Source: Acidobacteriota bacterium
GTDB lineage: Bacteria > Acidobacteriota > Holophagae > Holophagales > Holophagaceae
Length of the DNA: 64,000 bases
Direction of reading: 5' to 3'
Assembly (NCBI GenBank): GCA_016192145.1
Contig: JACPUT010000006.1
Location: forward strand, 434,001-498,000
A model generated the notes under the pieces. The model worked only from the letters and a program-made list of their open reading frames with translations. It had not been told where the DNA came from and did no database searches. This document shows, one piece after another, positions 1 through 64,000 of the stretch; position 1 is the stretch's first letter, and each line of letters begins with the position of its first letter. The position numbers and the translations under genes are program-made.

Positions 1-2
1 GC

Positions 3-233
3 GCGGGCTACTGCTCCTCCTACGCCGTGCTGGCGAACCTCACCGTGAAGGCGTGGGGCTACAACGGCAATGGCCGCCTGGGGGATGGCACCGCCACGGA
101 CCACGCGACCCCCACCCTCGTGCCCGGGCTCTTCCTGGGCCCCCTCCCCACGGGGGTGACGCCTCCGGCACCGGTGACCCCGGGCCTCGTCAAGGCGAGC
201 CGCCTCAGCCCAGCAGCCGCCGCCAACCCCTGA
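3..233 (+). CDS. C-terminal end of an RCC1-repeat protein (5' end outside window)
   Basis: Only the last 76 codons are visible, open from the first base of the window. The peptide has one recognisable RCC1-type blade, with AWGYNGNGRLGDGT followed by TPTLVPGL, the usual pattern of regulator-of-chromosome-condensation beta-propeller repeats. A Pro/Ala-rich tail follows and ends at TGA. Bacterial RCC1-repeat proteins are often secreted or surface-exposed, but no signal peptide can be assessed here. It is convergent with the anti-sigma gene and the 3' ends overlap by about 29 bp. The family call is fairly secure; the function is unknown. Confidence 0.7.
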   Translation, partial: AGYCSSYAVLANLTVKAWGYNGNGRLGDGTATDHATPTLVPGLFLGPLPTGVTPPAPVTPGLVKASRLSPAAAANP

Positions 234-972
234 ACCGGGGCGGGCCTTCGCTCCACACCAGCACGAGGCAGTCGCCGGGCCCAGCCCCCACGGGGGCGTG
301 GGCCTGGCCCGGCGCGTAGGCGCGGAGGTCGCCGGAGGCCACCAGATCGGGGCCGTCGAAGGTGCGCCCCTCCAGCACCAGGGCCACCTCGGCACCCCCG
401 TGGCGGTGCTCCGGGAAGCGCCTGCCCTCGGGCAGCACCAGCAGGCTCAGGGCCCGGTTCCCGATGCGCAGCACCTCGGCCACCCGGCTGCCGCTCAGCC
501 CGAGGCTGTGCCAGGCCCAGCGGGCTTCGGGATCCAGGCGGGCCCGGAGGGCGGCTCCCAGCGCATCGCCGGCTACGGGTTGGAAGGGGGTGGCGCTGCC
601 CCGGGCGGCGCGGCAGCTTTCGCAGCGGCCCAGGTGGGCCCCCAGGAGCAGGGCGAGGCTGGGATCCTGGGCGGCCTGGCTCCAGAGCGCCTCGGCGGGA
701 TGGAAGGTGGGCTGGAGGCCTTCCTTGGCCTGGATGCGCCCAAGGGCCCCCTGAAGCAGATCCTCCAGGCCCTCCGGAGCCACGGGTTCCCGCAGCGTGA
801 GCCCCGAGAGCGCCTTGGGCAGGGCCCGCAAGCTGGCCAGGAAGGCCCGGCAGGGGGGGCACATGGCCAGGTGCGCCTTCATCCGGAACCTCAAGCCCGG
901 GCGCAGGGCGCCCTCCTCGAACTCGGTGAGGAGCCCGATGGCGTCTCGGCAGGTGAGGAACAGGGCGGTCAT
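205..972 (-). CDS. ChrR-like anti-sigma factor with two zinc motifs and a cupin domain
   Basis: This 255-residue protein probably binds and inhibits the ECF sigma factor encoded just upstream. It has two zinc-binding anti-sigma motifs of the form H-x3-C-x2-C, at H34/C38/C41 and H113/C117/C120. A C-terminal cupin (about residues 165-250) follows, with candidate metal ligands H189, H191 and E195 and a later GQAHAP histidine. ChrR of photosynthetic bacteria pairs one zinc domain with a cupin and senses singlet oxygen or organic hydroperoxides; the doubled zinc motif is unusual. The ATG overlaps the sigma stop codon as ATGA, so the two are translationally coupled. The signal sensed is not evident. 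Confidence 0.85.
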   Translation of the reverse strand: MTALFLTCRDAIGLLTEFEEGALRPGLRFRMKAHLAMCPPCRAFLASLRALPKALSGLTLREPVAPEGLEDLLQGALGRIQAKEGLQPTFHPAEALWSQAAQDPSLALLLGAHLGRCESCRAARGSATPFQPVAGDALGAALRARLDPEARWAWHSLGLSGSRVAEVLRIGNRALSLLVLPEGRRFPEHRHGGAEVALVLEGRTFDGPDLVASGDLRAYAPGQAHAPVGAGPGDCLVLVWSEGPPRFRGWRRLLG

Positions 973-1571
973 GGTCGATTTCCGGGGGCGAGGTCCTGCA
1001 GGAAGGTCCTCATGGCGAGGCGGGCGCGGTGGAGGCGCTGGCGGACGAGATCCCGGGTGATCCCCAGTTTCGCCGCGATCTCGTCCGTGTCCCACCCTTC
1101 GAGGTCCTTTAGGACGAAGGCCGCGCGCTGGTCGTCGGTGAGGCGATCCAGGGCGGCCCGGACCCTCCCCCGGATCTGGGCCGCCTCCACCCGGTCGAGG
1201 GCTTCGGGGGCTTCGCTCCAGGCGAGGACCTTGTCCTGATCCATGTGATGCCCGCCGTCGTCGAACTGTGGCTGGAAATCTTCCACGGCGTCCTCGCGGC
1301 GACGGATGCGCTTGCGCCGGGCCATCAATGCCTGGTTCACGCAAACCCGGTAGGCCCAGGTGCTGAACTGGCTCTGGCCCTGGAAGGCGGGCAGTTCCCG
1401 GTGCAGCGCCACGAGGGCGTCCTGCAGCGCGTCCTGGCTCTCGGCCTCGTTGCCGAGGATGCGGTCGATGGCCCGGAAAAACATGGGCAGATGGGGCCGC
1501 ACGAGCTCCCCGAAGGCCTCCGGATCCCCGGTGCGGGCCCTGACGAGCGGTGCCTCGGGGGCGAGGGTCAT
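969..1571 (-). CDS. ECF-family RNA polymerase sigma factor
   Basis: A 200-residue sigma-70 family protein of the extracytoplasmic function group. Region 2 lies at about residues 20-90, including the FSTWAYRVCVNQA segment. Region 4 lies at about 135-190, with the helix-turn-helix around DTDEIAAKLGITRDLVRQR. Regions 1 and 3 are absent, as expected for ECF sigmas. An acidic linker containing DDGGHH joins the domains. The gene sits between a histidine kinase and a ChrR-like anti-sigma factor, with ATGA overlaps on both sides, so the three are one operon. It probably directs RNA polymerase to stress-response promoters under control of the downstream anti-sigma. Confidence 0.93.
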   Translation of the reverse strand: MTLAPEAPLVRARTGDPEAFGELVRPHLPMFFRAIDRILGNEAESQDALQDALVALHRELPAFQGQSQFSTWAYRVCVNQALMARRKRIRRREDAVEDFQPQFDDGGHHMDQDKVLAWSEAPEALDRVEAAQIRGRVRAALDRLTDDQRAAFVLKDLEGWDTDEIAAKLGITRDLVRQRLHRARLAMRTFLQDLAPGNRP

Positions 1572-2842
1572 CGGGGGAGGCCCTCCAGGGAGGGGGCCGG
1601 GGCCTCGCCGGGCTGGGGGGCCGGGATGCGGGGCAGGCGCAAGGTGAAGGTGGAGCCCAGGCCCGGGCCCCGGGAGGCGACCCGGATCTCGCCGGAGTGG
1701 CGCTCCACGATCTCCCGGGTGAGGAAGAGGCCGATGCCCGTGCCCGGCACCTGGCGCGTCATCTCATCGCCCACCCGATAGAAGCGCTGGAAGAGGCGGG
1801 GCAGCTCCTTGGCGGGGATGCCGACGCCCTGATCCTGGACGACGATGATCACCTCTTCCGCGGAGCTCCCCAGGGTGACGGTGGTGGTGCGGGGCGGGTG
1901 GGCGTACTTGAAGGCGTTGGTGAGCAGGTTCTCCACCACGGTGGCGAGCTGCTTGGCATCGGCCATCACCCAGAGGCCCTGGCCCAGGTTCAACTGCATC
2001 CCGAGCGAGCCAGGCCCCAGGCGCTGGTCCATGCCCTCGCAGACGGCGCGCAGCCAGGGCGCCACGTCGAGGGGGAACGCGTTCATCTCCAGGCTGCCGG
2101 CATCGGCCCGGGCCACCTCGAGGAGGTTGGACACGAGCTCGGCCAGGCGGGCGAGATCCTGATCCATGCGGGTGTGGATCTTCACCTTCTGCTCGTCGCT
2201 GAGGGCCCGCTGGAAGAGGGTCTCCATCCACACCCGCAGGGAGGCGATGGGTGTCTTGAGCTCGTGGGTGACGGCGGCGATGAAGTTGCGCTGCCGCAGC
2301 TTCAGGTCCATTTCCTGGGCCAGCTTCCGGTAGATGAGCACGAATCCGAAGAGGACGGCGGCGGCCATGAAGGCGCCTTCGAGGCCCGCCTTCCAGAGGG
2401 TCGACAGGCGGCTCGCCTCCAGCTCCTGGATGGGCTCGGGCCGGAGGGTGAGGAAGGCGGCCTCGTCCACCATCTGGGGATCATCCAGGGCCCGGGGGGA
2501 CTCCACCACCGCCACGTGGGGGAAAGCCGTCTCGATGGCCTTGCGGCGCTCCGGCAGGGTGGGCAGGAGCTTGGGGAGCTGGCCCACGATCTCGCCGCGG
2601 CGGAGCACCGTCTCGGGGGCGGCGTAGTAGGGCAGCACCGTGCGGCTGTCCATCTGCCAGGCCTCGGCGCGGCCGGCCTTCAGCACCTCGATGCGGGCCG
2701 CCAGGAGATCGGCGCTCTGGCGCACCTGCAGGCGGATCCACCAGGACAGTTGGACCATCACCAGGAGGGCGACCCCCAGGAAGATCCACTGTTGGACCGA
2801 GGCGCTCTTCAGGCGGGACCGCATTCGGGAATTATCCGGCAT
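1568..2842 (-). CDS. Membrane-bound sensor histidine kinase
   Basis: About 424 residues. A first membrane helix (WIFLGVALLVMVQLSWWI) is followed by a periplasmic region of about 130 residues and a second helix (AAAVLFGFVLIY). The cytoplasmic HisKA domain has the H-box THELKTP, and the ATPase domain has N-box NLLTNAFKY, G1 DQGVGIP and G2 GTGIGLF. All catalytic motifs are intact. No response regulator is adjacent; instead the stop codon overlaps the start of an ECF sigma gene (ATGA). Two in-frame ATGs (2842, 2824) are possible; 2842 has a better purine-rich upstream sequence (GGGCGGA). A TTG at 2887 was considered less likely. Confidence 0.88.
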   Translation of the reverse strand: MPDNSRMRSRLKSASVQQWIFLGVALLVMVQLSWWIRLQVRQSADLLAARIEVLKAGRAEAWQMDSRTVLPYYAAPETVLRRGEIVGQLPKLLPTLPERRKAIETAFPHVAVVESPRALDDPQMVDEAAFLTLRPEPIQELEASRLSTLWKAGLEGAFMAAAVLFGFVLIYRKLAQEMDLKLRQRNFIAAVTHELKTPIASLRVWMETLFQRALSDEQKVKIHTRMDQDLARLAELVSNLLEVARADAGSLEMNAFPLDVAPWLRAVCEGMDQRLGPGSLGMQLNLGQGLWVMADAKQLATVVENLLTNAFKYAHPPRTTTVTLGSSAEEVIIVVQDQGVGIPAKELPRLFQRFYRVGDEMTRQVPGTGIGLFLTREIVERHSGEIRVASRGPGLGSTFTLRLPRIPAPQPGEAPAPSLEGLPR

Positions 2843-2948
2843 TCCGCCCAATGCCCAAGCCTTTCCTGGGGGGCCGGGCCGGGGCAACCCCTTCGGGATT
2901 CAATGGGAACCCTTGGCATTCGAGCCCTCCTTGGACACACTCCTAGTC

Positions 2949-4454
2949 ATGTCGATCCCCTCCGGCCCCGGCTCGCCCTCCCGCCCTGGCGGTGGAGCGC
3001 CCCCGTCGGGCAAGGGCTCAGGCCCCCAGAATCTGCCCGTGCAAGTGCCGGTGACGGTGTCCTCCCCCAGGGGGGCCGCGACCCACCCGCCGCAACCCCA
3101 GGGTCGGCAGCCGGGCCAGGAAATGCTCGCGGAGCTGATGCAGACCCAGCGGCAGCTCACCCAAGCCCTCGTGGAATCGAGGGAGCTGCGCAGCAAGCTC
3201 GGTCGGCGCTCCCACCAGATGAGCGTGCTGCAGCACGTTTCCGAGATCCTCGCCGCCACGGGCAAGGAAGGGCAGGTGGCCAGCGTCGTGCTGGACGTGC
3301 TCGTGCAGGAGTTCCACTGCAAGCGGGGCGGCGTTTGGGTGCTGGAGCACCGCGGCAGCACCTATCAGCCCATGGAATTGGTGGGGATGCCCGCCGGGGC
3401 GTCGGCGAACCTCACCCTTCCGGCCCCCAATCCCTTCCTGGATCATCCCCTCGTGCTCCACCAGCCGCAGTGGCTGGACCCCCTGCACCTGCCCGCGGCC
3501 CTCCGTCCCCTGGCGGCGGGCCAGGATCTCCAGATCTACTACGTGCCCTTCGAGCATCAGCTCCTGCTCCTGGGATTCGCCGTGCTGGCCATGCCCAGCG
3601 GGCACCAGTGGCCCGAGGAGGATCAGGACTCCCTCAGCCTCCTCCAGCGGCAGACGGCCGTGAGCCTCTACAACGCCTGGCTCTTCAAGGACCTCAGCCA
3701 GCAACGCGACGCCCTGCAGCGGCAGGCCCTGGAGCTGGAGCGGGTGAACGCCCAGATCAAGGAGGCCGATCAGCTCAAGAGCGAGTTCCTCGCCCTCACG
3801 AGCCACGAGCTGCGCACGCCCCTCACGGGCATCCTCGGCTTCACGAAGCTCGTCATCGACGGCCTCTACGAGGACGAGGACGAGATGCGCCACATGCTGC
3901 AGGACAGCTACGCCTCGGGCCAGCACCTCCTCTCCCTCCTCAACGACATCCTGGACCTCGCCAAGATCGAGAGCGGGCGCATGGAAGTGAAGGTGGAGCC
4001 CTTCAGCCTCGGGGTGCTCATCGAAGAGGTGAAACCCATCGCCGAGGCTTACCCCCGCAACGAAACGGTCTCCCTTCTCTGGCCCGAACTCGGCGCGGAT
4101 TTCCCCGAGGTCATGGTGGATCCGGGTCGCCTCAAGCAGGTGCTCCTGAACCTCCTCTCCAACGCCCTCAAGTTCACCAAGGACGGCACCGTGTCCACGA
4201 AGGTGGAGCGCGGCGTGGGCGCCGTCACCATCTCGGTGGTCGATACCGGCATCGGGGTGAGCCCCGAGGGCCAGAAGCGGCTCTTCCAGAAGTTCGCCCA
4301 GGCCGAGGGCGGCCACGCGCGGGAGTTCGGCGGCACGGGCCTCGGCCTCGTCATCTGCAAGCACCTCATGGAGCTCATGGGCGGGAGCATCAGCCTCTAC
4401 AGCGAAGGGCAGGGCTTCGGCAGCACGTTGAGCATCGTGGTGAAGATCGCATAG
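2949..4454 (+). CDS. Soluble GAF-domain sensor histidine kinase
   Basis: A 501-residue kinase without membrane segments. A Pro/Gly-rich N-terminus and a coiled coil precede a GAF-like sensory domain (about residues 95-245). A second coiled coil leads into HisKA with H-box SHELRTPL. The ATPase domain has NLLSNALKFT, DTGIGV and GTGLGL motifs. There is no receiver domain and no adjacent response regulator. It is transcribed divergently from the kinase-sigma-anti-sigma operon across about 107 bp. The start was placed at the ATG following GGACACACTCCTAGTC because upstream codons read antisense to the neighbouring kinase. The GAF ligand cannot be predicted. Confidence 0.9.
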   Translation: MSIPSGPGSPSRPGGGAPPSGKGSGPQNLPVQVPVTVSSPRGAATHPPQPQGRQPGQEMLAELMQTQRQLTQALVESRELRSKLGRRSHQMSVLQHVSEILAATGKEGQVASVVLDVLVQEFHCKRGGVWVLEHRGSTYQPMELVGMPAGASANLTLPAPNPFLDHPLVLHQPQWLDPLHLPAALRPLAAGQDLQIYYVPFEHQLLLLGFAVLAMPSGHQWPEEDQDSLSLLQRQTAVSLYNAWLFKDLSQQRDALQRQALELERVNAQIKEADQLKSEFLALTSHELRTPLTGILGFTKLVIDGLYEDEDEMRHMLQDSYASGQHLLSLLNDILDLAKIESGRMEVKVEPFSLGVLIEEVKPIAEAYPRNETVSLLWPELGADFPEVMVDPGRLKQVLLNLLSNALKFTKDGTVSTKVERGVGAVTISVVDTGIGVSPEGQKRLFQKFAQAEGGHAREFGGTGLGLVICKHLMELMGGSISLYSEGQGFGSTLSIVVKIA

Positions 4455-4481
4455 CTTCTCTGCGGTTTGCAGGCGAAAATA

Positions 4482-4797
4482 AGGAACGCAGAGGGCCCTT
4501 CGGGCCTACGCGGAGGGTCGCTGCGCGACCACGCGGAGGACGCAGAGGGAGCGCGACCCACCGTTTGAGCCGTGCCCATGGCTTCGCCCATGCCATGGGC
4601 ACGGCCTGCGGCCGGACCCCGGCGCTGCGCGCCCCTGGGCCGCTCGCGGCCCAGGATCCAGGTCGGGACCCATGCGGCCCCTCGAAGGGCCGCCGGGGTC
4701 CCGACCTGGATGGGGTCCGATCGCATGAATGGGTCGGCGGGCCTCCGCGTCCTCTGCGTTGGCCCGAAGGGCCCTCTGTGTGCTCTGTGTCCCTTCT
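4482..4797. repeat. Word-hairpin array, ACGCAGAGG type, with nested palindromes
   Basis: The interval between the kinase and the aminotransferase has no gene. The left arm (4482-4553) carries words such as ACGCAGAGG and ACGCGGAGG. The right arm (4740-4797) carries their reverse complements (CCTCCGCGT, CCTCTGCGT, CTCTGTGT). Short palindromes interrupt the words, for example GGGCCCTTCGGGCC on the left and GGCCCGAAGGGCC on the right. The centre holds further inverted repeats, including ATCCAGGTCGGGACCC paired with GGGTCCCGACCTGGAT and a GTGCCCATGG...CCATGGGCAC stem. The same words recur at 36916-37030. It is not a tandem array with spacers, so it is not CRISPR. Confidence 0.85.
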
Positions 4798-4872
4798 TTT
4801 CAATCCGTCATCCGAAAAATCAGGCCCAATTCCCGCCTGATAAACTGGCCCCTTCGCCTTACCGGAGTGCCC

Positions 4873-6072
4873 ATGCGCGAGACCTTCCTGCCCTTCACCC
4901 GCCCCATGGTCGGCGAAGAGGAGATTGCCGAGATCATCGACTCCATCCACTCCGGCTGGATCACCACGGGCCCCAAGTCCGCCAAGTTCGAGGAAGCCCT
5001 CTGCGCCTACAACGACGTGAAGCACTGCATGGCCATGAACAGCGCCACCACGGCCCAGGAGATCACGATGCAGGTGATGGGCCTGCAGCCCGGCGACGAG
5101 GTCATCACCACGGGCCTCACCTGGGTGAGCACGCTCTCCACCGTGATCCTCCAGGGCGGCGTGCCCGTGCTCGTGGACATCGATCCCAAGACCCTCAACC
5201 TGGATCCCGCCAAGTTGGAAGCCGCCATCACCCCCCGCACCAAGGGCATCATCCCCGTGCACCTCACGGGCCTGCCCGTGGACATGGACGCCGTGTGGGC
5301 CGTGGCCAAGAAGCATGGCCTCTGGGTCATCGAGGACGCGGCCCAGGCCATGGGCGCCCACTACAAGGGGAAGAAGATCGGCAGCGACCCCCGCTCCGTC
5401 ATGAGCGTCTACAGCTTCCACCCGAATAAAAACATGACCACCGGCGAGGGCGGTGCCATCGCCTTCCACTCGGATGAATACGCGGCCCGCATCCAGCGCC
5501 TGCGCTTCCACGGCATCGAGCGGGATGCTTGGAAGCGCCAGTCCAAGGAGGGCAGCGTCCACATCGACGTCATGGAGCCCGCCCGCAAGGCCAACTTCAT
5601 GGACCTCCAGGCGGCCATGGGCCTCCACCAGATCAAGAAGCTGGACGGCTTCAACGCCCGTCGCGGCGAGCTCTTCCGCCGCTACCTCGAGCTCATGAAG
5701 GACATGGACGAAGTGATGCTGCCCTGGGAGGGCAACGCCGACCTCGGCCACTGCTTCCACCTCTTCGTGCTGCGTGTGCACCCCGAAAAGGCGGGCCTCG
5801 ATCGCGACGCCTTCGTCACCGAGCTCAAGGTCCGCAACATCGGCACGGGCATCCACTACAAGCCCAGCCACCAGCACACCTTCTACCGCGATTACTACGC
5901 GACCCACACCCAAGGGCTGCCCAAGGAGGGCCTTCCCCACACCGACTGGAGCGGGGACCGCCTCTGCTCCATCCCCCTCTGGCCCGGCCTGTCGGAAGAG
6001 GATCAGGATCAGGTGGTGGCCGAGATCAAGGACGTGATCGCGAAGGCCAAGGTGAAGGTCGCGGTGCCGTGA
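4873..6072 (+). CDS. DegT/DnrJ/EryC1/StrS-family PLP-dependent sugar aminotransferase
   Basis: A 399-residue protein of normal length for nucleotide-sugar aminotransferases, which transfer an amino group to a keto-sugar nucleotide in surface polysaccharide or lipid A sugar synthesis. The PLP-binding lysine is K186 in FHPNKNMTTGEGG, and the cofactor-contacting Asp is in the VIEDAAQAMGA segment. GSGWITTGPKSAKFEE-like N-terminal residues (SGWITTGPKSAKFEE) are typical of the family. It begins at ATG 4873 after a CCGGAG ribosome-binding sequence. No glycan genes adjoin, so the substrate is open; it resembles ArnB-like enzymes in general layout. The stop codon overlaps a downstream GTG that opens a gene relic. 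Confidence 0.92.
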   Translation: MRETFLPFTRPMVGEEEIAEIIDSIHSGWITTGPKSAKFEEALCAYNDVKHCMAMNSATTAQEITMQVMGLQPGDEVITTGLTWVSTLSTVILQGGVPVLVDIDPKTLNLDPAKLEAAITPRTKGIIPVHLTGLPVDMDAVWAVAKKHGLWVIEDAAQAMGAHYKGKKIGSDPRSVMSVYSFHPNKNMTTGEGGAIAFHSDEYAARIQRLRFHGIERDAWKRQSKEGSVHIDVMEPARKANFMDLQAAMGLHQIKKLDGFNARRGELFRRYLELMKDMDEVMLPWEGNADLGHCFHLFVLRVHPEKAGLDRDAFVTELKVRNIGTGIHYKPSHQHTFYRDYYATHTQGLPKEGLPHTDWSGDRLCSIPLWPGLSEEDQDQVVAEIKDVIAKAKVKVAVP

Positions 6073-6425
6073 CCCGGCCTGGGGGGAACCGCTTGCGCGC
6101 GGGCCTCCTGGCAGCGGTCCTCGGGCTCCTCCTGGGGCAAGTTCTTCAATCGACCCAGGCTCCGCTGGCCCAAACCGAACCCGCCCTGTTCCGCCGGGGA
6201 GCTTCCTGGGATCGGGTCCTCACCGGGGGGGAGGTCCAGGCCTTTCGCCTCCGGGGGAAGGCGGGCGACTTCCTCAAAGTTGTGGCTTACCAGCGGGGCG
6301 TGGATCTCGTGCTCCGGGCCCTGCATCCCACCTCCGACACGGAATTCTTTTCGGGGCCCCGGCCCGCCCTGGAGTACCCCGTGAAGCAGATCTACCGGTT
6401 CCAGCGAGCCCCTGGTACCCCTTGA
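6069..6425 (+). pseudogene. Truncated secreted-protein relic (N-terminus of a CHAT/TPR-type protein?)
   Basis: A GTG overlapping the aminotransferase stop opens 118 codons. The product has a basic N-terminus, a hydrophobic signal-like segment (AGLLAAVLGLLLGQ) and then a stretch, GDFLKVVAYQRGVDLVLRAL, resembling the N-terminal beta domain of many secreted CHAT-domain proteins. The reading frame ends abruptly, where full-length relatives continue for hundreds of residues. The next bases encode a fragment of an unrelated hydrolase, so this looks like a deletion junction. The CHAT assignment rests on pattern similarity only; a short genuine secreted protein is the alternative. Confidence 0.5.
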
Positions 6426-6436
6426 ATGGGCCGATC

Positions 6437-6640
6437 GATTCCGCGGAGGCCCTGCGCAGGGTGAAGTGTCCCGTGGCGTGGTTCCTGGCGGATCGGGATT
6501 GGAACGTGCCCTCCGCCCGCAGCGCCACGCGAATCCGGCAGGCGCTCCGGGAGGGCGGCAACGCCACCTCCCTCGTGCGCACTTTCTCCCCCGCGAGCCA
6601 CATGATGATGGAGGCCCGCACGGGCCTCGACTCGCCCGCT
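6437..6640 (+). pseudogene. Fragment of an alpha/beta-hydrolase C-terminus
   Basis: One frame encodes ALRRVKCPVAWFLADRDWNV and then ASHMMMEARTG. These match the end of alpha/beta hydrolases, where the catalytic Asp follows strand 7 (DRDWNVP) and the catalytic His lies in a later S/NH motif (ASHMM). No catalytic serine region, lid or N-terminal core is present, and the downstream residues drift out of frame. The fragment has no start of its own beyond a TTG. It abuts another truncated gene, which suggests that one deletion removed the middle of two neighbouring genes. Confidence 0.55.
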
Positions 6641-6680
6641 GGGTCGCGGGTTCCACGGGTTTGCGGGGGCCCTGGAGGGC

Positions 6681-7958
6681 CTACTTCCCGATCACGCCCA
6701 TGAGGCCGGAGCGGCCGACGCCCGCGAGCCAGATGGCGGCGGTGTGCTCGCCGACCACGTCGATGCAGAGGCTGTGGTGGGCGTACTTGCTGGGCGCGCC
6801 GAGGGGCACGGCGGAGGGGCCCCACTTGCCGTGGGCGAAGGTGCGCAGGAAGATGCCCTCCGCCCCGGCGGTGGCGCCCGGCACGGGCTGGGCCCAGATC
6901 AGGGCCCCGCGGGCCTCGGGGGAGAGCGCGAAGGCATGGGCGCGCCCGGAGCCCATATCGCCTTCGAGGGACTCGGGGCGGGGGGCCCACTTGCCGGATT
7001 GGAAGGACCGGGTGAAGAGGCGGGTCGTCCCCGCGACCTCGGACTGGCGCCACACGGCGAGGGCGGCGCCGCCCTTGGCCATGGCCACCTTGGGCTGGCT
7101 CACGTCCAGGGCGGAGGCGAGGCGGGTGGGCCCGTGCCACGTGTGGTTGGCCGCGCTGAACACGCAGGCGTCCAGGGCCACGCGGCCCCCATCCCCGGTG
7201 AGGTAGAGGAGGGCCGCGTTGCCCAGCTCATCCGAGGCGAGGTCCAGGCTGCGGGCCAGGGCATGGGCGATGCCGACGGGGCGGTCGCTCCAGATGCGCT
7301 CCTTGGCGAAGTAGTGGGAGGCCACGAGGCCTTCGTAGCCGCCGCCTTCGTGGTTCCACACGGCCAGGGCGGAGCCCTTGGGGCCGGGAACGAGGCCCAG
7401 GGGGGTGGGTTGGGCCAGGGGGCCGTCCAGGCGAATCGGAGCCGCGTCCCAGGCCTGGGTGCGGATGTCGTAGGAGAGGGCCTCCACGAAGAGCCCCTGG
7501 CCCGTGCGGCGCACCCAGATCAGGAGGCCATCGCCCCGCCGATCCACCACGGCCTGCAGGGAGAGGATCTCCTCGGGCACCGTGAGCGCCGTGAGGGTTT
7601 CCCCCTCGAGCCCCGGGCGGAGGAAGCGGGCGCAGATGCGGGAGGATCCGGCTTCGCGCACCGTCCAGACCGCCAGGAGGACTTCCTCGGAGCGCGCCAG
7701 GAGGGGGGCTCCCACCTGGGCGCCGGGGTATTCGTGGAGGGTGAGGGGTTCCTCGGGCTCGCCCTTGCCGGAATACCGGAGGCCCATGATGGACGTCTCG
7801 GTGCGCCAGAGGATCGTGGCGGACCCTCGCGCATCCAGGGACATCGCGGGGGCCTGGAAGGGGCCTTGGGCGAGCAGGCGGGGCGCCCGCCAAGCCGATC
7901 CTGGCTCAGGGGCCTGGGCCTTCTTGCCGGCCAACTTCTTGAGGGCGTCAAACACCAT
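6681..7958 (-). CDS. Hypothetical repeat protein, probable beta-propeller
   Basis: A 425-residue protein of unknown function. It has at least six loosely repeated units ending in strands such as GLLIWVRR, SALAVWNHE, AALAVWRQSE and GALIWAQP. This periodicity of about 50 residues, with an Ala-x-W or Ile-W strand in each unit, is typical of beta-propellers. There is no signal peptide; the N-terminus MVFDALKKLAGKK is short and basic. It starts at ATG 7958 and is downstream, on the same strand, of the LytTR regulator with a 37-bp gap, so it could be co-transcribed. I do not recognise a named family. Confidence 0.8.
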   Translation of the reverse strand: MVFDALKKLAGKKAQAPEPGSAWRAPRLLAQGPFQAPAMSLDARGSATILWRTETSIMGLRYSGKGEPEEPLTLHEYPGAQVGAPLLARSEEVLLAVWTVREAGSSRICARFLRPGLEGETLTALTVPEEILSLQAVVDRRGDGLLIWVRRTGQGLFVEALSYDIRTQAWDAAPIRLDGPLAQPTPLGLVPGPKGSALAVWNHEGGGYEGLVASHYFAKERIWSDRPVGIAHALARSLDLASDELGNAALLYLTGDGGRVALDACVFSAANHTWHGPTRLASALDVSQPKVAMAKGGAALAVWRQSEVAGTTRLFTRSFQSGKWAPRPESLEGDMGSGRAHAFALSPEARGALIWAQPVPGATAGAEGIFLRTFAHGKWGPSAVPLGAPSKYAHHSLCIDVVGEHTAAIWLAGVGRSGLMGVIGK

Positions 7959-7995
7959 GACTGCACGCTGACTGGGGCGGTTCGCCCCGAAAAAA

Positions 7996-8727
7996 CTACA
8001 AACCCAGACGCTGTTTCAGGCTGTGGGCCGCCGAGCGGCTGGCCTCCAGCTCCACCCCTTCGGCCACGAGCACGGCCCGGCGGCCGCTGGGCAGGCTGCG
8101 GATGCCGAGCACGGCCTCCGGGCGCAGGAGGAGGTGGCGCTGGATGCGCATGAGCCCTGTGCCGGGGAAGGCCTGCTCCACTTCGGTGAGGCTCACCCAG
8201 GTGGTGCGGAACTTCTGCTTGCCGGCGTGGACCCACACCACCTGATCGATCACCTCGAAGTGGCTCACCCGCTTCAGTTCGAGGAGGAGCTTGCCCTCGC
8301 CGGCCTTCACGGGGAAGCGCACGTTGGGGGCCGGCAGCATGGCCTTGAGCTCGCTGCCCGTGCGCCGGGGCACCTGATTGCCCTGGAGCCGGGCCAGGGT
8401 CTTCTCCAGCCGCTCGGCGGTGACGGGCTTCACGAGGAAATCCACGGCCGCGTGCTCGAAGGCCTGCACGGCGTATTCGGCGTTGGCGGTGACGAACACG
8501 ATGGCCGGGGGATTCTCGAGCTCCGCCAGCACCTCGATGCCCGAGAGGCTGGGCATGTGGATGTCTAGGAAGAGCGCATCCAGCTGGTGATCCCCCTTCA
8601 TCCACTCCAGCAGGGCGTGGCCATCCTCGAACTCCTGGAGCACCTCGCAGCCCGCTTCCCGGAGCAGCCGCCCCAGGCGGTTCAGGGCGACGGGTTCGTC
8701 ATCGGCGAGGGCGACACGGAGGGACAT
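7996..8727 (-). CDS. LytTR-family response regulator
   Basis: A 243-residue two-domain response regulator. The receiver (residues 1-120) has the acidic pair D9/D10, the phospho-acceptor D55 in LFLDIHMPS, a conserved T80 and K100 in FLVKPV. The C-terminal LytTR DNA-binding domain (about 140-243) contains [15 protein letters not shown] and [15 protein letters not shown]. Such regulators bind imperfect direct repeats upstream of targets. The gene is divergent, by 75 bp, from a large hybrid histidine kinase that ends in an Hpt domain and is its most likely phosphodonor. The upstream in-frame region is antisense to the kinase and was excluded. Confidence 0.93.
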
Positions 8728-8802
8728 GGATACCCGGAGCAAGGGGGGGTGGAAGCGATTCTTTGCCAGCCTACCGCCGCAGGCCGTGATAATCCATGGA
8801 CC

Positions 8803-13173
<4,371 letters not shown>

Positions 13174-13187
13174 GGAATCCCCCGGGC

Positions 13188-13218
13188 GGGCGAAGGCGAA
13201 GCAATCTCGCCTTCGCCC
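13188..13218 (+). terminator. Hairpin downstream of the hybrid kinase
   Basis: A perfect 12-bp stem GGGCGAAGGCGA / TCGCCTTCGCCC encloses a 7-nt loop, starting 15 bp after the kinase stop. It is very stable but no U-run follows, so it may terminate weakly, protect the 3' end, or act as a simple dyad. Confidence 0.5.
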
Positions 13219-13283
13219 CGACCTTGTGATGAAAGACATAGGGGGCGGGGCCCATGTTTGCGCCAGCCGTCGGGAGGTTCCAA

Positions 13284-13709
13284 ATGGTGAACCGGGTCCT
13301 CGTTGGTATCGATTTTTCCAAGGCCAGCCGGGCGGCCCTGGCCCGGGCCGCCGCCTGGGCCGAGCGGCTCCACCTTCCTCTGATCGTGCTCCACGTGGTG
13401 GAACATCCGGAGAAGGAGCTATTCCGCCTCTACGCGCCCATGGGCGACCCCGCCTGGTTCCACGAATTCGAACCGAAGGCGCAGGAGCTGCTTGATGAAT
13501 GGATCGCGCCTTACTCGTTCGCGAAGGGGTGGATCCGCCATGGCAACGCGGCGAAGGAAATCATCGCGGAGGCCGATGCGCGCACCCTCGTCGTGGTGGG
13601 GCATGTGGGGCACGGCGCCCTGGATGCCCTGTTCGGCAGCACGGCCGAGCGGGTGGTCCGGGGCGCGCTGGGCGATGTGCTGGTGGTGAAGGCACCCCAC
13701 CAGGGCTGA
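13284..13709 (+). CDS. Universal stress protein, UspA family
   Basis: A 141-residue single-domain Usp protein of normal length. It has the N-terminal strand VLVGIDFSKASRAAL, the central HVVEHP strand and the ATP-binding type signature G-H-x-G-H-G-x8-G-S at VGHVGHGALDALFGSTAERV. This suggests a nucleotide-binding Usp. The ATG at 13284 follows a GGGAGG ribosome-binding site; an upstream ATG at 13254 would add ten unrelated residues. It lies between the hybrid kinase and an outer-membrane protein gene on the same strand. Its role is probably general stress resistance. Confidence 0.92.
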   Translation: MVNRVLVGIDFSKASRAALARAAAWAERLHLPLIVLHVVEHPEKELFRLYAPMGDPAWFHEFEPKAQELLDEWIAPYSFAKGWIRHGNAAKEIIAEADARTLVVVGHVGHGALDALFGSTAERVVRGALGDVLVVKAPHQG

Positions 13710-13741
13710 GCCGGGGTGGAGAACTTGAACGGGAGGGCGTC

Positions 13742-14374
13742 ATGAAGTCGCTTCGATCGGCCCTGCTCCTGGCTTCCCTGCCCCTGGCGCTCCAGGGCCA
13801 GGGCGCGCCCGGCCCCGAGGGGTGGTACCTCGGCGCGGAGTTGGGCCGTGTGAACCTCCGGATCCCGGGCCGCAGCATGGAGATGGAGGGTATCCAGTTC
13901 ACGGATGTGAACGCCTCCGCCGACGAGGCGGGCATCAAGGGGTATGGCGGCTACTGGATCACGCCCCACTTCGGGTTCGAGTTCGGCTTCGCCTCGCTGG
14001 GCAACGTGGATGCGTCCTTCAGCTACGCCCTGCCGCCCTCGGAGACGGGCACCGGCGTGACGAAGGTGGCCGTGTCGAACACGACGCTCTCGCTCCAGAT
14101 GGCACAGCAGTGGAACCGGTTCTTTTTCTTCGCCCGGGGAGGGATGCAGTTCTGGAAGCTCTCCTACGACACCACCTTCCGGCTCAGCTCAGGTGGCTCC
14201 CAGGTCCGGACGCTCGACAAGAGCGGCAACAGCTTCTTCTGGGGCGCCGGCGCCGAGTGGAACCTCAAGGGCAGCTGGAACCTCCGCCTCGAAGGCGAAG
14301 TGCTGAAGATGGACATCACCGATGCGAAGGTGATCTCGCTGGGGCTCAGCTATACGTTCAAGTCCCTGAAGTGA
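13742..14374 (+). CDS. Outer-membrane beta-barrel protein
   Basis: A 210-residue protein with a clear signal peptide (MKSLRSALLLASLPLALQ...). Amphipathic strands rich in aromatic residues follow, such as GWYLGAELGRVNL, HFGFEFGFASLGN and RFFFFARGGMQFW. The last strand ends in SLGLSYTFKSLK, consistent with an OmpA/OmpW-like 8-stranded porin-type barrel. No peptidoglycan-binding OmpA domain is present. The ribosome-binding site is GGGAGG. It follows uspA by 32 bp and may be in the same transcript. The substrate or function is unknown. Confidence 0.85.
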   Translation: MKSLRSALLLASLPLALQGQGAPGPEGWYLGAELGRVNLRIPGRSMEMEGIQFTDVNASADEAGIKGYGGYWITPHFGFEFGFASLGNVDASFSYALPPSETGTGVTKVAVSNTTLSLQMAQQWNRFFFFARGGMQFWKLSYDTTFRLSSGGSQVRTLDKSGNSFFWGAGAEWNLKGSWNLRLEGEVLKMDITDAKVISLGLSYTFKSLK

Positions 14375-14375
14375 G

Positions 14376-15848
14376 TTACACCCGTTCATGCGGCAGCGTG
14401 GGCAACGGCGCGTAGAGCGTGGCGTTGGGATCCACGAAGTAGAAGTTGCTGATGCGGCCGCTGTAGGCGCAGGCGTATTGCTGGATCTGGTCGGCGAAGC
14501 GGGTCTGCTCGTAGCCATCCCGGAACATGGGGCCCCAGAGGGGGCTGAAGGCCGCCTCCACGGTGTGGTTCAGCAGGGCCACCTCCCGCGCGTGGTCCTC
14601 GGCGCGGCGGGTCTGCTCGTCGGCTTCCCGCAGGAGGCCGGCGATCTCGTGATCCAGGGCGGCCAGGGCCTCGGGGCTCGCCTTGGGGGCGAGGACGTGG
14701 CGCCGCGCCTTCTGGCCGGCGGCCTGATCGCGGAGGGCCGAGGCCTTGCGCAGGGCGCGGCGGCGCATGCTCTCCAGGCGGATCACCTCCCGCAGCTCGC
14801 CGGATTTCTGCTCCAGCAGCTCCAGCTCGCGCTCCAGCTCCGGCACGAGCAGCATGGTGCGCCAGGAGGCCGTCTTCTTGCTGCGGAGCACGTCGCCGTA
14901 GATGTGATCGCCCACGTAGAGGATGTCCTCGCCGCTGGCCCCCAGGCGCTCCTCCAGCCAGGCGGAGTTGCCGCCCACGTAGGCGTGGGGATGTCCCGGG
15001 ACGGGCACGGGCTCCGTGCCCTCCGTATAGAAGCCCGGCTTCCGGGACTGCACCACGATGAGGTCGAAGTAGTCCGTCCATGCGGGGCAGGTGTCGCTCT
15101 GGCCGTCGAGCATGTGGCTCATGACGCCGTGGGTGAAGGTCCACTCGCTGTTCGTGAGGAGGAACACCTTCTTGCCGCCCCGGCGCAGGCGCTCCAGCGC
15201 GGGGCCGAGCTGGGGATCCTTGGGGATGAAGAAGTCCCGGTGGGTGAGGATCTCCGCCTTCATGTCGCCCTGGCGATGGGCGGTGTCGATGGCCCAGCGC
15301 ACGTCGTGGAAGAGGGCGGGGTAGTCCTTGCCGGGGAGCTTGCCCGCGTCGAGGGCCTCCACCAGTTGGGCATAGAGGCCGCACTCGGAGATCTCGAAGA
15401 GGGTGTCGATGCTCCGGAACCCGGGCGTGCTCACGGCGAGGCGCTTCCGCCCGTAGAGGGCCTCCACCTCGGCCGTGCTGAGCATGCGCCGCCCGTGGGC
15501 GGCGCGCACCACCTGGCGATCCGCCGCCAGCTTCAGCAGGTTGCCGTGGTCGCCATCGAGGATGAGGCCGCGCACGGCGAAGGCGGGATCGAAGTGGGCC
15601 TCCAGCAGCCAGACGGGATAGTCCTTCTCGCGCACGAGGAAGCGCAGGGACTTGGTGAAGGCCAGCGCATCGATCTCCGGGCTGCGGTACCGGGCCAGGG
15701 TGTAGTCCATATCGAAGCCCACGGCCCGCACTTCTCCCAGGGGGAGATCCCGCAGGGCGAAGACCTTGTGGGAGGGCGGCAGGCGATCCGGAGCCCCCTG
15801 ATCCCAGGAGCGGGGGATGGCGAGCAGCGAAGGGGCGACGGTCTTCAT
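14376..15848 (-). CDS. HAD-superfamily 5'-nucleotidase (HAD-IG, cN-II-like)
   Basis: A 490-residue protein of the purine 5'-nucleotidase-like HAD-IG family. The nucleophile motif is D46-x-D48 in GFDMDYTLARY. Motif II is VFLLTNSEW and motif III is ILYVGDHIYGDVLRSKK. A coiled-coil region rich in Glu/Arg occupies about 360-430 before the conserved C-terminus. These enzymes dephosphorylate nucleoside monophosphates in the cytoplasm. The start ATG at 15848 was chosen over an upstream one because earlier codons oppose the TonB receptor leader. The gene is convergent with the porin gene, with a one-base gap between stops. Confidence 0.93.
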   Translation of the reverse strand: MKTVAPSLLAIPRSWDQGAPDRLPPSHKVFALRDLPLGEVRAVGFDMDYTLARYRSPEIDALAFTKSLRFLVREKDYPVWLLEAHFDPAFAVRGLILDGDHGNLLKLAADRQVVRAAHGRRMLSTAEVEALYGRKRLAVSTPGFRSIDTLFEISECGLYAQLVEALDAGKLPGKDYPALFHDVRWAIDTAHRQGDMKAEILTHRDFFIPKDPQLGPALERLRRGGKKVFLLTNSEWTFTHGVMSHMLDGQSDTCPAWTDYFDLIVVQSRKPGFYTEGTEPVPVPGHPHAYVGGNSAWLEERLGASGEDILYVGDHIYGDVLRSKKTASWRTMLLVPELERELELLEQKSGELREVIRLESMRRRALRKASALRDQAAGQKARRHVLAPKASPEALAALDHEIAGLLREADEQTRRAEDHAREVALLNHTVEAAFSPLWGPMFRDGYEQTRFADQIQQYACAYSGRISNFYFVDPNATLYAPLPTLPHERV

Positions 15849-15953
15849 GGTTCCCAAGATATCGGGTTCCCCATGGCGGAGGATGAGGGGAGCCCGTCCC
15901 CATCCATGAATCGCCTGCGTATCATGGGAGTGACCTATCACCACGAGGTAACC

Positions 15954-18827
15954 GTGCGCCCACGCATGCTGGCCCTTCTCGCCGCGAATCTCCCCCTATT
16001 GGCCCAGAGCACGGGCATGACCACGGCGGATCTGCAGGGAAGGGCCCAGGATGCGGCCTCGCGCAAGCCGCTGCCGAGGGCGGAAGTGCGTGCCACCCGC
16101 CGGAGCACGGGGGAGACCTTCACCCAGGTCGCGGATGGCGGCGGGGCCTTCCACCTGCGCCTCCTGCCCGTGGGCCTCTACGATCTCGAGGTCGCCGCGG
16201 CGGGCTTCGCCCCCCGGCGGATTTCAGGCCTGGCCTTGAACGTCGGCGCCACCCGGGGCGTGGACGTGGCCCTCGTGCCCATGGCGGAGGCGGCCGTCGC
16301 CGTGGAAGCGCCGCACCCGATGCTGGATCCCTCCAACACGCAGGTCTCCGCCCTCGTGGATCAGCGGGCCATCCAGAACCTGCCCATCAACCGCCGCACC
16401 TACGAGGACTTCAGCCTCACCACGCCCCAGGTCACCACGGGCAATCCCGCCGTGGCTAGCCCCGGCTCGGGCAGCTCCAACCTCGTCTTCGCGGGGGTTA
16501 CCTCCCGCCAGAACAACTTCCTCGTGGATGGCCTGGACAACAACGACCTCGGCGGCGGCGCCGTGCGCCAGTCCTTCAGCCAGGAGGCCATCCAGGAATT
16601 CCAGGTGGTGACGGATGGCTTTTCCGCCGAGTACGGCCGCGCCGCCGGCGGCGTGCTGAACATCGTCACCAAGTCCGGCGGCAACACCTTCAGCGGCTCC
16701 ACCTTCTTCTTCGAGCGCCCGGGCAGCCTGGATGCGCGCGCCCCCCAGGGCAACGGCACCCGGGAGTACCGCCAGCACCAGTACGGGGCCTCCGCGAGCG
16801 GGCCCATCGTGAAGGACCGCCTCTACTACTTCGTCGCCGTGGAGCGCATGGAGGCCCGGGACGAGAACCAGGTGACCCTGGATCCCACGGTGCTCGCGGC
16901 CCTGAGTGCCGGGGGCTTCCCCACGGCGGGCGGGGCCCAGGGCTTCGGCCAGCGGGACAGCTCCGCCTTCGCGCGCCTGGATTTCGATCAGAGCCCCACC
17001 AGCCGCTGGAGCCTGCGCTTCAACCTGGGCAGCGCCGTGGATGAAAACCAGCTGCCCTGGGGCGGCATCACGGCCCGCAGCGCGGGCGGCTCCCGCCGGA
17101 CCACGGATCGCGGCTACGCCCTGGCCCACCAGTGGACGCCCGGCGCCACGTTGCTGAATGACTTCCGCCTCCTCTACGGGGTGCGCAGCAACACCTTCGA
17201 ATCCCTGGATGCCACGGGCGGCGTGGGCCTGCAGATCCTCGGCACGGCGACCGTGGGCACCAACCGCCTCGCCCCCCAGGATGTCCACGTGCGCTACCGC
17301 CACCTCGTGGACACGGTGACGCTGCTGGCTGGCGACCACACGCTCAAGGCGGGGGTGGATCTGCTCTCCTCCGTGAACGAGGCCACCGTGCCCCAGAACT
17401 TCGCGGGACTTCACGTCTTCGCCGCCCTGCCCACCCTGGGCATCCCCACGGCCCTGATGGCCTTCCAGTTCGGCGTGCCCGTGGCCTTCGTCCAGAGCTT
17501 CGGCGATCCCCACCTCAAATTCTCCGCCGCCTACGACAGCGCCTTCCTCCAGGAGGAGTGGCAGGCCACGCCCCAGCTGCTGCTGAAGGCGGGCCTCCGC
17601 TACGATCGCCAGCGCCTGCCCACCTTCCCGAACGCGACCGCCTACCAGGCCCTGGACAATCCGCCCGCCACGGTGGATCCCACCTATGGCCCCACGCGGC
17701 TGCCCGATGGCCCCCATCCCTACTCCCAACTGATGCATGCCCGGCACGACTGGAGCGACTCCCGCCTCTCGCCCCGCCTCGCCTTCAGCTGGCACCCCGA
17801 CGCCCAGTGGAAGGTCTATGGCGGCGCCGGCGACTTCGCCGGCAGCGTGCTGCTGGGCCCCCTCTACGGCACCCTGCTCTTCAACGGCACCTCCATCCAG
17901 ACGCTGATCCAGACCATCCAGGATCCGCCGGCCCAGAGTTCCCTCGCCGCCTGGGCCCAGCCGGGCCACCGCTATTCCGCCGTGCCCCCAGGCCCCCAGG
18001 TGATCACGCTGCCGGGTGAACAGGGCCTGCCCACCACGCGCCAGCTCCACCTCGGCCTGGAGTGGACGCCCCGGCCCGATCTGCGCGTGACCCTGGACCT
18101 CGTGAAGTCCAAGGGCTCCGGCTTCAACAACGCGCGGGACGTGAACGCCTTCGTGGTCTACGACAACGCCGGCACGCCCGTGCTCCGCCGCCCCGATCTG
18201 CGCTTCTCCAGCATCATCCTCGCCGAGGGGTCGGGCGAGAGCCGCTACCTCGCGCAGAGCCTTTCCGCCACCTGGAAGCCGCGGGAGGCCTTCAGCCTCC
18301 AGGCCAGCTACACCCACAGCAAGACCGAGGACAACTTCATCGACTACACCACCGATTTCAAAGCCCAGGACACCTTCGACGTGGACAGCGAGTGGGGGCC
18401 CAGCTACCAGGATCAGACCCACCGTGTGGTCGTGAGCGGCGTCTGGATGAGCTCCTCCCAGGGCAGCCTCTGGGCCCGGGACTGGACGCTCGCCTTCATC
18501 GGCCGCTACGCCTCGGGGCGGCCCTACACGAAGCTCCTGGGCTACGACCAGAACCTGAACGGCGACGCCACCTCCGACCGCCCCGTGGGCCTGGGCCGCA
18601 ACTCCGAGACGGGCCCCAGCACCCGCAACCTGGATCTGCGCGTCGCCCGCAGCTTCCCCCTGGGCGCCACGCGTCTGGAGCTGCGCGCCGAAGTCTTCAA
18701 CTGCTTCAACACGACGAACGTGCTGCTCCAGCAGAACGACCTCGCCTCCACCACCCCCGCCTACGGCTCGCCCATCGCCTACGGGCCCAAGCGGCAGTTC
18801 CAGTTCGGGGCGCGGCTGACGTTTTAG
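15954..18827 (+). CDS. TonB-dependent receptor with carboxypeptidase-regulatory-like N-domain
   Basis: A 957-residue outer-membrane receptor of the Oar/CarO-like type common in Acidobacteriota. A signal peptide (LALLAANLPLLAQ) is followed by a carboxypeptidase-regulatory-like beta-sandwich (DLQGRAQDAASRKPL...). Next come the plug domain (FLVDGLDNNDLGGG, GFSAEYGRAAGGVLNIVTKSGGN split by a few residues) and a barrel of about 700 residues ending in the aromatic signature FQFGARLTF. It probably imports a siderophore, glycan or peptide using ExbBD-TonB energy. GTG 15954 has a GAGG site upstream; ATG 15966 is the alternative. No partner lipoprotein is adjacent, so this is not SusCD. Confidence 0.93.
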   Translation: MRPRMLALLAANLPLLAQSTGMTTADLQGRAQDAASRKPLPRAEVRATRRSTGETFTQVADGGGAFHLRLLPVGLYDLEVAAAGFAPRRISGLALNVGATRGVDVALVPMAEAAVAVEAPHPMLDPSNTQVSALVDQRAIQNLPINRRTYEDFSLTTPQVTTGNPAVASPGSGSSNLVFAGVTSRQNNFLVDGLDNNDLGGGAVRQSFSQEAIQEFQVVTDGFSAEYGRAAGGVLNIVTKSGGNTFSGSTFFFERPGSLDARAPQGNGTREYRQHQYGASASGPIVKDRLYYFVAVERMEARDENQVTLDPTVLAALSAGGFPTAGGAQGFGQRDSSAFARLDFDQSPTSRWSLRFNLGSAVDENQLPWGGITARSAGGSRRTTDRGYALAHQWTPGATLLNDFRLLYGVRSNTFESLDATGGVGLQILGTATVGTNRLAPQDVHVRYRHLVDTVTLLAGDHTLKAGVDLLSSVNEATVPQNFAGLHVFAALPTLGIPTALMAFQFGVPVAFVQSFGDPHLKFSAAYDSAFLQEEWQATPQLLLKAGLRYDRQRLPTFPNATAYQALDNPPATVDPTYGPTRLPDGPHPYSQLMHARHDWSDSRLSPRLAFSWHPDAQWKVYGGAGDFAGSVLLGPLYGTLLFNGTSIQTLIQTIQDPPAQSSLAAWAQPGHRYSAVPPGPQVITLPGEQGLPTTRQLHLGLEWTPRPDLRVTLDLVKSKGSGFNNARDVNAFVVYDNAGTPVLRRPDLRFSSIILAEGSGESRYLAQSLSATWKPREAFSLQASYTHSKTEDNFIDYTTDFKAQDTFDVDSEWGPSYQDQTHRVVVSGVWMSSSQGSLWARDWTLAFIGRYASGRPYTKLLGYDQNLNGDATSDRPVGLGRNSETGPSTRNLDLRVARSFPLGATRLELRAEVFNCFNTTNVLLQQNDLASTTPAYGSPIAYGPKRQFQFGARLTF

Positions 18828-18858
18828 GCAGGATCAAGCGGTTCGACTCACGAGTACA

Positions 18859-18998
18859 GGGCTTTGGGCTCTGGGCTCTGGGCTCTGGGCTCTAGGCTGT
18901 TGCTGATTCCGGTGTTGCATCGATCTGTTCCGGGTCGAGCAGATCCGGATTCCGTACCCGGCAAGAGCCAAGAGCCAAGAGCCCAAAGCCCAAAGCCA
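18859..18998. repeat. Word-hairpin array, GGGCTCT type, with conserved centre (copy 1)
   Basis: The left arm has four near-tandem copies of GGGCTCT (GGGCTTTGGGCTCTGGGCTC...) at 18859-18898. The right arm, 18961-18998, has the complement (AAGAGCCAAGAGCCCAAAGC...). The 60-nt centre (18901-18960) contains GATTCCGGTGTTGCATCGAT and CGGGTCGAGCAGATCCGGAT. This centre is recognisably repeated at 31356-31416 and, inverted, at 53558-53614, while the words around it vary. It lies between the convergent TonB receptor and methyltransferase genes and could also act as a bidirectional terminator. Confidence 0.85.
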
Positions 18999-19014
18999 AG
19001 GACCCCCTCCGGAT

Positions 19015-19671
19015 TCAACCCGGCTCCGCCAGCAGGAGCCGGTTCTTGGGGGTGATATCCCCGGGGATCAGCTGCGTGGACACCCGGTAGCCCTGCTGGC
19101 GCAGTCGGGCCACGCGGGTGGCATCCATGGCCATGGGGCCGTCCAGCCATCCCTCCAGGCCCCCGAGGTCGCCCCCCTTGAGGTCATGGCAGCAGGGCAG
19201 CACGGCGACGCAGGCTCCGGCTTCCACGGCCCTTTCGAGGATCAGGTCAGTAAGCCCCCCGCAGGCATGGGCCGAGACCACCAGATCGTCGCGGTGCAGG
19301 GGCACGGCCCCCAGATCGGCCTCGAGGAAATCCACCCGGCCCCGCAGGCGCGGCCAGGCTTCGCATAGGGCGGTCTCCAGCCGTGAGGCGCTTTTCGGAA
19401 GGCGCAGATCCACGGCCAGGGCCTCGGGGGAGCTGTCGTCGAGCAGGAGGAGGATGTGCGCCAGCAGGCCGTGCCCGCAGGCCAGATCCACGACCCGCCG
19501 GCCCCGGAAGCGGCGCCGCACCCGGCGCGCCACTTCCCACGCCTCGTAGAGCTCCTTCCGGGGCAGGCACCCGGCCCGGCAGACGGCCCGGCCGATGGCA
19601 TCGAAGAGGGTGTCCCCCGGGAATTGGGGGAGCAGGTGCTCCGTGAGCCGGTTGCGGGAGGCGCGATCCAT
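19015..19671 (-). CDS. SAM-dependent methyltransferase-like protein
   Basis: A 218-residue protein with a Rossmann methyltransferase core. The SAM-binding motif I is VVDLACGHGLLAHIL, an acidic end of strand 2 is ALAVDLR, and VDFLEADLG follows. It then has SAHACGGLTD and VLPCCHD, a pair of motifs shared with methyltransferase-like proteins of the METTL25/GSTCD type. The substrate is unknown. The start is ATG 19671, only 4 bp after the cupin stop, so it is the second gene of a two-gene operon with that cupin. There is no signal peptide, so it acts in the cytoplasm. Confidence 0.82.
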   Translation of the reverse strand: MDRASRNRLTEHLLPQFPGDTLFDAIGRAVCRAGCLPRKELYEAWEVARRVRRRFRGRRVVDLACGHGLLAHILLLLDDSSPEALAVDLRLPKSASRLETALCEAWPRLRGRVDFLEADLGAVPLHRDDLVVSAHACGGLTDLILERAVEAGACVAVLPCCHDLKGGDLGGLEGWLDGPMAMDATRVARLRQQGYRVSTQLIPGDITPKNRLLLAEPG

Positions 19672-19675
19672 GCCG

Positions 19676-20047
19676 TCAGAGGGGCCGGAGCTGATCGGCG
19701 ATGGAGCGGGTGCGCTCCGTGACCGTGGTGCCCGTGTGCAGCGTGGACTTGCGCTCGATGAGCAGCACCTGGCACTCCTCCTCGGCCACGGGGTTGTGGC
19801 GGACCCCCTTGGGCACGACGAACAGCTCCCCTTCGGCCAGCTCGACGCTGCGATCCTCCAGCTCGATCCTCAGATGCCCCTTGAGGATGAGGAAGAGCTC
19901 ATCCTCCTCCTCATGGCTGTGCCAGGCCAGCGAACCCTGGATCTTCGCCACCTTGATGTAGGCGTCATCGACCTCCGCGATCACGCGCGGCGACCACAGC
20001 TCCGTGAGGCCGTTGGCGATGGTCTTGGGGGAGATGACGGAGGACAT
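19676..20047 (-). CDS. Small cupin-domain protein
   Basis: A 123-residue single cupin. Motif 1 is WHSHEEEDELFLILKG, with metal ligands HxH and E, and motif 2 is GELFVVPKGVRHNP with the last histidine. The length fits mannose-6-phosphate-isomerase-like or stress-related small cupins. ATG 20047 has a good AGGAG site seven bases upstream. It precedes the methyltransferase gene by 4 bp. The substrate is not predictable, but an intact metal site suggests an enzyme or metal-dependent sensor rather than a structural cupin. Confidence 0.88.
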   Translation of the reverse strand: MSSVISPKTIANGLTELWSPRVIAEVDDAYIKVAKIQGSLAWHSHEEEDELFLILKGHLRIELEDRSVELAEGELFVVPKGVRHNPVAEEECQVLLIERKSTLHTGTTVTERTRSIADQLRPL

Positions 20048-20140
20048 GGTGGCTCCTGGGGCGGCTTGTGGAAGCGCGGGCACCGACTTGAAGCGGTGGT
20101 ACCCGGCGAATCGAGTGGTTGGGCCGGGATCACCGCGCCA

Positions 20141-20665
20141 TCAAAGGGGCAACTTTTCGATGAATTCGGAAGAATAGACGAAGGTGCCGAACTCGATGGA
20201 TCTGGTTGTCGCGATATTGCCAACTTCCACGGTGATTTGTGTTTTCGGATCACCCGGGTGGGGCTTGGGCGCTTTCGTATTTTTCGGGTCACAGGCTTGG
20301 GTGTGCTGATGGGCCTCTACCTTGGGTGGAGTACAGCCCAATCCGGCGAGCCCCATGGAGAGCAGGGAAGCCGTAGCCAAGGAGAGATTGAGCTTCCGGC
20401 GGGTCATCAGGTGACGGGTGGTGATCCCACAATCCGAAGTCAGGATCCGACCATCCGGGCGCCGCCAAAGGCGGGCGCAGAGGCGTCCCTCAGATGAACG
20501 GATCAATCGAAGGGCTTCATCCCTGGACATCTTCGAGACATCAAACACATTCAGTTTGCACAAATCGCAAAAGCGAACTCGCTCATCTCCCTCCATGGAA
20601 TCCCAGGGGGCCGGGCAAGGGGACGCGATTTGAATAAGGTCGAGTGGGGAGTTTGATTCATTCAT
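20141..20665 (-). CDS. Hypothetical protein with paired-cysteine domain and central hydrophobic segment
   Basis: A 174-residue protein I cannot name. The N-terminal half has a compact cysteine motif, RFCDLCKLNVFDVSKMS, then GRLCARLWRRPDGRILTSDC, a domain seen in uncharacterised proteins of several phyla. A twin-basic stretch and hydrophobic segment (LNLSLATASLLSMGLAGLGC) follow, so the C-terminal 60 residues (HQHTQACDPKN...) may lie outside the cytoplasm, possibly lipid-anchored near C110. Codon use is less GC-biased than in the flanking genes. The opposite order of cytoplasmic Cys domain and exported tail suggests a signalling role, but this is guesswork. Confidence 0.65.
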   Translation of the reverse strand: MNESNSPLDLIQIASPCPAPWDSMEGDERVRFCDLCKLNVFDVSKMSRDEALRLIRSSEGRLCARLWRRPDGRILTSDCGITTRHLMTRRKLNLSLATASLLSMGLAGLGCTPPKVEAHQHTQACDPKNTKAPKPHPGDPKTQITVEVGNIATTRSIEFGTFVYSSEFIEKLPL

Positions 20666-20806
20666 CGAATCACCAATGGGGGTCTGAGGTCCAGCTCTCT
20701 AAACCGTTGGGAATGCCTCGCAGCGCCGGTGTCTGGTGCATTGATTGGCTAGGTGACGATAGCCGATGGAAGGTCGATGCATTAGCTGGCAAGGGCGAAC
20801 CTTCAT

Positions 20807-21691
20807 TTAGTGGTATCCCCAAACATATTCGACCCTTTGGTTCAGATCCCCAGAGAAGAGTACGTACCCATCTTCGTTGTACCCGCTGTGCCAGAACAAC
20901 AAATCGGACTGCCCGCCGCTCCCAGGAGATACCGCTCCAACGAAATCAAGGCCAGATCCTAGAAACAAAGGGCTCTTGGCGAGAAGGAATGTGTGTTGCT
21001 CCCAGGCTGAATCACTTGGGCCATCGCAACACGAAAAGCCGACGGGGGCATTCAGGCGCAGGGTGACGAGTTTTCGCCCTTGCTTATCCCGGAAGCACTC
21101 AACAACTTGGATGTGATCAAGGGAATAGGTGAACGGGGTTGGCGACTCATCCCCTTGGGGGCAGAGAAAGGCCCGACCTGCTTCCCTTTTGAAAGGACCG
21201 AATAGCCGACGTTTCTCGGCAATGGAAATCCAGCACGGGATCCATTTGCTTGAATCGGTGATCCCCCCGTTCGAGATGGCAATGATCGGGCGATCGTCTG
21301 GGGTAGAGCACCAACCATGGAAACGCTGATTTGAGTTTTTGATACTTGGGAGTGATCCGCTGCCTGCCACCTGCAGGATTCGATCTCGTGGGTACGTCCA
21401 GGCGTATTCGGTTGAGAACCCAGGGTCCGTCGATTCAATGGATCCCAAACGCTTACCCTCATGACTGAATTCCCACTTCATTCTTGGGGCAATGAATCTA
21501 CGCCCTGCATCTTCGTGGCCTAAGGATGTCCATTTCCTACCCTCCTTTACGAACAACGCCCGAATTCCCTTACCTGCCTTCTCGTTGCACTGAGGTGCCT
21601 CAAGCACTCCGATCAGAGGACCATCACCAGCGAAACCACGCGTTGATAGCAGCGTCATGAAAATTAGGAATCTGATTTTCGAGAGGGCCAT
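20807..21691 (-). CDS. Hypothetical secreted protein, atypical composition
   Basis: A 294-residue protein with an N-terminal signal sequence (MALSKIRFLIFMTLLSTRGFAG). The rest has scattered Trp/Cys residues (FHGWCSTPDD, WIPCWIS, GFSCCDGPS) and no family I recognise. Base composition is visibly lower in GC than in the surrounding genes, and codon choice is correspondingly mixed. It lies between two other low-GC orphan genes on the same strand, with gaps over 70 bp. Probably periplasmic or surface exposed; acquired DNA is the likely origin. Confidence 0.6.
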   Translation of the reverse strand: MALSKIRFLIFMTLLSTRGFAGDGPLIGVLEAPQCNEKAGKGIRALFVKEGRKWTSLGHEDAGRRFIAPRMKWEFSHEGKRLGSIESTDPGFSTEYAWTYPRDRILQVAGSGSLPSIKNSNQRFHGWCSTPDDRPIIAISNGGITDSSKWIPCWISIAEKRRLFGPFKREAGRAFLCPQGDESPTPFTYSLDHIQVVECFRDKQGRKLVTLRLNAPVGFSCCDGPSDSAWEQHTFLLAKSPLFLGSGLDFVGAVSPGSGGQSDLLFWHSGYNEDGYVLFSGDLNQRVEYVWGYH

Positions 21692-21769
21692 TCCAGAGTC
21701 ACCTAACTTTCGAAATCACCAGCGGTGACGTGTAGCGCCAGCGTCTGGGGCATTGAGTAGTTAGCCCGA

Positions 21770-22300
21770 TCAAGGTTCCTTGGATAATGTTTCATTCACG
21801 TAGTCCGTTAATAACGGCGATTGAAAAAACACACCCACAACTTGGTACTCATCCGTCGTCTTCCTCAACTCAAAACGAATAGTGCCCGAACCGTTGCGGA
21901 ATTTTGTCGCATAGGTGATGCGACCCCAACGACCGGTTTGATCGACACCAGTCTGAACAAATTGGACGGTTTTAGATTCAATGGGGCCGAGCTTTTCAGT
22001 AATGCCCTTCATTAGTTTGTTGTGCTTTTCCTCGGGGAAGGCATTCCTACCTCCTTGGCCCATTAGTGAGTAGGCGCCAGCAAAATCTTTGGATTCCAAC
22101 TTGGCAAGGTATTGAGAGCAGACTGGCCCGAATTCCTTTTCTCCGACTTTCATTGCGCCAGAAACCATGAAATAGCAGCTCATTCCCATGAGAAGCATGA
22201 GAGCCACAGCACCCAAACAGCCGAAGCCAATCCACTTGCCCCAGGGTTTCCCCTTGGAATTGGAGACATCTGAAGTGGGCGTTGAGTATGAGTTTTCCAT
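21770..22300 (-). CDS. Hypothetical single-pass membrane protein
   Basis: A 176-residue protein with a short polar N-terminus, one membrane helix (WIGFGCLGAVALMLLMGMSCYFMV) and an extracytoplasmic domain of about 120 residues. That domain resembles the NTF2-like or DUF4019-type fold: CSQYLAKLESKDFAGAYSLM at the start and YQVVGVFFQSP at the end are typical of cone-shaped small-domain proteins. No catalytic residues are evident. It belongs to a three-gene patch of lower GC. The start is the ATG at 22300; a GTG-free upstream region supports it. Confidence 0.65.
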   Translation of the reverse strand: MENSYSTPTSDVSNSKGKPWGKWIGFGCLGAVALMLLMGMSCYFMVSGAMKVGEKEFGPVCSQYLAKLESKDFAGAYSLMGQGGRNAFPEEKHNKLMKGITEKLGPIESKTVQFVQTGVDQTGRWGRITYATKFRNGSGTIRFELRKTTDEYQVVGVFFQSPLLTDYVNETLSKEP

Positions 22301-22378
22301 GGAGCACCAGGTCGGAAAGGTTTAATGAAGAGCGGCCTAATTTTGGAAATGGAGTACGAGGAATCACCTTAGTTTGGC

Positions 22379-22402
22379 ATCCAATCCACTGGCGGATTGG
22401 AT
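22379..22402 (-). terminator. Hairpin downstream of the Ser/Thr kinase gene
   Basis: A perfect 9-bp stem ATCCAATCC / GGATTGGAT with a 6-nt loop lies 16 bp past the kinase stop codon. No U-run follows on the minus strand, so terminator function is uncertain. It marks the boundary of the lower-GC patch. Confidence 0.35.
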
Positions 22403-22417
22403 GCGGGTGACCCCACC

Positions 22418-25400
22418 TCACCCCTTCCCTTCCGCATCCCCAATCCCCGGCATGCACGTCCGGAAGTAGCGGTCGGGGCGCTTGATGCCTTGGGCTTGGG
22501 TCCAGGCGGCCACTTGGTCGAGGAGGGCCTTGCCTTCTTTGCCGCCGATGCGGTGGCCGAGGGCCCAGCGGGCGGAGTGGGCTTGGGGCATGAGGAAGCT
22601 GCGCTCGAGGGCGGGGATGGCGGCGCGGAGGTGGCCAAGGGCGGCGGCTTCGCGGCCCTGGAGGAGGGCGGCGCTGGCGCGGAGCTGTTCCGCCAGGGGC
22701 CACCCGTAGGCGAGCTTCTCGCGCTCCAGGGCGGCGATGGCCTTGCGGGCCGTGGGCAGGTGGGCGGGGCCCGCGCTCAGGGCGGCCAGGGCCCAGAGAT
22801 AGTGCCAGGTGAGGTTCAAGCCGGCCACGCGCAGGAGGCCGGAGGCCTTGAGGGGGCCCGCCACGCGGGCCAGCCGGGCCAGGGCCTCCCCGGGGCGGCC
22901 CTCGTAGGTGTCGGCGTCGATGCTCGTCATGAGCACGTAGAAGTCCGGCATCGTGAAGCCGCCCAGGGCCCGGGACCACCCTTCCTCCGCTTCCGCCAAT
23001 TCGGAGCGGCAGAGCTGCGGGGCGTCGTCGGCGAGGTGGAGCTTGGCGGCGATGGCGGCGGCGAAGTGGAGCCGGGCGAAGTCATCGCCCCGTTCCCGGG
23101 CGGCCTGCAGCAGGGCGGGCAGGCGCCGCCGGGCCTCGTCGAAGTGGCCCATGGTGAGCCGCGCGCCGAGGCCGTAGAAGTGGGCGAAGTGGATGTCGTA
23201 GACGAGGGCCTGGGGGTGCTGGTCGGCGATGGCCTGGGCCTTCTCCATCCAAGGGCTCACCTCGTTCCAGCGCCCCTCGGAGCTGGCGACGATCCCAGCG
23301 GCGACGTAGGCCCGGGCCAAGGCCTCGGGATGCCCCATGCGTTCGGCGTGGGCGAGGGTGGTCCGCTGGAAGCGGGCGGTGACCTCGGCGCCGGCGAGGC
23401 CCTTCGCGCTGCGGAGGGCGGTCTCCAGGGCCAGGGAGCGGGCGAGGTTCAGGGGCTCGCCGCTCTCGAGGGCCATCAGCAGGTGCCGGGTCTGGAAGTC
23501 GATGCCCCGCAGGGGGTCGACGGTGCTGAGGCCCGCGGCGGCGACGCGGCAGACCTCCATGCGCAGGAGTTCCTGTGCTGGGATCTGATGGGGCTCCCGG
23601 GCCTCGAAGCGCAGGCCCCGGAGCTGGAGTTGGATCCGGTGGAGGAGGAGGCTGCCGATGGCCTGCAGGCGCGTGGTGGGCCAGCGCAGGCCCACGGCCT
23701 TCACCAGTTCCTTGAGGATGGGAATGCCCTCGTCGAAGTGGCCGCTGCGGATGAACCGATCCGCCGCCAGGCGCTTCAGGTGCATGGCGTCCTCGGGGGT
23801 GGCCCCTTCCACGGCCTCCAGGTAGGCGCGCCCGGCGCGCTGGCCGAAGCCCGCGTGGGCCAGGGCTTCGCCCCGTTTGACGCGGAGGGCCTGGGGTTGG
23901 GGCGCCCCCAGTTCCAGGGCCTTCTGGTAGAAGCGGGCGGCCCGCTCGAAGGCGAGGGCGCCGGAGGCGCGATCGCCGGCCTGGGCGGCATAGACCGCGG
24001 CCCTTCCCGGTTCACCCGCCCCCTCGAAGTGGCGCACGAGGGCCTCGGGATCGAGGCGCCCCGTGGCTTCGAAGGCCAGGGCCAGGGCCCGGTGATGGGC
24101 GCTCAGGGCCGCGGGGGCCAGGGTGCCCAGCACGGCTTCCCGGATGCGATCGTGGTAGGGCTCCAGCATGCGGGCGGCGGCGCTGCCCAGCATGCGGACC
24201 ATGTGCCCGGCGCGCAGCATCACGAGGGGGCCATCCCCGTGCAGCCCCGCGGCCTTGCGGATGACGGGCAGCTCCAGGGGCTGGCCCGCCACGGAGATCA
24301 CCTCGAGCAGGTTGCGGGCCTCGGGGGGGAGGGCCTCCACGCCCGCGCGCACGACCTGCTCCACGCCCCCCACGGCGGAGAGCTCCCGGCGCTGGGTGTA
24401 GCGGGCGAGCTGGCTGATGAAGAAGGGATTGCCCTGGGCCTCCTGCACGATCTGCATCGCCTGCTCGCGGGCGGCCCGATCTTGGGTGCCCATGCAGGCG
24501 AGCGCAAGGTCGCGCGCCTCGTCCGGGGGCAGGGGGCCGAGCTCGATGGTGACGGCCGCGAGCTTGGGCAGCATCTCGAGCAGCACAGGGGAGGTGTCCA
24601 TCTCCTCGCTGCGGAAGGCGAAGATGAGCAGGAGCGTGGGCGCGTCGGGGGGACGGAGCAGCTCCTCCAGCAGCAGGGCGCTATCGAGATCCCCCCACTG
24701 CAGATCGTCGATGACGAGGATGAGCGGGTGCTGATCCCCCATGCGGGCCAGCAGCTCGCGCAGGGCGGCGAAGGCACGGCGCCGGAGCTCCAGCAGATCG
24801 GGCAGGTCGCCGCGCTCCTCCACCTCGAAGGCGGGCACCTGGCGGAGCACGGGGAAGAGGCGGGTGAGGGCCTGGGGGTTGCGCGGCAGCAGCGCCTTGA
24901 CCTCGGCCTCGGGGAGGTGGAAGAGGTGGTTGCTCAGGGCGTCCACGAGGCTGTCGAGGGCCTTGAAGGGCACCGACTCCTGCTCGTAGCAGCGGCCCGT
25001 GAGCATCACGGCCCCGCGATCCCGGCGGTGCACCTCCCGCAGGAAGCGGCGCAGGAGGTGGCTCTTCCCCATGCCGGAGCTGCCGTGCAGGGCGAGGGTG
25101 CGGGGCCTTCCGTCCTGCAGGCCCTTGAAGGCCTGGAGGAGTTCGGCGAGCTCCCACTCCCGGCCCCGCTGCAGGGCGGGCTGGGGCTCGAAGGGGGCGG
25201 GGACGGGGGCCGTGCCCAGGCGCTGGAGCACCTCCGCGCCGCTGGGGCGGTAGGCCGGGCGCCGCTCGAGCAGATCCATGCAGAGGCGGACGAGATCGCG
25301 GGGGAGATCCGGCACGAGCTGATCGGGCGCGATCAGCGGCTCCATCTGCCTGCGCTGGATCATGTCCAGGGAGGTGCCGCGGAAGGGCCGCTGCCCCGTG

Positions 25401-26224
25401 AGGGCTTCGTAGAGCACCACCCCGACGCTGAACCAGTCGCTCGCCTCGGAGATGACGTCGCCCGCGCCCTGCTCGGGCGACATGTAGGAGGGGGTGCCGA
25501 ACACGCGCGTGGGATGGGCCCCGGAGTGGTCGGGTCCCAGGTCCGTCACGAGGCCGAAGTCCAGGATCACCACGCGGCCGTCGGCATCCACCATGATGTT
25601 GCCGGGCTTCAGATCCCGGTGGAGCTTGCCCGCCTGATGCAGGGCGCTCAGCCCCTCCGCCAGCTGGCGGAGGGCGGAGCGCAGCCGGGGCAGATCCGGG
25701 GCGAGGCCATCGGCCTCCTGCGGGGCGGAGGGGGGCTCCTCCGAGGCGGGGGGCAGGGTGGAACCCGGGGGGGCCTCCCGCGAGGCACCCGACGAGGCCA
25801 GGGGATCCGAGACCCGGGTGGGCGCCTCGGAGAGGGGCGTGGCCGCCCAGGTCTCCTCATCGGAGACGGGGGAGTGGGATTCCGAGTGCCAGGGGCCGGC
25901 CCCCGGGGGCGTGCGCACGTACTCGAGGAAGGATTGCCCCTCCACGAGCTCCATGGTGAAGAACCAGCGGTTGCCCACGGAGGTGAGCTCATAGAGCATC
26001 ACCAGGTTGGGATGCACGAGATCCGCGAGGGCGCGGAACTCCCGCTTGAAGAGGTAGAGGGCCTCGGGCGTGGTGTGGTGGAGGAGCTTCAGGGCCACCT
26101 TCGTCTGGCGGGCCAGATCGAAGGCCTGGTAAACGGTGCCGAAGGAGCCCGCGCCCAGACGGCGGCCGAGGCTGAGGGTGCGGGTGCCCTCGAACGCCTC
26201 CAGTTCCCGGCCGGGCTCCTCCAT
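22418..26224 (-). CDS. PknK-like Ser/Thr protein kinase with AAA-type ATPase and TPR-like region
   Basis: A 1268-residue multidomain protein. The N-terminal kinase has the glycine loop LGAGSFGTVY, catalytic K46, HRDLKPGN with D204, the DFG loop ILDFGLV and SYMSPEQ. A Pro/Ser/Ala-rich insertion of about 75 residues (about 105-180) splits the kinase after the hinge. An AAA/STAND ATPase follows, with Walker A GSSGMGKS (K387) and Walker B ILVIDDLQW. The C-terminal 600 residues are helical and TPR-like. This layout is known from PknK and LuxR-type ATPases, but no HTH is visible here. It is the last gene of an operon with two carotenoid proteins, 7 bp downstream. Confidence 0.9.
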   Translation of the reverse strand: MEEPGRELEAFEGTRTLSLGRRLGAGSFGTVYQAFDLARQTKVALKLLHHTTPEALYLFKREFRALADLVHPNLVMLYELTSVGNRWFFTMELVEGQSFLEYVRTPPGAGPWHSESHSPVSDEETWAATPLSEAPTRVSDPLASSGASREAPPGSTLPPASEEPPSAPQEADGLAPDLPRLRSALRQLAEGLSALHQAGKLHRDLKPGNIMVDADGRVVILDFGLVTDLGPDHSGAHPTRVFGTPSYMSPEQGAGDVISEASDWFSVGVVLYEALTGQRPFRGTSLDMIQRRQMEPLIAPDQLVPDLPRDLVRLCMDLLERRPAYRPSGAEVLQRLGTAPVPAPFEPQPALQRGREWELAELLQAFKGLQDGRPRTLALHGSSGMGKSHLLRRFLREVHRRDRGAVMLTGRCYEQESVPFKALDSLVDALSNHLFHLPEAEVKALLPRNPQALTRLFPVLRQVPAFEVEERGDLPDLLELRRRAFAALRELLARMGDQHPLILVIDDLQWGDLDSALLLEELLRPPDAPTLLLIFAFRSEEMDTSPVLLEMLPKLAAVTIELGPLPPDEARDLALACMGTQDRAAREQAMQIVQEAQGNPFFISQLARYTQRRELSAVGGVEQVVRAGVEALPPEARNLLEVISVAGQPLELPVIRKAAGLHGDGPLVMLRAGHMVRMLGSAAARMLEPYHDRIREAVLGTLAPAALSAHHRALALAFEATGRLDPEALVRHFEGAGEPGRAAVYAAQAGDRASGALAFERAARFYQKALELGAPQPQALRVKRGEALAHAGFGQRAGRAYLEAVEGATPEDAMHLKRLAADRFIRSGHFDEGIPILKELVKAVGLRWPTTRLQAIGSLLLHRIQLQLRGLRFEAREPHQIPAQELLRMEVCRVAAAGLSTVDPLRGIDFQTRHLLMALESGEPLNLARSLALETALRSAKGLAGAEVTARFQRTTLAHAERMGHPEALARAYVAAGIVASSEGRWNEVSPWMEKAQAIADQHPQALVYDIHFAHFYGLGARLTMGHFDEARRRLPALLQAARERGDDFARLHFAAAIAAKLHLADDAPQLCRSELAEAEEGWSRALGGFTMPDFYVLMTSIDADTYEGRPGEALARLARVAGPLKASGLLRVAGLNLTWHYLWALAALSAGPAHLPTARKAIAALEREKLAYGWPLAEQLRASAALLQGREAAALGHLRAAIPALERSFLMPQAHSARWALGHRIGGKEGKALLDQVAAWTQAQGIKRPDRYFRTCMPGIGDAEGKG

Positions 26225-26231
26225 CGGGACC

Positions 26232-27074
26232 TCAGGGCTCCACGGGGGCGAACACGCGCAAGGTGGCCGCCAGGAGCGGCACGCCCATGACGAAGGGGGA
26301 GATCACGCGGGTGGCGAGGGGCCAGCCCACGAAGAGATCGCCGAAGCAGAGCACCCCGTAACCCAGGAGCGGCAGCATGAGGATCCATCGGTTGGGGCGG
26401 CCCAGGGGCTTGAGCGGGATGCGCGCGGCCGCGCCGCGGAAGGCCAGGGCGCAGGTGGCGCAGGTGATCACCCACCCGATGAAGTTCTGGAAGGGGATGT
26501 TGAAATACTGGCCCCCGTCCGTCCAGATCCAGGCCTTCACTTCACCTGCCATGAGGGGATCCATGGTGAGGTCCCAGGCGGTCATGATCAGGCCCGAGAA
26601 CAGCGAGGCCGTGAGGGCCCAGCCGAAGCCCGCGGGCAGCGAGAGGGGCCCGTCGCCCAGCAGGAGGTCGGCCATGAGGTGGCAGGGGTAGAGCACCATG
26701 AAGTAGGCGCAGGGGATGATGATGGGCACCGTGCCGAACCACTTGGGGCCGAGCAGATCCGTGTACTGGTAGGGCCCGAAAATGAGGCCCGTGCGGGCGC
26801 CCACGAACTCGAAGGCGAAGGAGATCACGTAGGTCAGCGCGAAGAAGGCGAGCGCCTGCCGCCAGCCCAGCGTGTACAGGGCGTGGATGAACACGAGCAC
26901 CGTGAAGATGATCGTGGTGATGGGGAAGGCCACCCGCTCCACGGGCGCCACCTGATGGGTGACGTGGTAGATCTGGATGCAGAGGTGGGCGAGGAAGGCG
27001 AAGGCCATTCCCGTCATGAGGAGGATCTCGAGCCCCCGGTGGGCTTCGACCTTTTGTTCGAGGTACGTTTTCAT
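26232..27074 (-). CDS. CruF-like carotenoid biosynthesis membrane protein (copy 2)
   Basis: A 280-residue polytopic membrane protein with seven or eight hydrophobic segments. It belongs to the DUF422/CruF-type family, some of whose members hydrate the end of acyclic or monocyclic carotenoids (2',1'-hydratase). Family-like stretches are FEFVGARTGLIFGPYQYT, MTAWDLTMDP and GQYFNIPFQNFIGWV. It is about 30% similar by eye to the gene just upstream. Its ATG overlaps that gene's stop as ATGA. No phytoene synthase or desaturase is in the window, so whether the substrate is a carotenoid is an inference from family alone. Confidence 0.82.
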   Translation of the reverse strand: MKTYLEQKVEAHRGLEILLMTGMAFAFLAHLCIQIYHVTHQVAPVERVAFPITTIIFTVLVFIHALYTLGWRQALAFFALTYVISFAFEFVGARTGLIFGPYQYTDLLGPKWFGTVPIIIPCAYFMVLYPCHLMADLLLGDGPLSLPAGFGWALTASLFSGLIMTAWDLTMDPLMAGEVKAWIWTDGGQYFNIPFQNFIGWVITCATCALAFRGAAARIPLKPLGRPNRWILMLPLLGYGVLCFGDLFVGWPLATRVISPFVMGVPLLAATLRVFAPVEP

Positions 27075-27874
27075 CGGGACACCTCCATCCGCTTGAGACG
27101 CACGGCGGCCACCAGGAGGGGCGCGCCCATGGAGAAGGGGGAGATGAGGCGGGTGGCCTCGGGGTAGCCGATGAAGACGTCGGGCAGGCCCAGGAGGCCG
27201 AAGGTGATGAGGGGCAGGGCGTAGAACCACTTGGAGTGGGCGGCCACGGGCGGCGGGGCCTCGCTGCGCTCCGTGAGCCGCAGGGTGATGTTGATGATGA
27301 AGCAGGTCTCCACCCAGCTCAGGTAGTTGGCGAAGGGGATGCCGAAGTAGGGGCCGGGCTGTTCCCACACCCAGGCCTTCACCTTGAGCACCATGTAGGG
27401 ATCCACGGTGAGATCCCAGGCCGTCATCACGAGGGCGGTGAGGAAGGCGAGGCCCAGGATCCAGGCCCCCTTGCCCTGGGTGCTCACCATCCGGCCCTCG
27501 GTGATGAGGTTCACCACGAGGTGGCTCGCGTACATGGTGGTGAACCAGCCCAGGGGGATCACGTAGGGCACGGGGCCCAGGCGGGGGCCGAGCACTTCCG
27601 TGTAGTAGTAGGGCGTGGCGAGTCCCGTGGCGATGCTCAGGGTCTCCGCGCCGTAGGAGAGGCCCACGCAGATGCCGAAGAACATCCAGGCCCGGCGCCA
27701 GCCCAGGAGGTGCCCGGCGTGGAGGAGCATGGCCGTGGCCATCACGATGTTGCTGATGACCAGCGAGGGCTTCTCCCCCGCGGTGATCGCCGCGTGGCCG
27801 TGCAGGACCAGGCCCACCGCCACCAGCGCGGCTGCCGCCACGCCGAACCCACTTTTCCGACTCGTTTCGGCCAT
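27071..27874 (-). CDS. CruF-like carotenoid biosynthesis membrane protein (copy 1)
   Basis: A 267-residue polytopic membrane protein, paralogous to the next gene. Matching positions include YGAETLSIATGLATPYYYTE, MTAWDLTVDPYMV, PGPYFGIPFANYLSWV and the C-terminal GYPEATRLISPFSMGAPLL. The shared segments show an ancient tandem duplication. CruF-type proteins modify carotenoid end groups in the inner membrane. The first gene of a three-gene operon ending in a Ser/Thr kinase. The ATG at 27874 is the first possible in-frame start with basic residues ahead of helix 1. Confidence 0.82.
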   Translation of the reverse strand: MAETSRKSGFGVAAAALVAVGLVLHGHAAITAGEKPSLVISNIVMATAMLLHAGHLLGWRRAWMFFGICVGLSYGAETLSIATGLATPYYYTEVLGPRLGPVPYVIPLGWFTTMYASHLVVNLITEGRMVSTQGKGAWILGLAFLTALVMTAWDLTVDPYMVLKVKAWVWEQPGPYFGIPFANYLSWVETCFIINITLRLTERSEAPPPVAAHSKWFYALPLITFGLLGLPDVFIGYPEATRLISPFSMGAPLLVAAVRLKRMEVSR

Positions 27875-27949
27875 GAAGCCCCTCGTGGTTTTTGGAGGGA
27901 GTCTAACAGGGTCAGTGACTAAGCGCCCTGTCCGAGACTGCGCCGGGGC

Positions 27950-28819
27950 TCAGCCTCCGGTAGCTTCCATGCCCAGGGCCATGGACCAGGCCGCGGAGGC
28001 GCCCGGCGCGAGGCTCAAGACGCCGGGCCGATCTGTGAAGTCCCCCGTGAAGCCCACTTCATCCGCGAGCCCCTGCCAGGGTTCCAGGCAGAGGAAGGGC
28101 GCGCCGGGCTTCGTCCAGCAGGCGAAGGAGGGGGCCTCCCACCGGACGCGCAGCCGCGGCTCCCCGGGCACGCCGTAGCGCGCGCCGCGGCTTCGCACGG
28201 TATCCCAGATGAGGGCGTCCGCCGTGAAGAGGTCATCCTTCAAGGCCAGGGTGCGCGCCACCACGGGCGAAGGGCGTCGTCCGTGCGCGATGAAGTCGCC
28301 CGCGAGCTGGCGCAAGGCATCGGGTTCCCCTTCATCGAAGACGAGGGCGTGGGCCTCCCGGGCCTGCCCCGCGAGCAGGGGCCACCGGAAGGCGGGATGG
28401 AAGCCGAACTGCGCGGGCAGCGGTTCGGCGCCGGGGTTGCGCAGCACGGCTTCCATGCGCAGGCCCGAGGGCTTCAGGGTGAAACGCAGCGTCAATTCGA
28501 AGGCGAAGGGATAGTGGGCTCGCGTGCCTTCATCGTCCTCGAGTCGGAGCAGCGCCTGCGAGGCCGTGGCGTCCACCACCTCCCATGCGCGATCCCGGGC
28601 GAAGCCGTGCTTGGGCATGGGGAAGCGCGCCTCGCCCACGCGAAGGTGCCCCCCCGCCACGCTGCCCACCACGGGAAAGAGCAGCGGTGCCCGGCGACCC
28701 CACCAGGCGGGATCGCCGTTCCAGAGCAGCTCGTGGCCTTCCCATGTGAAGGACTGGAGCTCGGCACCGTGGTGCGATACCGAAGCGCCGTAGGGCCCCG
28801 CGTGAAGCTGCAGCGTCAT
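27950..28819 (-). CDS. Aldose 1-epimerase family protein
   Basis: A 289-residue galactose-mutarotase-like protein that would interconvert alpha and beta anomers of a sugar. The YeaD/LacX-like pattern is visible: HHGAELQSFTW, ELLWNGDPAWWGRRAPLLFP, MPKHGFARDRAWEV (catalytic His), FGFHPAFRWPL (second His) and FLCLEPWQGLADE (catalytic Glu). The start overlaps the SprT-like gene stop (ATGA). No sugar operon adjoins; the substrate is unknown. Confidence 0.9.
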   Translation of the reverse strand: MTLQLHAGPYGASVSHHGAELQSFTWEGHELLWNGDPAWWGRRAPLLFPVVGSVAGGHLRVGEARFPMPKHGFARDRAWEVVDATASQALLRLEDDEGTRAHYPFAFELTLRFTLKPSGLRMEAVLRNPGAEPLPAQFGFHPAFRWPLLAGQAREAHALVFDEGEPDALRQLAGDFIAHGRRPSPVVARTLALKDDLFTADALIWDTVRSRGARYGVPGEPRLRVRWEAPSFACWTKPGAPFLCLEPWQGLADEVGFTGDFTDRPGVLSLAPGASAAWSMALGMEATGG

Positions 28820-29238
28820 GCGGCTTCCTGACCTATTCCATGCGTGACGCTCTGGTGCCCAAACGCCTCCCACGCCAGCCGCCGGAACTGATCCGTGTGC
28901 CCCCAGTCCACCTTGTCCAGCCACAGCTTGTAGTGGAGCAACTCATGCTCCAGGATCCGCGCCTGGATCTCCTCCGGCGTGTGGCACCTCACGCCGCACA
29001 CCACCTGGGGCCAGGGCCAGTCGAGGCGGCGCAGCAGCGGGATGCTCATGCGGATCTCGGGACGCCACACGCCGCGCGCATCCTTCTCGATCACGAAGAG
29101 CCCCGCGCAGCGCGTCATGCGCGGCGACCACACGAGGGGCAAGGGCGGAAGGTCCCACCCCGCCTGGCGGAGGATGAGCGCGGCTTTGTGGCGGAGGGTG
29201 GGGGGCACGCTTCCGATTTTGGGGCCAAAGGGGGCCAC
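28816..29238 (-). CDS. SprT-like zinc metalloprotease-domain protein
   Basis: A 140-residue protein with the zinc-protease helix HELLHYKLW (HExxH) followed by GHTDQFRRL, which supplies the third ligand position in SprT-type proteins. The N-terminal segment LRHKAALILRQAGW precedes the usual sheet. Bacterial SprT proteins are small, cytoplasmic and of poorly known role. It probably begins at GTG 29238. The stop overlaps the aldose epimerase start, so the two are co-translated despite no obvious functional link. Confidence 0.82.
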   Translation of the reverse strand: MAPFGPKIGSVPPTLRHKAALILRQAGWDLPPLPLVWSPRMTRCAGLFVIEKDARGVWRPEIRMSIPLLRRLDWPWPQVVCGVRCHTPEEIQARILEHELLHYKLWLDKVDWGHTDQFRRLAWEAFGHQSVTHGIGQEAA

Positions 29239-29327
29239 GGGCGAACCCGGATTTACGGGCCTTCGGTGCGCATTGGGCCTGCCCCCTGCCAGACTGGGAA
29301 GGTTCCGCCCCGAAATAGGAGATGACC

Positions 29328-29930
29328 ATGGCCACCGGGTGCTCCCGCCTCTCCCTGCTCCTCACGGCGACCTGCCTCGTCTCCACGGTTCCGGTCGCGG
29401 CGCAGGGCACGGCCATCTCCTTCTTCAACAGCGCCACCCGCAGGTACCGGCAAGGGGACCTCGACGGGGCCCTGGCGGATTTCACGAAGGCCATCGAGCT
29501 CAATCCCGACTATTGGAAGGCCTACACCAGCCGGGGGGTGGTCCGGAGGGACAAGGGGGACCTGGAAGGGGCCTTGAAGGATCACTCCCGCTCCATCCAG
29601 ATCAACCCGAAGAACGCGGCGGCCTACGGCAACCGGGGCGTGGCGCTGCGGGACAAGGGCGACCTCGATGGCGCCCTGGCCGACTATTCGGCGGCCCTGG
29701 CCCTGGATCCCCTGGATTCCTACACCTACAGCAACCGGGGGGTGGTGCGCGCCGACCGGAGGGAGGATGACGCCGCCATCGCCGACTTCAGCCGCGCCAT
29801 CGAGCTGCGGCCGGAATACGCCGAGGCCTACTTCAACCGCTCCGTGTGCAAGAAGCGGAAGGGGGATCTGGAAGGCGCGAAGCGCGACCGGGCCAAGGCG
29901 ATCAGCCTCGACCCCCGCCTGGACCGCTGA
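29328..29930 (+). CDS. Secreted tetratricopeptide-repeat protein
   Basis: About 200 residues. A signal peptide (SRLSLLLTATCLVSTVPVAAQG) is followed by five TPR units with the regular A-x-x-D-x-x-K-A-I-x-L-N/D-P pattern, for example GALADFTKAIELNPDYWKAY. It is a likely periplasmic scaffold for protein-protein contacts. Two in-frame ATGs exist; 29328 is preferred because the AGGAG site lies at the right distance, while ATG 29322 is adjacent to it. It stands alone on the plus strand. Confidence 0.9.
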   Translation: MATGCSRLSLLLTATCLVSTVPVAAQGTAISFFNSATRRYRQGDLDGALADFTKAIELNPDYWKAYTSRGVVRRDKGDLEGALKDHSRSIQINPKNAAAYGNRGVALRDKGDLDGALADYSAALALDPLDSYTYSNRGVVRADRREDDAAIADFSRAIELRPEYAEAYFNRSVCKKRKGDLEGAKRDRAKAISLDPRLDR

Positions 29931-30043
29931 GGCTGCCAAGGGGTGAGGCGGGGGGAGGGTGTGGGCCACTCCAGGATCGTGAAAGTTGACCGTTGGGTAT
30001 GATGTCAGATGTGACTTGGTCACACGCTGGATATCGGACCCCC

Positions 30044-30436
30044 ATGTACCCCTCCCTCCATGCTTTGGACGCCTCCTCCCGCCGCACGGTGGAAGCCTAC
30101 ATGAACCATTTCCTGGATCGGCGGGAGGTGGGCTTCGGGGAGCTCTTCACGGAGGATGGGGCCTTCGAGGGCGCCTATTCGGGGGGCGTGCTCCAGGGAC
30201 GCGCCCTCATCGAATCCCACTTCCGCCACAGCGTCCGGCGCCTCTTCCTGGATGGGTTCGTGCAGTTCCGCGGAGTGGAGGTGGTCGGCCGACAGGTCAG
30301 GCTCGATTGGGACCTCACTCGGCCGGGCGCGGAGGGCCCCGTCACCATCGAGGGAAGCACCTTCCTCGACCTGGCCGAGGACGGCCTGTTGCGGAAGGTG
30401 AAGGCGGAATGGGATCCGAAGGAACTGATGGGCTGA
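30044..30436 (+). CDS. SnoaL-like (NTF2-fold) protein
   Basis: A 130-residue single-domain NTF2-fold protein. Typical features are the first helix VEAYMNHFLDRR, FTEDGAFEGAYSGGVLQG RALIE in two parts, and the final strands VTIEGSTFLDLAEDGLLRKV. Members of this fold include cyclases, isomerases and non-enzymatic proteins, and no catalytic pair is certain here. ATG 30044 was preferred to upstream ATGs because it begins the conserved region. It is convergent with the M23 peptidase gene. Confidence 0.78.
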   Translation: MYPSLHALDASSRRTVEAYMNHFLDRREVGFGELFTEDGAFEGAYSGGVLQGRALIESHFRHSVRRLFLDGFVQFRGVEVVGRQVRLDWDLTRPGAEGPVTIEGSTFLDLAEDGLLRKVKAEWDPKELMG

Positions 30437-30454
30437 GCGGGCCCCCGGGTCGGC

Positions 30455-31237
30455 TCAGCGCAAGAACAAGCCCGGATCCACCCGCGCGTTGTTGAGGCTC
30501 AGGCTCCAGTGGAGGTGCGGACCCGTGGCGCGGCCCGTCATTCCCACGCGACCGATGGGGGCCCCGGCCTTGAGCGCGTCGCCCTCCTTCACGTCGATGC
30601 GGGAGAGGTGGCCCAGCAGGCTCACGACGCCTTCGCCGTGGGCGATCATCACGAATTTGCCGGCGAAGAAGAAGTCGCCCGTGAGCACCACCACGCCCTC
30701 GGCGGGCGCCACGACCTTCTGCCCCTGGGGGGCGGCGATATCGAGGCCGGGGTGGGGGGACCGGGGCTCGCCGTTGAAGATGCGGCGCAGGCCGAAGGAA
30801 GCCGTGAGGCGCCCCGCCGTGGGCGGATGGAATTTCAAGGAGGGGACACGCCCTTCGGGCCACACCTTCCAGGCGGGCTTGCTGAGGGCATCCTCCTGGG
30901 CGATGCGGGCCTCATCCTCGGGGTTGGGATTCACCAGACGGGGATTCTCCACCGTGACGCGCTGCTCGGGGTAGCGCTTGGGCCTCACGGTGAAGCCCAT
31001 CGGATGGCCATCCACCACCAGGGATTCGGCGCCGGGCGGGGTGGAGAGCTTGAGTCCCACGATGGCGACCCACGCCTTCCCTTTGCGGCGCACCAGCACG
31101 CGCTCCCCCTTGAAGGTGACCTGGGGCGCCTGCTCCGAGGGAGGCAGGGCCACCACGGCGACGCCGCCGGGAACGGGGGAGGCCTTGAGGGGCAGGGGGG
31201 CGGGAGCGGTGAGGGCGGGCGGAGCGAGCAGGAGCAT
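30455..31237 (-). CDS. M23-family peptidase (LytM/NlpD-like)
   Basis: A 260-residue exported protein. The first residues form a short signal sequence (MLLLAPPALTAPAP). A linker domain of about 120 residues is followed by a lysostaphin-type peptidase: SPHPGLDIAAP gives the H-x3-D zinc ligands and GPHLHWSL the HxH. All zinc residues are present, so it is likely an active cell-wall endopeptidase in the periplasm, rather than a degenerate EnvC/NlpD activator. Start could be slightly upstream. It lies downstream of a word-hairpin array that separates it from the aldehyde dehydrogenase. Confidence 0.9.
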   Translation of the reverse strand: MLLLAPPALTAPAPLPLKASPVPGGVAVVALPPSEQAPQVTFKGERVLVRRKGKAWVAIVGLKLSTPPGAESLVVDGHPMGFTVRPKRYPEQRVTVENPRLVNPNPEDEARIAQEDALSKPAWKVWPEGRVPSLKFHPPTAGRLTASFGLRRIFNGEPRSPHPGLDIAAPQGQKVVAPAEGVVVLTGDFFFAGKFVMIAHGEGVVSLLGHLSRIDVKEGDALKAGAPIGRVGMTGRATGPHLHWSLSLNNARVDPGLFLR

Positions 31238-31326
31238 GCGGGGCTTTCCGAGGGTCGTGAAGGTTCAGCTTAGCCCGCGGGCGCGGTCTGATTTAGCCCG
31301 GATCGCGCAGTTGGGTTTGCATGGAG

Positions 31327-31447
31327 TGGGCTTTGGGCTATCGGCTCTAGGCTCTTGCCGATTCCGGCCTTGCACGGGTCCGTCCAATCGTGAATCGACC
31401 AGAATTGCCGTGCCCAGCTAGAGCCTAGAGCCGAAAGCCTAGAGCCC
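31327..31447. repeat. Word-hairpin array, GGGCTCT type, with conserved centre (copy 2)
   Basis: Left words (GGGCTTTGGGCTATCGGCTC...) occupy 31327-31355 and right words (CTAGAGCCTAGAGCCGAAAG...) 31415-31447. The centre, 31356-31416, starts TTGCCGATTCCGGCCTTGCA and continues through ATCGACCAGAATTGCCGTGC. It aligns with the centre of the 18.9-kb copy. It sits between the aldehyde dehydrogenase and the M23 peptidase genes. Confidence 0.85.
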
Positions 31448-31463
31448 ATCGCCCGATCCGCCT

Positions 31464-33035
31464 TCAGTGCCGACCCCACCGTCCATCCCGCATGCGGCCG
31501 AGCTGGAGGGAGTTGTCCGCGCGGAGCTCTCGGGGGAGCAGGGATTCGGGTGCATCCTGATAACAGACGGGCCGGGCCCAGCGTGCGATGGCCGCCGCCC
31601 CCACGGAGGTGGTTCCCGGTGCGCTGGTGGCGGGCCAGGGGCCGCCGTGCACCATGGCGTAGCCCACCTCGACGCCCGTGGGCACGCCGTTGAAGAGCAC
31701 GCGGCCCGCGAGGCGGCGGAGGCGCGGGAGCAGCGTGGCGGCCAGGGCCTCGTCCGCGGGCTCCATCCACAGGGTGGCGGTGAGCTGGCCGGGCAGGGCC
31801 GCGAGCACGGCGCTGCGCTCCGCCTCTGATTCACAGGCGACGAGCATCGTGGTGGGGCCGAAGACCTCTTCGCCCAGGGCGGGCTGGGCGAGGAACCCTG
31901 CGCCGGAGACCTCCAACAGGTGGGGAACCCCGCATCCCGGTGCCGCCTCCACGGCGGGAAGGGCCCCTACCGCGCCCAGACCCATGTGATGGGCGAGGCC
32001 CGCGCGGTAGGCCTGGGCGAGGCCTTCGCCCAGCATGGGGGCGGGCGTGCCCGCCTGGAGGGCCTGCAGGAGCCCGGTGCGGAAGGCGTTGAAGCCCTCG
32101 CCCTTCACGGCGACGATGAGCCCGGGGCAGGTGCAGAACTGACCCCCGCCATTGAGGACGGAAGCGGCCAGCGTGCGGCCCAAGGCTTCGCCGCGCGCGG
32201 CCAGCGCACAGGGCAGCACCACCACGGGATTCACGCTGCCCATCTCGGCGTAGACGGGGATGGGCTCCGGGCGCGCCGCGACAAGCTCCAGCAGGGCCTT
32301 GCCACCCTGGAAGGAACCGGTGAAGCCGACCGCGCGGATATCGCCGTGCTGCACGAGGCGGCGCGCCACGGCGTGCCCGGCGTCGAAGAGCAGGCTGAAG
32401 CAGCCGAAGGGCAGGTCGCGCCGCGCCAGGGCACCCTGGACGACGCGGGCCACGAGCTCGCTGGTGCCGGGGTTCAGGGGGTGGGCCTTGGCCACCACGG
32501 GGCAGCCCGCGGCGAGGGCCGAGGCGGTGTCGCCCCCGAGGGCGCCGAAGGCCAGGGGGAAGTTGGAGGCGCCGAAGACGGCCACGGGCCCCAAGGCGTG
32601 CAGCATGGAGCGCAGCTCGGGTTTGGGCAGCGGCGTGCGCGCGGGATCGCCCGCATCGAGGCGGGCCTCCACCCAGGAGCCCTCCTGGGCCACGTCCGCG
32701 AAGAGGCGCAGCTGGAAGCAGGTGCGGCCCAGTTCGCCGCGCACGCGGGCCTCGGGCAGGGCCGTCTCCGCCATCACGCGGAGGACGAGTTCATCGGCGG
32801 CGCCTTCCAGTCCCTTCGCGATCTCCCGCAGCAGCTCCGCGCGGCCGGGGCCGCCCAGGGCCTCCAACGCGGAAGCCGCTTCCCGCGCCAAGGCCACGGC
32901 GCGATCCACCTCCGCATCCGTGGCGCTGTGGAAGACGGGCCGCAGGGCCTCGCCCGTGGCGGGGTTCAGGGCCTGGAAGGCATGGTCGCCGGGGTCGCCG
33001 AGGACGGGGCCGAGGAGGGAGAGGCCTTGGAGCAT
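31464..33035 (-). CDS. 2-oxoglutarate semialdehyde (2,5-dioxovalerate) dehydrogenase
   Basis: A 523-residue aldehyde dehydrogenase. The NAD(P)-binding signature GFTGSFQGGKAL, the catalytic Glu in VYAEMGSVNPV and the nucleophile Cys in NGGGQFCTCPG are present. Features such as the N-terminal NPATGEAL and the FGASNFPLAFG segment are those of alpha-ketoglutaric semialdehyde dehydrogenases. In the hydroxyproline route it makes 2-oxoglutarate, the last step, feeding the TCA cycle. The start was placed at ATG 33035; a GTG at 33044 is possible. It lies downstream of the deaminase gene, with two word-hairpin arrays and a relic of its own 5' end between. Confidence 0.92.
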   Translation of the reverse strand: MLQGLSLLGPVLGDPGDHAFQALNPATGEALRPVFHSATDAEVDRAVALAREAASALEALGGPGRAELLREIAKGLEGAADELVLRVMAETALPEARVRGELGRTCFQLRLFADVAQEGSWVEARLDAGDPARTPLPKPELRSMLHALGPVAVFGASNFPLAFGALGGDTASALAAGCPVVAKAHPLNPGTSELVARVVQGALARRDLPFGCFSLLFDAGHAVARRLVQHGDIRAVGFTGSFQGGKALLELVAARPEPIPVYAEMGSVNPVVVLPCALAARGEALGRTLAASVLNGGGQFCTCPGLIVAVKGEGFNAFRTGLLQALQAGTPAPMLGEGLAQAYRAGLAHHMGLGAVGALPAVEAAPGCGVPHLLEVSGAGFLAQPALGEEVFGPTTMLVACESEAERSAVLAALPGQLTATLWMEPADEALAATLLPRLRRLAGRVLFNGVPTGVEVGYAMVHGGPWPATSAPGTTSVGAAAIARWARPVCYQDAPESLLPRELRADNSLQLGRMRDGRWGRH

Positions 33036-33071
33036 GGAGATCACCGCCGAGGAGGAAGGAAAAGATAAGCC

Positions 33072-33174
33072 GGAGATGAACCGAGATGAACGGAGATGGA
33101 TCCGGCGAAGGCCGAGTTTTTATCTCTGTTCATCTCTGTTCATCTCCGGCCTTCTTTTGCTTTTGGATTTTGGG
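33072..33174. repeat. Word-hairpin array, GAGATGAAC type
   Basis: Left words GGAGATGAACCGAGATGAAC and one more (33072-33099) face right words ATCTCTGTTCATCTCTGTTC... (33122-33149). A 22-nt centre separates them. The right arm is followed by a T-rich tail, CTTCTTTTGCTTTTGG, that is also present at the next array and at 57.7 kb. It lies 36 bp upstream of the aldehyde dehydrogenase. Confidence 0.85.
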
Positions 33175-33203
33175 TTGAGCTTTGCGTCAGGGCCGCTCAG
33201 TCA

Positions 33204-33259
33204 CCCGGCCCGGGATTGCTGGTGATGGGGCCAAAGAGGGAGGGGCCTTGGAACATGGT
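33204..33259 (-). pseudogene. Relic of an aldehyde dehydrogenase 5' end
   Basis: Read on the minus strand this stretch encodes MFQGPSLFGPITSNPG. That closely matches the N-terminus of the neighbouring dehydrogenase, MLQGLSLLGPVLGDPG. Upstream, GATCACCGCCG is also shared between the two sites. The coding sequence then stops making sense. It is a duplicate of the gene's first 18 codons plus leader, left between two word-hairpin arrays, probably by recombination. Confidence 0.75.
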
Positions 33260-33279
33260 GATCACCGCCGGAGAGTTGA

Positions 33280-33413
33280 AAAAAAGGAAAACCAGTGATG
33301 AACAGTGATGGAAAGGGGATGAACAGTGATGGGAACTCGCGGAATCCCGCTTTGGCTTTATCACCGTTCATCACTGTTCATCACCGGCTTTCTTTTGCTT
33401 TTGGCTTTTGGCT
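33280..33413. repeat. Word-hairpin array, GTGATGAACA type
   Basis: Left words (CCAGTGATGAACAGTGATGG, then GGATGAACAGTGATGG) lie at 33292-33332. Right words (TCACCGTTCATCACTGTTCA...) lie at 33360-33386, followed by the tail GGCTTTCTTTTGCTTTTGGC. It begins with an A-rich run AAAAAAAGG. The same words and tail appear at 57.7 kb; the array at 33.07 kb is a diverged relative. It lies 12 bp after the end of the deaminase gene. Confidence 0.85.
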
Positions 33414-33424
33414 TGAAGTCCCGT

Positions 33425-34318
33425 TCAGTTTCGGACCAAGTGCGCCAGTGCGTCGTGGAGCACGGCCAACGCCGCCTCCCGCTCCGCCCCCGCGAGCACG
33501 GCCCGCGGCGCGCGCATGGATTCGTTCCCCCAGCCCCGCTCCTGCTGCACGAGTTTGATCAGCTGCACGAACTTCGGCACCGTGTCCATGCGCAGCAGCG
33601 GCAGGAACCAGGCGTAGAGGCGGAAGGCCTCCTCCATCTTCCCGGCCCGGCTGAGGTTGAAGAGGTCCACGCTCTCCTTCGGGAAGGCGTTCACGAGGCC
33701 CGCGATCCAAAAGGAGGCGCCCATGGCCACGCCTTCCATGAGGCAGTCGTCCACCCCCACGCCCAGCGCCAGGCGATCGCCGATGAGGGCGCGGATGCCG
33801 GCGATGCGGCGGGCGTCCGTGCTGCTCTCCTTCACGCCGAGCAAGTTCGCGTGCAGGCCCGCCAGCTCCGCCACCTGCTCCGGCACGAAGTCCACCTTGT
33901 AAGCCACGGGGTTGTTGTACAGGAGGCAGGGCAGAGGTGTCGCGGAGATCACGGCGCCCAGGTGCGCGCGCATCTCGGCCCAGTCGCCCACATACACGTA
34001 GGGCGGCAGCACCATGAGGCCCTGGGCCCCGGCCGACTGCGCGGCCTGGGCGAGTCGCACGGCTTCCAGGGTGGACAGGGCGGCGATGCCGGGAATCACG
34101 GGCTTGCCTTCCGCCGCCTTCACGCAGGTGCGGATCACGGCCACCTTCTCGTCGAAGCTGAGCGTGGCGCCCTCGCCGAGCGAACCGCAGGGCACGAGCC
34201 CCGTGCAACCGGCCTCGAGCATCCAGCGGGCGTGGGCCTCGAGCGCGGCGTGATCCACGGAGCCATCGGGCCGGAAGGGGGTGGTGATGGCGGGGATGAC
34301 GCCTTGGAAGATGGTCAT
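33425..34318 (-). CDS. DapA-family lyase, likely 1-pyrroline-4-hydroxy-2-carboxylate deaminase
   Basis: A 297-residue TIM-barrel of the N-acetylneuraminate lyase / DHDPS superfamily. Schiff-base Lys is in LLGVKESSTDARR and the catalytic Tyr in LLYNNPVAYKVDF. GSLGEGATLS is the substrate-carboxylate loop. Its position between a D-hydroxyproline dehydrogenase and a 2-oxoglutarate semialdehyde dehydrogenase suggests the deaminase step (pyrroline-4-hydroxy-2-carboxylate to 2-oxoglutarate semialdehyde). The start overlaps the stop of the preceding FAD subunit (ATGA). Sequence alone cannot exclude another DapA reaction. Confidence 0.87.
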   Translation of the reverse strand: MTIFQGVIPAITTPFRPDGSVDHAALEAHARWMLEAGCTGLVPCGSLGEGATLSFDEKVAVIRTCVKAAEGKPVIPGIAALSTLEAVRLAQAAQSAGAQGLMVLPPYVYVGDWAEMRAHLGAVISATPLPCLLYNNPVAYKVDFVPEQVAELAGLHANLLGVKESSTDARRIAGIRALIGDRLALGVGVDDCLMEGVAMGASFWIAGLVNAFPKESVDLFNLSRAGKMEEAFRLYAWFLPLLRMDTVPKFVQLIKLVQQERGWGNESMRAPRAVLAGAEREAALAVLHDALAHLVRN

Positions 34319-35565
34319 GGCTGCTCCGGGTCGGAAAGGCCGCCGACGAGGTCGGCGAAGGTCGTGGGGACGAGGGGAAGGCGGGGGCCGCCGGGGGCCC
34401 AGCCGAAGAGGAATTCCGCCGCGGGCCCGCAGGTGCGGCCCTGGCAGCGCCCCATGCCGCAGCGGGCGTGGAGGCGGGCGTCACGGCCGCGCTCAAGGGA
34501 CTGGACCTCGCCCACCGGCACGTCCTCGCAGCGGCAGAGGATGGTGGACGGTTCGGGAAGTTCGCGCAGCTCGGGGCGCTGGGCGAAGGCAGTCTCGAGG
34601 GCGCGGGCCCAGGCGCGGCCGCGCTCCGCCTCAGGCGCAAAACGCGCGGCTTCGGCTTCGCGGCCCGCCGCCATCAGGCCCGCCACGCGGCCTTCGGCCA
34701 GGGCCTTCTCCACGCCGCCCACGCCCGTGGGTTCCCCCGCCGCGAAAACGTGGGGCAGGCTCGTGCGCTGGGCGGCGTCGATGGTGACGCGACCCCCCTC
34801 GCAGGCGCAGCCCAGGAGCATGGGGAGTTCCAAATTGGAGATGAGGCCGAAGCCCACGGCGAGGAGGTCGGCTTCCACCACCTGGGTGCCCGAAGGCGTA
34901 CGGAAGTGGATGCGGCGCAGCTGGGCATCCCCTTCGGCGCGGGTGACCCAGGCGTCGTGCCGCAGGGGAAGGCCGAGGAAGCCAAGGCCCTGAGTCAGCA
35001 AGCGGGGGCGGCGGAGCAGCTCCGGTGCGAGTCCCCACAGGGCGTGGCGGGGCGCCTGCTCCGCCACGGCGAGCACGTGGGCGCCCTTCGCCCGCAGGTG
35101 GGCGGCCACGGCAAGGAGCAGGGGCCCGCTGCCGCCCACGACGACGCGCCTTCCGCGCACGTCCAGCCCGTCCTTCACCAGGGCCTGGAGCCCCCCGGCG
35201 CCGAGGACGCCGGGCAGCGTCCAGCCCGGAAAGGGCAGGAAGCGCTCCCGGGCGCCGGTGGCGAGCACGAGGCGATCGTAGGGCAGCTGCTCGGGCCCGG
35301 AAGGGCCACAGACGCTGATGCACCCTGGCTTCGGAGCGGCGATCACGCGCCGCTCCAGTCGGAGGGTAACGGCGCTCCGGCGCAGATCTGCGAAGATGGC
35401 GCGCGCGGCGCCTCGGGCTTCGCCGGACCACTGGCCCCGCCAGATCTGACCCCCGGGTTCGGGCTGGGCATCCACCAGCGTCACGGCCATCCCCGCGTCG
35501 GAGGCGGCCAGGGCGGCGGCGAGGCCCGCGGGTCCCGCGCCGATCACCAGTAGGCCCTCAGCCAC
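34315..35565 (-). CDS. D-hydroxyproline dehydrogenase, alpha-type FAD/2Fe-2S subunit
   Basis: A 416-residue flavoprotein of the hydrogen-cyanide-synthase/opine-oxidase A-like type. The N-terminal FAD dinucleotide motif is VIGAGPAGLAAALAA, and a second Rossmann motif is VVVGGSGPLLLAVA. The HVFAAGEPTGVGG segment contacts FAD. A C-terminal Fer2_BFD-type cluster domain has CRCEDV and CGMGRCQGRTCGP. The start GTG 35565 lies inside the end of the 2Fe-2S subunit, overlapping by 8 bp. Together with that subunit and the DAO-type subunit it makes a three-part dehydrogenase, in line with known D-hydroxyproline dehydrogenases. Confidence 0.88.
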   Translation of the reverse strand: MAEGLLVIGAGPAGLAAALAASDAGMAVTLVDAQPEPGGQIWRGQWSGEARGAARAIFADLRRSAVTLRLERRVIAAPKPGCISVCGPSGPEQLPYDRLVLATGARERFLPFPGWTLPGVLGAGGLQALVKDGLDVRGRRVVVGGSGPLLLAVAAHLRAKGAHVLAVAEQAPRHALWGLAPELLRRPRLLTQGLGFLGLPLRHDAWVTRAEGDAQLRRIHFRTPSGTQVVEADLLAVGFGLISNLELPMLLGCACEGGRVTIDAAQRTSLPHVFAAGEPTGVGGVEKALAEGRVAGLMAAGREAEAARFAPEAERGRAWARALETAFAQRPELRELPEPSTILCRCEDVPVGEVQSLERGRDARLHARCGMGRCQGRTCGPAAEFLFGWAPGGPRLPLVPTTFADLVGGLSDPEQP

Positions 35566-35785
35566 GGCGCACCTCCAGGCCCTCGGTGGCGGGGGTGAGG
35601 CAGGCGAGCACCTCTCGGCCACCCACGGTGACGCGGCACTCGAAGCACTGGCCCATGCCGCAGAGGGGGCCGCGGGGCGCGCCGGAGAGGTCGCGGCAGG
35701 CCACGGGGGGCAGGCCCAGGGCCGCGCTGAGGCGCGCGCCTTCGGGCACGTCCACGGTGAGCCCATCCACGAACACCCTAGGCAT
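35558..35785 (-). CDS. D-hydroxyproline dehydrogenase, small 2Fe-2S subunit
   Basis: A 75-residue ferredoxin-like subunit (HcnA/gamma type). The cluster cysteines are in ACRDLSGAPRGPLCGMGQC, then FECRV, and a last Cys in VLACLTP. It probably passes electrons between the two flavin subunits. Genes overlap by 8 bp at both ends, a sign of tight stoichiometric coupling. Its small size is normal for this subunit. Confidence 0.9.
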   Translation of the reverse strand: MPRVFVDGLTVDVPEGARLSAALGLPPVACRDLSGAPRGPLCGMGQCFECRVTVGGREVLACLTPATEGLEVRRG

Positions 35786-36896
35786 GGGCCAGCTCCGAGA
35801 AGCGGGAGGGCAGGAAGGGCGCGGGATCCAAGGGCAGGCTCCGCCCCAGGATCTGCGCCGTGAGCAGGGCCGCCGTGGCGGGCGCGGTGGTGATGCCGAG
35901 GCCCTCGTGGCCGCAAGCGAGGAAGAGGCCCGGGCGGCCGGGCATGGGGCCGATGAGGGGGCGGTGATCGGGCGTGGTGGGCCGGAAGCCCGTCCAGCAG
36001 CGGATCACGTTCAGTTCCGCGAGGCCGGGCACGTAGTCGAGGGCCCGATGGATCATGCGGCGCAGCAGGGCCGGGCGCAGCTCCGGGGAGTCGTCCCCGA
36101 ACTGGCGGCTGGAGCCCAGCAGCAGCTGGCCGTTGGGGCGCGGTTGGAGGTTGAAGGCCACGCTATCGGCATCGGAGCCATGGGCGGATTTGAGGTAGCC
36201 CAGCTCCACCAGCTGATGGCGGAGGAAGCCGGGGTGGCGATCCGTGATGGCGAGGTGGCCCTTGCGCTTCACGAGGGGAAGGTGGCGCAGGAACTCGCGG
36301 GAGGCGCTGCCCGCGGCGAGCACCACGGCCCCGGCGGCGATCCGGGTGCCATCCATGAGCCTCACGCCGCCAGGTTCCAGGGTGGCCACCGGGGTGCCGG
36401 TTTCGATCCGGGCCCCCGCGCGGTGGGCGGCTTCCGAGAGAAGCCGGGCTCCCGCTGGCGGATAGATCACGGCGTCGCCCGGCACGCGCATGCCGCCGGC
36501 GAGGTGGGGAGCGAGGCAGGATTCCACCTCGTGCAGATGGCGGGCATCGATCATCTCCGCGGAGATACCCGCGACCTGGTAGGCCTCGCAGCGGGGGCGC
36601 ACCAGGGCCAGCTCCTCGTCGTCCCGCGCCACCCACAGGGTGCCGCAGGGATCGAATTCCAGGGCGGTGCCGAGTCGGGGGGCCAGGGCCTTCCACCGTT
36701 CGACGCCCAGGCGGCAGAGATCCAGCTCCGCGGGAGAACCATCCAGGGCCACGAGGTGCCCCATGGCCGCCGCCGTGGCGCCACCGCCCAGTCCTTCGGC
36801 CTCCAGCAAGTGCACGCGGCAGCCCGCCTCGGCCAAGTCGAGGGCGCAGGCCGCGCCGACGACGCCGCCGCCGATGATGAGGACGTCCGGGATCAC
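35778..36896 (-). CDS. D-hydroxyproline dehydrogenase, DAO-type FAD subunit
   Basis: A 372-residue FAD-dependent amine oxidoreductase (DAO family). The FAD motif is VLIIGGGVVGAACALDLAEA and the C-terminal glycine-rich FAD contact is GHEGLGITTAPATAALL. The middle RCWTGFRPTTPDHRPLIGP is typical of glycine-oxidase-like and opine-oxidase B-like enzymes. It probably oxidises D-4-hydroxyproline at the imine position. GTG 36896 was selected because the first residues of the Rossmann strand follow at once; the reading frame stays open upstream through a word-hairpin array but that is not family sequence. Confidence 0.88.
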   Translation of the reverse strand: MIPDVLIIGGGVVGAACALDLAEAGCRVHLLEAEGLGGGATAAAMGHLVALDGSPAELDLCRLGVERWKALAPRLGTALEFDPCGTLWVARDDEELALVRPRCEAYQVAGISAEMIDARHLHEVESCLAPHLAGGMRVPGDAVIYPPAGARLLSEAAHRAGARIETGTPVATLEPGGVRLMDGTRIAAGAVVLAAGSASREFLRHLPLVKRKGHLAITDRHPGFLRHQLVELGYLKSAHGSDADSVAFNLQPRPNGQLLLGSSRQFGDDSPELRPALLRRMIHRALDYVPGLAELNVIRCWTGFRPTTPDHRPLIGPMPGRPGLFLACGHEGLGITTAPATAALLTAQILGRSLPLDPAPFLPSRFSELAHA

Positions 36897-36915
36897 CGGG
36901 GCACCCTCGGGCCAG

Positions 36916-37030
36916 GAAAAGAGAAACGCAGAGGCGCGGAGGCGCAGAGGCGCAGAGAAGAACCCAAACTCTCCCCCGCTTTTCTCTGCGCCTCTGCGCC
37001 TCCGCGCCTCTGCGTCATGCTTTTTTCCTC
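36916..37030. repeat. Word-hairpin array, ACGCAGAGG type, inside the hydroxyproline cluster
   Basis: Left words (AACGCAGAGGCGCGGAGGCG...) lie at 36916-36960 and right words (CTCTGCGCCTCTGCGCCTCC...) at 36978-37021, around a 17-nt A/C-rich centre. Flanks are A-rich on the left (GGAAAAGAGAAA) and T-rich on the right (GCTTTTTTC). It lies between the epimerase stop and the DAO-subunit start. The words match those at 4.5 kb. Confidence 0.87.
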
Positions 37031-37047
37031 CGAAGCCCATCCCTGGT

Positions 37048-37995
37048 TCATCGTGGAATCCCAAAGCGGAAAGGATCCGTCGGATCCAAAATCAGCGTGG
37101 CCTCGGCGGTGATGTGCGCCCGGCCCTGGATGTGGGGCAGGAGGATGCCATCGCGGCGCGCCATCCACCCCTGGAAGACGGAGCCCACGAGGCTCTCCTG
37201 GCGCCACACCTGGCCTTCCGCCAGCTTGCCCTCGTCCAGGAGGCAGGCGAGTTTGGCGGAGGTGCCCGTGCCGCAGGGGCTGCGATCCCACTCCAGCCCG
37301 GGGCAGAGGACGAAGTTGCGGCCGTCGTTGGCGGGATCCATGGGGGGGCCCGTGAGTTCCACGTGATCGATGGCGATGCCGGCCGTCGCGCTGAGACCGT
37401 CCCGGTTCAGGGCCTCGCGGATGGCGACAGCGGCGGTGAGCAGGGCGGGCAGGTTCGAGGGGCGCAACTCCAGCCCGTGATCCTCCACGAGGAAGAACCC
37501 ATTGCCGCCCCAGGCCACGTCGCCATGCACGCGGCCCAGGCCGGGCACGTCCAGCGGTACGTGGCGGAGGATGCGGCGCGAAGGCACGTTGGTGACGACG
37601 GCGTCACCGTCCTCCCGCAGCTCCGCCTCCACCACGCCCACGGGGGTGTCGATGCGCAGGGTGCCGGGCTGGAGGCGGCCGAGGTGCCGCAGCGTCTCCA
37701 CCAGGCCCAGGGTGCCGTGGCCGCACATGCCCAGGGCGCCCACGTTGTTGAAGAAGATGACGCCCAGGTCGCAGCCCGGTTCAAAGGGCTCCACCAGCAG
37801 GGCCCCCACCAGCACCTCCGAAGCCCGGGGCTCGCAGGCCACGGCCCGGCGCCAGGCATCGTGCTCCGCCAGCAGGCGTTCCCGGCGAACGCTCAAGGGG
37901 CCGAGCCCTAGATCCGGTGCGCCCTCGATCACCACGCGCGTGGGCTCACCGCCCGTGTGGCTGTCGATGACTCGGATGCGGGGTGCGGTGGCCAC
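37048..37995 (-). CDS. 4-hydroxyproline 2-epimerase (proline racemase family)
   Basis: A 315-residue proline-racemase-fold enzyme. The two catalytic cysteines are both present: in MCGHGTLGLV and in DRSPCGTGTSAKLA. A Cys/Cys pair is the pattern of 4-hydroxyproline epimerases and proline racemases; trans-3-hydroxyproline dehydratases have Thr at the second site. It converts trans-4-hydroxy-L-proline to cis-4-hydroxy-D-proline, the substrate of the downstream dehydrogenase. GTG 37995 has a perfect AGGAGG site. It is the first gene of the catabolic cluster. Confidence 0.92.
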   Translation of the reverse strand: MATAPRIRVIDSHTGGEPTRVVIEGAPDLGLGPLSVRRERLLAEHDAWRRAVACEPRASEVLVGALLVEPFEPGCDLGVIFFNNVGALGMCGHGTLGLVETLRHLGRLQPGTLRIDTPVGVVEAELREDGDAVVTNVPSRRILRHVPLDVPGLGRVHGDVAWGGNGFFLVEDHGLELRPSNLPALLTAAVAIREALNRDGLSATAGIAIDHVELTGPPMDPANDGRNFVLCPGLEWDRSPCGTGTSAKLACLLDEGKLAEGQVWRQESLVGSVFQGWMARRDGILLPHIQGRAHITAEATLILDPTDPFRFGIPR

Positions 37996-38179
37996 GGGGC
38001 CTCCTGGGGGAGTCATCCAGGATCGGGGTTTGGATGGGGGTGGGTCTTGGTTGATTCCTTGCGGTGGGCATGGGGAACGAAACAAGGGGCTGAATTGGAA
38101 CGGTTTCTTTGGGGGGACGATTTGACGGGGTTTGTTTCGAACGGGTGGGGAGAGTTCGTCAGAATGGGGCCTGTTTAAT

Positions 38180-38205
38180 AACAGGATGAACAGGATGGAC
38201 AGGAT
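38180..38205 (+). repeat. Left word array of the GxxExxY element
   Basis: Three copies of a CAGGATGAA-like word (ACAGGATGAACAGGATGGAC...) start just before and run into the GxxExxY reading frame. Each word holds AGG and ATG, so it offers both a weak ribosome-binding site and start codons. The complementary words follow the gene. Confidence 0.85.
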
Positions 38206-38596
38206 TCAAGGCCGGACCGAACTGGACGGAACCGCCCAATGCGAGGAGCTCACCGGAGCGATCCTGGGTGTTGCCTTTGACGTGTTGAATGAGCTGGGGG
38301 CCGGGTTCCTGGAAAGCGTCTACGAGGGTGCGCTGGTCGTTGCCTTGAACCAGAAGGGCATTTCCGTCGAGCGGCAAGTCGCCATGAAGGTGCGATTCCG
38401 CGATGTCGTGGTGGGCCATTTCGTGGCTGATCTTTGGGTGGAAGGCAAGGTCATCGTTGAACTGAAAGCCGTCAGTCGCCTCACCTCCGAACACAAAGCC
38501 CAAACCATCAATTACCTCAAGGCGACAGGTACAGATCTCGGCCTCCTCCTCAATTTCGGCAATCCCAAACTCGAATACCACCGCCTCCACCGGTGA
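38186..38596 (+). CDS. GxxExxY protein (PD-(D/E)XK nuclease-like)
   Basis: About 136 residues. It has the family motif G-F-L-E-S-V-Y in ELGAGFLESVYEGAL, and a PD-(D/E)XK-like pattern: Asp in VGHFVADLWVEGK and E-x-K in VIVELKAV. The C-terminus TINYLKATGTDLGLLLNFGN is also typical. Family function is not known; a nuclease role is inferred from the fold. Start ATGs at 38186 and 38195 both lie inside the word repeat. The gene separates the hydroxyproline epimerase from the AraC-type regulator and is flanked on both sides by inverted word arrays, suggesting it is cargo or engine of that element. Confidence 0.88.
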   Translation: MNRMDRIQGRTELDGTAQCEELTGAILGVAFDVLNELGAGFLESVYEGALVVALNQKGISVERQVAMKVRFRDVVVGHFVADLWVEGKVIVELKAVSRLTSEHKAQTINYLKATGTDLGLLLNFGNPKLEYHRLHR

Positions 38597-38600
38597 CCCT

Positions 38601-38745
38601 TCCTTTCATCCTGTTCATCCGCTTTTCATCCTGTGAATCCTGTTTCAACCCCTCTGAGGCTTGAGCGGTCCATCCGGAATCCCTTCTGATCTCCAATCCA
38701 CCTTTTCACCTTGTTCATCGGATTTCATCCTGGCGATCCTGTTCC
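38601..38745. repeat. Right word arrays of the GxxExxY element (two blocks)
   Basis: Block 1 (38601-38648) has TTTCATCCTGTTCATCCGC and TTTTCATCCTGTGAATCCTG. Block 2 (38704-38745) has TTCACCTTGTTCATCGGATT and TTCATCCTGGCGATCCTG. These are reverse complements of the words before the gene. A 55-nt stretch without words lies between. Block 2 ends two bases before the AraC regulator start codon. Confidence 0.83.
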
Positions 38746-38746
38746 C

Positions 38747-39499
38747 ATGCCCCCCCGTCGCGCACTGGGCCTTGATGCCCTCCTCAGCCAGCTCGGCAGC
38801 CTCGCCTTCGTGGAGGAGCTCTTCGACCGCGTGCACGAGGCCGTGTTCACGGTGAAGGATCCCAAAGGCCGCTACCTGGCCATGAGCCAGAGCGGCGTCG
38901 AACGTTGCGGGCTCCGTTCCAAGGAGGCAGCGCTGGGCAAGACCGCCTTCGACCTCTGGCCCCCGGAGATGGCGAAGCGCTACGCGGAGCAGGACGCCAA
39001 GCTCTTCCGCACGGGCAGGCCCATCGTGGATGCCCTGGACCTCACCCTCTATCCGGATCGCCGGCCCGGCTGGTGCCTCACTCAAAAGGTTCCGCTGCGG
39101 GATCGCGCCGGGCGCATGGTGGCCCTCGCCTGCCTCAGCACGGACCTGCCCGAGCCCAGCCGCGCGGGCCTCATCGACGCCCCCTTCGCCGCCGCCGTGG
39201 ATCACATCCATGAGCACTACGCCGAAGGGCTACGCATGGAGCAGCTCTCCGCCCTCGCGGGCGTCACCCCGAGCCAGTTCGAGCGGCGCATGAAGAAGGT
39301 CTTCCACCTCAGCCCCGGCCAGTACGTCATGAAGGTGCGCATCCAGGCCGCGTCGGAGGCCCTCTCCGCTTCGGATCAGCCCATCGCCGCCATCGCCGAT
39401 GACGTGGGGTTTTGCGATCAGGCGGCCCTCAGCCGGCACTTCAAACAGGTGACGGGGTTGAGCCCGGCGGCTTATCGGAAGTGGGCGAAAGGCGAGTGA
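38747..39499 (+). CDS. AraC-family regulator with N-terminal PAS domain
   Basis: A 250-residue regulator. The N-terminal PAS domain (about 15-135) includes VHEAVFTVKDPKGRYLAMSQ and a PAC-like end, VPLRDRAGRMVALACLSTDL. The C-terminal HTH_18 domain has two helix-turn-helix units: MEQLSALAGVTPSQFERRMK and IAAIADDVGFCDQAALSRHF. Being divergent to the hydroxyproline genes, it is the likely activator or inducer sensor for that cluster. The leader is formed by a word array of the GxxExxY element, which may disturb or supply its promoter. Confidence 0.9.
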   Translation: MPPRRALGLDALLSQLGSLAFVEELFDRVHEAVFTVKDPKGRYLAMSQSGVERCGLRSKEAALGKTAFDLWPPEMAKRYAEQDAKLFRTGRPIVDALDLTLYPDRRPGWCLTQKVPLRDRAGRMVALACLSTDLPEPSRAGLIDAPFAAAVDHIHEHYAEGLRMEQLSALAGVTPSQFERRMKKVFHLSPGQYVMKVRIQAASEALSASDQPIAAIADDVGFCDQAALSRHFKQVTGLSPAAYRKWAKGE

Positions 39500-39586
39500 G
39501 TCGCAGCGCCCGGTGAGGTGATGGGCGTCATGGGTGCGCCCCTTGCGCCGGAGGCGCGATACGCCACGTTCCGCAGGGGAGATCCC

Positions 39587-40492
39587 TCAATCCCACACGG
39601 GCATCCGGCCCGTGGCCATGGTGAAGAACCCCTCCCAAGTGAGGTATTTCCCGAGTTCCTGGAACTGAGGCCAGGCCTTCCGATCGAAACGGGCGCTGAG
39701 CTCCGCGCCGGTCATTCCGGGGTGGGTCTGGACGTGGGCCTGGGCGGCTTTGAGGAAGTCCCGGTACCGGAGGAGGTCGGCTTTGGAGGCCACGGGGCCG
39801 TGGCCGGGGATGACCTTGGCCTCCGCAGGAAGCCAGCTGAGCACCCACTCCGTGTTTTCGAGGAGGCCCGCCAAGCTGCCCCCGGTGGGAAGGTCGATGA
39901 AGGGCAGGAGGCCGTTGAGGAAGAGGTCTCCCATGTGCAGGACGTGGGCGGAGGGAAGGCTCACCAGGAGGTCCCCATCCGAGTGTCCGGCGCGGTAGTG
40001 GAGGAGTTGGAGTTCGGTACCGCCCAGGAAGAGGTTCAGCTGGGCCTTCACCTGGGGATCGGTTTCGCCGAAGGTCAGCGCCGGCAGGCCGCCCTGGGGT
40101 TCGGTGGGGTTGCCGCGCTGCTCCTCCGCCAGGCGCTTGCGGACGTTGGCATGGGCCACGATGGCCACCCCCTGGCCCTCCATCCCCCGGTTTCCCCCCG
40201 TGTGGTCGCCGTGCAGGTGCGTGTTGATGAGGTACTTGATGGGCTTGGAGGTGACGGAGCGGATGGCGTCGCGCAGGCCGGGAAGGGTGTGGTCGAACTG
40301 AGCATCGATGAGGACGGCGAACTTGTCCGTCACCACCAACCCGACGTTGCCCCCCTCGCCCGAGATGCAATAGACGTTCTCCGCCACCCGCTCCATCCGG
40401 TGGGTTTTCGCCGGGGGCTGCGCAGGCCGGGTATGGGCCGCCGAGGGGATGGCGGCCAAGCAGAGGCAGAGGATCGAGGCCGGGGTGCGCAT
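39587..40492 (-). CDS. Secreted metallo-beta-lactamase-fold hydrolase (copy 1)
   Basis: A 301-residue periplasmic MBL-fold protein with a signal peptide (ASILCLCLAAIPSAAH). Metal site 1 is NTHLHGDHTGGN (HxHxDH), with a later His in YRAGHSDGDLLV and His in IPGHGPVA. The metal set is complete. A subgroup of these proteins is found in quinoprotein relay or glyoxalase-like contexts; true beta-lactamase activity is not implied. A close paralog lies at 44832-45752. No partner gene is adjacent. Confidence 0.9.
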   Translation of the reverse strand: MRTPASILCLCLAAIPSAAHTRPAQPPAKTHRMERVAENVYCISGEGGNVGLVVTDKFAVLIDAQFDHTLPGLRDAIRSVTSKPIKYLINTHLHGDHTGGNRGMEGQGVAIVAHANVRKRLAEEQRGNPTEPQGGLPALTFGETDPQVKAQLNLFLGGTELQLLHYRAGHSDGDLLVSLPSAHVLHMGDLFLNGLLPFIDLPTGGSLAGLLENTEWVLSWLPAEAKVIPGHGPVASKADLLRYRDFLKAAQAHVQTHPGMTGAELSARFDRKAWPQFQELGKYLTWEGFFTMATGRMPVWD

Positions 40493-40578
40493 GCTGCTTC
40501 CTGGGGTGTGGCTGAAGCCTGCCAGGCCATTCGGGGCCTGATCAACGCGGTTTGCCCCGGGGTGGGCCCTGTGGCGGC

Positions 40579-42555
<1,977 letters not shown>

Positions 42556-42562
42556 GGGGGAC

Positions 42563-42580
42563 TCCTGAACCTTTCAGGAT
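42563..42580 (-). promoter_or_regulatory. Hairpin over the aspS ribosome-binding site
   Basis: In the aspS leader, TCCTGAA and TTCAGGA form a 7-bp stem with an AGG loop. The AGGA of the AGGAG ribosome-binding site is inside the 3' strand of the stem. This could lower or regulate translation initiation; it is seen directly but function is unproven. Confidence 0.4.
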
Positions 42581-42704
42581 ACGGGGAAGGGGCGGCCCGC
42601 TCCACCCGGAGGGCCCGCGGGGTACCGACCGGGGCAGGGGTGGGGGCGCGGGAAATACAACATGGGGGTTGCGCACAGATGGCCCAAAACTTACATTTTG
42701 CGCC

Positions 42705-43478
42705 ATGCTCGCACCCCTCCCCCCCCAGGTCCAGGCTTGCCTGGCCGCCATTGATCAGGCCGATACAGCTGGCCTCCAGGCCTGCTTCACGCCCCAGGCC
42801 CGGTTCTACGGCACTTGGATCAGTACGGAAATCCAAGGATTGGAATACATCCAATGGGCCGTCCGGGCCGCGTTGGAGGCGCTTCCGGGGCTCCGGGTGG
42901 TGCCCGTGGAAACCCATGGGGACGAGGTGGAGTTGGGCATCACGGCCCGGATGACCCTTGGGGATGGCCGCACCACCGAGGGCCTCTGGGTCTTCCAGCT
43001 GGATCCAGCGGGGCGGATCGACCGCCTGGCCGTTCTCTGGGATCCCGCCACCCTGCTGCCCGGGCATGCCAGCACGCCCACCCTCCCTTCGGCCCTGCCG
43101 GAGTCCGTGCGGGGCCCCCTGGAGGCGGCCCTGAAGGCGTTCAACGAGGGGGACGAGGACAAGCTCGTGGCCCTGCTCAGCACGGACGGCCGCTACCGGG
43201 GCACCCTCGGCAAGGTGGAGATCCGAGGGCGGGCCGCGGCCCGGGGGGTCTTCCGGGGGGTGCGATACGCCACGGGGCTGGATCGGGTGCTGGCCGGCCG
43301 GGTGCTGGGCCGCATGCCCGAAGTGGCCTTCAAAGTGAGCATGGGCATCTCGTTCACGGGGGCGTCCACCGAAGGCTGGTGGGTGCTTCGCTTCACCGAA
43401 GACGGGTTCATCCAACGGATGGCCGTGCTGTGGAATCCGATGCAGCTCCTGAGCCGGCGGCGAGCCCCGGTTTCCTAA
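42705..43478 (+). CDS. Tandem SnoaL-like (NTF2-fold) protein
   Basis: A 257-residue cytoplasmic protein made of two NTF2-fold halves. The first half starts PPQVQACLAAIDQADTAGLQ with TTEGLWVFQLDPAGRIDRLA at its end; the second starts LEAALKAFNEGDEDKLVALL and ends TEGWWVLRFTEDGFIQRMAV. Both halves end with an A-V-L-W motif, showing an internal duplication. No clear catalytic residues. It starts at ATG 42705; the 3' end overlaps the convergent kinase gene by 4 bp. Confidence 0.75.
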   Translation: MLAPLPPQVQACLAAIDQADTAGLQACFTPQARFYGTWISTEIQGLEYIQWAVRAALEALPGLRVVPVETHGDEVELGITARMTLGDGRTTEGLWVFQLDPAGRIDRLAVLWDPATLLPGHASTPTLPSALPESVRGPLEAALKAFNEGDEDKLVALLSTDGRYRGTLGKVEIRGRAAARGVFRGVRYATGLDRVLAGRVLGRMPEVAFKVSMGISFTGASTEGWWVLRFTEDGFIQRMAVLWNPMQLLSRRRAPVS

Positions 43479-44770
43479 GATCCCGATTCATCCAGGGCGA
43501 GGGTTTCGGTAAAAGAGGGCAGCGTCAGGCGGAATCGCGCCCCTTCTCCGGGACCGGAGAGGCACTTCAGACTGCCCCCATGGGCTTCGGCGATGGCCTT
43601 GGCCATGGCGAGTCCCAGGCCGGTGCCCGCCCCTTCGGGCTTGGTGGTGAAAAAGGGCTCGAAAAGGCGCTCCCGAAGGGTCTCGGGCACGCCGGGGCCG
43701 CTATCGGTGACCTCCACCACCAAGGCGCCTTCGGGCGGCGCTTCCCCCTCGTGGCTCACCTGGATGCGGATCCAACCCTTGGTTCCCACCGCATCCCGGG
43801 CGTTGAGGCCGAGGTTCATGAGGAGTTGGAGGATCTGCCCTGAATCGAAACGGCCCCGCAGGCCCTCCGCGGGGGGATCGAAGTGCAGCTCCACGCCCAT
43901 GGGAAGGGCGTGCCGCAGCAGATCGACGCATTCCTGGACGAGGGCTCCCAGCTCCCCGGGTTCGCCGGGCCGTTCCGGCTGGGGGCGCACGAGCCCGAGC
44001 ATTTGCCGGAGGAGATCGTGGGCCCGTTCGGAGGCTCGGATGATCGTGTGGACGTTGCGGGATTCCGAGTCCGTGCGCGGGTGGAGGGCGAGAAGTTCGG
44101 CGGAGCCGAGGATGGCCTGGAGGAGATTCTTGAGGTCGTGGTTGACGCCCCCGGCGAGCTGCTGGGCCAGCTCCCGGCGCTGATGCTGGATGAGTTCCGC
44201 GCGCACCTCGTGGAGCTCGGTCACATCCTGCAGCACGCCCTGGAGTCCCCCGGGCGTGGCCTTCATCGTCCATTGGGTCCACAGCTCCCGGCCCGTGCCG
44301 GCGAGCATCCGGGCATCGAAGGATTCCAGGCCCCCCCGGGTGGCCCGATGGCGTGCCCCGGCAAGGCGATGCAGATCCTCCGGGTGGAAGGCCCGCTCCA
44401 CCCCTCCCGGGGCCGAGAGTTCCACGGGGTCCAGCCCCAGCACCATTTCCACGGAGCGTTCGAAGGTCCACCGCCTCGTTGGGGCATCCCAGCGCCAGGG
44501 CACCACCCGCGCCCGCCGGGTGGCTTCCAGGAGGGCGAGCCGTCGGTCGGCCTGGACGCTCAGGTAGGCGAAGAGCATCAGGGCCGTCACCCCCACGAAG
44601 AACCACCCCTTGGCCACGCTCAGGCGCAGGTGCCACAGGGGATCGGTCACGGCCCAATTCAGGGCCCGATCCGAGAAGAGGATCCAGAGGGCGGCCAGTC
44701 CCGCGTAGGAGAGAGCGACCCGGCTCGCCATGGAGCGGGGGCGCAGGCTGCGAAGGCCCTTCAGGTTCAT
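43475..44770 (-). CDS. PAS-domain sensor histidine kinase
   Basis: A 431-residue membrane kinase. Two N-terminal hydrophobic segments (LSYAGLAALWILFSD and WFFVGVTALMLFAYLSV) are followed by a PAS-like domain (about 90-190). The dimerisation helix has the phospho-acceptor in GGVNHDLKNLLQAILG, a HisKA_2/NtrB-like H-box. The ATPase domain has LLMNLGLNARDA, DSGPGVP and GTGLGLAMAK. It is the type that often pairs with NtrC regulators, but none adjoins. The start at ATG 44770 was chosen ahead of helix 1. Confidence 0.9.
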   Translation of the reverse strand: MNLKGLRSLRPRSMASRVALSYAGLAALWILFSDRALNWAVTDPLWHLRLSVAKGWFFVGVTALMLFAYLSVQADRRLALLEATRRARVVPWRWDAPTRRWTFERSVEMVLGLDPVELSAPGGVERAFHPEDLHRLAGARHRATRGGLESFDARMLAGTGRELWTQWTMKATPGGLQGVLQDVTELHEVRAELIQHQRRELAQQLAGGVNHDLKNLLQAILGSAELLALHPRTDSESRNVHTIIRASERAHDLLRQMLGLVRPQPERPGEPGELGALVQECVDLLRHALPMGVELHFDPPAEGLRGRFDSGQILQLLMNLGLNARDAVGTKGWIRIQVSHEGEAPPEGALVVEVTDSGPGVPETLRERLFEPFFTTKPEGAGTGLGLAMAKAIAEAHGGSLKCLSGPGEGARFRLTLPSFTETLALDESGS

Positions 44771-44831
44771 CCCATGAGAATCCCCCTGGTTCCTTCGGGA
44801 TGCCAGGGGGAATTTCGGAGCGTGTGGGCTT

Positions 44832-45752
44832 TTATCTGCGGGCGGGAACGCGGCCGGCGGCGATCTCGAAGAAGTTGGCGTAGCTGAGGAAATCCCCAAT
44901 GGCCTTCACATCGGCCCAAGCCGTGTGATCGAAGGCGGCGTCCAGTTCCTGGCCGCTCATCTTGGGGTGGGCCTTCACGTGGGCCTGCACGGCCTTCAGG
45001 AAGTCCCGGAAGCGGGTGAGGTCCTTCTTGGTGGCCACGGGGCCATGGCCCGGAATGATCTTGGCGGTGTCGGGCACGAAGCCGAGCACGTGCTCCACGT
45101 TCTCCAGCATGCCCGTGAGGTTGCCGCCACCCTTGAGATCGATGTAGGGGATCGTCCCGTTGAAGAAGAGGTCCCCCATGTGGATGACGGGCACGGAGGC
45201 GCCGGGGATGCCCACCATGATGTCGCCGTCTGTATGGCCGGCCTGGTAGTGCAGGAGGTGCATCTCCACGCCACCCAAGTGGATGTCCATGCGGGCCTTC
45301 ACCCGGGGATCCTCCTCGCCCACGGTGAGTTCGGGCAGGCCGCCCTGCTGGTCGGCGGGCTTGCCCTTCTGAGCTTCGAGGAGGTGCTTGCGCACGTTGC
45401 GGTGGGCGAGGATGGCGACGACCTGGCCCTCGAGGCCCCGGTTGCCGCCCGTGTGATCGCCGTGGTGGTGCGTGTTGATGAGGTACTTGATGGGTTTGTC
45501 CGTCACCGATTTCACGGCTTCGCGCAGGCCCGGGAGGAGCTTGTCGAACTGATCATCGATGAGCACCGCGTGCTGGTCGGTAACCACGAGGCCGATGTTT
45601 CCGCCGTTGCCGAAGATGCAGTAGACGTTGTCCGCCAGCTTCTCGACCCTGTGGATCTTCTGATCGGCCTGGCTGTTCCTGGCGTGCTTCACGTGGGCGG
45701 CGAGGGGGGCCGTGGCGAGGAGCAGGCCGAGGAGGGGTGCCGTTGCGCGCAT
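44832..45752 (-). CDS. Secreted metallo-beta-lactamase-fold hydrolase (copy 2)
   Basis: A 306-residue paralog of the protein at 39587-40492, alike over nearly the entire length (for example DNVYCIFGNGGNIGLVVTD against ENVYCISGEGGNVGLVVTD). Signal peptide ATAPLLGLLLATAPLAAH. Metal ligands HHHGDHTGGN, GHTDGDIMVG and IPGHGPVATKKD are intact. Likely a periplasmic zinc hydrolase of unknown substrate. It is followed on the same strand by the PAS kinase with about 60 bp between. Confidence 0.9.
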   Translation of the reverse strand: MRATAPLLGLLLATAPLAAHVKHARNSQADQKIHRVEKLADNVYCIFGNGGNIGLVVTDQHAVLIDDQFDKLLPGLREAVKSVTDKPIKYLINTHHHGDHTGGNRGLEGQVVAILAHRNVRKHLLEAQKGKPADQQGGLPELTVGEEDPRVKARMDIHLGGVEMHLLHYQAGHTDGDIMVGIPGASVPVIHMGDLFFNGTIPYIDLKGGGNLTGMLENVEHVLGFVPDTAKIIPGHGPVATKKDLTRFRDFLKAVQAHVKAHPKMSGQELDAAFDHTAWADVKAIGDFLSYANFFEIAAGRVPARR

Positions 45753-45857
45753 GGGCTCTCCGGGGAATGAGAGGCCATCCTAGGCTCCCCAGGGGGGGAA
45801 GGGCCATAGGCACCTTGCGGTATCCCGAACCGACCCGCGGCTCCGAACGGGGGTGGG

Positions 45858-45915
45858 TAGGAGCGTGTCCAAGTAACCCATGGGGGGCCCCATGGGTTAC
45901 ATGGACACGCTCCTA
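45858..45915. repeat. Near-perfect 58-bp palindrome
   Basis: Two 28-nt arms, 45858-45885 and 45888-45915, are complementary with one mismatch; the loop is two bases. The outer parts are TAGGAGCGTGTCC and GGACACGCTCCTA; the inner GTAACCCATGGGG and CCCCATGGGTTAC. It lies between the divergent MBL hydrolase and CPBP genes. A 14-nt outer end, with one mismatch, recurs at 2933-2946. It could be a small inverted-repeat element or a cruciform-forming site. Confidence 0.88.
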
Positions 45916-45993
45916 GAGCGCTAACCCCGGGCCCCGGCGCGGCGTAGCCGGAGTTCCCCACCTCGTTTCGGCGCACCCCATCCGCGAGCCCCC

Positions 45994-46857
45994 ATGACCC
46001 TGAAAAAGATCCTTTTCAATGAATCCACGGGCATCCTCCGTGCCGGCTGGCGGATGCTCGCCCTGACCCTCTGCTACGCTCCGATCCTCATCGGTGTGGG
46101 GGCCCTGGCCAGGGCGGTGAGGCCCCATGTGGCGGGGGGTTCCCTGGTGGCCGTCAGCGCGGCGACGGGGCTGCTGTTCATCCTGGCCTCCCTTTGGATC
46201 TACCGGGTCTTCGCGCGGAAGGTGGAGCGCCGGACCGACCTCCCGGAGCTGCGGGTGGATGGCGACACGCCCCGGCACATCGGCATCGGCTTCCTCCTGG
46301 GAGGCGGTGCCATGGTGGTGATCGTGGCCATCCTCGCCATGGCGGGGAGCTATCACCTCGATGGCGTGAACGGCCCCCTGGCCGGGGTGAAGGCCTTCGC
46401 GATGTACCTGCCCCAGAGTTTCTCGGAGGATTTCCTCTTCTGCCTCATCCTCTTCCGCCTGATCAAGGAGGGCCTGGGACGGCGCATGGCGCTGCTCATC
46501 GCGCCCGTGCTCTTCAGCCTCGCCCACATGGGCAACCCGAACGAGAGTTTCCTGGGATTGCTGGAGATCTTCACGGGCGGAGTGCTGATGTACTACGCCT
46601 TCGATCGCACGGGCAGCTTCTTCACGGTGTGGGGCCTCCACTTCTCCTGGAACTTCACGATGAACGGGGTCTTCGGTCTGGCGAATAGCGGTCAGGCCAT
46701 CTCCGGGCTCTTCCAATCGCATGTCTCAGGCCCCACGTGGCTCACGGGCGGCCCCACGGGCCCCGAGGCCTCCGTGTTGGCCCTGGGCCTGGATGTGCTG
46801 CTCTTCGTGGCGATCTGGCGCTTGGCTGATCGCCAGCTCCGCGCCCGAGTGGCCTGA
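45994..46857 (+). CDS. CPBP-family intramembrane protein, motif 1 altered
   Basis: A 287-residue membrane protein with about eight hydrophobic segments. It matches the CPBP/Abi (Rce1-like) intramembrane protease family: motif 2 is LFSLAHMGN (FxxxH) and motif 3 is WGLHFSWNF (HxxxN/B). Motif 1, usually E-E-x-x-x-R, reads SEDFLFC, so the second Glu is Asp and the Arg is Cys. It could have reduced activity or be a non-catalytic member. ATG 45994 follows CCCC-rich leader without a strong ribosome-binding site. It stands alone. Confidence 0.85.
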   Translation: MTLKKILFNESTGILRAGWRMLALTLCYAPILIGVGALARAVRPHVAGGSLVAVSAATGLLFILASLWIYRVFARKVERRTDLPELRVDGDTPRHIGIGFLLGGGAMVVIVAILAMAGSYHLDGVNGPLAGVKAFAMYLPQSFSEDFLFCLILFRLIKEGLGRRMALLIAPVLFSLAHMGNPNESFLGLLEIFTGGVLMYYAFDRTGSFFTVWGLHFSWNFTMNGVFGLANSGQAISGLFQSHVSGPTWLTGGPTGPEASVLALGLDVLLFVAIWRLADRQLRARVA

Positions 46858-46932
46858 TCCGACTGAAAAAGGTCAGGCACTTCCGGTGAATCCGGCGTAG
46901 GTTGGGGGCCACATTCCCGATGAGGTGGCCCC

Positions 46933-48582
46933 ATGCGAGTGCTCTACCGGCTGCTGCTGTTGTCGGCCCTCGTGCTTCCGGCGCGGGGGCTCGAGTCTCC
47001 CGCCCCCGCGCCTTCGCACTGGAAGCCCTTCAACCTGGGGCCTCACCATCGGAAGGTATCCACCCGGGTTCCCGGCGCCCAGCGGGCCTTCGACCAGGGA
47101 CTCATCTGGGCCTTCGCCTTCAATCATGACGAGGCCGTGCGGGCCTTCCAGGAAGCGGCGCGACTGGACCCCGGCCTCGCCATGGCCTGGTGGGGCATCG
47201 CCCTCGTGAATGGTCCCCACATCAACAATCCGGCCCTGGATGATGCCCATGCGAAGGCGGCCTGGGAGGCCCTGGCGGAGGCGCAGCGCCGGATGGGCGC
47301 CGCAAGCCCGGTGGAGCGGGGGCTCATCAACGCCCTGGCTCAGCGCTATGCCATGCCGAACCCCGGCGATCGCAAGGCGCTGGATGAGGCCTACGCGAAG
47401 GCCATGGAAGGATTGGCCGCGAAGCACCCCAAGGATGCGGATGTGGCCGCCCTCACCGCCGAGGCCCTCATGGACGTGCGGCCCTGGGATCAGTGGACGC
47501 GTTCCGGGGAGCCCCAACCGGGCACCCGGGAGATCCTCGCGGCCCTCCAGCGGAGCCTGAAGCTCGCGCCCGATCACCCGCTCGCCTTGCACCTCACGAT
47601 CCACGCCACCGAAGGCTCGCCCCATCCGGAGCGGGGCAAGGCCGCCGCGGATCGCCTCCGCCGCCTCGTGCCCGATGCGGGCCACCTCCTGCACATGCCC
47701 GGCCACACCTACGCCCGCATCGGTGATTGGAAGGGCGCGGCGGAGGCGAACGTGCGGGCCATGGAAGCGGATGGCCGCTACAAGGCCCGCACGCCGGAGA
47801 TCGGCTTCTACGGGTTGTACATGGTGCATGACGCCGATTTCCTCGCCTACACGGCGCTGATGGAAGGGCGCAAGGACGTGGCCCTCACCCAGACGCAGGC
47901 TGTCGTCGCGGCCTTCCCCTTGGCCTGGGTGGTGGAAAACGCACCCTTCGCGGATTCCTTCCAGACTCGGTACTGGGAGGGGCTCAAGCGCTTCGGGATG
48001 TGGGAGGAGCTGCTGGCGCAGGCCGCGCCGGATGCGCGCCTCCCCGTGTCCACGGCCTACTGGCACGCCCTGCGGGGCACGGCCTTCGCGGCCACGGGGA
48101 AGGTGGAGGAGGCGCTCCGGGAACAGGCCGCCTTCGAGGAGGCCCGGGCCAAGGTACCGGAGGGCTCCTCCTGGGGTTCCAATGCCGCGGGGCCCGTGCT
48201 GCAGGTGGCCAAGGCCTACCTCGCGGGCGAGATCGCCTTCCGCCAGGGGAATGTGGAGGCGGCGGTGGCCCACCTCGGGGAGGCCGCGAAGCAGGAGGAC
48301 GCCCTCAAGTACGACGAACCCCCGGCCTGCGTCATCCCCGCTCGCCACGCCCTGGGGGCGGTGCTGCTCTCGGCCAAACGCGCGAAGGAGGCGGAGGCCG
48401 TCTACCGCGCCGACCTCAAGGCCTATCCCGGCAACTACTGGTCGCTGGTGGGCCTGCGGCAGGCGCTATCCGCCCAGGGGCGGAAGGCCGATGCGGCGAA
48501 GGCCGCCCGTGCGCTCAAACGCGCCCAGGCCCGGGCGGAGGTGCGGCCGGAAACCAGCTGTCTGTGCGTGAAGGGAAGCTGA
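46933..48582 (+). CDS. Large secreted TPR-type protein
   Basis: A 549-residue protein with a signal peptide (VLYRLLLLSALVLPARG). Characteristic segments include FDQGLIWAFAFNHDEAVRAF, MAWWGIALVNGPHIN, HLTIHATEGSPHPERG, HLLHMPGHTYARIGDW and the C-terminal ETSCLCVKGS. These define a widespread family of secreted TPR-like proteins with conserved His/Met residues, which might bind metal. No enzymatic function is established to my knowledge. The RBS is GAGG. It is convergent with ctlX, with a 3-bp gap. Confidence 0.88.
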   Translation: MRVLYRLLLLSALVLPARGLESPAPAPSHWKPFNLGPHHRKVSTRVPGAQRAFDQGLIWAFAFNHDEAVRAFQEAARLDPGLAMAWWGIALVNGPHINNPALDDAHAKAAWEALAEAQRRMGAASPVERGLINALAQRYAMPNPGDRKALDEAYAKAMEGLAAKHPKDADVAALTAEALMDVRPWDQWTRSGEPQPGTREILAALQRSLKLAPDHPLALHLTIHATEGSPHPERGKAAADRLRRLVPDAGHLLHMPGHTYARIGDWKGAAEANVRAMEADGRYKARTPEIGFYGLYMVHDADFLAYTALMEGRKDVALTQTQAVVAAFPLAWVVENAPFADSFQTRYWEGLKRFGMWEELLAQAAPDARLPVSTAYWHALRGTAFAATGKVEEALREQAAFEEARAKVPEGSSWGSNAAGPVLQVAKAYLAGEIAFRQGNVEAAVAHLGEAAKQEDALKYDEPPACVIPARHALGAVLLSAKRAKEAEAVYRADLKAYPGNYWSLVGLRQALSAQGRKADAAKAARALKRAQARAEVRPETSCLCVKGS

Positions 48583-48585
48583 GCC

Positions 48586-49524
48586 TCAGCCCGCGCGCAG
48601 GGACCCATACCGCGCCTTGGGCGGAAGGTGGATCTCCGCCACCATGCAGCGGGTTCCGCCGCCGCCGCAGTGCTCGATGGTGTCGATGGTGGCCACCACG
48701 GGCTGGGCGTGGGCGCGGATCAGATCCCGTTGGGGTTGGGTGAGGGAGCGCCAGGCCCGGCGGCTCATGGCGAAGACAGGCTCGTTGCAGCCCTGCAGTT
48801 CGATCATATTGCCGGCGAAGGCGTTCATCTGCGCCCGCGAGATGGCCAGCACGGTCTTGCCCGTGTCCTGGAAATGCTCGAGGACGGTGGCCCGCTGCCG
48901 GGGATCGGCGATGGCCTCAAGGCAGATCACGGCGAGGGTGCGGCCCAGGGCCATCATCACGTTGGTGTGGTAGATGGGCGTGCCGCCGTCGTCCGTGGCG
49001 TCGAACCAGACGGCGGTGAAGCCCATGAGATCGCAGAAGGCACGCACGGCCTCGGGGTGGGTGCGGGAGGAGCGGCAGAGGTAGGCCAAGCGGTGCTCGC
49101 GATCCAGCACCATGGAGCCGGTGCCCTCCAGGAAGCGGCCAGCGGCTTCCATGGGGCTCAGATCCACCGTGCGCCTCACGTGGAAGCGCTCGGCCACGGC
49201 GTCCAGGATGTTGAGGTGGCGCTCCAACCGCCGATTCGGGGCCTCCATGGGATAGAGGATCACGGTGCCATCGGCGTGGAAGCTCACCCAGTTGTTGGGA
49301 AAGATGGAATCGGGCGTGTGGGGCGCGGGCGTGTCCTGCACCACGAGCACGGCGACGCCGGCGGCCTCCAGGGCGGCCACGTAGCCGTCGAACTCCGCCA
49401 AGGCCCTGGCTTGCGGATCCAGTCCGGGTGCGGCACCGCGCTGGAAGGCGTTGGTGTCCATGGTCTGGGGGTTGGCTTCGAAGCGGGTGGGTCGGACCAT
49501 CAGCACGTGGGACGTGGTCTGCAC
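48586..49524 (-). CDS. ctlX: Citrulline-utilisation hydrolase, CtlX family
   Basis: A 312-residue guanidino-group modifying enzyme of the arginine-deiminase superfamily. N-terminal QTTSHVLMVRPTRF and FPNNWVSFHADGT are diagnostic. Active-site residues include the Asp/Glu pair near FLEGTGSMVLDR, His in PIYHTNVMM and the nucleophile Cys in HCGGGGTRCMVAEI. The family acts on citrulline or related ureido compounds. GTG 49524 has a GGAGG site; starting at ATG 49548 would add unrelated residues. It is divergent from an Lrp-type regulator gene, a common pairing for this family. Confidence 0.92.
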   Translation of the reverse strand: MQTTSHVLMVRPTRFEANPQTMDTNAFQRGAAPGLDPQARALAEFDGYVAALEAAGVAVLVVQDTPAPHTPDSIFPNNWVSFHADGTVILYPMEAPNRRLERHLNILDAVAERFHVRRTVDLSPMEAAGRFLEGTGSMVLDREHRLAYLCRSSRTHPEAVRAFCDLMGFTAVWFDATDDGGTPIYHTNVMMALGRTLAVICLEAIADPRQRATVLEHFQDTGKTVLAISRAQMNAFAGNMIELQGCNEPVFAMSRRAWRSLTQPQRDLIRAHAQPVVATIDTIEHCGGGGTRCMVAEIHLPPKARYGSLRAG

Positions 49525-49601
49525 GGTGCCTCCAGGGGAATCGACCATTCTGGAGAGAAGGGGGCCCCCGGGGCCGTCGAATTGCGCGGTGCATCCCCCG
49601 A

Positions 49602-49635
49602 AATCCGCTAGGCTGGGAGCCTAATACAGCGGATT
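49602..49635. promoter_or_regulatory. Nested dyad, candidate operator for the Lrp-type regulator
   Basis: Outer inverted repeat AATCCGCT (49602-49609) and AGCGGATT (49628-49635), with an inner AGGCT-GGG-AGCCT stem (49610-49622). It lies between ctlX and the regulator gene, 17 bp before the latter's ATG. Lrp/AsnC proteins often bind such spaced dyads. It is the only symmetric site in the 127-bp gap. Confidence 0.55.
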
Positions 49636-49651
49636 CCGCTGCGGAGGACCC

Positions 49652-50116
49652 ATGAGCCACCCCGGACTGGATGCCATCGACCTCAAGATCCTGGAGATCC
49701 TGCGCAAGGACGGCCGCATCACCTACCAGGCCCTCAGCGGCAAGGTGCACCTCACCCCCAGGCCCTGCCAGGAGCGGGTGCGCAAGCTGGAGGCGGCGGG
49801 GATCATCAAAGGCTACACGGCGCGCATCGACGCCTCCGCCACTCCCCGCGCCGTCATCGTCCACGCCCAGATCGCCCTGGCCAGCCAGAGCGGCCGCTCG
49901 GCCCAGCAGGCCTTCGAAGCCGAGGTGAGGAAGCGCCCCGAAGTGCTCGACTGCTGGCTCGTGAGCGGCCCCTTCGACTACCTCGTGCGCCTGGCCTTCC
50001 GCGACCTGGAGGAATACCGCGCCCTCACCAGCGACTGGCTGGCCCGGGATGCCTTCCGCATCGAGAAGATCGTGGGCAGTCCCGAACTTCAGGCGGTCAA
50101 GACGGCGCTGGGGTAA
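49652..50116 (+). CDS. Lrp/AsnC-family transcriptional regulator
   Basis: A 154-residue regulator. The N-terminal winged HTH has LDAIDLKILEILRKDGRITY and HLTPRPCQERVRKLEAAGII. The C-terminal RAM domain holds the ligand-binding region PEVLDCWLVSGPFDYLVRL. Such proteins respond to amino acids. Its divergent neighbour ctlX suggests that citrulline or arginine is the ligand. ATG 49652 has a GGAGG site. A word-hairpin array follows the stop by about 4 bp and may serve as terminator. Confidence 0.93.
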   Translation: MSHPGLDAIDLKILEILRKDGRITYQALSGKVHLTPRPCQERVRKLEAAGIIKGYTARIDASATPRAVIVHAQIALASQSGRSAQQAFEAEVRKRPEVLDCWLVSGPFDYLVRLAFRDLEEYRALTSDWLARDAFRIEKIVGSPELQAVKTALG

Positions 50117-50120
50117 AGGC

Positions 50121-50203
50121 GGATCGCGAATAGGGCGAATGGCCGCGAATGAAATAAATCCATTCGCGGCCATTCGCTCTTTTATTCGCGCTATTCGCGA
50201 TCC
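50121..50203. repeat. Word-hairpin array, GCGAATGG type
   Basis: Left words GGATCGCGAATAGGGCGAAT and GGCCGCGAATG (50121-50151) face CATTCGCGGCCATTCGC (50161-50177) and ATTCGCGCTATTCGCGATCC (50184-50203), around a 9-nt A/T-rich loop. The right arm carries an extra TCTTTT insertion. The outer stem is perfect. It lies between the convergent Lrp-type and DEAD-box genes and is a likely bidirectional terminator as well as a member of the word-hairpin set. Confidence 0.87.
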
Positions 50204-50210
50204 TCAGTTC

Positions 50211-51536
50211 CTAGTGGTGCCGCGACCCACCGCGGCCCGCGGGACGGGCGGCGTCGGATCGGCCGGATCCGCTGCGCTCGCCGGAAGGGCGATTGCCGGA
50301 GGGACGGCTACCGGAGGGGCGGGAGCCGCCGGCGGAGCGACCACCGCCACCGGGGCGGGGACCGCGGGGGCCGCGGCCACGGCCGTTCTCGATGGGCTCG
50401 GGCACGTAGTTGGGATCCTGCTCGAAGCCTTCGACGACTTCCTTCTCGAGGCTGCGCTTGAGGAGCTTCTCGATGTCGCGGAGCATGCCCTGTTCGGCGC
50501 GGTCCACGAGGCTCCAGGCTTCGCCTTCGGCGCCGGCGCGGGCCGTACGGCCGATGCGGTGGACGTAGTCTTCGGGCACCTGGGGGAGCTCGAAGTTCAC
50601 GACGGCGGGGAGCATGTCGATGTCCAGGCCGCGGGCGGCGATATCGGTGGCCACGAGGGCGCGGATGCGGCCGCCCTTGAAGTCCGTCAGGGCCTTCACG
50701 CGGGCGCTCTGGCTCTTGTTGCCGTGGATCGCCATGGAGGGGATGTCGGCGTTGGAGAGCTGTTCGGCCAGGCGGTTGGCGCCATGCTTGGTGCGGGTGA
50801 AGATGAGCACCTGCTCCAGGCCCTTGGAGTGGATGAGGTGGGCCAGCAAGTGGCGCTTGCGGGGCTGATCCACGAGGTGCACGGTCTGCTTCACGCGATC
50901 GGCGGTGGTGTTCCGCGCGGCCACTTCCACGATGGCGGGATCCTTGAGCATGCCTTCCGCGAGGCCGCGGATGTCATCGCTGTAGGTGGCGCTGAACAGC
51001 AGATTCTGTCGCTTGACGGGCAGGAGCTTGAGGATGCGCTTGATGTCGTGGATGAAGCCCATGTCGAGCATGCGATCGGCCTCGTCCAGCACGAGCACTT
51101 CGATGGCGTTGAAGTCCACGTAGCCCTGGCCGTGCAGGTCGATGAGGCGGCCGGGGGTGGCCACGAGGATGTCCACCCCGCGGCGGAGGCCATCCTGCTG
51201 GGGGCGTTCGCCCACGCCGCCGAAGATGCAGATGCTGCGCACGGGCATGTGCTTGCCGTAGGTGCGCACGCTCTCCTCCACCTGGAGCGCGAGCTCGCGG
51301 GTGGGGGTGAGCACGAGGACGCGGGGCGCCTTGCCCTTGGGGCCTTCGAGCTTCTGGAGGAGGGGCAGGGTGAAGGCGGCCGTCTTGCCGGTGCCCGTCT
51401 GGGCTGCGGCGCGAAGGTCGCGGCCTGCGAGGACCACAGGAATGGCCTGGGCCTGGATGGGGGTGGGCGTCGTGTAGCCTTCTTCGGACACGGCGCGCAG
51501 GAGCTCGGCCCGCAGGCCGAGGGTATCAAAGGACAT
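50211..51536 (-). CDS. DEAD-box RNA helicase, RhlE-like
   Basis: A 441-residue helicase. Motifs: Q-motif TPIQAQAIP, Walker [42 protein letters not shown], and [10 protein letters not shown]. The C-terminal tail of about 70 residues is rich in R/G/S/P and contains RPSG-type repeats ([17 protein letters not shown]), likely for RNA binding. It probably remodels RNA in ribosome assembly or decay. ATG 51536 follows a GGGAGC site. The 5' leader contains an intrinsic-terminator-like hairpin at about 60-90 nt upstream. Confidence 0.93.
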
Positions 51537-51591
51537 GGGTTGCTCCCGGTGTGGGCCTCCCCACAGGGTTGTGGGGCCCGGTCGGGGCGTG

Positions 51592-51626
51592 CAAAAAATG
51601 AGCGGGCGGCTGACCGGCGCCCGCTC
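51592..51626 (-). terminator. Terminator-like hairpin in the leader of the DEAD-box gene
   Basis: On the minus strand GAGCGGGCG pairs with CGCCCGCTC around a 9-nt loop and is followed by ATTTTTT. It lies 56-90 nt before the helicase start codon. It could be an attenuator for the helicase, or end a transcript coming from the M20 peptidase side. Confidence 0.6.
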
Positions 51627-51789
51627 CGCTTCCTTGAGTCTACACGCTTTCGCCAGATTTCCCTATTCCCAAGCCAACTCCTGGGGCGGTTGGGGATGCC
51701 CTCGGAGCCCGACACGCCCTCGCGATTTCCAGGGGAATTCCCTAGGGGATTGGCCGGATGGCGCGCAGGCTCAGGCCGGCAGGTGCCCC

Positions 51790-52044
51790 ATGATTCAACC
51801 AGAGCCTGGAATCCGATGGTCCGGGAGGATCCTCCGGGAACGGAACTACGAGGAGACCGTGGAGCGACTGGCGGAGGATCGCTGGATCGAACTGGCGGCG
51901 CAATGGCTCTCGCGACCTGGGACTGCGGGGTCGGACAGGCCCTGGGGACCCCAGCTTCAGGTGAGGGGCGTGCGGGGATTGACCTCCGATGGGGCAGCTC
52001 ACCGACCGGACCCGCCCCCGACGGGATTTCGAAGGACATGGTAG
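51790..52044 (+). CDS. Possible small hypothetical protein
   Basis: An 84-codon frame starting at ATG 51790. The N-terminal half (IRWSGRILRERNYEETVERL...) looks like a helical protein; the C-terminal half is Gly/Pro-rich and less convincing. The upstream GGCAGG is a weak ribosome-binding site. The 523-bp gap between the helicase and the M20 peptidase holds nothing else on the plus strand. It might be a decayed gene. Low confidence. Confidence 0.3.
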   Translation: MIQPEPGIRWSGRILRERNYEETVERLAEDRWIELAAQWLSRPGTAGSDRPWGPQLQVRGVRGLTSDGAAHRPDPPPTGFRRTW

Positions 52045-52059
52045 GCGGCTTGGCCGGGA

Positions 52060-53433
52060 TTAGTTCCCCACTTCCCGGATCAATCGGTCGAAGGCCTCCA
52101 CGCCCTTGTCGAAGTCGGTGATCCGGATGCGTTCGTCGCGGCCGTGGGCGCGGACGTCATCTTCATCCTGGGGGATGCCGCTGATGCCGTAGGTGGGGAT
52201 GCCGGCCTGGCGGAGGAAGGCGCCATCGCTGCCGCCGGTATCCATGCAGGGGATCACGGGGAGGCCCGGCCACTGCTGGGAGGTGGCGCGCTCCAGGGCG
52301 GCCACGAGGTCGGGCCGCAGGGGGCTGGCGGGGTTGGGGCGGGGAGGGCTCGTGAGGGTGAGCTTGATGCGGGAATCGGCCAGGCGCCGGCGCACGAGCT
52401 CGATGATCTCCTGCACGTCATCGCCGGGCAGCAGGCGGATGTTGAGGGAGGCCTTCGCGCTCTGGGGCAGGGCGTTCTCGGCGTGCCCGCCCTTCACCAG
52501 CGTGGCCTTCACGGTGGTGCGGAGGTTGGCGTTGGCGACGGGATCCTGGGCCACCTTCGCCGCGGCGGCCGCATCCCCTGGGTTCGCGGCCAGGGCCTTC
52601 ATGGCCGCGCCGAGCTCCCCGCCTTCGAGTTCGCCCATGCGGGCCCAGAAGGTGCGGTGGGATTCGTCCACGCGCAGGGGCAGGTCGAAGCCTTCGAGGC
52701 GGCCCAGGGCGGCGCCCAGCACGTGGATGGGGTTGCCGGGCCTGGGCATGGAGCTGTGGCCCCCGGGGTCCGTGACCTCCAGTTCCAGCATGTAGAAGCC
52801 CTTTTCCGCGGTCTGAAGGGTGCGGTAGCGGGGCACGCCCTTGCGGGCGATGACGCCGCCCCCATCGCCGTTGAGGCAGTACTCGGCGTCGATGAGCTCC
52901 CGGCGGTTCGCCAGCAGCCACTCCACGCCGTTGTAGAAGGTGCCGCCCTCCTCCCCGGCCGTGAGGGCGAGGATGAGATCCCGGGAGGGCTTGAAGCCCT
53001 CGCGGACCATGCGCAGGAAGGCGGCGGCCTGAACGGAGGCCTCGCCCTTCACATCCTGGGTGCCGCGGCCGTAGTAGTACCCCCCATCCTCGGTGAGCTT
53101 GAAGGGGTCGCGGGTCCAATCCTCGCGCTTGGCCTCCACCACGTCGAGGTGGGCGAGCACGAGGATGGGCTTCGCCTTCGAGCGGCCCCGCAGGCGCACG
53201 ATCAGGTTCCGGTGCCGGGCCTCGGGGCCCACGATCGCGATGTCACCCGCGGGGACGCCGGCTTCGCGAAAGCGCCTCGCCAGGGATTCCACCAGGGGCG
53301 TGGTGTCGCCATGCTCGCCGGTGGTGTCGGCGTCCACCATTTCCTTGAGGAGGGCGCGGGCGGTCGGGGCATCCTGCCCGCAGAGGACCAGGGGCAGGGA
53401 GAGGGCGAGGAAGGCGGCTCGGAGGGAGGTCAT
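52060..53433 (-). CDS. Secreted M20/M28-family zinc peptidase
   Basis: A 457-residue peptidase with a signal peptide (LRAAFLALSLPLVLCGQ). Metal ligands and catalytic residues follow the M20 pattern: VLAHLDVVEA (His and Asp), YYGRGTQDVKGE (bridging Asp), LTAGEEGG (catalytic Glu and ligand), and a late GGSDGAFLR. The dimerisation domain is at about 210-330. It likely hydrolyses dipeptides or acyl-amino acids in the periplasm. The start at ATG 53433 was chosen for the signal peptide; earlier codons lack one. Confidence 0.9.
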   Translation of the reverse strand: MTSLRAAFLALSLPLVLCGQDAPTARALLKEMVDADTTGEHGDTTPLVESLARRFREAGVPAGDIAIVGPEARHRNLIVRLRGRSKAKPILVLAHLDVVEAKREDWTRDPFKLTEDGGYYYGRGTQDVKGEASVQAAAFLRMVREGFKPSRDLILALTAGEEGGTFYNGVEWLLANRRELIDAEYCLNGDGGGVIARKGVPRYRTLQTAEKGFYMLELEVTDPGGHSSMPRPGNPIHVLGAALGRLEGFDLPLRVDESHRTFWARMGELEGGELGAAMKALAANPGDAAAAAKVAQDPVANANLRTTVKATLVKGGHAENALPQSAKASLNIRLLPGDDVQEIIELVRRRLADSRIKLTLTSPPRPNPASPLRPDLVAALERATSQQWPGLPVIPCMDTGGSDGAFLRQAGIPTYGISGIPQDEDDVRAHGRDERIRITDFDKGVEAFDRLIREVGN

Positions 53434-53524
53434 CCCGCCATGGTGCCACCGACGCGGAGCCGCGCCAGGGCTGAAAGTGGTTCGTATGGCGAACGGGTTG
53501 AGTCGGCCGGGATCCATCGGACGG

Positions 53525-53640
53525 CCTTTGGCTCTGGGCTTTAGGCTCCGGGCTCTAGCTGGGGAGGGAATCCCGGTCGCCCGACCCGTAACGGGTCGAT
53601 GTAAAACCGGAGTCAGCTAGAGCCCGGAGCCCAATGCCCA
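53525..53640. repeat. Word-hairpin array, GGGCTCT type, conserved centre inverted (copy 3)
   Basis: Left words TTTGGCTCTGGGCTTTAGGC... lie at 53525-53560 and right words CTAGAGCCCGGAGCCCAATG at 53617-53636. On the minus strand the centre reads GACTCCGGTTTTACATCGAC, CCGTTACGGGTCGGGCGACC. This aligns with the centre at 18.9 kb (GATTCCGGTGTTGCATCGAT, CTGTTCCGGGTCGAGCAGAT), so this copy is inverted relative to it. It separates hisS from the M20 peptidase. Confidence 0.86.
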
Positions 53641-53656
53641 ATTGCCGATTCAGAGA

Positions 53657-54901
53657 TCAGTCCTTCAGGCGCGCCGGAACCTCGGCGAAGGCCCAGCTTT
53701 CCTGGGTACCCGCCGCGAGATCCTTGGCGGCCACCACGCCCTGTTCCAATTCTCCGTCGCCGAGGATCAGCGCGCGGGTGAAGCCCTGGCGGTTGGCGGT
53801 TTGGAGGGCCTTCTTGAGGTTGGCGCCCCGGGTCTCCACCTGCACGGCGGCGCCTTGGGCCCACCAGCCCCGGGCGAGGCGCAGGGCTTCGGCGGCGGCC
53901 TTCTCTCCCATGGGGATGAGCAGGGCGGGGCGGGGCACCGACTGCTCGCCCCGCACGGCGGCGAGGATCATGGCGAGGCGGTCCAGGCCGATGGCCCAGC
54001 CGAAGGCGGGGGTATCGGGGCCGCCCAGGTGCTTCACGAGGCCGTCGTAGCGGCCGCCGCCCAGCAGGGCGCTCTGGGCGCCGAGATCGCTGGAGAGCAC
54101 TTCGAAGGCCGTGCGGGTGTAGTAGTCCAGGCCGCGCACGAGGCGGGGATTCTCCTCGAAGGGAAGGCCGAGGTTCGTGAGCAGCACCTTGAGGCGTTCG
54201 TGGTGGGCGCGGGAGGCGTCGTCCAGGAAGTCCGTGATGAGGGGGTGGCCCTGAAGGGCGGTCTGGCAGCCCTCGTTCTTGCAGTCCAGTACCCGCATGG
54301 GATTCTCGGCCACCCGGCGGTGGCAGTCGCCGCAGAACTGCGCTTCCCGGGCGTCGAAGAAGGCCCGGAAGGCGGCGTAGAAGGCGGGACGGCTTTCGGG
54401 CGTGCCCACGGAGTTGAGGGTGAGCTTGAGTTGCTTCAGGCCCAGGCCCTGGAGGAAGTCGAAGAGCATGACGAGGTTCTCGGCCTCGCACTCGGGCGTG
54501 GCGGACCCGAAGACCTCGGCGCCGATCTGCCAGAACTGCCGGTAGCGGCCCGCCTGCATGCGCTCGTATCGGAACATGGGGCCGATGTAGTAGAGGAGCT
54601 GGGGATCGCTGGTCTGTAGGAGCTTGTGCTCGATCATGGCCCGCACCACGGCGGCGGTGTTCTCGGGCCGCATCACCACGCTGCGGTCGCCCCGGTCCTT
54701 GAACTCGTACATCTCCTTGTTCACGATGTCGGAGCTGTCGCCCACGGAGCGCTTGAAGACTTCCGTGTACTCCAGGATGGGGGTGCGGATCTCGCCGTAA
54801 CCATGCTGAGCAAAGACGCGCCGCGCGGTATCCTCGATGTGCTGGAAGTCCCCCATCACCGGCCCGAAGAGATCCCGCATGCCTTTCACGGACTGCGCCA
54901 T
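53657..54901 (-). CDS. hisS: Histidine--tRNA ligase
   Basis: A 414-residue class II synthetase of normal length. Motif 1 region is YGEIRTPILEYTEVFKRSVG, then MRPENTAAVVRA, motif 2 GPMFRYERMQAGRYRQF, the histidine-binding LVRGLDYYTRTAFE and motif 3 AFGWAIGLDRLAM. The C-terminal anticodon-binding domain is complete. A Cys-rich insertion (FCGDCHRRVAENPMRVLDC) is found in many bacterial HisRS. The start overlaps, head to head, the start of the amidase gene on the opposite strand by 23 bp. Confidence 0.96.
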   Translation of the reverse strand: MAQSVKGMRDLFGPVMGDFQHIEDTARRVFAQHGYGEIRTPILEYTEVFKRSVGDSSDIVNKEMYEFKDRGDRSVVMRPENTAAVVRAMIEHKLLQTSDPQLLYYIGPMFRYERMQAGRYRQFWQIGAEVFGSATPECEAENLVMLFDFLQGLGLKQLKLTLNSVGTPESRPAFYAAFRAFFDAREAQFCGDCHRRVAENPMRVLDCKNEGCQTALQGHPLITDFLDDASRAHHERLKVLLTNLGLPFEENPRLVRGLDYYTRTAFEVLSSDLGAQSALLGGGRYDGLVKHLGGPDTPAFGWAIGLDRLAMILAAVRGEQSVPRPALLIPMGEKAAAEALRLARGWWAQGAAVQVETRGANLKKALQTANRQGFTRALILGDGELEQGVVAAKDLAAGTQESWAFAEVPARLKD

Positions 54902-55661
54902 CGCACTACTCCTTAGCGCTCTGAGTCTACAGGCTCAGGGGGCTTCCCCCGTCACGGCCACGAAACTCAAAGTGGTTCTGGACGCCGGGCATGGGGGCCA
55001 GGATACGGGGGCCCACGGGCCCAAGGGCCTCAAGGAGAAGGACGCCGTCCTCACCCTGGCCAAGGCCCTGGCGAATCGGCTGGAGGAGGCGGGTCTGCAG
55101 GTGTCCCTCACCCGGTCCGATGACACCTTCGTCCCCCTGTGGGAGCGGGCCAAGCTCGCCAACGAGCAGGGGGCCGACCTCTTCGTGAGCCTCCACCTCA
55201 ACGCGGCCAAGGCCAAGGCCGCCCGGGGCAGCGAGGTCTACTTCCTCAGCCTCTCCGAAGGAGATGAGGAGTCGGAAGCCCTGGCCCGCACGGAGAATGG
55301 CGCCCAGGAAGCTTCGCCCGCGGGCCCTGGCAGCGTCATCGACAGCATCCTGGACGACCTCTCGCAAAAGGCCTTCCTGGAAGACAGCGAACGCCTCGCC
55401 GTGGAGGTGCAGCGGCAGCTCAACCGCCTCGCCGGCATCAAGGAACGGGGCGTGAAGCAGGCTCCCTTCGTGGTCCTCCGAAGCGCGGCCATGCCCGCCG
55501 TCCTCGTGGAAACCGCCTTCATCTCCAACCCCAAGGAGGAGCTGAAGCTCAAGGACGCGGCCTTCGTCGACCAGGTAGCCCAGGCCATCGCCAAGGGGGT
55601 GCGCAGCTACCTCGCCGGCACCCAGGGCAGCGTCAAGCGCAGGGCCGAGAGCGCGCGTTGA
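54879..55661 (+). CDS. N-acetylmuramoyl-L-alanine amidase (Amidase_3)
   Basis: A 260-residue exported amidase with a signal peptide (CAIALLLSALSLQAQG). Zinc ligands and the catalytic Glu follow the AmiC pattern: VVLDAGHGGQDTGA, KDAVLTLAKALANRL, FVSLHLNA and VLVETAFISN. An insertion with Glu/Asp (SLSEGDEESEALARTE) lies in the usual place of regulatory helices. It cleaves the amide between MurNAc and L-Ala during cell separation. ATG 54879 lies inside the 5' end of hisS on the other strand. tRNA-Arg follows. Confidence 0.92.
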   Translation: MPFTDCAIALLLSALSLQAQGASPVTATKLKVVLDAGHGGQDTGAHGPKGLKEKDAVLTLAKALANRLEEAGLQVSLTRSDDTFVPLWERAKLANEQGADLFVSLHLNAAKAKAARGSEVYFLSLSEGDEESEALARTENGAQEASPAGPGSVIDSILDDLSQKAFLEDSERLAVEVQRQLNRLAGIKERGVKQAPFVVLRSAAMPAVLVETAFISNPKEELKLKDAAFVDQVAQAIAKGVRSYLAGTQGSVKRRAESAR

Positions 55662-55749
55662 AACCACTGCAGAGCCTGGTTTTGCGTGGTGCGAATCCCC
55701 GGTCGGCCTTGCCAGATCCCCCCATTCGGGCCATCATCTAGGGGCACGC

Positions 55750-55826
55750 GTACCCGTAGCTCAGCTGGATAGAGCGTTGGCCTCCGAAGCCAAAGGTCGC
55801 TGGTTCGACTCCAGTCGGGTGCACCA
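55750..55826 (+). tRNA. tRNA-Arg (CCG)
   Basis: A 77-nt cloverleaf. The acceptor GTACCCG pairs with CGGGTGC (one G-U), the anticodon stem is TTGGC/GCCAA with loop CTCCGAA giving anticodon CCG, and the T arm is CTGG-TTCGACT-CCAG. CCA is encoded. It reads CGG arginine codons, frequent in GC-rich genomes. Confidence 0.95.
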
Positions 55827-56211
55827 GTCTGATGAGAACGTCCGCAACCAACCGTTGGGACGTTCTCACCGCCGCATCGGGAGTCGAACCAGCGAGTGGG
55901 ACCGCGGAGACAGGCCGGGGGGCTGCCGGGGAGGCTCCGCCGCCGCAAGCCGCAGGCGCGCGGGAGGACGCATCGCGTCCGATCGGTGGAGGGGACCGGG
56001 CACGGCGCAGCCGGGCCAGTTCGACTCCTGTCGGGAGGCTGGGTCGGAGTCTTGAACCAGTAGGTCGAGGCCATGCCTGCGGTCGAATCAGCGATTTGGA
56101 CCATGAAAGGCAAACCCGACCCACCCCGATTCTTGTCTCCGATCACACACCTTTTTCCTTGCGCCTCCGCAACCAGCCCTAGGCTTGGTTTGCAGGCCCT
56201 CCGGAGGCGCC
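55827..56211. other. Gene-free interval with tRNA T-arm fragments
   Basis: No credible gene. Right after the tRNA, GAGAACGTCC (55834-55843) and GGACGTTCTC (55858-55867) form a hairpin. A perfect 16-nt inverted copy of the tRNA T arm (GGAGTCGAACCAGCGA) lies at 55880-55895. A direct T-arm-like segment, AGTTCGACTCCTGTCGGG, lies at 56018-56035, and a second inverted one, GTCGAATCAGCGA, at 56082-56094. These may be remains of integration or tRNA duplication events. Confidence 0.7.
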
Positions 56212-56688
56212 ATGAACATCGATATCGGATTCCGCTACTGCCAATCTATCGACGGCGGCTTCGCCGCCTGGACCCATGAGCAGGACACGCTCCTCCTCGT
56301 GCAGGGGGACACGATCGCGAATCTGGAGCAGGCCCTGGGGGTGGCCCTCAACCTCGCCGTGAGCATGGGGCTCACGCGTACGGCGCCGAAACTCGTGCAC
56401 CTGAGCCGCTCGGATTCGGTGGGCTCCATCTCCCTGGCGGGCAACACCGGTGAGGCCCTGCTCAATTTCTTCATCCAGAACCCCAGCCAGCGCTTCGAGG
56501 AGAATGGCCTCGTAGGCGTCCGCCTCGTGACGGCCCACCTCCACGTCATCGCCCCCAAGGGCGTGCTCAAACCGGAGCTACTGGGCCATTTGGTGCACGC
56601 CCTCAAGGATCAGCAGGACTCGCGAGTGGACCTACCCTGGGAGACCTTCCTGGAGAAGTGGCTCGCCCACACGAAGGGCGTCGCCTGA
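56212..56688 (+). CDS. Hypothetical protein
   Basis: A 158-residue cytoplasmic protein I cannot assign. It has no signal peptide or membrane segment. The sequence alternates short strands and helices (FRYCQSIDGGFAAWTHEQDT, LVGVRLVTAHLHVIAPKGVL), and the middle carries LSRSDSVGSISLAGNTGEAL. ATG 56212 is preceded by CCGGAGG, a strong ribosome-binding site. A short hairpin (AGGAACCC/GGGTTCCT) overlaps the stop codon. It is followed by the desaturase gene on the same strand with an 86-bp gap. Confidence 0.75.
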   Translation: MNIDIGFRYCQSIDGGFAAWTHEQDTLLLVQGDTIANLEQALGVALNLAVSMGLTRTAPKLVHLSRSDSVGSISLAGNTGEALLNFFIQNPSQRFEENGLVGVRLVTAHLHVIAPKGVLKPELLGHLVHALKDQQDSRVDLPWETFLEKWLAHTKGVA

Positions 56689-56774
56689 GGAACCCCCGGG
56701 TTCCTGGATCAAAAGAATGAATGGGGGCATGGGCACCCCGGCGGGGGACACTGGATCTTCTGTCCGGAGGTGCC

Positions 56775-57602
<828 letters not shown>

Positions 57603-57652
57603 GCCGTTCGAAGCAATGCACCCGGGCTCTGACGCGAGTCCAGGCCGGGGTT

Positions 57653-57752
57653 GAAAAGGGAAGAACCGGTGATGAACAGTGATGAACAGTGATAAGTGCC
57701 TTCACTGTTCATCACTGTTCATCACCGGCTTTCTTTGTTTTCCTTTCCGGCG
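57653..57752. repeat. Word-hairpin array, GTGATGAACA type
   Basis: Left words CCGGTGATGAACAGTGATGA... (57666-57693) face TTCACTGTTCATCACTGTTC... (57702-57729) around an 8-nt loop. Flanks are A-rich on the left (TTGAAAAGGGAAG) and T-rich on the right (GGCTTTCTTTGTTTTCC). The same words and flanks occur at 33.3 kb, 24 kb away. It lies between the desaturase and exporter genes. Confidence 0.87.
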
Positions 57753-57898
57753 GCAGAGGCATGGCCTCTTCCCGGGGCTCCCCGAATGAATCGGACCATC
57801 TACCTCGACGGTCATATCCGCGTTCCCTTCGCGGTTCGCCATTGATGGCTCGGCCTGCCTTGGCTAGCCTGGACTCCGCCCAGATGTTTGGAGAGCCC

Positions 57899-59005
57899 AT
57901 GAGCGAGACCCCGTCCCGCAAGCCTTCTGTGATCAAAAAGCGCTTCCCGTGGGGTTGGGTGATCCTCTCCATCGTGGCGCTGGTCGTGATCCTGGGGATG
58001 ATGGCCTCCAAGAACGCCCCCATCGCCGTGAGCCTCTCGGCACCCACGGTCTTCAAGGCGGGGGACCGCAATCCCGTCGTCACGGCGAGTGGCTACATCG
58101 TGGCCCGCACCCGGGCGACGCTGAGCTCGAAAGTGCTCGGACGGGTGACGTGGCTGGGCATCCAGGAGGGGTCCCGCGTGCGGAAGGGCGAGATCCTCGC
58201 CCGCCTCGAATCCCCGGATCTCTCGGCCGCCCGGGATCAGGTGAAGGCCCAGCTGGAACAGACGGGGCTCGACCTCGAGCGCTCGGAGAAGCTGTTGGCC
58301 GCGGGCATCGAGAACCGCGCCAACGTCGATCGCCTGCGCAGCCAGAAGCGAACCCAGGAGGCCCAGCTCGCCTACCAGGATGCGCTCCTGGAGAGCATGG
58401 TGCTGAGGGCTCCCTTCAGCGGCATCGTCACGCAGAAATTGTCGGAGGTGGGCGAGACCGTGGCTCCTGGAAGCGCCGGCGGCGCCAACGCCATCAACGC
58501 CATCCTCGTCATGGCCGACTTCGACACCCTCGAGGTCGAGGTGGAGGTGAACGAGGGTTCCATCGCCAAGCTTGCGAAGGGCATGCCCTGCGAGGTCCGG
58601 GTCGACGCGCTGGAAGGCCTGGGCGGGCGCGCGGTCCTGCCTGGGAAGCTGCGGGAGATCTACCCCAGCTCCAACCGCCAGAAGGCCGTCGTCATCGTGC
58701 GGGTGGCCTTCGTGCAGAAGGACAAGCTCCTCGTGCCCGACATGGGCGCCAAGGTGACCTTCCTCGGCGATCCGTTCAAGGAGGATGCGATCGTCCTGGG
58801 CCGGGAGCAGGTGAAGAAGGATCCCCTCACGGGGCGAAGCTTCGCCTGGGTTTCCGAGGGTGATCTTGCAGTCAAGAAGGAGGTCGTCATCCTCCACGAA
58901 AACCCCGTGGGCCTCGAGGTGACGGGCATCGCCAAGGACGCGAAACTCATCGTGGCCCCGCCGGAGAACCTGAAGGCCGGCGCCAAGCTGAAGCCGAAGG
59001 CCTGA
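57899..59005 (+). CDS. HlyD/MacA-type membrane fusion protein
   Basis: A 368-residue periplasmic adaptor. An N-terminal membrane anchor ([18 protein letters not shown]) is followed by the lipoyl/barrel-sandwich halves ([20 protein letters not shown] and [20 protein letters not shown]), a helical hairpin and a beta-barrel. It connects an ABC-type inner membrane unit with the outer membrane. ATG 57899 has GGAGAG upstream. It starts a four-gene operon with an ATPase and two permeases, one base apart from the ATPase. Confidence 0.92.
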
Positions 59006-59006
59006 G

Positions 59007-59732
59007 ATGCCGGCGACCACGACGGAAGATCTGGGGGGCGGCGAGGCCATCATCCGCCTCCAGGACATCGCCAAGAGCTATTGGCGGGAGGCGCTCGAGA
59101 TCCCCGTGCTCAAGGGGATCGACCTCGACATCCCCAAGGGCGGCTACGTGGCCCTCATGGGCCCCTCGGGCTCCGGCAAGACGACGCTTCTGAACCTCAT
59201 CGCGGGCATCGACCGCCCCTCCGGCGGCGGCCTGGAGGTTTGCGGCTATGCCCTCAACGACCTCGATGACGACGAACTGGCCGCCTGGCGGAACGCCCAC
59301 GTGGGCTTCATCTTCCAGAACTACAACTTGGTGCCCGTGCTCAACGCCTACGAGAACGTGGAACTGCCCCTCCTGCTGCAGCCCCTGTCGCGGAGCGAGC
59401 GGCGCCGGCGGGTGCTCGAAGCGCTCAGCCTCGTCAACCTCGAGGATCGCATGTGGAATTACCCCCGGCAATTGAGCGGCGGGCAGGAGCAGCGCGTGGC
59501 CATCGCTCGGGCCATCGTGACGGATCCGGATCTCCTCGTGGCGGATGAACCCACGGGGGCCCTGGACCACAAGAACGCGGAAGAGGTGTTGCAGCTCATG
59601 GAGCGCCTCAACCGCGAACTGGGCAAGACCATCGTGATGGTGACCCACGATCCCAAGGCGGCGCACCACGCCCGGCACCAGATCCATCTGGAGAAGGGCG
59701 TGCTGGACCGCATGGTGGAAGTAAACCAGTGA
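59007..59732 (+). CDS. ABC transporter ATP-binding protein, MacB/LolD type
   Basis: A 241-residue ATPase. Walker A is GPSGSGKT, Q-loop in [12 protein letters not shown], signature [15 protein letters not shown], Walker [13 protein letters not shown] and H-loop VTHDPKAA. The [19 protein letters not shown] start is typical of MacB/LolD-type mechanotransmission transporters. It energises the two FtsX-type permeases that follow. Its stop overlaps the next start (GTGA). Confidence 0.95.
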
Positions 59733-60892
59733 GATTCTTCGGCCTCATCTGGAAGAGCATGACCCGCAGCTGGGTCCGCACCCTCCTCGTGCTGGGCACG
59801 GTGGCGGTGTCCGTCTTCCTCATCACGGTGCTCCAGAGCCTGCTGACGACGCTGGACTCCATGAGCAACAATCCCAATTCGAGCAACCGCCTCGTGGTGC
59901 GCCACAAGAGCGGCCTCACCCAGGTGCTGCCCCGCAGCTACGAGAACTACCTGCGGCAGCAACCGGAGGTGGAGACCATCTGCGGGCTCCAGTGGTTCGG
60001 CGGCTACTACAAGGACCCCGCCAACTTCTTCGCGAATTTCGCCAGCGACGAGGCCACCCTCTTCGACGTGTTCCGGGAGGAGTTCGGCGCGGCGGGGATC
60101 ACGGAATCCCAGCTCAAGGAATACCTGCGCGACGGCACGGGCTGCATCGTGGGTGAGAGCCTCGCCCAGAAGAACGGGTGGAAGGTGGGCGACGTGGTCC
60201 CCCTCACGGGCACCATCTTCCCCATCAGCCCCCGCCTCACCATCCGCCTCATCTTCAAGGCGCGGAAGCCCAGCGACGAGAACGTCCTGCACTTCCACTA
60301 CAAGGTGCTGGAGGAGGGGGTGCCCCGATTCAAGGGGCGGGTGGGCACCTTCTGGCTGCGCCTGAAGCGGCCCGAGGACATCCCCCGGCTCATCGAGCGC
60401 ATCGATCGCCACTTCGCCAACAGCGCCAACGAGACGCTGTCGGAGACGGAGAACGCGTTCAACCTCAGCTTCGTGAAGATGCTGGGCAACATCAACGGGA
60501 TCATCCAGGGCATCAGCGTGGCCGTGCTCGTGGCCGTCCTCATCGTCACGGCGGGGACCATGGCCATGGTGATCCGCGAGCGCACGACGGAGATCGCCGT
60601 GTTCCGCGCCATGGGCTTCCGCACGGGGCAAGTGCTTTCCCTGCAGTTGGCGGAAGGAGCCCTCCTGGTGACGCTGGGCGGGCTCATCGGCACCCTGCTC
60701 GCGGTCCTCGTGGCGGGGGCGGTGCGCGGCGTCATGGGAACGGTGATGCCCTTCTTCGCGGACTTCGCCATCGCACCCCGGACCATGCTCCTCTGCATGG
60801 GGACGGGCCTCGCCATCGGCTTGATCTCCACCTTCATTCCCGCTTACGCCGCCACGCGCAAGCCCATCACCGAAGGGCTGAAGACCCTATGA
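59729..60892 (+). CDS. FtsX/MacB-type ABC permease (first)
   Basis: A 387-residue permease with the four-helix MacB/FtsX layout: an N-terminal helix ([19 protein letters not shown]), a periplasmic domain of about 210 residues, and three C-terminal helices in the FtsX core, including [20 protein letters not shown] and the last [24 protein letters not shown] start overlaps the ATPase stop. It probably pairs with the second permease as a heterodimer. Cargo is unknown; lipids or peptides are typical. Confidence 0.92.
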
Positions 60893-62115
60893 TCGGGCTC
60901 CTGGTCCTCCTCCCCTTCGCGGCCTACCTGGGCTGGCTCCTCTGGGCGGCCTTCTTCCTGCCCGTGCCCCTCAGCTACAACCTGCGCTCCCTCTGGCAAC
61001 GAAAGGTGAGCACCTTCAGCACCGCCGGGGCCATCGCCCTCGTGGTGGGGATCTTCGTCGTCGTCCTCAGCCTCGCCCAGGGCCTCTCCGTCGCCTTCGT
61101 CACGAGCGGGCGGGATGATCAGGCCCTCGTGCTGCGGCCCAATGCGCGCTTCGAACTTAATTCGAGCATCGAGCGGGAGCGCATGCGGATCCTGAAGGTG
61201 CACCCCCTGCTGGCCAGGGAGGGGGAGCAGCCCCTCTGTTCCGCGGAAGTGGTGGCCGTGAAGCTGTTCCAGAAGTCCAATGGGGACGACACCAACGTGA
61301 CCATCCGGGGCATGGAGCCCATGGGCCTCCGGTTGCGCCCGCAGGCGCGGATCGTGGAGGGACGCTGGTTCCGCCCGGGCGTTTCCGAGGTGGTGGTGCC
61401 CCGCAAGATGCAGGGTCGCTTCCCGGGCATGGAAGTGGGCGGCATCGTGAAGATGGGCGGCCGGCAGTGGGATATCGTGGGCGCCTTCGAGGCGGGCGGC
61501 TCCAGCGCCGAGAGCGAGATCTGGACGGATGTGGCGGATCTCATGCAAGCCTACAAGCGAGACAGCTACTCCACCCTCCTCGCCCGGCTCCAGGACGCGA
61601 ACCGCATCGGCGAGTTCACCCGCTCGGTGGACGAGGACAAGCGCCTCAAGCTGGAGGTGGTGACGGAGCGGGCCTACTTCAAGGAACTCACCAAGGCCGG
61701 CGACCCCATCGCCGTGCTGGGAAACCTCATCACGGTGATCCTCACGGGCGGGGCCATCTTCAGCGCCATGAACACCATGTTCGCCGCCGTGGCCAACCGG
61801 ACGAAGGAGATCGGCATGCTCCGGGCCCTGGGCTTCCGCCAGCGCGACATCCTCGCCAGTTTCCAGTGGGAGGCGATCCTCCTCTGCGGCGCGGGGGGGC
61901 TCGTGGGGGCTGGCCTCGCCACCTTCGCCAACGGGATCCAGACGGGCACGACGAGCTTCGACACCTTTTCCGACGTGGGCTTCGCCTTCACCATCACGCC
62001 CGGGCTCATGGCCCAAGGCGTGGCCTTCAGCCTCGTCATGGGCTTGCTGGGCGGTTTTTTGCCGGCTTGGCGGGCCAGCCGCATTCCCCTGACGGAGGCC
62101 ATGAAGGGTGGGTGA
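60889..62115 (+). CDS. FtsX/MacB-type ABC permease (second)
   Basis: A 408-residue permease of the same family. An extra N-terminal hydrophobic segment (LLVLLPFAAYLGWLLWAAFF) precedes the usual first helix (AIALVVGIFVVVLSLA). The periplasmic domain is followed by LITVILTGGAIFSAMNTMFA and the TKEIGMLRALGFRQRDIL coupling loop. ATG 60889 overlaps the first permease's stop. Two dissimilar permeases suggest a heterodimer with one ATPase. Confidence 0.92.
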   Translation: MIGLLVLLPFAAYLGWLLWAAFFLPVPLSYNLRSLWQRKVSTFSTAGAIALVVGIFVVVLSLAQGLSVAFVTSGRDDQALVLRPNARFELNSSIERERMRILKVHPLLAREGEQPLCSAEVVAVKLFQKSNGDDTNVTIRGMEPMGLRLRPQARIVEGRWFRPGVSEVVVPRKMQGRFPGMEVGGIVKMGGRQWDIVGAFEAGGSSAESEIWTDVADLMQAYKRDSYSTLLARLQDANRIGEFTRSVDEDKRLKLEVVTERAYFKELTKAGDPIAVLGNLITVILTGGAIFSAMNTMFAAVANRTKEIGMLRALGFRQRDILASFQWEAILLCGAGGLVGAGLATFANGIQTGTTSFDTFSDVGFAFTITPGLMAQGVAFSLVMGLLGGFLPAWRASRIPLTEAMKGG

Positions 62116-62196
62116 GGGGGATTCGGGGACCATTCCAGACCCACGGTTGGCGAGGGTAAATGCTGGAATAACTCGTAAAATGGAGGGTATGGCCTG

Positions 62197-62263
62197 CTTT
62201 GTCAGGGAATAACGGTCGTCACAACATGTGAATCTTTGTTAAATTTACCAAACCTGACAAAAG
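62197..62263. promoter_or_regulatory. Inverted repeat in AT-rich leader of padR
   Basis: In the 202-bp A/T-rich stretch upstream of padR, CTTTGTCAGG (62197-62206) is matched by CCTGACAAAAG (62253-62263), a 9-bp perfect dyad core (TTTGTCAGG/CCTGACAAA). Such spaced dyads are candidate operators. No clear -10/-35 pair was found at standard spacing. Confidence 0.4.
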
Positions 62264-62317
62264 ACACCCACGTATGGCGATATACATTTGTTCGGCAAGC
62301 GAACGCCGGAGGACGCC

Positions 62318-62641
62318 ATGGATCGTGAACTGTTGAAGGGAAGCACCCCCATTCTCGTGCTCTCGATGCTGACGGAGCGCCCGATGTACGGGTTCCAGAT
62401 GATCGAGAAGGTGCGCGAGGCTACCGGCGGCACCTACACGCTCAAGGAAGGGGCCCTGTACCCCGCCCTCCACAAGCTCGAGGCGGCCGAATACGTGCGT
62501 TCCTCCTGGATCGCCGTGGATGGCGGCCGTGAGAAGCGGGTTTACGAGATCTTGCCCGCAGGCATGGAACTGCTGGATCGGAAGAAATCCGATTGGAACC
62601 GCTTCGTCGACATGGTCGAAGGTATCGTCGGCGGACGTTGA
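62318..62641 (+). CDS. PadR-family transcriptional regulator
   Basis: A 107-residue winged-helix repressor. N-terminal ELLKGSTPILVLSMLTERPM and YGFQMIEKVRE, GALYPALHKLEAAEYV and the wing GGREKRVYEILPAG are textbook PadR-s1 features. The short C-terminal helix dimerises. It probably regulates the adjacent ABC exporter or the next gene. GGAGG precedes ATG 62318. A strong terminator follows, yet the next gene (HAAS-like) lies just after. Confidence 0.94.
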   Translation: MDRELLKGSTPILVLSMLTERPMYGFQMIEKVREATGGTYTLKEGALYPALHKLEAAEYVRSSWIAVDGGREKRVYEILPAGMELLDRKKSDWNRFVDMVEGIVGGR

Positions 62642-62665
62642 GCCGCCTTGGATCACGAGGATGGA

Positions 62666-62694
62666 GAGGGGCCCCGCGGGGCCCCTCTTTTATT
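62666..62694 (+). terminator. Intrinsic terminator after padR
   Basis: GAGGGGCCCC (62666-62675) and GGGGCCCCTC (62678-62687) form a 10-bp stem followed by TTTTATT. It fits a Rho-independent terminator with a minimal loop. It would reduce read-through into the downstream membrane protein gene. Confidence 0.8.
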
Positions 62695-62723
62695 GAGTCC
62701 GCGCGCGATCCGGCCGAATCGGG

Positions 62724-63485
62724 ATGGGAATGGACGAAGCCGTGATGAATTACCTCCGCCAAGTGGAGCGGGAGCTTTCCCACTTGGAGCCTCCCCGCCG
62801 CATCCAGGTGATGCGCGAGCTGGAGGCCCAGTTACTGGATGAGCTGGAGACCTGCGGCGGCCAGTCCTCGGTGCTGGCTCAGCGGCTGGCTCAGCGGGAG
62901 GACCCCAAGCTGCTGGGGCGCGCCCTGGCCCGTTCCCACGCGGCCACGTTCCGGGCCCTGCTCGAATCTTCGCTGGGGGGGGCCTTGGTGATGAGCGTCG
63001 GAGCCGGGCTCTACTTCTTTCTGAAGGGCATCACCTCCTGGAGGGTGGCGCTCATCTTCGGCCTGGCGCAGGGAGGCGGGGTAGGGCTCCCCCTGCTTTG
63101 GTTCCGAAGCCACTGGCAGGGCTGGAAGGCCGTGTCCCGCCACCTCATGGCCATGGCGGTGGGCACGATGGCGTCCTTGCCCTGGGCGATGCTCTTCGGA
63201 CGACGGGCCCACTGGGAGATGGTGCCCTATGGCGCCTTTTTGGGCTGGCTCACCGAGCGGGTGGAGGGCGGCTTGCCCTGGTGGGGCTGGGTGCAGGACA
63301 ACCTGATCTTCACCTTGCTGATGGCGATCTGGGGGTGGGCCCTCTCTCCGGGCCAGCATCAATCCCTCTCGGATTTGCTGGGCCTTGTCGTCTTCCATGC
63401 CTTCCTCCAGGCGGGGGCCGCGGGGGCCATGGCGGTGCGGCGGCGCATGCGGGACCAGTGGGTCCTGGGCGAAAAGGAACCTTGA
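62724..63485 (+). CDS. PadR-associated membrane protein with HAAS-like N-domain
   Basis: A 253-residue protein. The first 75 residues (NYLRQVERELSHLEPPRRIQ...) are helical and look like the HAAS signalling domain that often follows PadR genes. Five or six membrane helices follow (LGGALVMSVGAGLYFFL, LMAMAVGTMASLPWAMLF, and others). It may sense a membrane signal for PadR. Alternative ATG at 62730. Neighbour context supports the role more than sequence does. Confidence 0.75.
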   Translation: MGMDEAVMNYLRQVERELSHLEPPRRIQVMRELEAQLLDELETCGGQSSVLAQRLAQREDPKLLGRALARSHAATFRALLESSLGGALVMSVGAGLYFFLKGITSWRVALIFGLAQGGGVGLPLLWFRSHWQGWKAVSRHLMAMAVGTMASLPWAMLFGRRAHWEMVPYGAFLGWLTERVEGGLPWWGWVQDNLIFTLLMAIWGWALSPGQHQSLSDLLGLVVFHAFLQAGAAGAMAVRRRMRDQWVLGEKEP

Positions 63486-63585
63486 GCCATATGGGGATTC
63501 GGGTTAAGCTTTCCCTCTTGCATGGACAAGCCGCGGGCCCGCACTTTCCCCTATGGGTCTCCGGTCGGTCACAAAAGGAGAGGCC

Positions 63586-63867
63586 ATGAAGCCCGATATG
63601 CACCCCCACCTCAACGAAGTGCTCGTCCACTGCCAGTGCGGCAACGAGTTCATGACCCGCAGCATCAAGACCGAGCTGCGCGTTGAAATATGCTCCAACT
63701 GCCACCCTTACTGGACTGGCAAGCAGAAGCTCATGGATACCGCCGGCCGCGTGGAGAAGTTCCAGCGCAAGTTCGCCAAGAAGGCCGAGATGGATGCCGC
63801 CAAGGCCGCTCCTGCCGCCGAGGCCGCCGCTGTCGAAGCTCCCGCCACCGAGAGCACCGAAGCCTAG
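63586..63867 (+). CDS. rpmE: Ribosomal protein L31, zinc-ribbon type, Ala-rich tail
   Basis: A 93-residue L31. [20 protein letters not shown] and [20 protein letters not shown] are diagnostic. C16/C18 and C37/C40 form the zinc site of the C+ form. The core ends near residue 68; an Ala/Glu-rich extension of about 25 residues ([18 protein letters not shown]) follows. AAAGGAG precedes ATG 63586. It is a component of the 50S subunit at the inter-subunit bridge. Confidence 0.95.
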
Positions 63868-63882
63868 ATCAATCGTTCCGAA

Positions 63883-63912
63883 GGACGGGCCGGCTTGCCG
63901 GCCCGTCCTTTT
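63883..63912 (+). terminator. Intrinsic terminator after rpmE
   Basis: GGACGGGCCGGC (63883-63894) and GCCGGCCCGTCC (63897-63908) form a 12-bp stem followed by TTTT. It is the clearest Rho-independent terminator in the window. Confidence 0.9.
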
Positions 63913-63931
63913 GCTATTTGGCCGTAGGGTG

Positions 63932-64000
63932 CTTAGTCCTTAGTCCTTGGCAGGAATGCCTTGGGCCGTACGGTCCGGGTGGGTCGCGGTGAGCTAAGGA
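63932..64000. repeat. Partial word-hairpin array at window end, CTTAGTC type
   Basis: CTTAGTCCTTAGTCCTTGG starts a tandem word at 63932, and CTAAGGA begins a complementary arm at 63994 that is cut by the window end. The centre (63951-63993) is GC-rich. The layout matches the GGGCTCT arrays. No gene is present after the rpmE terminator. Confidence 0.55.

Follow-up and report, generated by a model that had tools for sequence, protein, structure and literature searches.

What does a gene for a predicted nuclease do in the loop of a hairpin whose arms are made of short repeated words, and is such a gene the source of the hairpins or only something that they carry? The locus that raises this question lies in a stretch of 64,000 nucleotides that we analysed as a whole (the window). 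A first-pass annotation, made from the letters of the window alone, had described here a GxxExxY gene with CAGGAT words before it and inverted copies of them after it, and this description was borne out (Table 1). The two arms share a perfect inverted match of 14 nt, separated by 409 nt, and they pair with each other in the minimum-energy folds of the whole element, both as RNA and as DNA; these folds place the gene in a hairpin loop, as had been proposed. The window contains six copies of the word CAGGATGAA where 0.48 would be expected (none of 100 shuffles reaches six); four of these copies belong to the GxxExxY element and two to unrelated sequence. The gene is flanked by an epimerase and a PAS/AraC gene, with no cas1 or cas2 beside it. 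The Rfam search returned only an irrelevant match (E 0.24) outside the element, and a known RNA family was rejected for want of a relevant match.

The closest ATGs in frame, at 38186 and at 38195, both fall within the left words. The second is the likelier start; judging from the spacing of the letters, the AGGA of word 1 stands 8 nt upstream of the ATG in word 2. There is also an in-frame TTG upstream of the left words, at 38132, which is a poor start candidate. The suggestion that the word supplies the translation start thus holds in the window; it fails as a rule of the family, the nearest start being located in a word at 26 of 96 loci with clear arms.

Table 1. Word-bearing features of the window, with positions counted from its first letter
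Feature	Position	Strand	Description
Left words AACAGGATGAACAGGATGGACAGGATTCA	38180-38208	+	Three words ACAGGATGA-ACAGGATGG-ACAGGATTC, period 9, CAGGAT class
GxxExxY gene	38186/38195-38596	+	136 aa from 38186, 133 aa from 38195
Right words TTTCATCCTGTTCATCCGCTTTTCATCCTGTGAATCCTGTTT	38604-38645	-	Inverted TTTCATCCTG-TTCATCC-...-TTTCATCCTG-TGAATCCTG; pairs with left arm across gene
Second right array	38704-38742	-	Degenerate, inverted; reaches start codon of next gene (PAS/AraC, ATG 38747)
Whole element, approximate extent	38170-38746	.	From comparison of the epimerase-AraC gap
Gene-free hairpin, CGCAGAG class	36926-37016	.	Four-word arms around a 22-nt loop; some 1.2 kb from element
Gene-free hairpin, CGCGAAT class	50121-50204	.	
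Gene-free word array pair	4489-4779	.	CGCAGAG/CGCGGAG words, GGCCCTTCGGGCC palindrome embedded

The window ORF is matched by TIGR04256 (E 9.5e-41; 138.8 bits against a cut-off of 35), which covers positions 1-115 of 116, and by PF13366, PDDEXK_3 (E 9.5e-40; 136 bits against a cut-off of 22). Residues E43, D82, E92xK94 and Q106xxxY110 are invariant across 32 aligned sequences, and since every one of them is present in the window protein, the PD-(D/E)XK pattern can be called intact, as the first-pass annotation had it. When the predicted structure (pLDDT 92.2) was used in a fold search, the best solved structures were the Cas4 protein SSO0001 and lambda exonuclease, followed by LHK-Exo, MGME1 and AddAB, whereas a sequence-profile search of solved structures gave no convincing relative. 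On its modelled fold and its motifs the GxxExxY protein is a PD-(D/E)XK nuclease of the QxxxY (Cas4/RecB/lambda-exonuclease) branch, with predicted activity; the combination of ExK and QxxxY is characteristic of nucleases whose substrates are DNA ends and single strands. No cysteine is invariant in the 32-sequence alignment, and therefore the protein has no Cas4-type cluster. Neither PADLOC nor PHROG yielded a match, none of 50,697 phage records contained GxxExxY, and only eight of 72,556 plasmids did. A role as an anti-phage defence gene was rejected, given the lack of PADLOC and PHROG matches and of any phage association.

Inverted words and the proteins that predict them

Enrichment of inverted words in the flanks of GxxExxY genes had been set beforehand as a test of the proposal, and it was found. 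For each gene, the 300 bases upstream were aligned with the reverse complement of the 300 bases downstream, and a score of at least 19 was taken as a pass. We took 35 GxxExxY genes from the family of the host and 80 from a wide range of phyla, one of the sources being a Methanosarcinales archaeon; 63 loci of the second sample were complete. As a control, windows with this geometry were shifted along each of these loci; an earlier cross-locus control was inflated by words that the loci have in common. Across phyla, 48 of the 63 complete loci scored at least 19, as against none of 252 shifted windows, and in the host family 33 of 35 genes did so, as against one of 120. When 12 whole genomes behind these loci were considered, 23 of the 30 copies examined passed, and single genomes carried several words. 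Each of the five GxxExxY genes in the host genome itself is accompanied by inverted word arrays, and the words differ, namely CAGGATGAA, CGCGAATGA (two genes), GCGGAGGAA and CAGTGATGA, the last forming a hairpin beside the gene rather than around it. The placement of a GxxExxY gene inside inverted words is a general arrangement across bacteria and an archaeon.

Copies may also be clustered: in Marinilabilia salmonicolor five GxxExxY genes lie within 13 kb on one strand (G081 contig C4 19523-32632).

Nearly all words conform to CRCNRAK (for example CACAGAT, CGCAGAT, CACGGAG, CACGAAT and CGCCAAG) or to CAGGAT. An arm usually has three words of 6-7 nt with a period of 8-10, and AACC often precedes the first of them. 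Polarity is fixed, the words reading forward in the 5' arm at 71 gene-bearing loci versus 6, and at a ratio of 34:0 in the lexicon hairpins of sampled genomes. One may consider that such arms are produced by chance or by base composition in GC-rich, low-complexity sequence, as short repeats can indeed arise by chance in GC-rich genomes. This is already refuted by the shifted windows, none of which reached the pass score across phyla, and by a reversed lexicon: in 77 genomes of the family there are 1484 matches to the three-word pattern, against nine when the pattern is reversed. Moreover, identical words occur in very different hosts, and we consider the probability of an artefact negligible.

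Protein sequence predicts word class across phyla. The three word classes require 5 changes on a tree of 113 proteins, compared with 29.8 when shuffled, and 3 changes (the minimum being 2) on a tree of 78 cross-phylum proteins, compared with 18.0. Prediction, which concerns gene-bearing elements, was correct for 18 of 20 later loci when the class was taken from the nearest labelled protein (below 90% identity), including all 12 that were previously unseen, and in a leave-one-out analysis with neighbours below 70% identity it was correct for 74 of 80 (chance 44%). Host composition is not the cause of this link, since one genome holds several word classes. That the protein clade predicts the word class is the strongest reason for thinking that the protein recognises its word. 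The C-terminal third of the protein (alignment A1) differs between clades: CRCNRAG proteins read NFNVPxxKDGIxR and TYLKLT, and at the corresponding places CRCNRAT proteins read NFGxPxLxxKR and NYLKAT. These clade-differing segments are, as far as an alignment can tell, candidates for the part that confers word specificity.

Gene-free hairpins and a second word family

Gene-free hairpins of the same lexicon far outnumber the genes. In 464 kb of the host genome there are 21 lexicon hairpins, only two of which contain a gene, and another detector gave a similar picture. The number of arrays rises with the GxxExxY copy number (rho 0.52, P 2e-6, with G065 excluded and phylogeny uncorrected), and genomes at least 90% complete that have no GxxExxY gene contain 0-3 arrays against a median of 17; an exception is the draft zero-copy genome G049, which has 26. 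The earlier idea that arrays without a gene are non-autonomous copies is in keeping with their lexicon, with their presence in the same genomes and with the scaling of their number with GxxExxY copies.

The spacers of some arrays hold small palindromes, for example GGCCCTTCGGGCC and GGTCGCTGCGCGACC, both in the window (4489-4779) and in genome G000 (C7 335466-335780). To judge by the letters, these palindromes are seemingly elements nested in, or attached to, the words.

The broader claim that GxxExxY proteins lie behind the whole family of word hairpins needs to be narrowed. It may hold for gene-free arrays of the same lexicon, which scale with the gene copies; it does not extend to a second, parallel word-hairpin family of period about 7, occupied by four-helix-bundle (TIGR02436) genes. 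These genes also lie within inverted tandem words, drawn from a separate lexicon (GCTATCA, AGTCTTC, GGCTGGA and TTGGTCC at loci L184-L213, e.g. L192, L195 and L209), and in a flank test, the control of which was inflated by common words, a score of about 18 or higher was reached at 14-15 of 21 loci. They recall the S23p gene in the loop of an rRNA intervening sequence (PMC4990558), and the shared layout of the two families suggests that a gene in a hairpin loop is a recurring design.

In one genome, G065 (L129, L131 and L132-L157), a whole GxxExxY word element travels as the passenger of an IS5-type insertion sequence, next to the transposase of the latter. This insertion sequence is found in dozens of nearly identical copies, most of which share one set of internal deletions in the passenger gene. 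Fifty matches in G065 that might have been counted as non-autonomous copies were rejected as such: they represent the IS5-type element with a decayed GxxExxY unit, and give no evidence of self-mobility.

Such a passenger, together with the great excess of gene-free hairpins over genes and the presence of four-helix-bundle genes in similar hairpins of another lexicon, is what one would expect if GxxExxY were in general a cargo, or a host gene lying between repeats that other machinery spreads. This explanation is nevertheless improbable, because word class is predicted by protein sequence across phyla and because arrays become so few in nearly complete genomes that have no gene. From the word code and the correlation with copy number we infer that the GxxExxY protein is the engine of the element rather than its cargo.

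Occupied and empty sites

The epimerase and AraC genes on either side of the window element are syntenic neighbours in three relatives as well, with DNA identity of 74-84% on both sides, and there the gap measures 124-182 nt, compared with 766 in the window. The gene-free hairpin closest to the element (Table 1) is absent from the same three relatives, and the second, degenerate right array is missing in orthologues. Between rpoB and rpoC the element is found in two species and is absent from three, the flanks being up to 97% identical, and between ftsA and ftsZ it is found in four species and absent from two (the names of these flanking genes are those which we take the translated ends to indicate). 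Gene-free hairpins, likewise, are present in some relatives and absent from others. At the empty epimerase-AraC, rpoB-rpoC and ftsA-ftsZ sites words and gene are lacking together, not independently of each other. Gene and words are one unit that is gained or lost as a whole, the empty sites being compatible with gain as well as with loss. The ends of the element fall roughly at the base of the stem, and no target-site duplication was seen at the rpoB-rpoC, ftsA-ftsZ or gene-free hairpin junctions. A search of the genus with the DNA flanking the window element found one other genome only, which is incomplete and does not contain the site.

Six species carry the gene at a thiolase-HADH site, with either CGCAGAT or CACAGAT as the word. 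In the five of them that could be aligned free of gaps, 7 of 28 stem pairs have changed on both sides and none on one side only, the rest being invariant or mismatched; either selection on pairing or copying of one arm from the other would have this effect. Comparison of L028, L037 and L038 with L032 and L036 shows CGCAGAT exchanged for CACAGAT throughout both arms, i.e. a concerted change of the word in place.

At three orthologous sites, some species have a gene-bearing element where others have a hairpin that lacks the gene and has words of another class: L002/L042 (purH-alaS) versus G013/G037/G022, L030 (before pyrG) versus C7 183884 of the own genome, and L046 versus G035 (148855). These cases reflect either recurrent use of a site or replacement of words in place. 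Since word classes differ at some shared sites, simple decay from a gene-bearing to a gene-free state is insufficient to explain every case. A different situation is seen at the L026 site, where G035 has a solo CACGGAT array (42679-42849) and another species has a full gene-bearing element of the same class; here the solo array is likely a relic of the full element.

These sites bear on homing, a close rival of the explanation that we prefer, although we consider it somewhat less likely than not. The nuclease would cut gene-free hairpins, which would then be converted through repair on a template that has the gene and arms that match; hairpins would serve as target and as homology arms at once, and the words would stay uniform through repeated conversion. 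Homing accounts for the gene in the loop, for the matching arms and for the uniformity of words within an element, as well as for the concerted change at the thiolase-HADH site, for the fact that L019 (rpoB-rpoC) resembles the ftsA-ftsZ copies and not L022, which occupies the same site as L019, and for sites where one species has the gene and another has a gene-free hairpin. Yet the words differ at all three orthologous sites of this last kind, and the existence of empty sites without any hairpin means that another route of insertion is still needed.

Elements lodge in short intra-operon gaps of essential genes, just past the stop codon and ahead of the next ribosome site, as in L019/L022 (rpoB-rpoC), L018/L020/L029/L034 (ftsA-ftsZ) and L002/L042 (purH-alaS). 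As a general explanation, a terminator role was rejected, because the hairpins appear to sit between co-directional essential genes.

Alternatively, the elements might act at the RNA level, the stem protecting or processing the operon mRNA, and the protein binding or cutting the RNA stem and thereby controlling its own expression or that of its neighbours, while mobility is slow and driven by the host. The tight gaps within operons (rpoB-rpoC, ftsA-ftsZ and thiolase-HADH), the folding of the element from end to end as RNA, the covariation of its stem pairs and the analogy with S23p intervening sequences, which are RNA hairpins processed by RNase III (PMC4990558), would all be in agreement with this. 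However, the nearest solved folds are those of nucleases acting on DNA ends or single-stranded DNA, gene-free copies scale with gene copies, and covariation cannot separate stems of DNA from stems of RNA; on balance, a role of this kind seems unlikely.

A possible mechanism and known systems

The window locus is probably one copy of a widespread selfish element, borne by a hairpin, with a Cas4-like nuclease that reads its own word and with gene-free satellites. In such an element a nuclease gene of about 130 aa occupies the loop of a long imperfect palindrome, the words being spaced by 8-10 nt, or about one helical turn. The palindrome would extrude as a stem-loop when the DNA is single-stranded, on the lagging strand or in a transcription bubble, and the nuclease, which might sit as an oligomer on words one turn apart, would read the word cognate to it, much as Cas4 does with a PAM, and cut at or near the base of the stem. 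The freed hairpin, or a copy templated on it, would then be joined into another gap, typically a short intergenic one, while gene-free hairpins would be satellites that the nuclease moves or rewrites in trans. Insertion within an operon is probably tolerated thanks to the stem that forms in the mRNA, as in rRNA intervening sequences processed by RNase III. The chemistry of cutting and insertion is inferred, and we know of no strand-joining enzyme in the element.

More broadly, the GxxExxY elements may constitute an unrecognised class of mobile DNA, present in bacteria and at least one archaeal lineage, in which a Cas4-like nuclease reads CRCNRAK or CAGGAT through a code written in the protein and seeds many satellites per genome, with a parallel class that has four-helix-bundle proteins and words of period 7; for this wider proposal we see the case as evenly balanced. 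In the openly searchable literature (5.39 million open papers) we found no description of GxxExxY word elements and no mention of TIGR04256 or of six typical word strings, while GxxExxY is named in two papers and PF13366 in one. Provided that the subscription literature agrees, the elements are so far undescribed. GxxExxY is a common family of "function unknown", and the source of short intergenic palindrome families in many phyla has been unexplained; the two are now tied together. The rule that leads from protein to word is predictive and supplies a testable pair of enzyme and substrate, and it becomes understandable why nuclease genes are lodged between rpoB and rpoC or between ftsA and ftsZ.

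Several known systems resemble these elements in part. Cas4 reads a short sequence (the PAM) and cuts single-stranded overhangs. Cas4 proteins (SSO0001 and Pcal_0546) are the best structural matches and share the ExK and QxxxY motifs, but the GxxExxY proteins have only about 130 aa, no invariant cysteines and a low sequence identity (14-21%), and the window gene has no cas1/cas2 neighbours. A CRISPR Cas4 was rejected, as both the four-cysteine Fe-S set and the cas1/cas2 neighbourhood are missing. Like MITEs and elements derived from IS200-IS605, the gene-free hairpins would be short non-autonomous palindromes that need an enzyme in trans; unlike in those groups, there is no DDE or HUH transposase and no target duplication was seen. 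An insertion sequence, or a MITE dependent on a DDE transposase, was rejected for the same reasons, i.e. an element without a transposase and with no target-site duplication seen.

The intervening sequences of 23S rRNA that carry S23p are about 400 nt long, have a terminal inverted stem of about 28 bp and an ORF in the loop, and have been called selfish (PMC4990558). They are similar in size, in stem, in the ORF of the loop and in being tolerated within an essential transcript. S23p, however, forms a four-helix bundle that shows no nuclease motifs, and the intervening sequences are located in rRNA, whereas GxxExxY elements lie between protein genes and have tandem words; with a different fold and an intergenic site, membership in the S23p group was rejected.

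A functional parallel is REPIN/RAYT (PMC3116915), in which gene-free palindromic hairpins also occupy chromosomal intergenic regions in many copies and are linked to a DNA-processing enzyme, with several flavours per genome, each having its own enzyme. Among GxxExxY elements dispersed gene-free hairpins are likewise many, and their number tracks the gene copies; the match of word class to protein is seen in the gene-bearing elements. There the enzyme is a Y1 HUH protein, here it is a Cas4-like PD-(D/E)XK protein; the GxxExxY gene, in addition, lies inside the hairpin loop, the arms have three words and a genome contains several copies of the gene. Membership in REPIN/RAYT was rejected, since the defining HUH enzyme is missing and the gene belongs to PDDEXK_3. 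The GxxExxY elements work like REPIN/RAYT but are unrelated to it, and they would add a REPIN-like selfish system that is based on a different class of enzyme.
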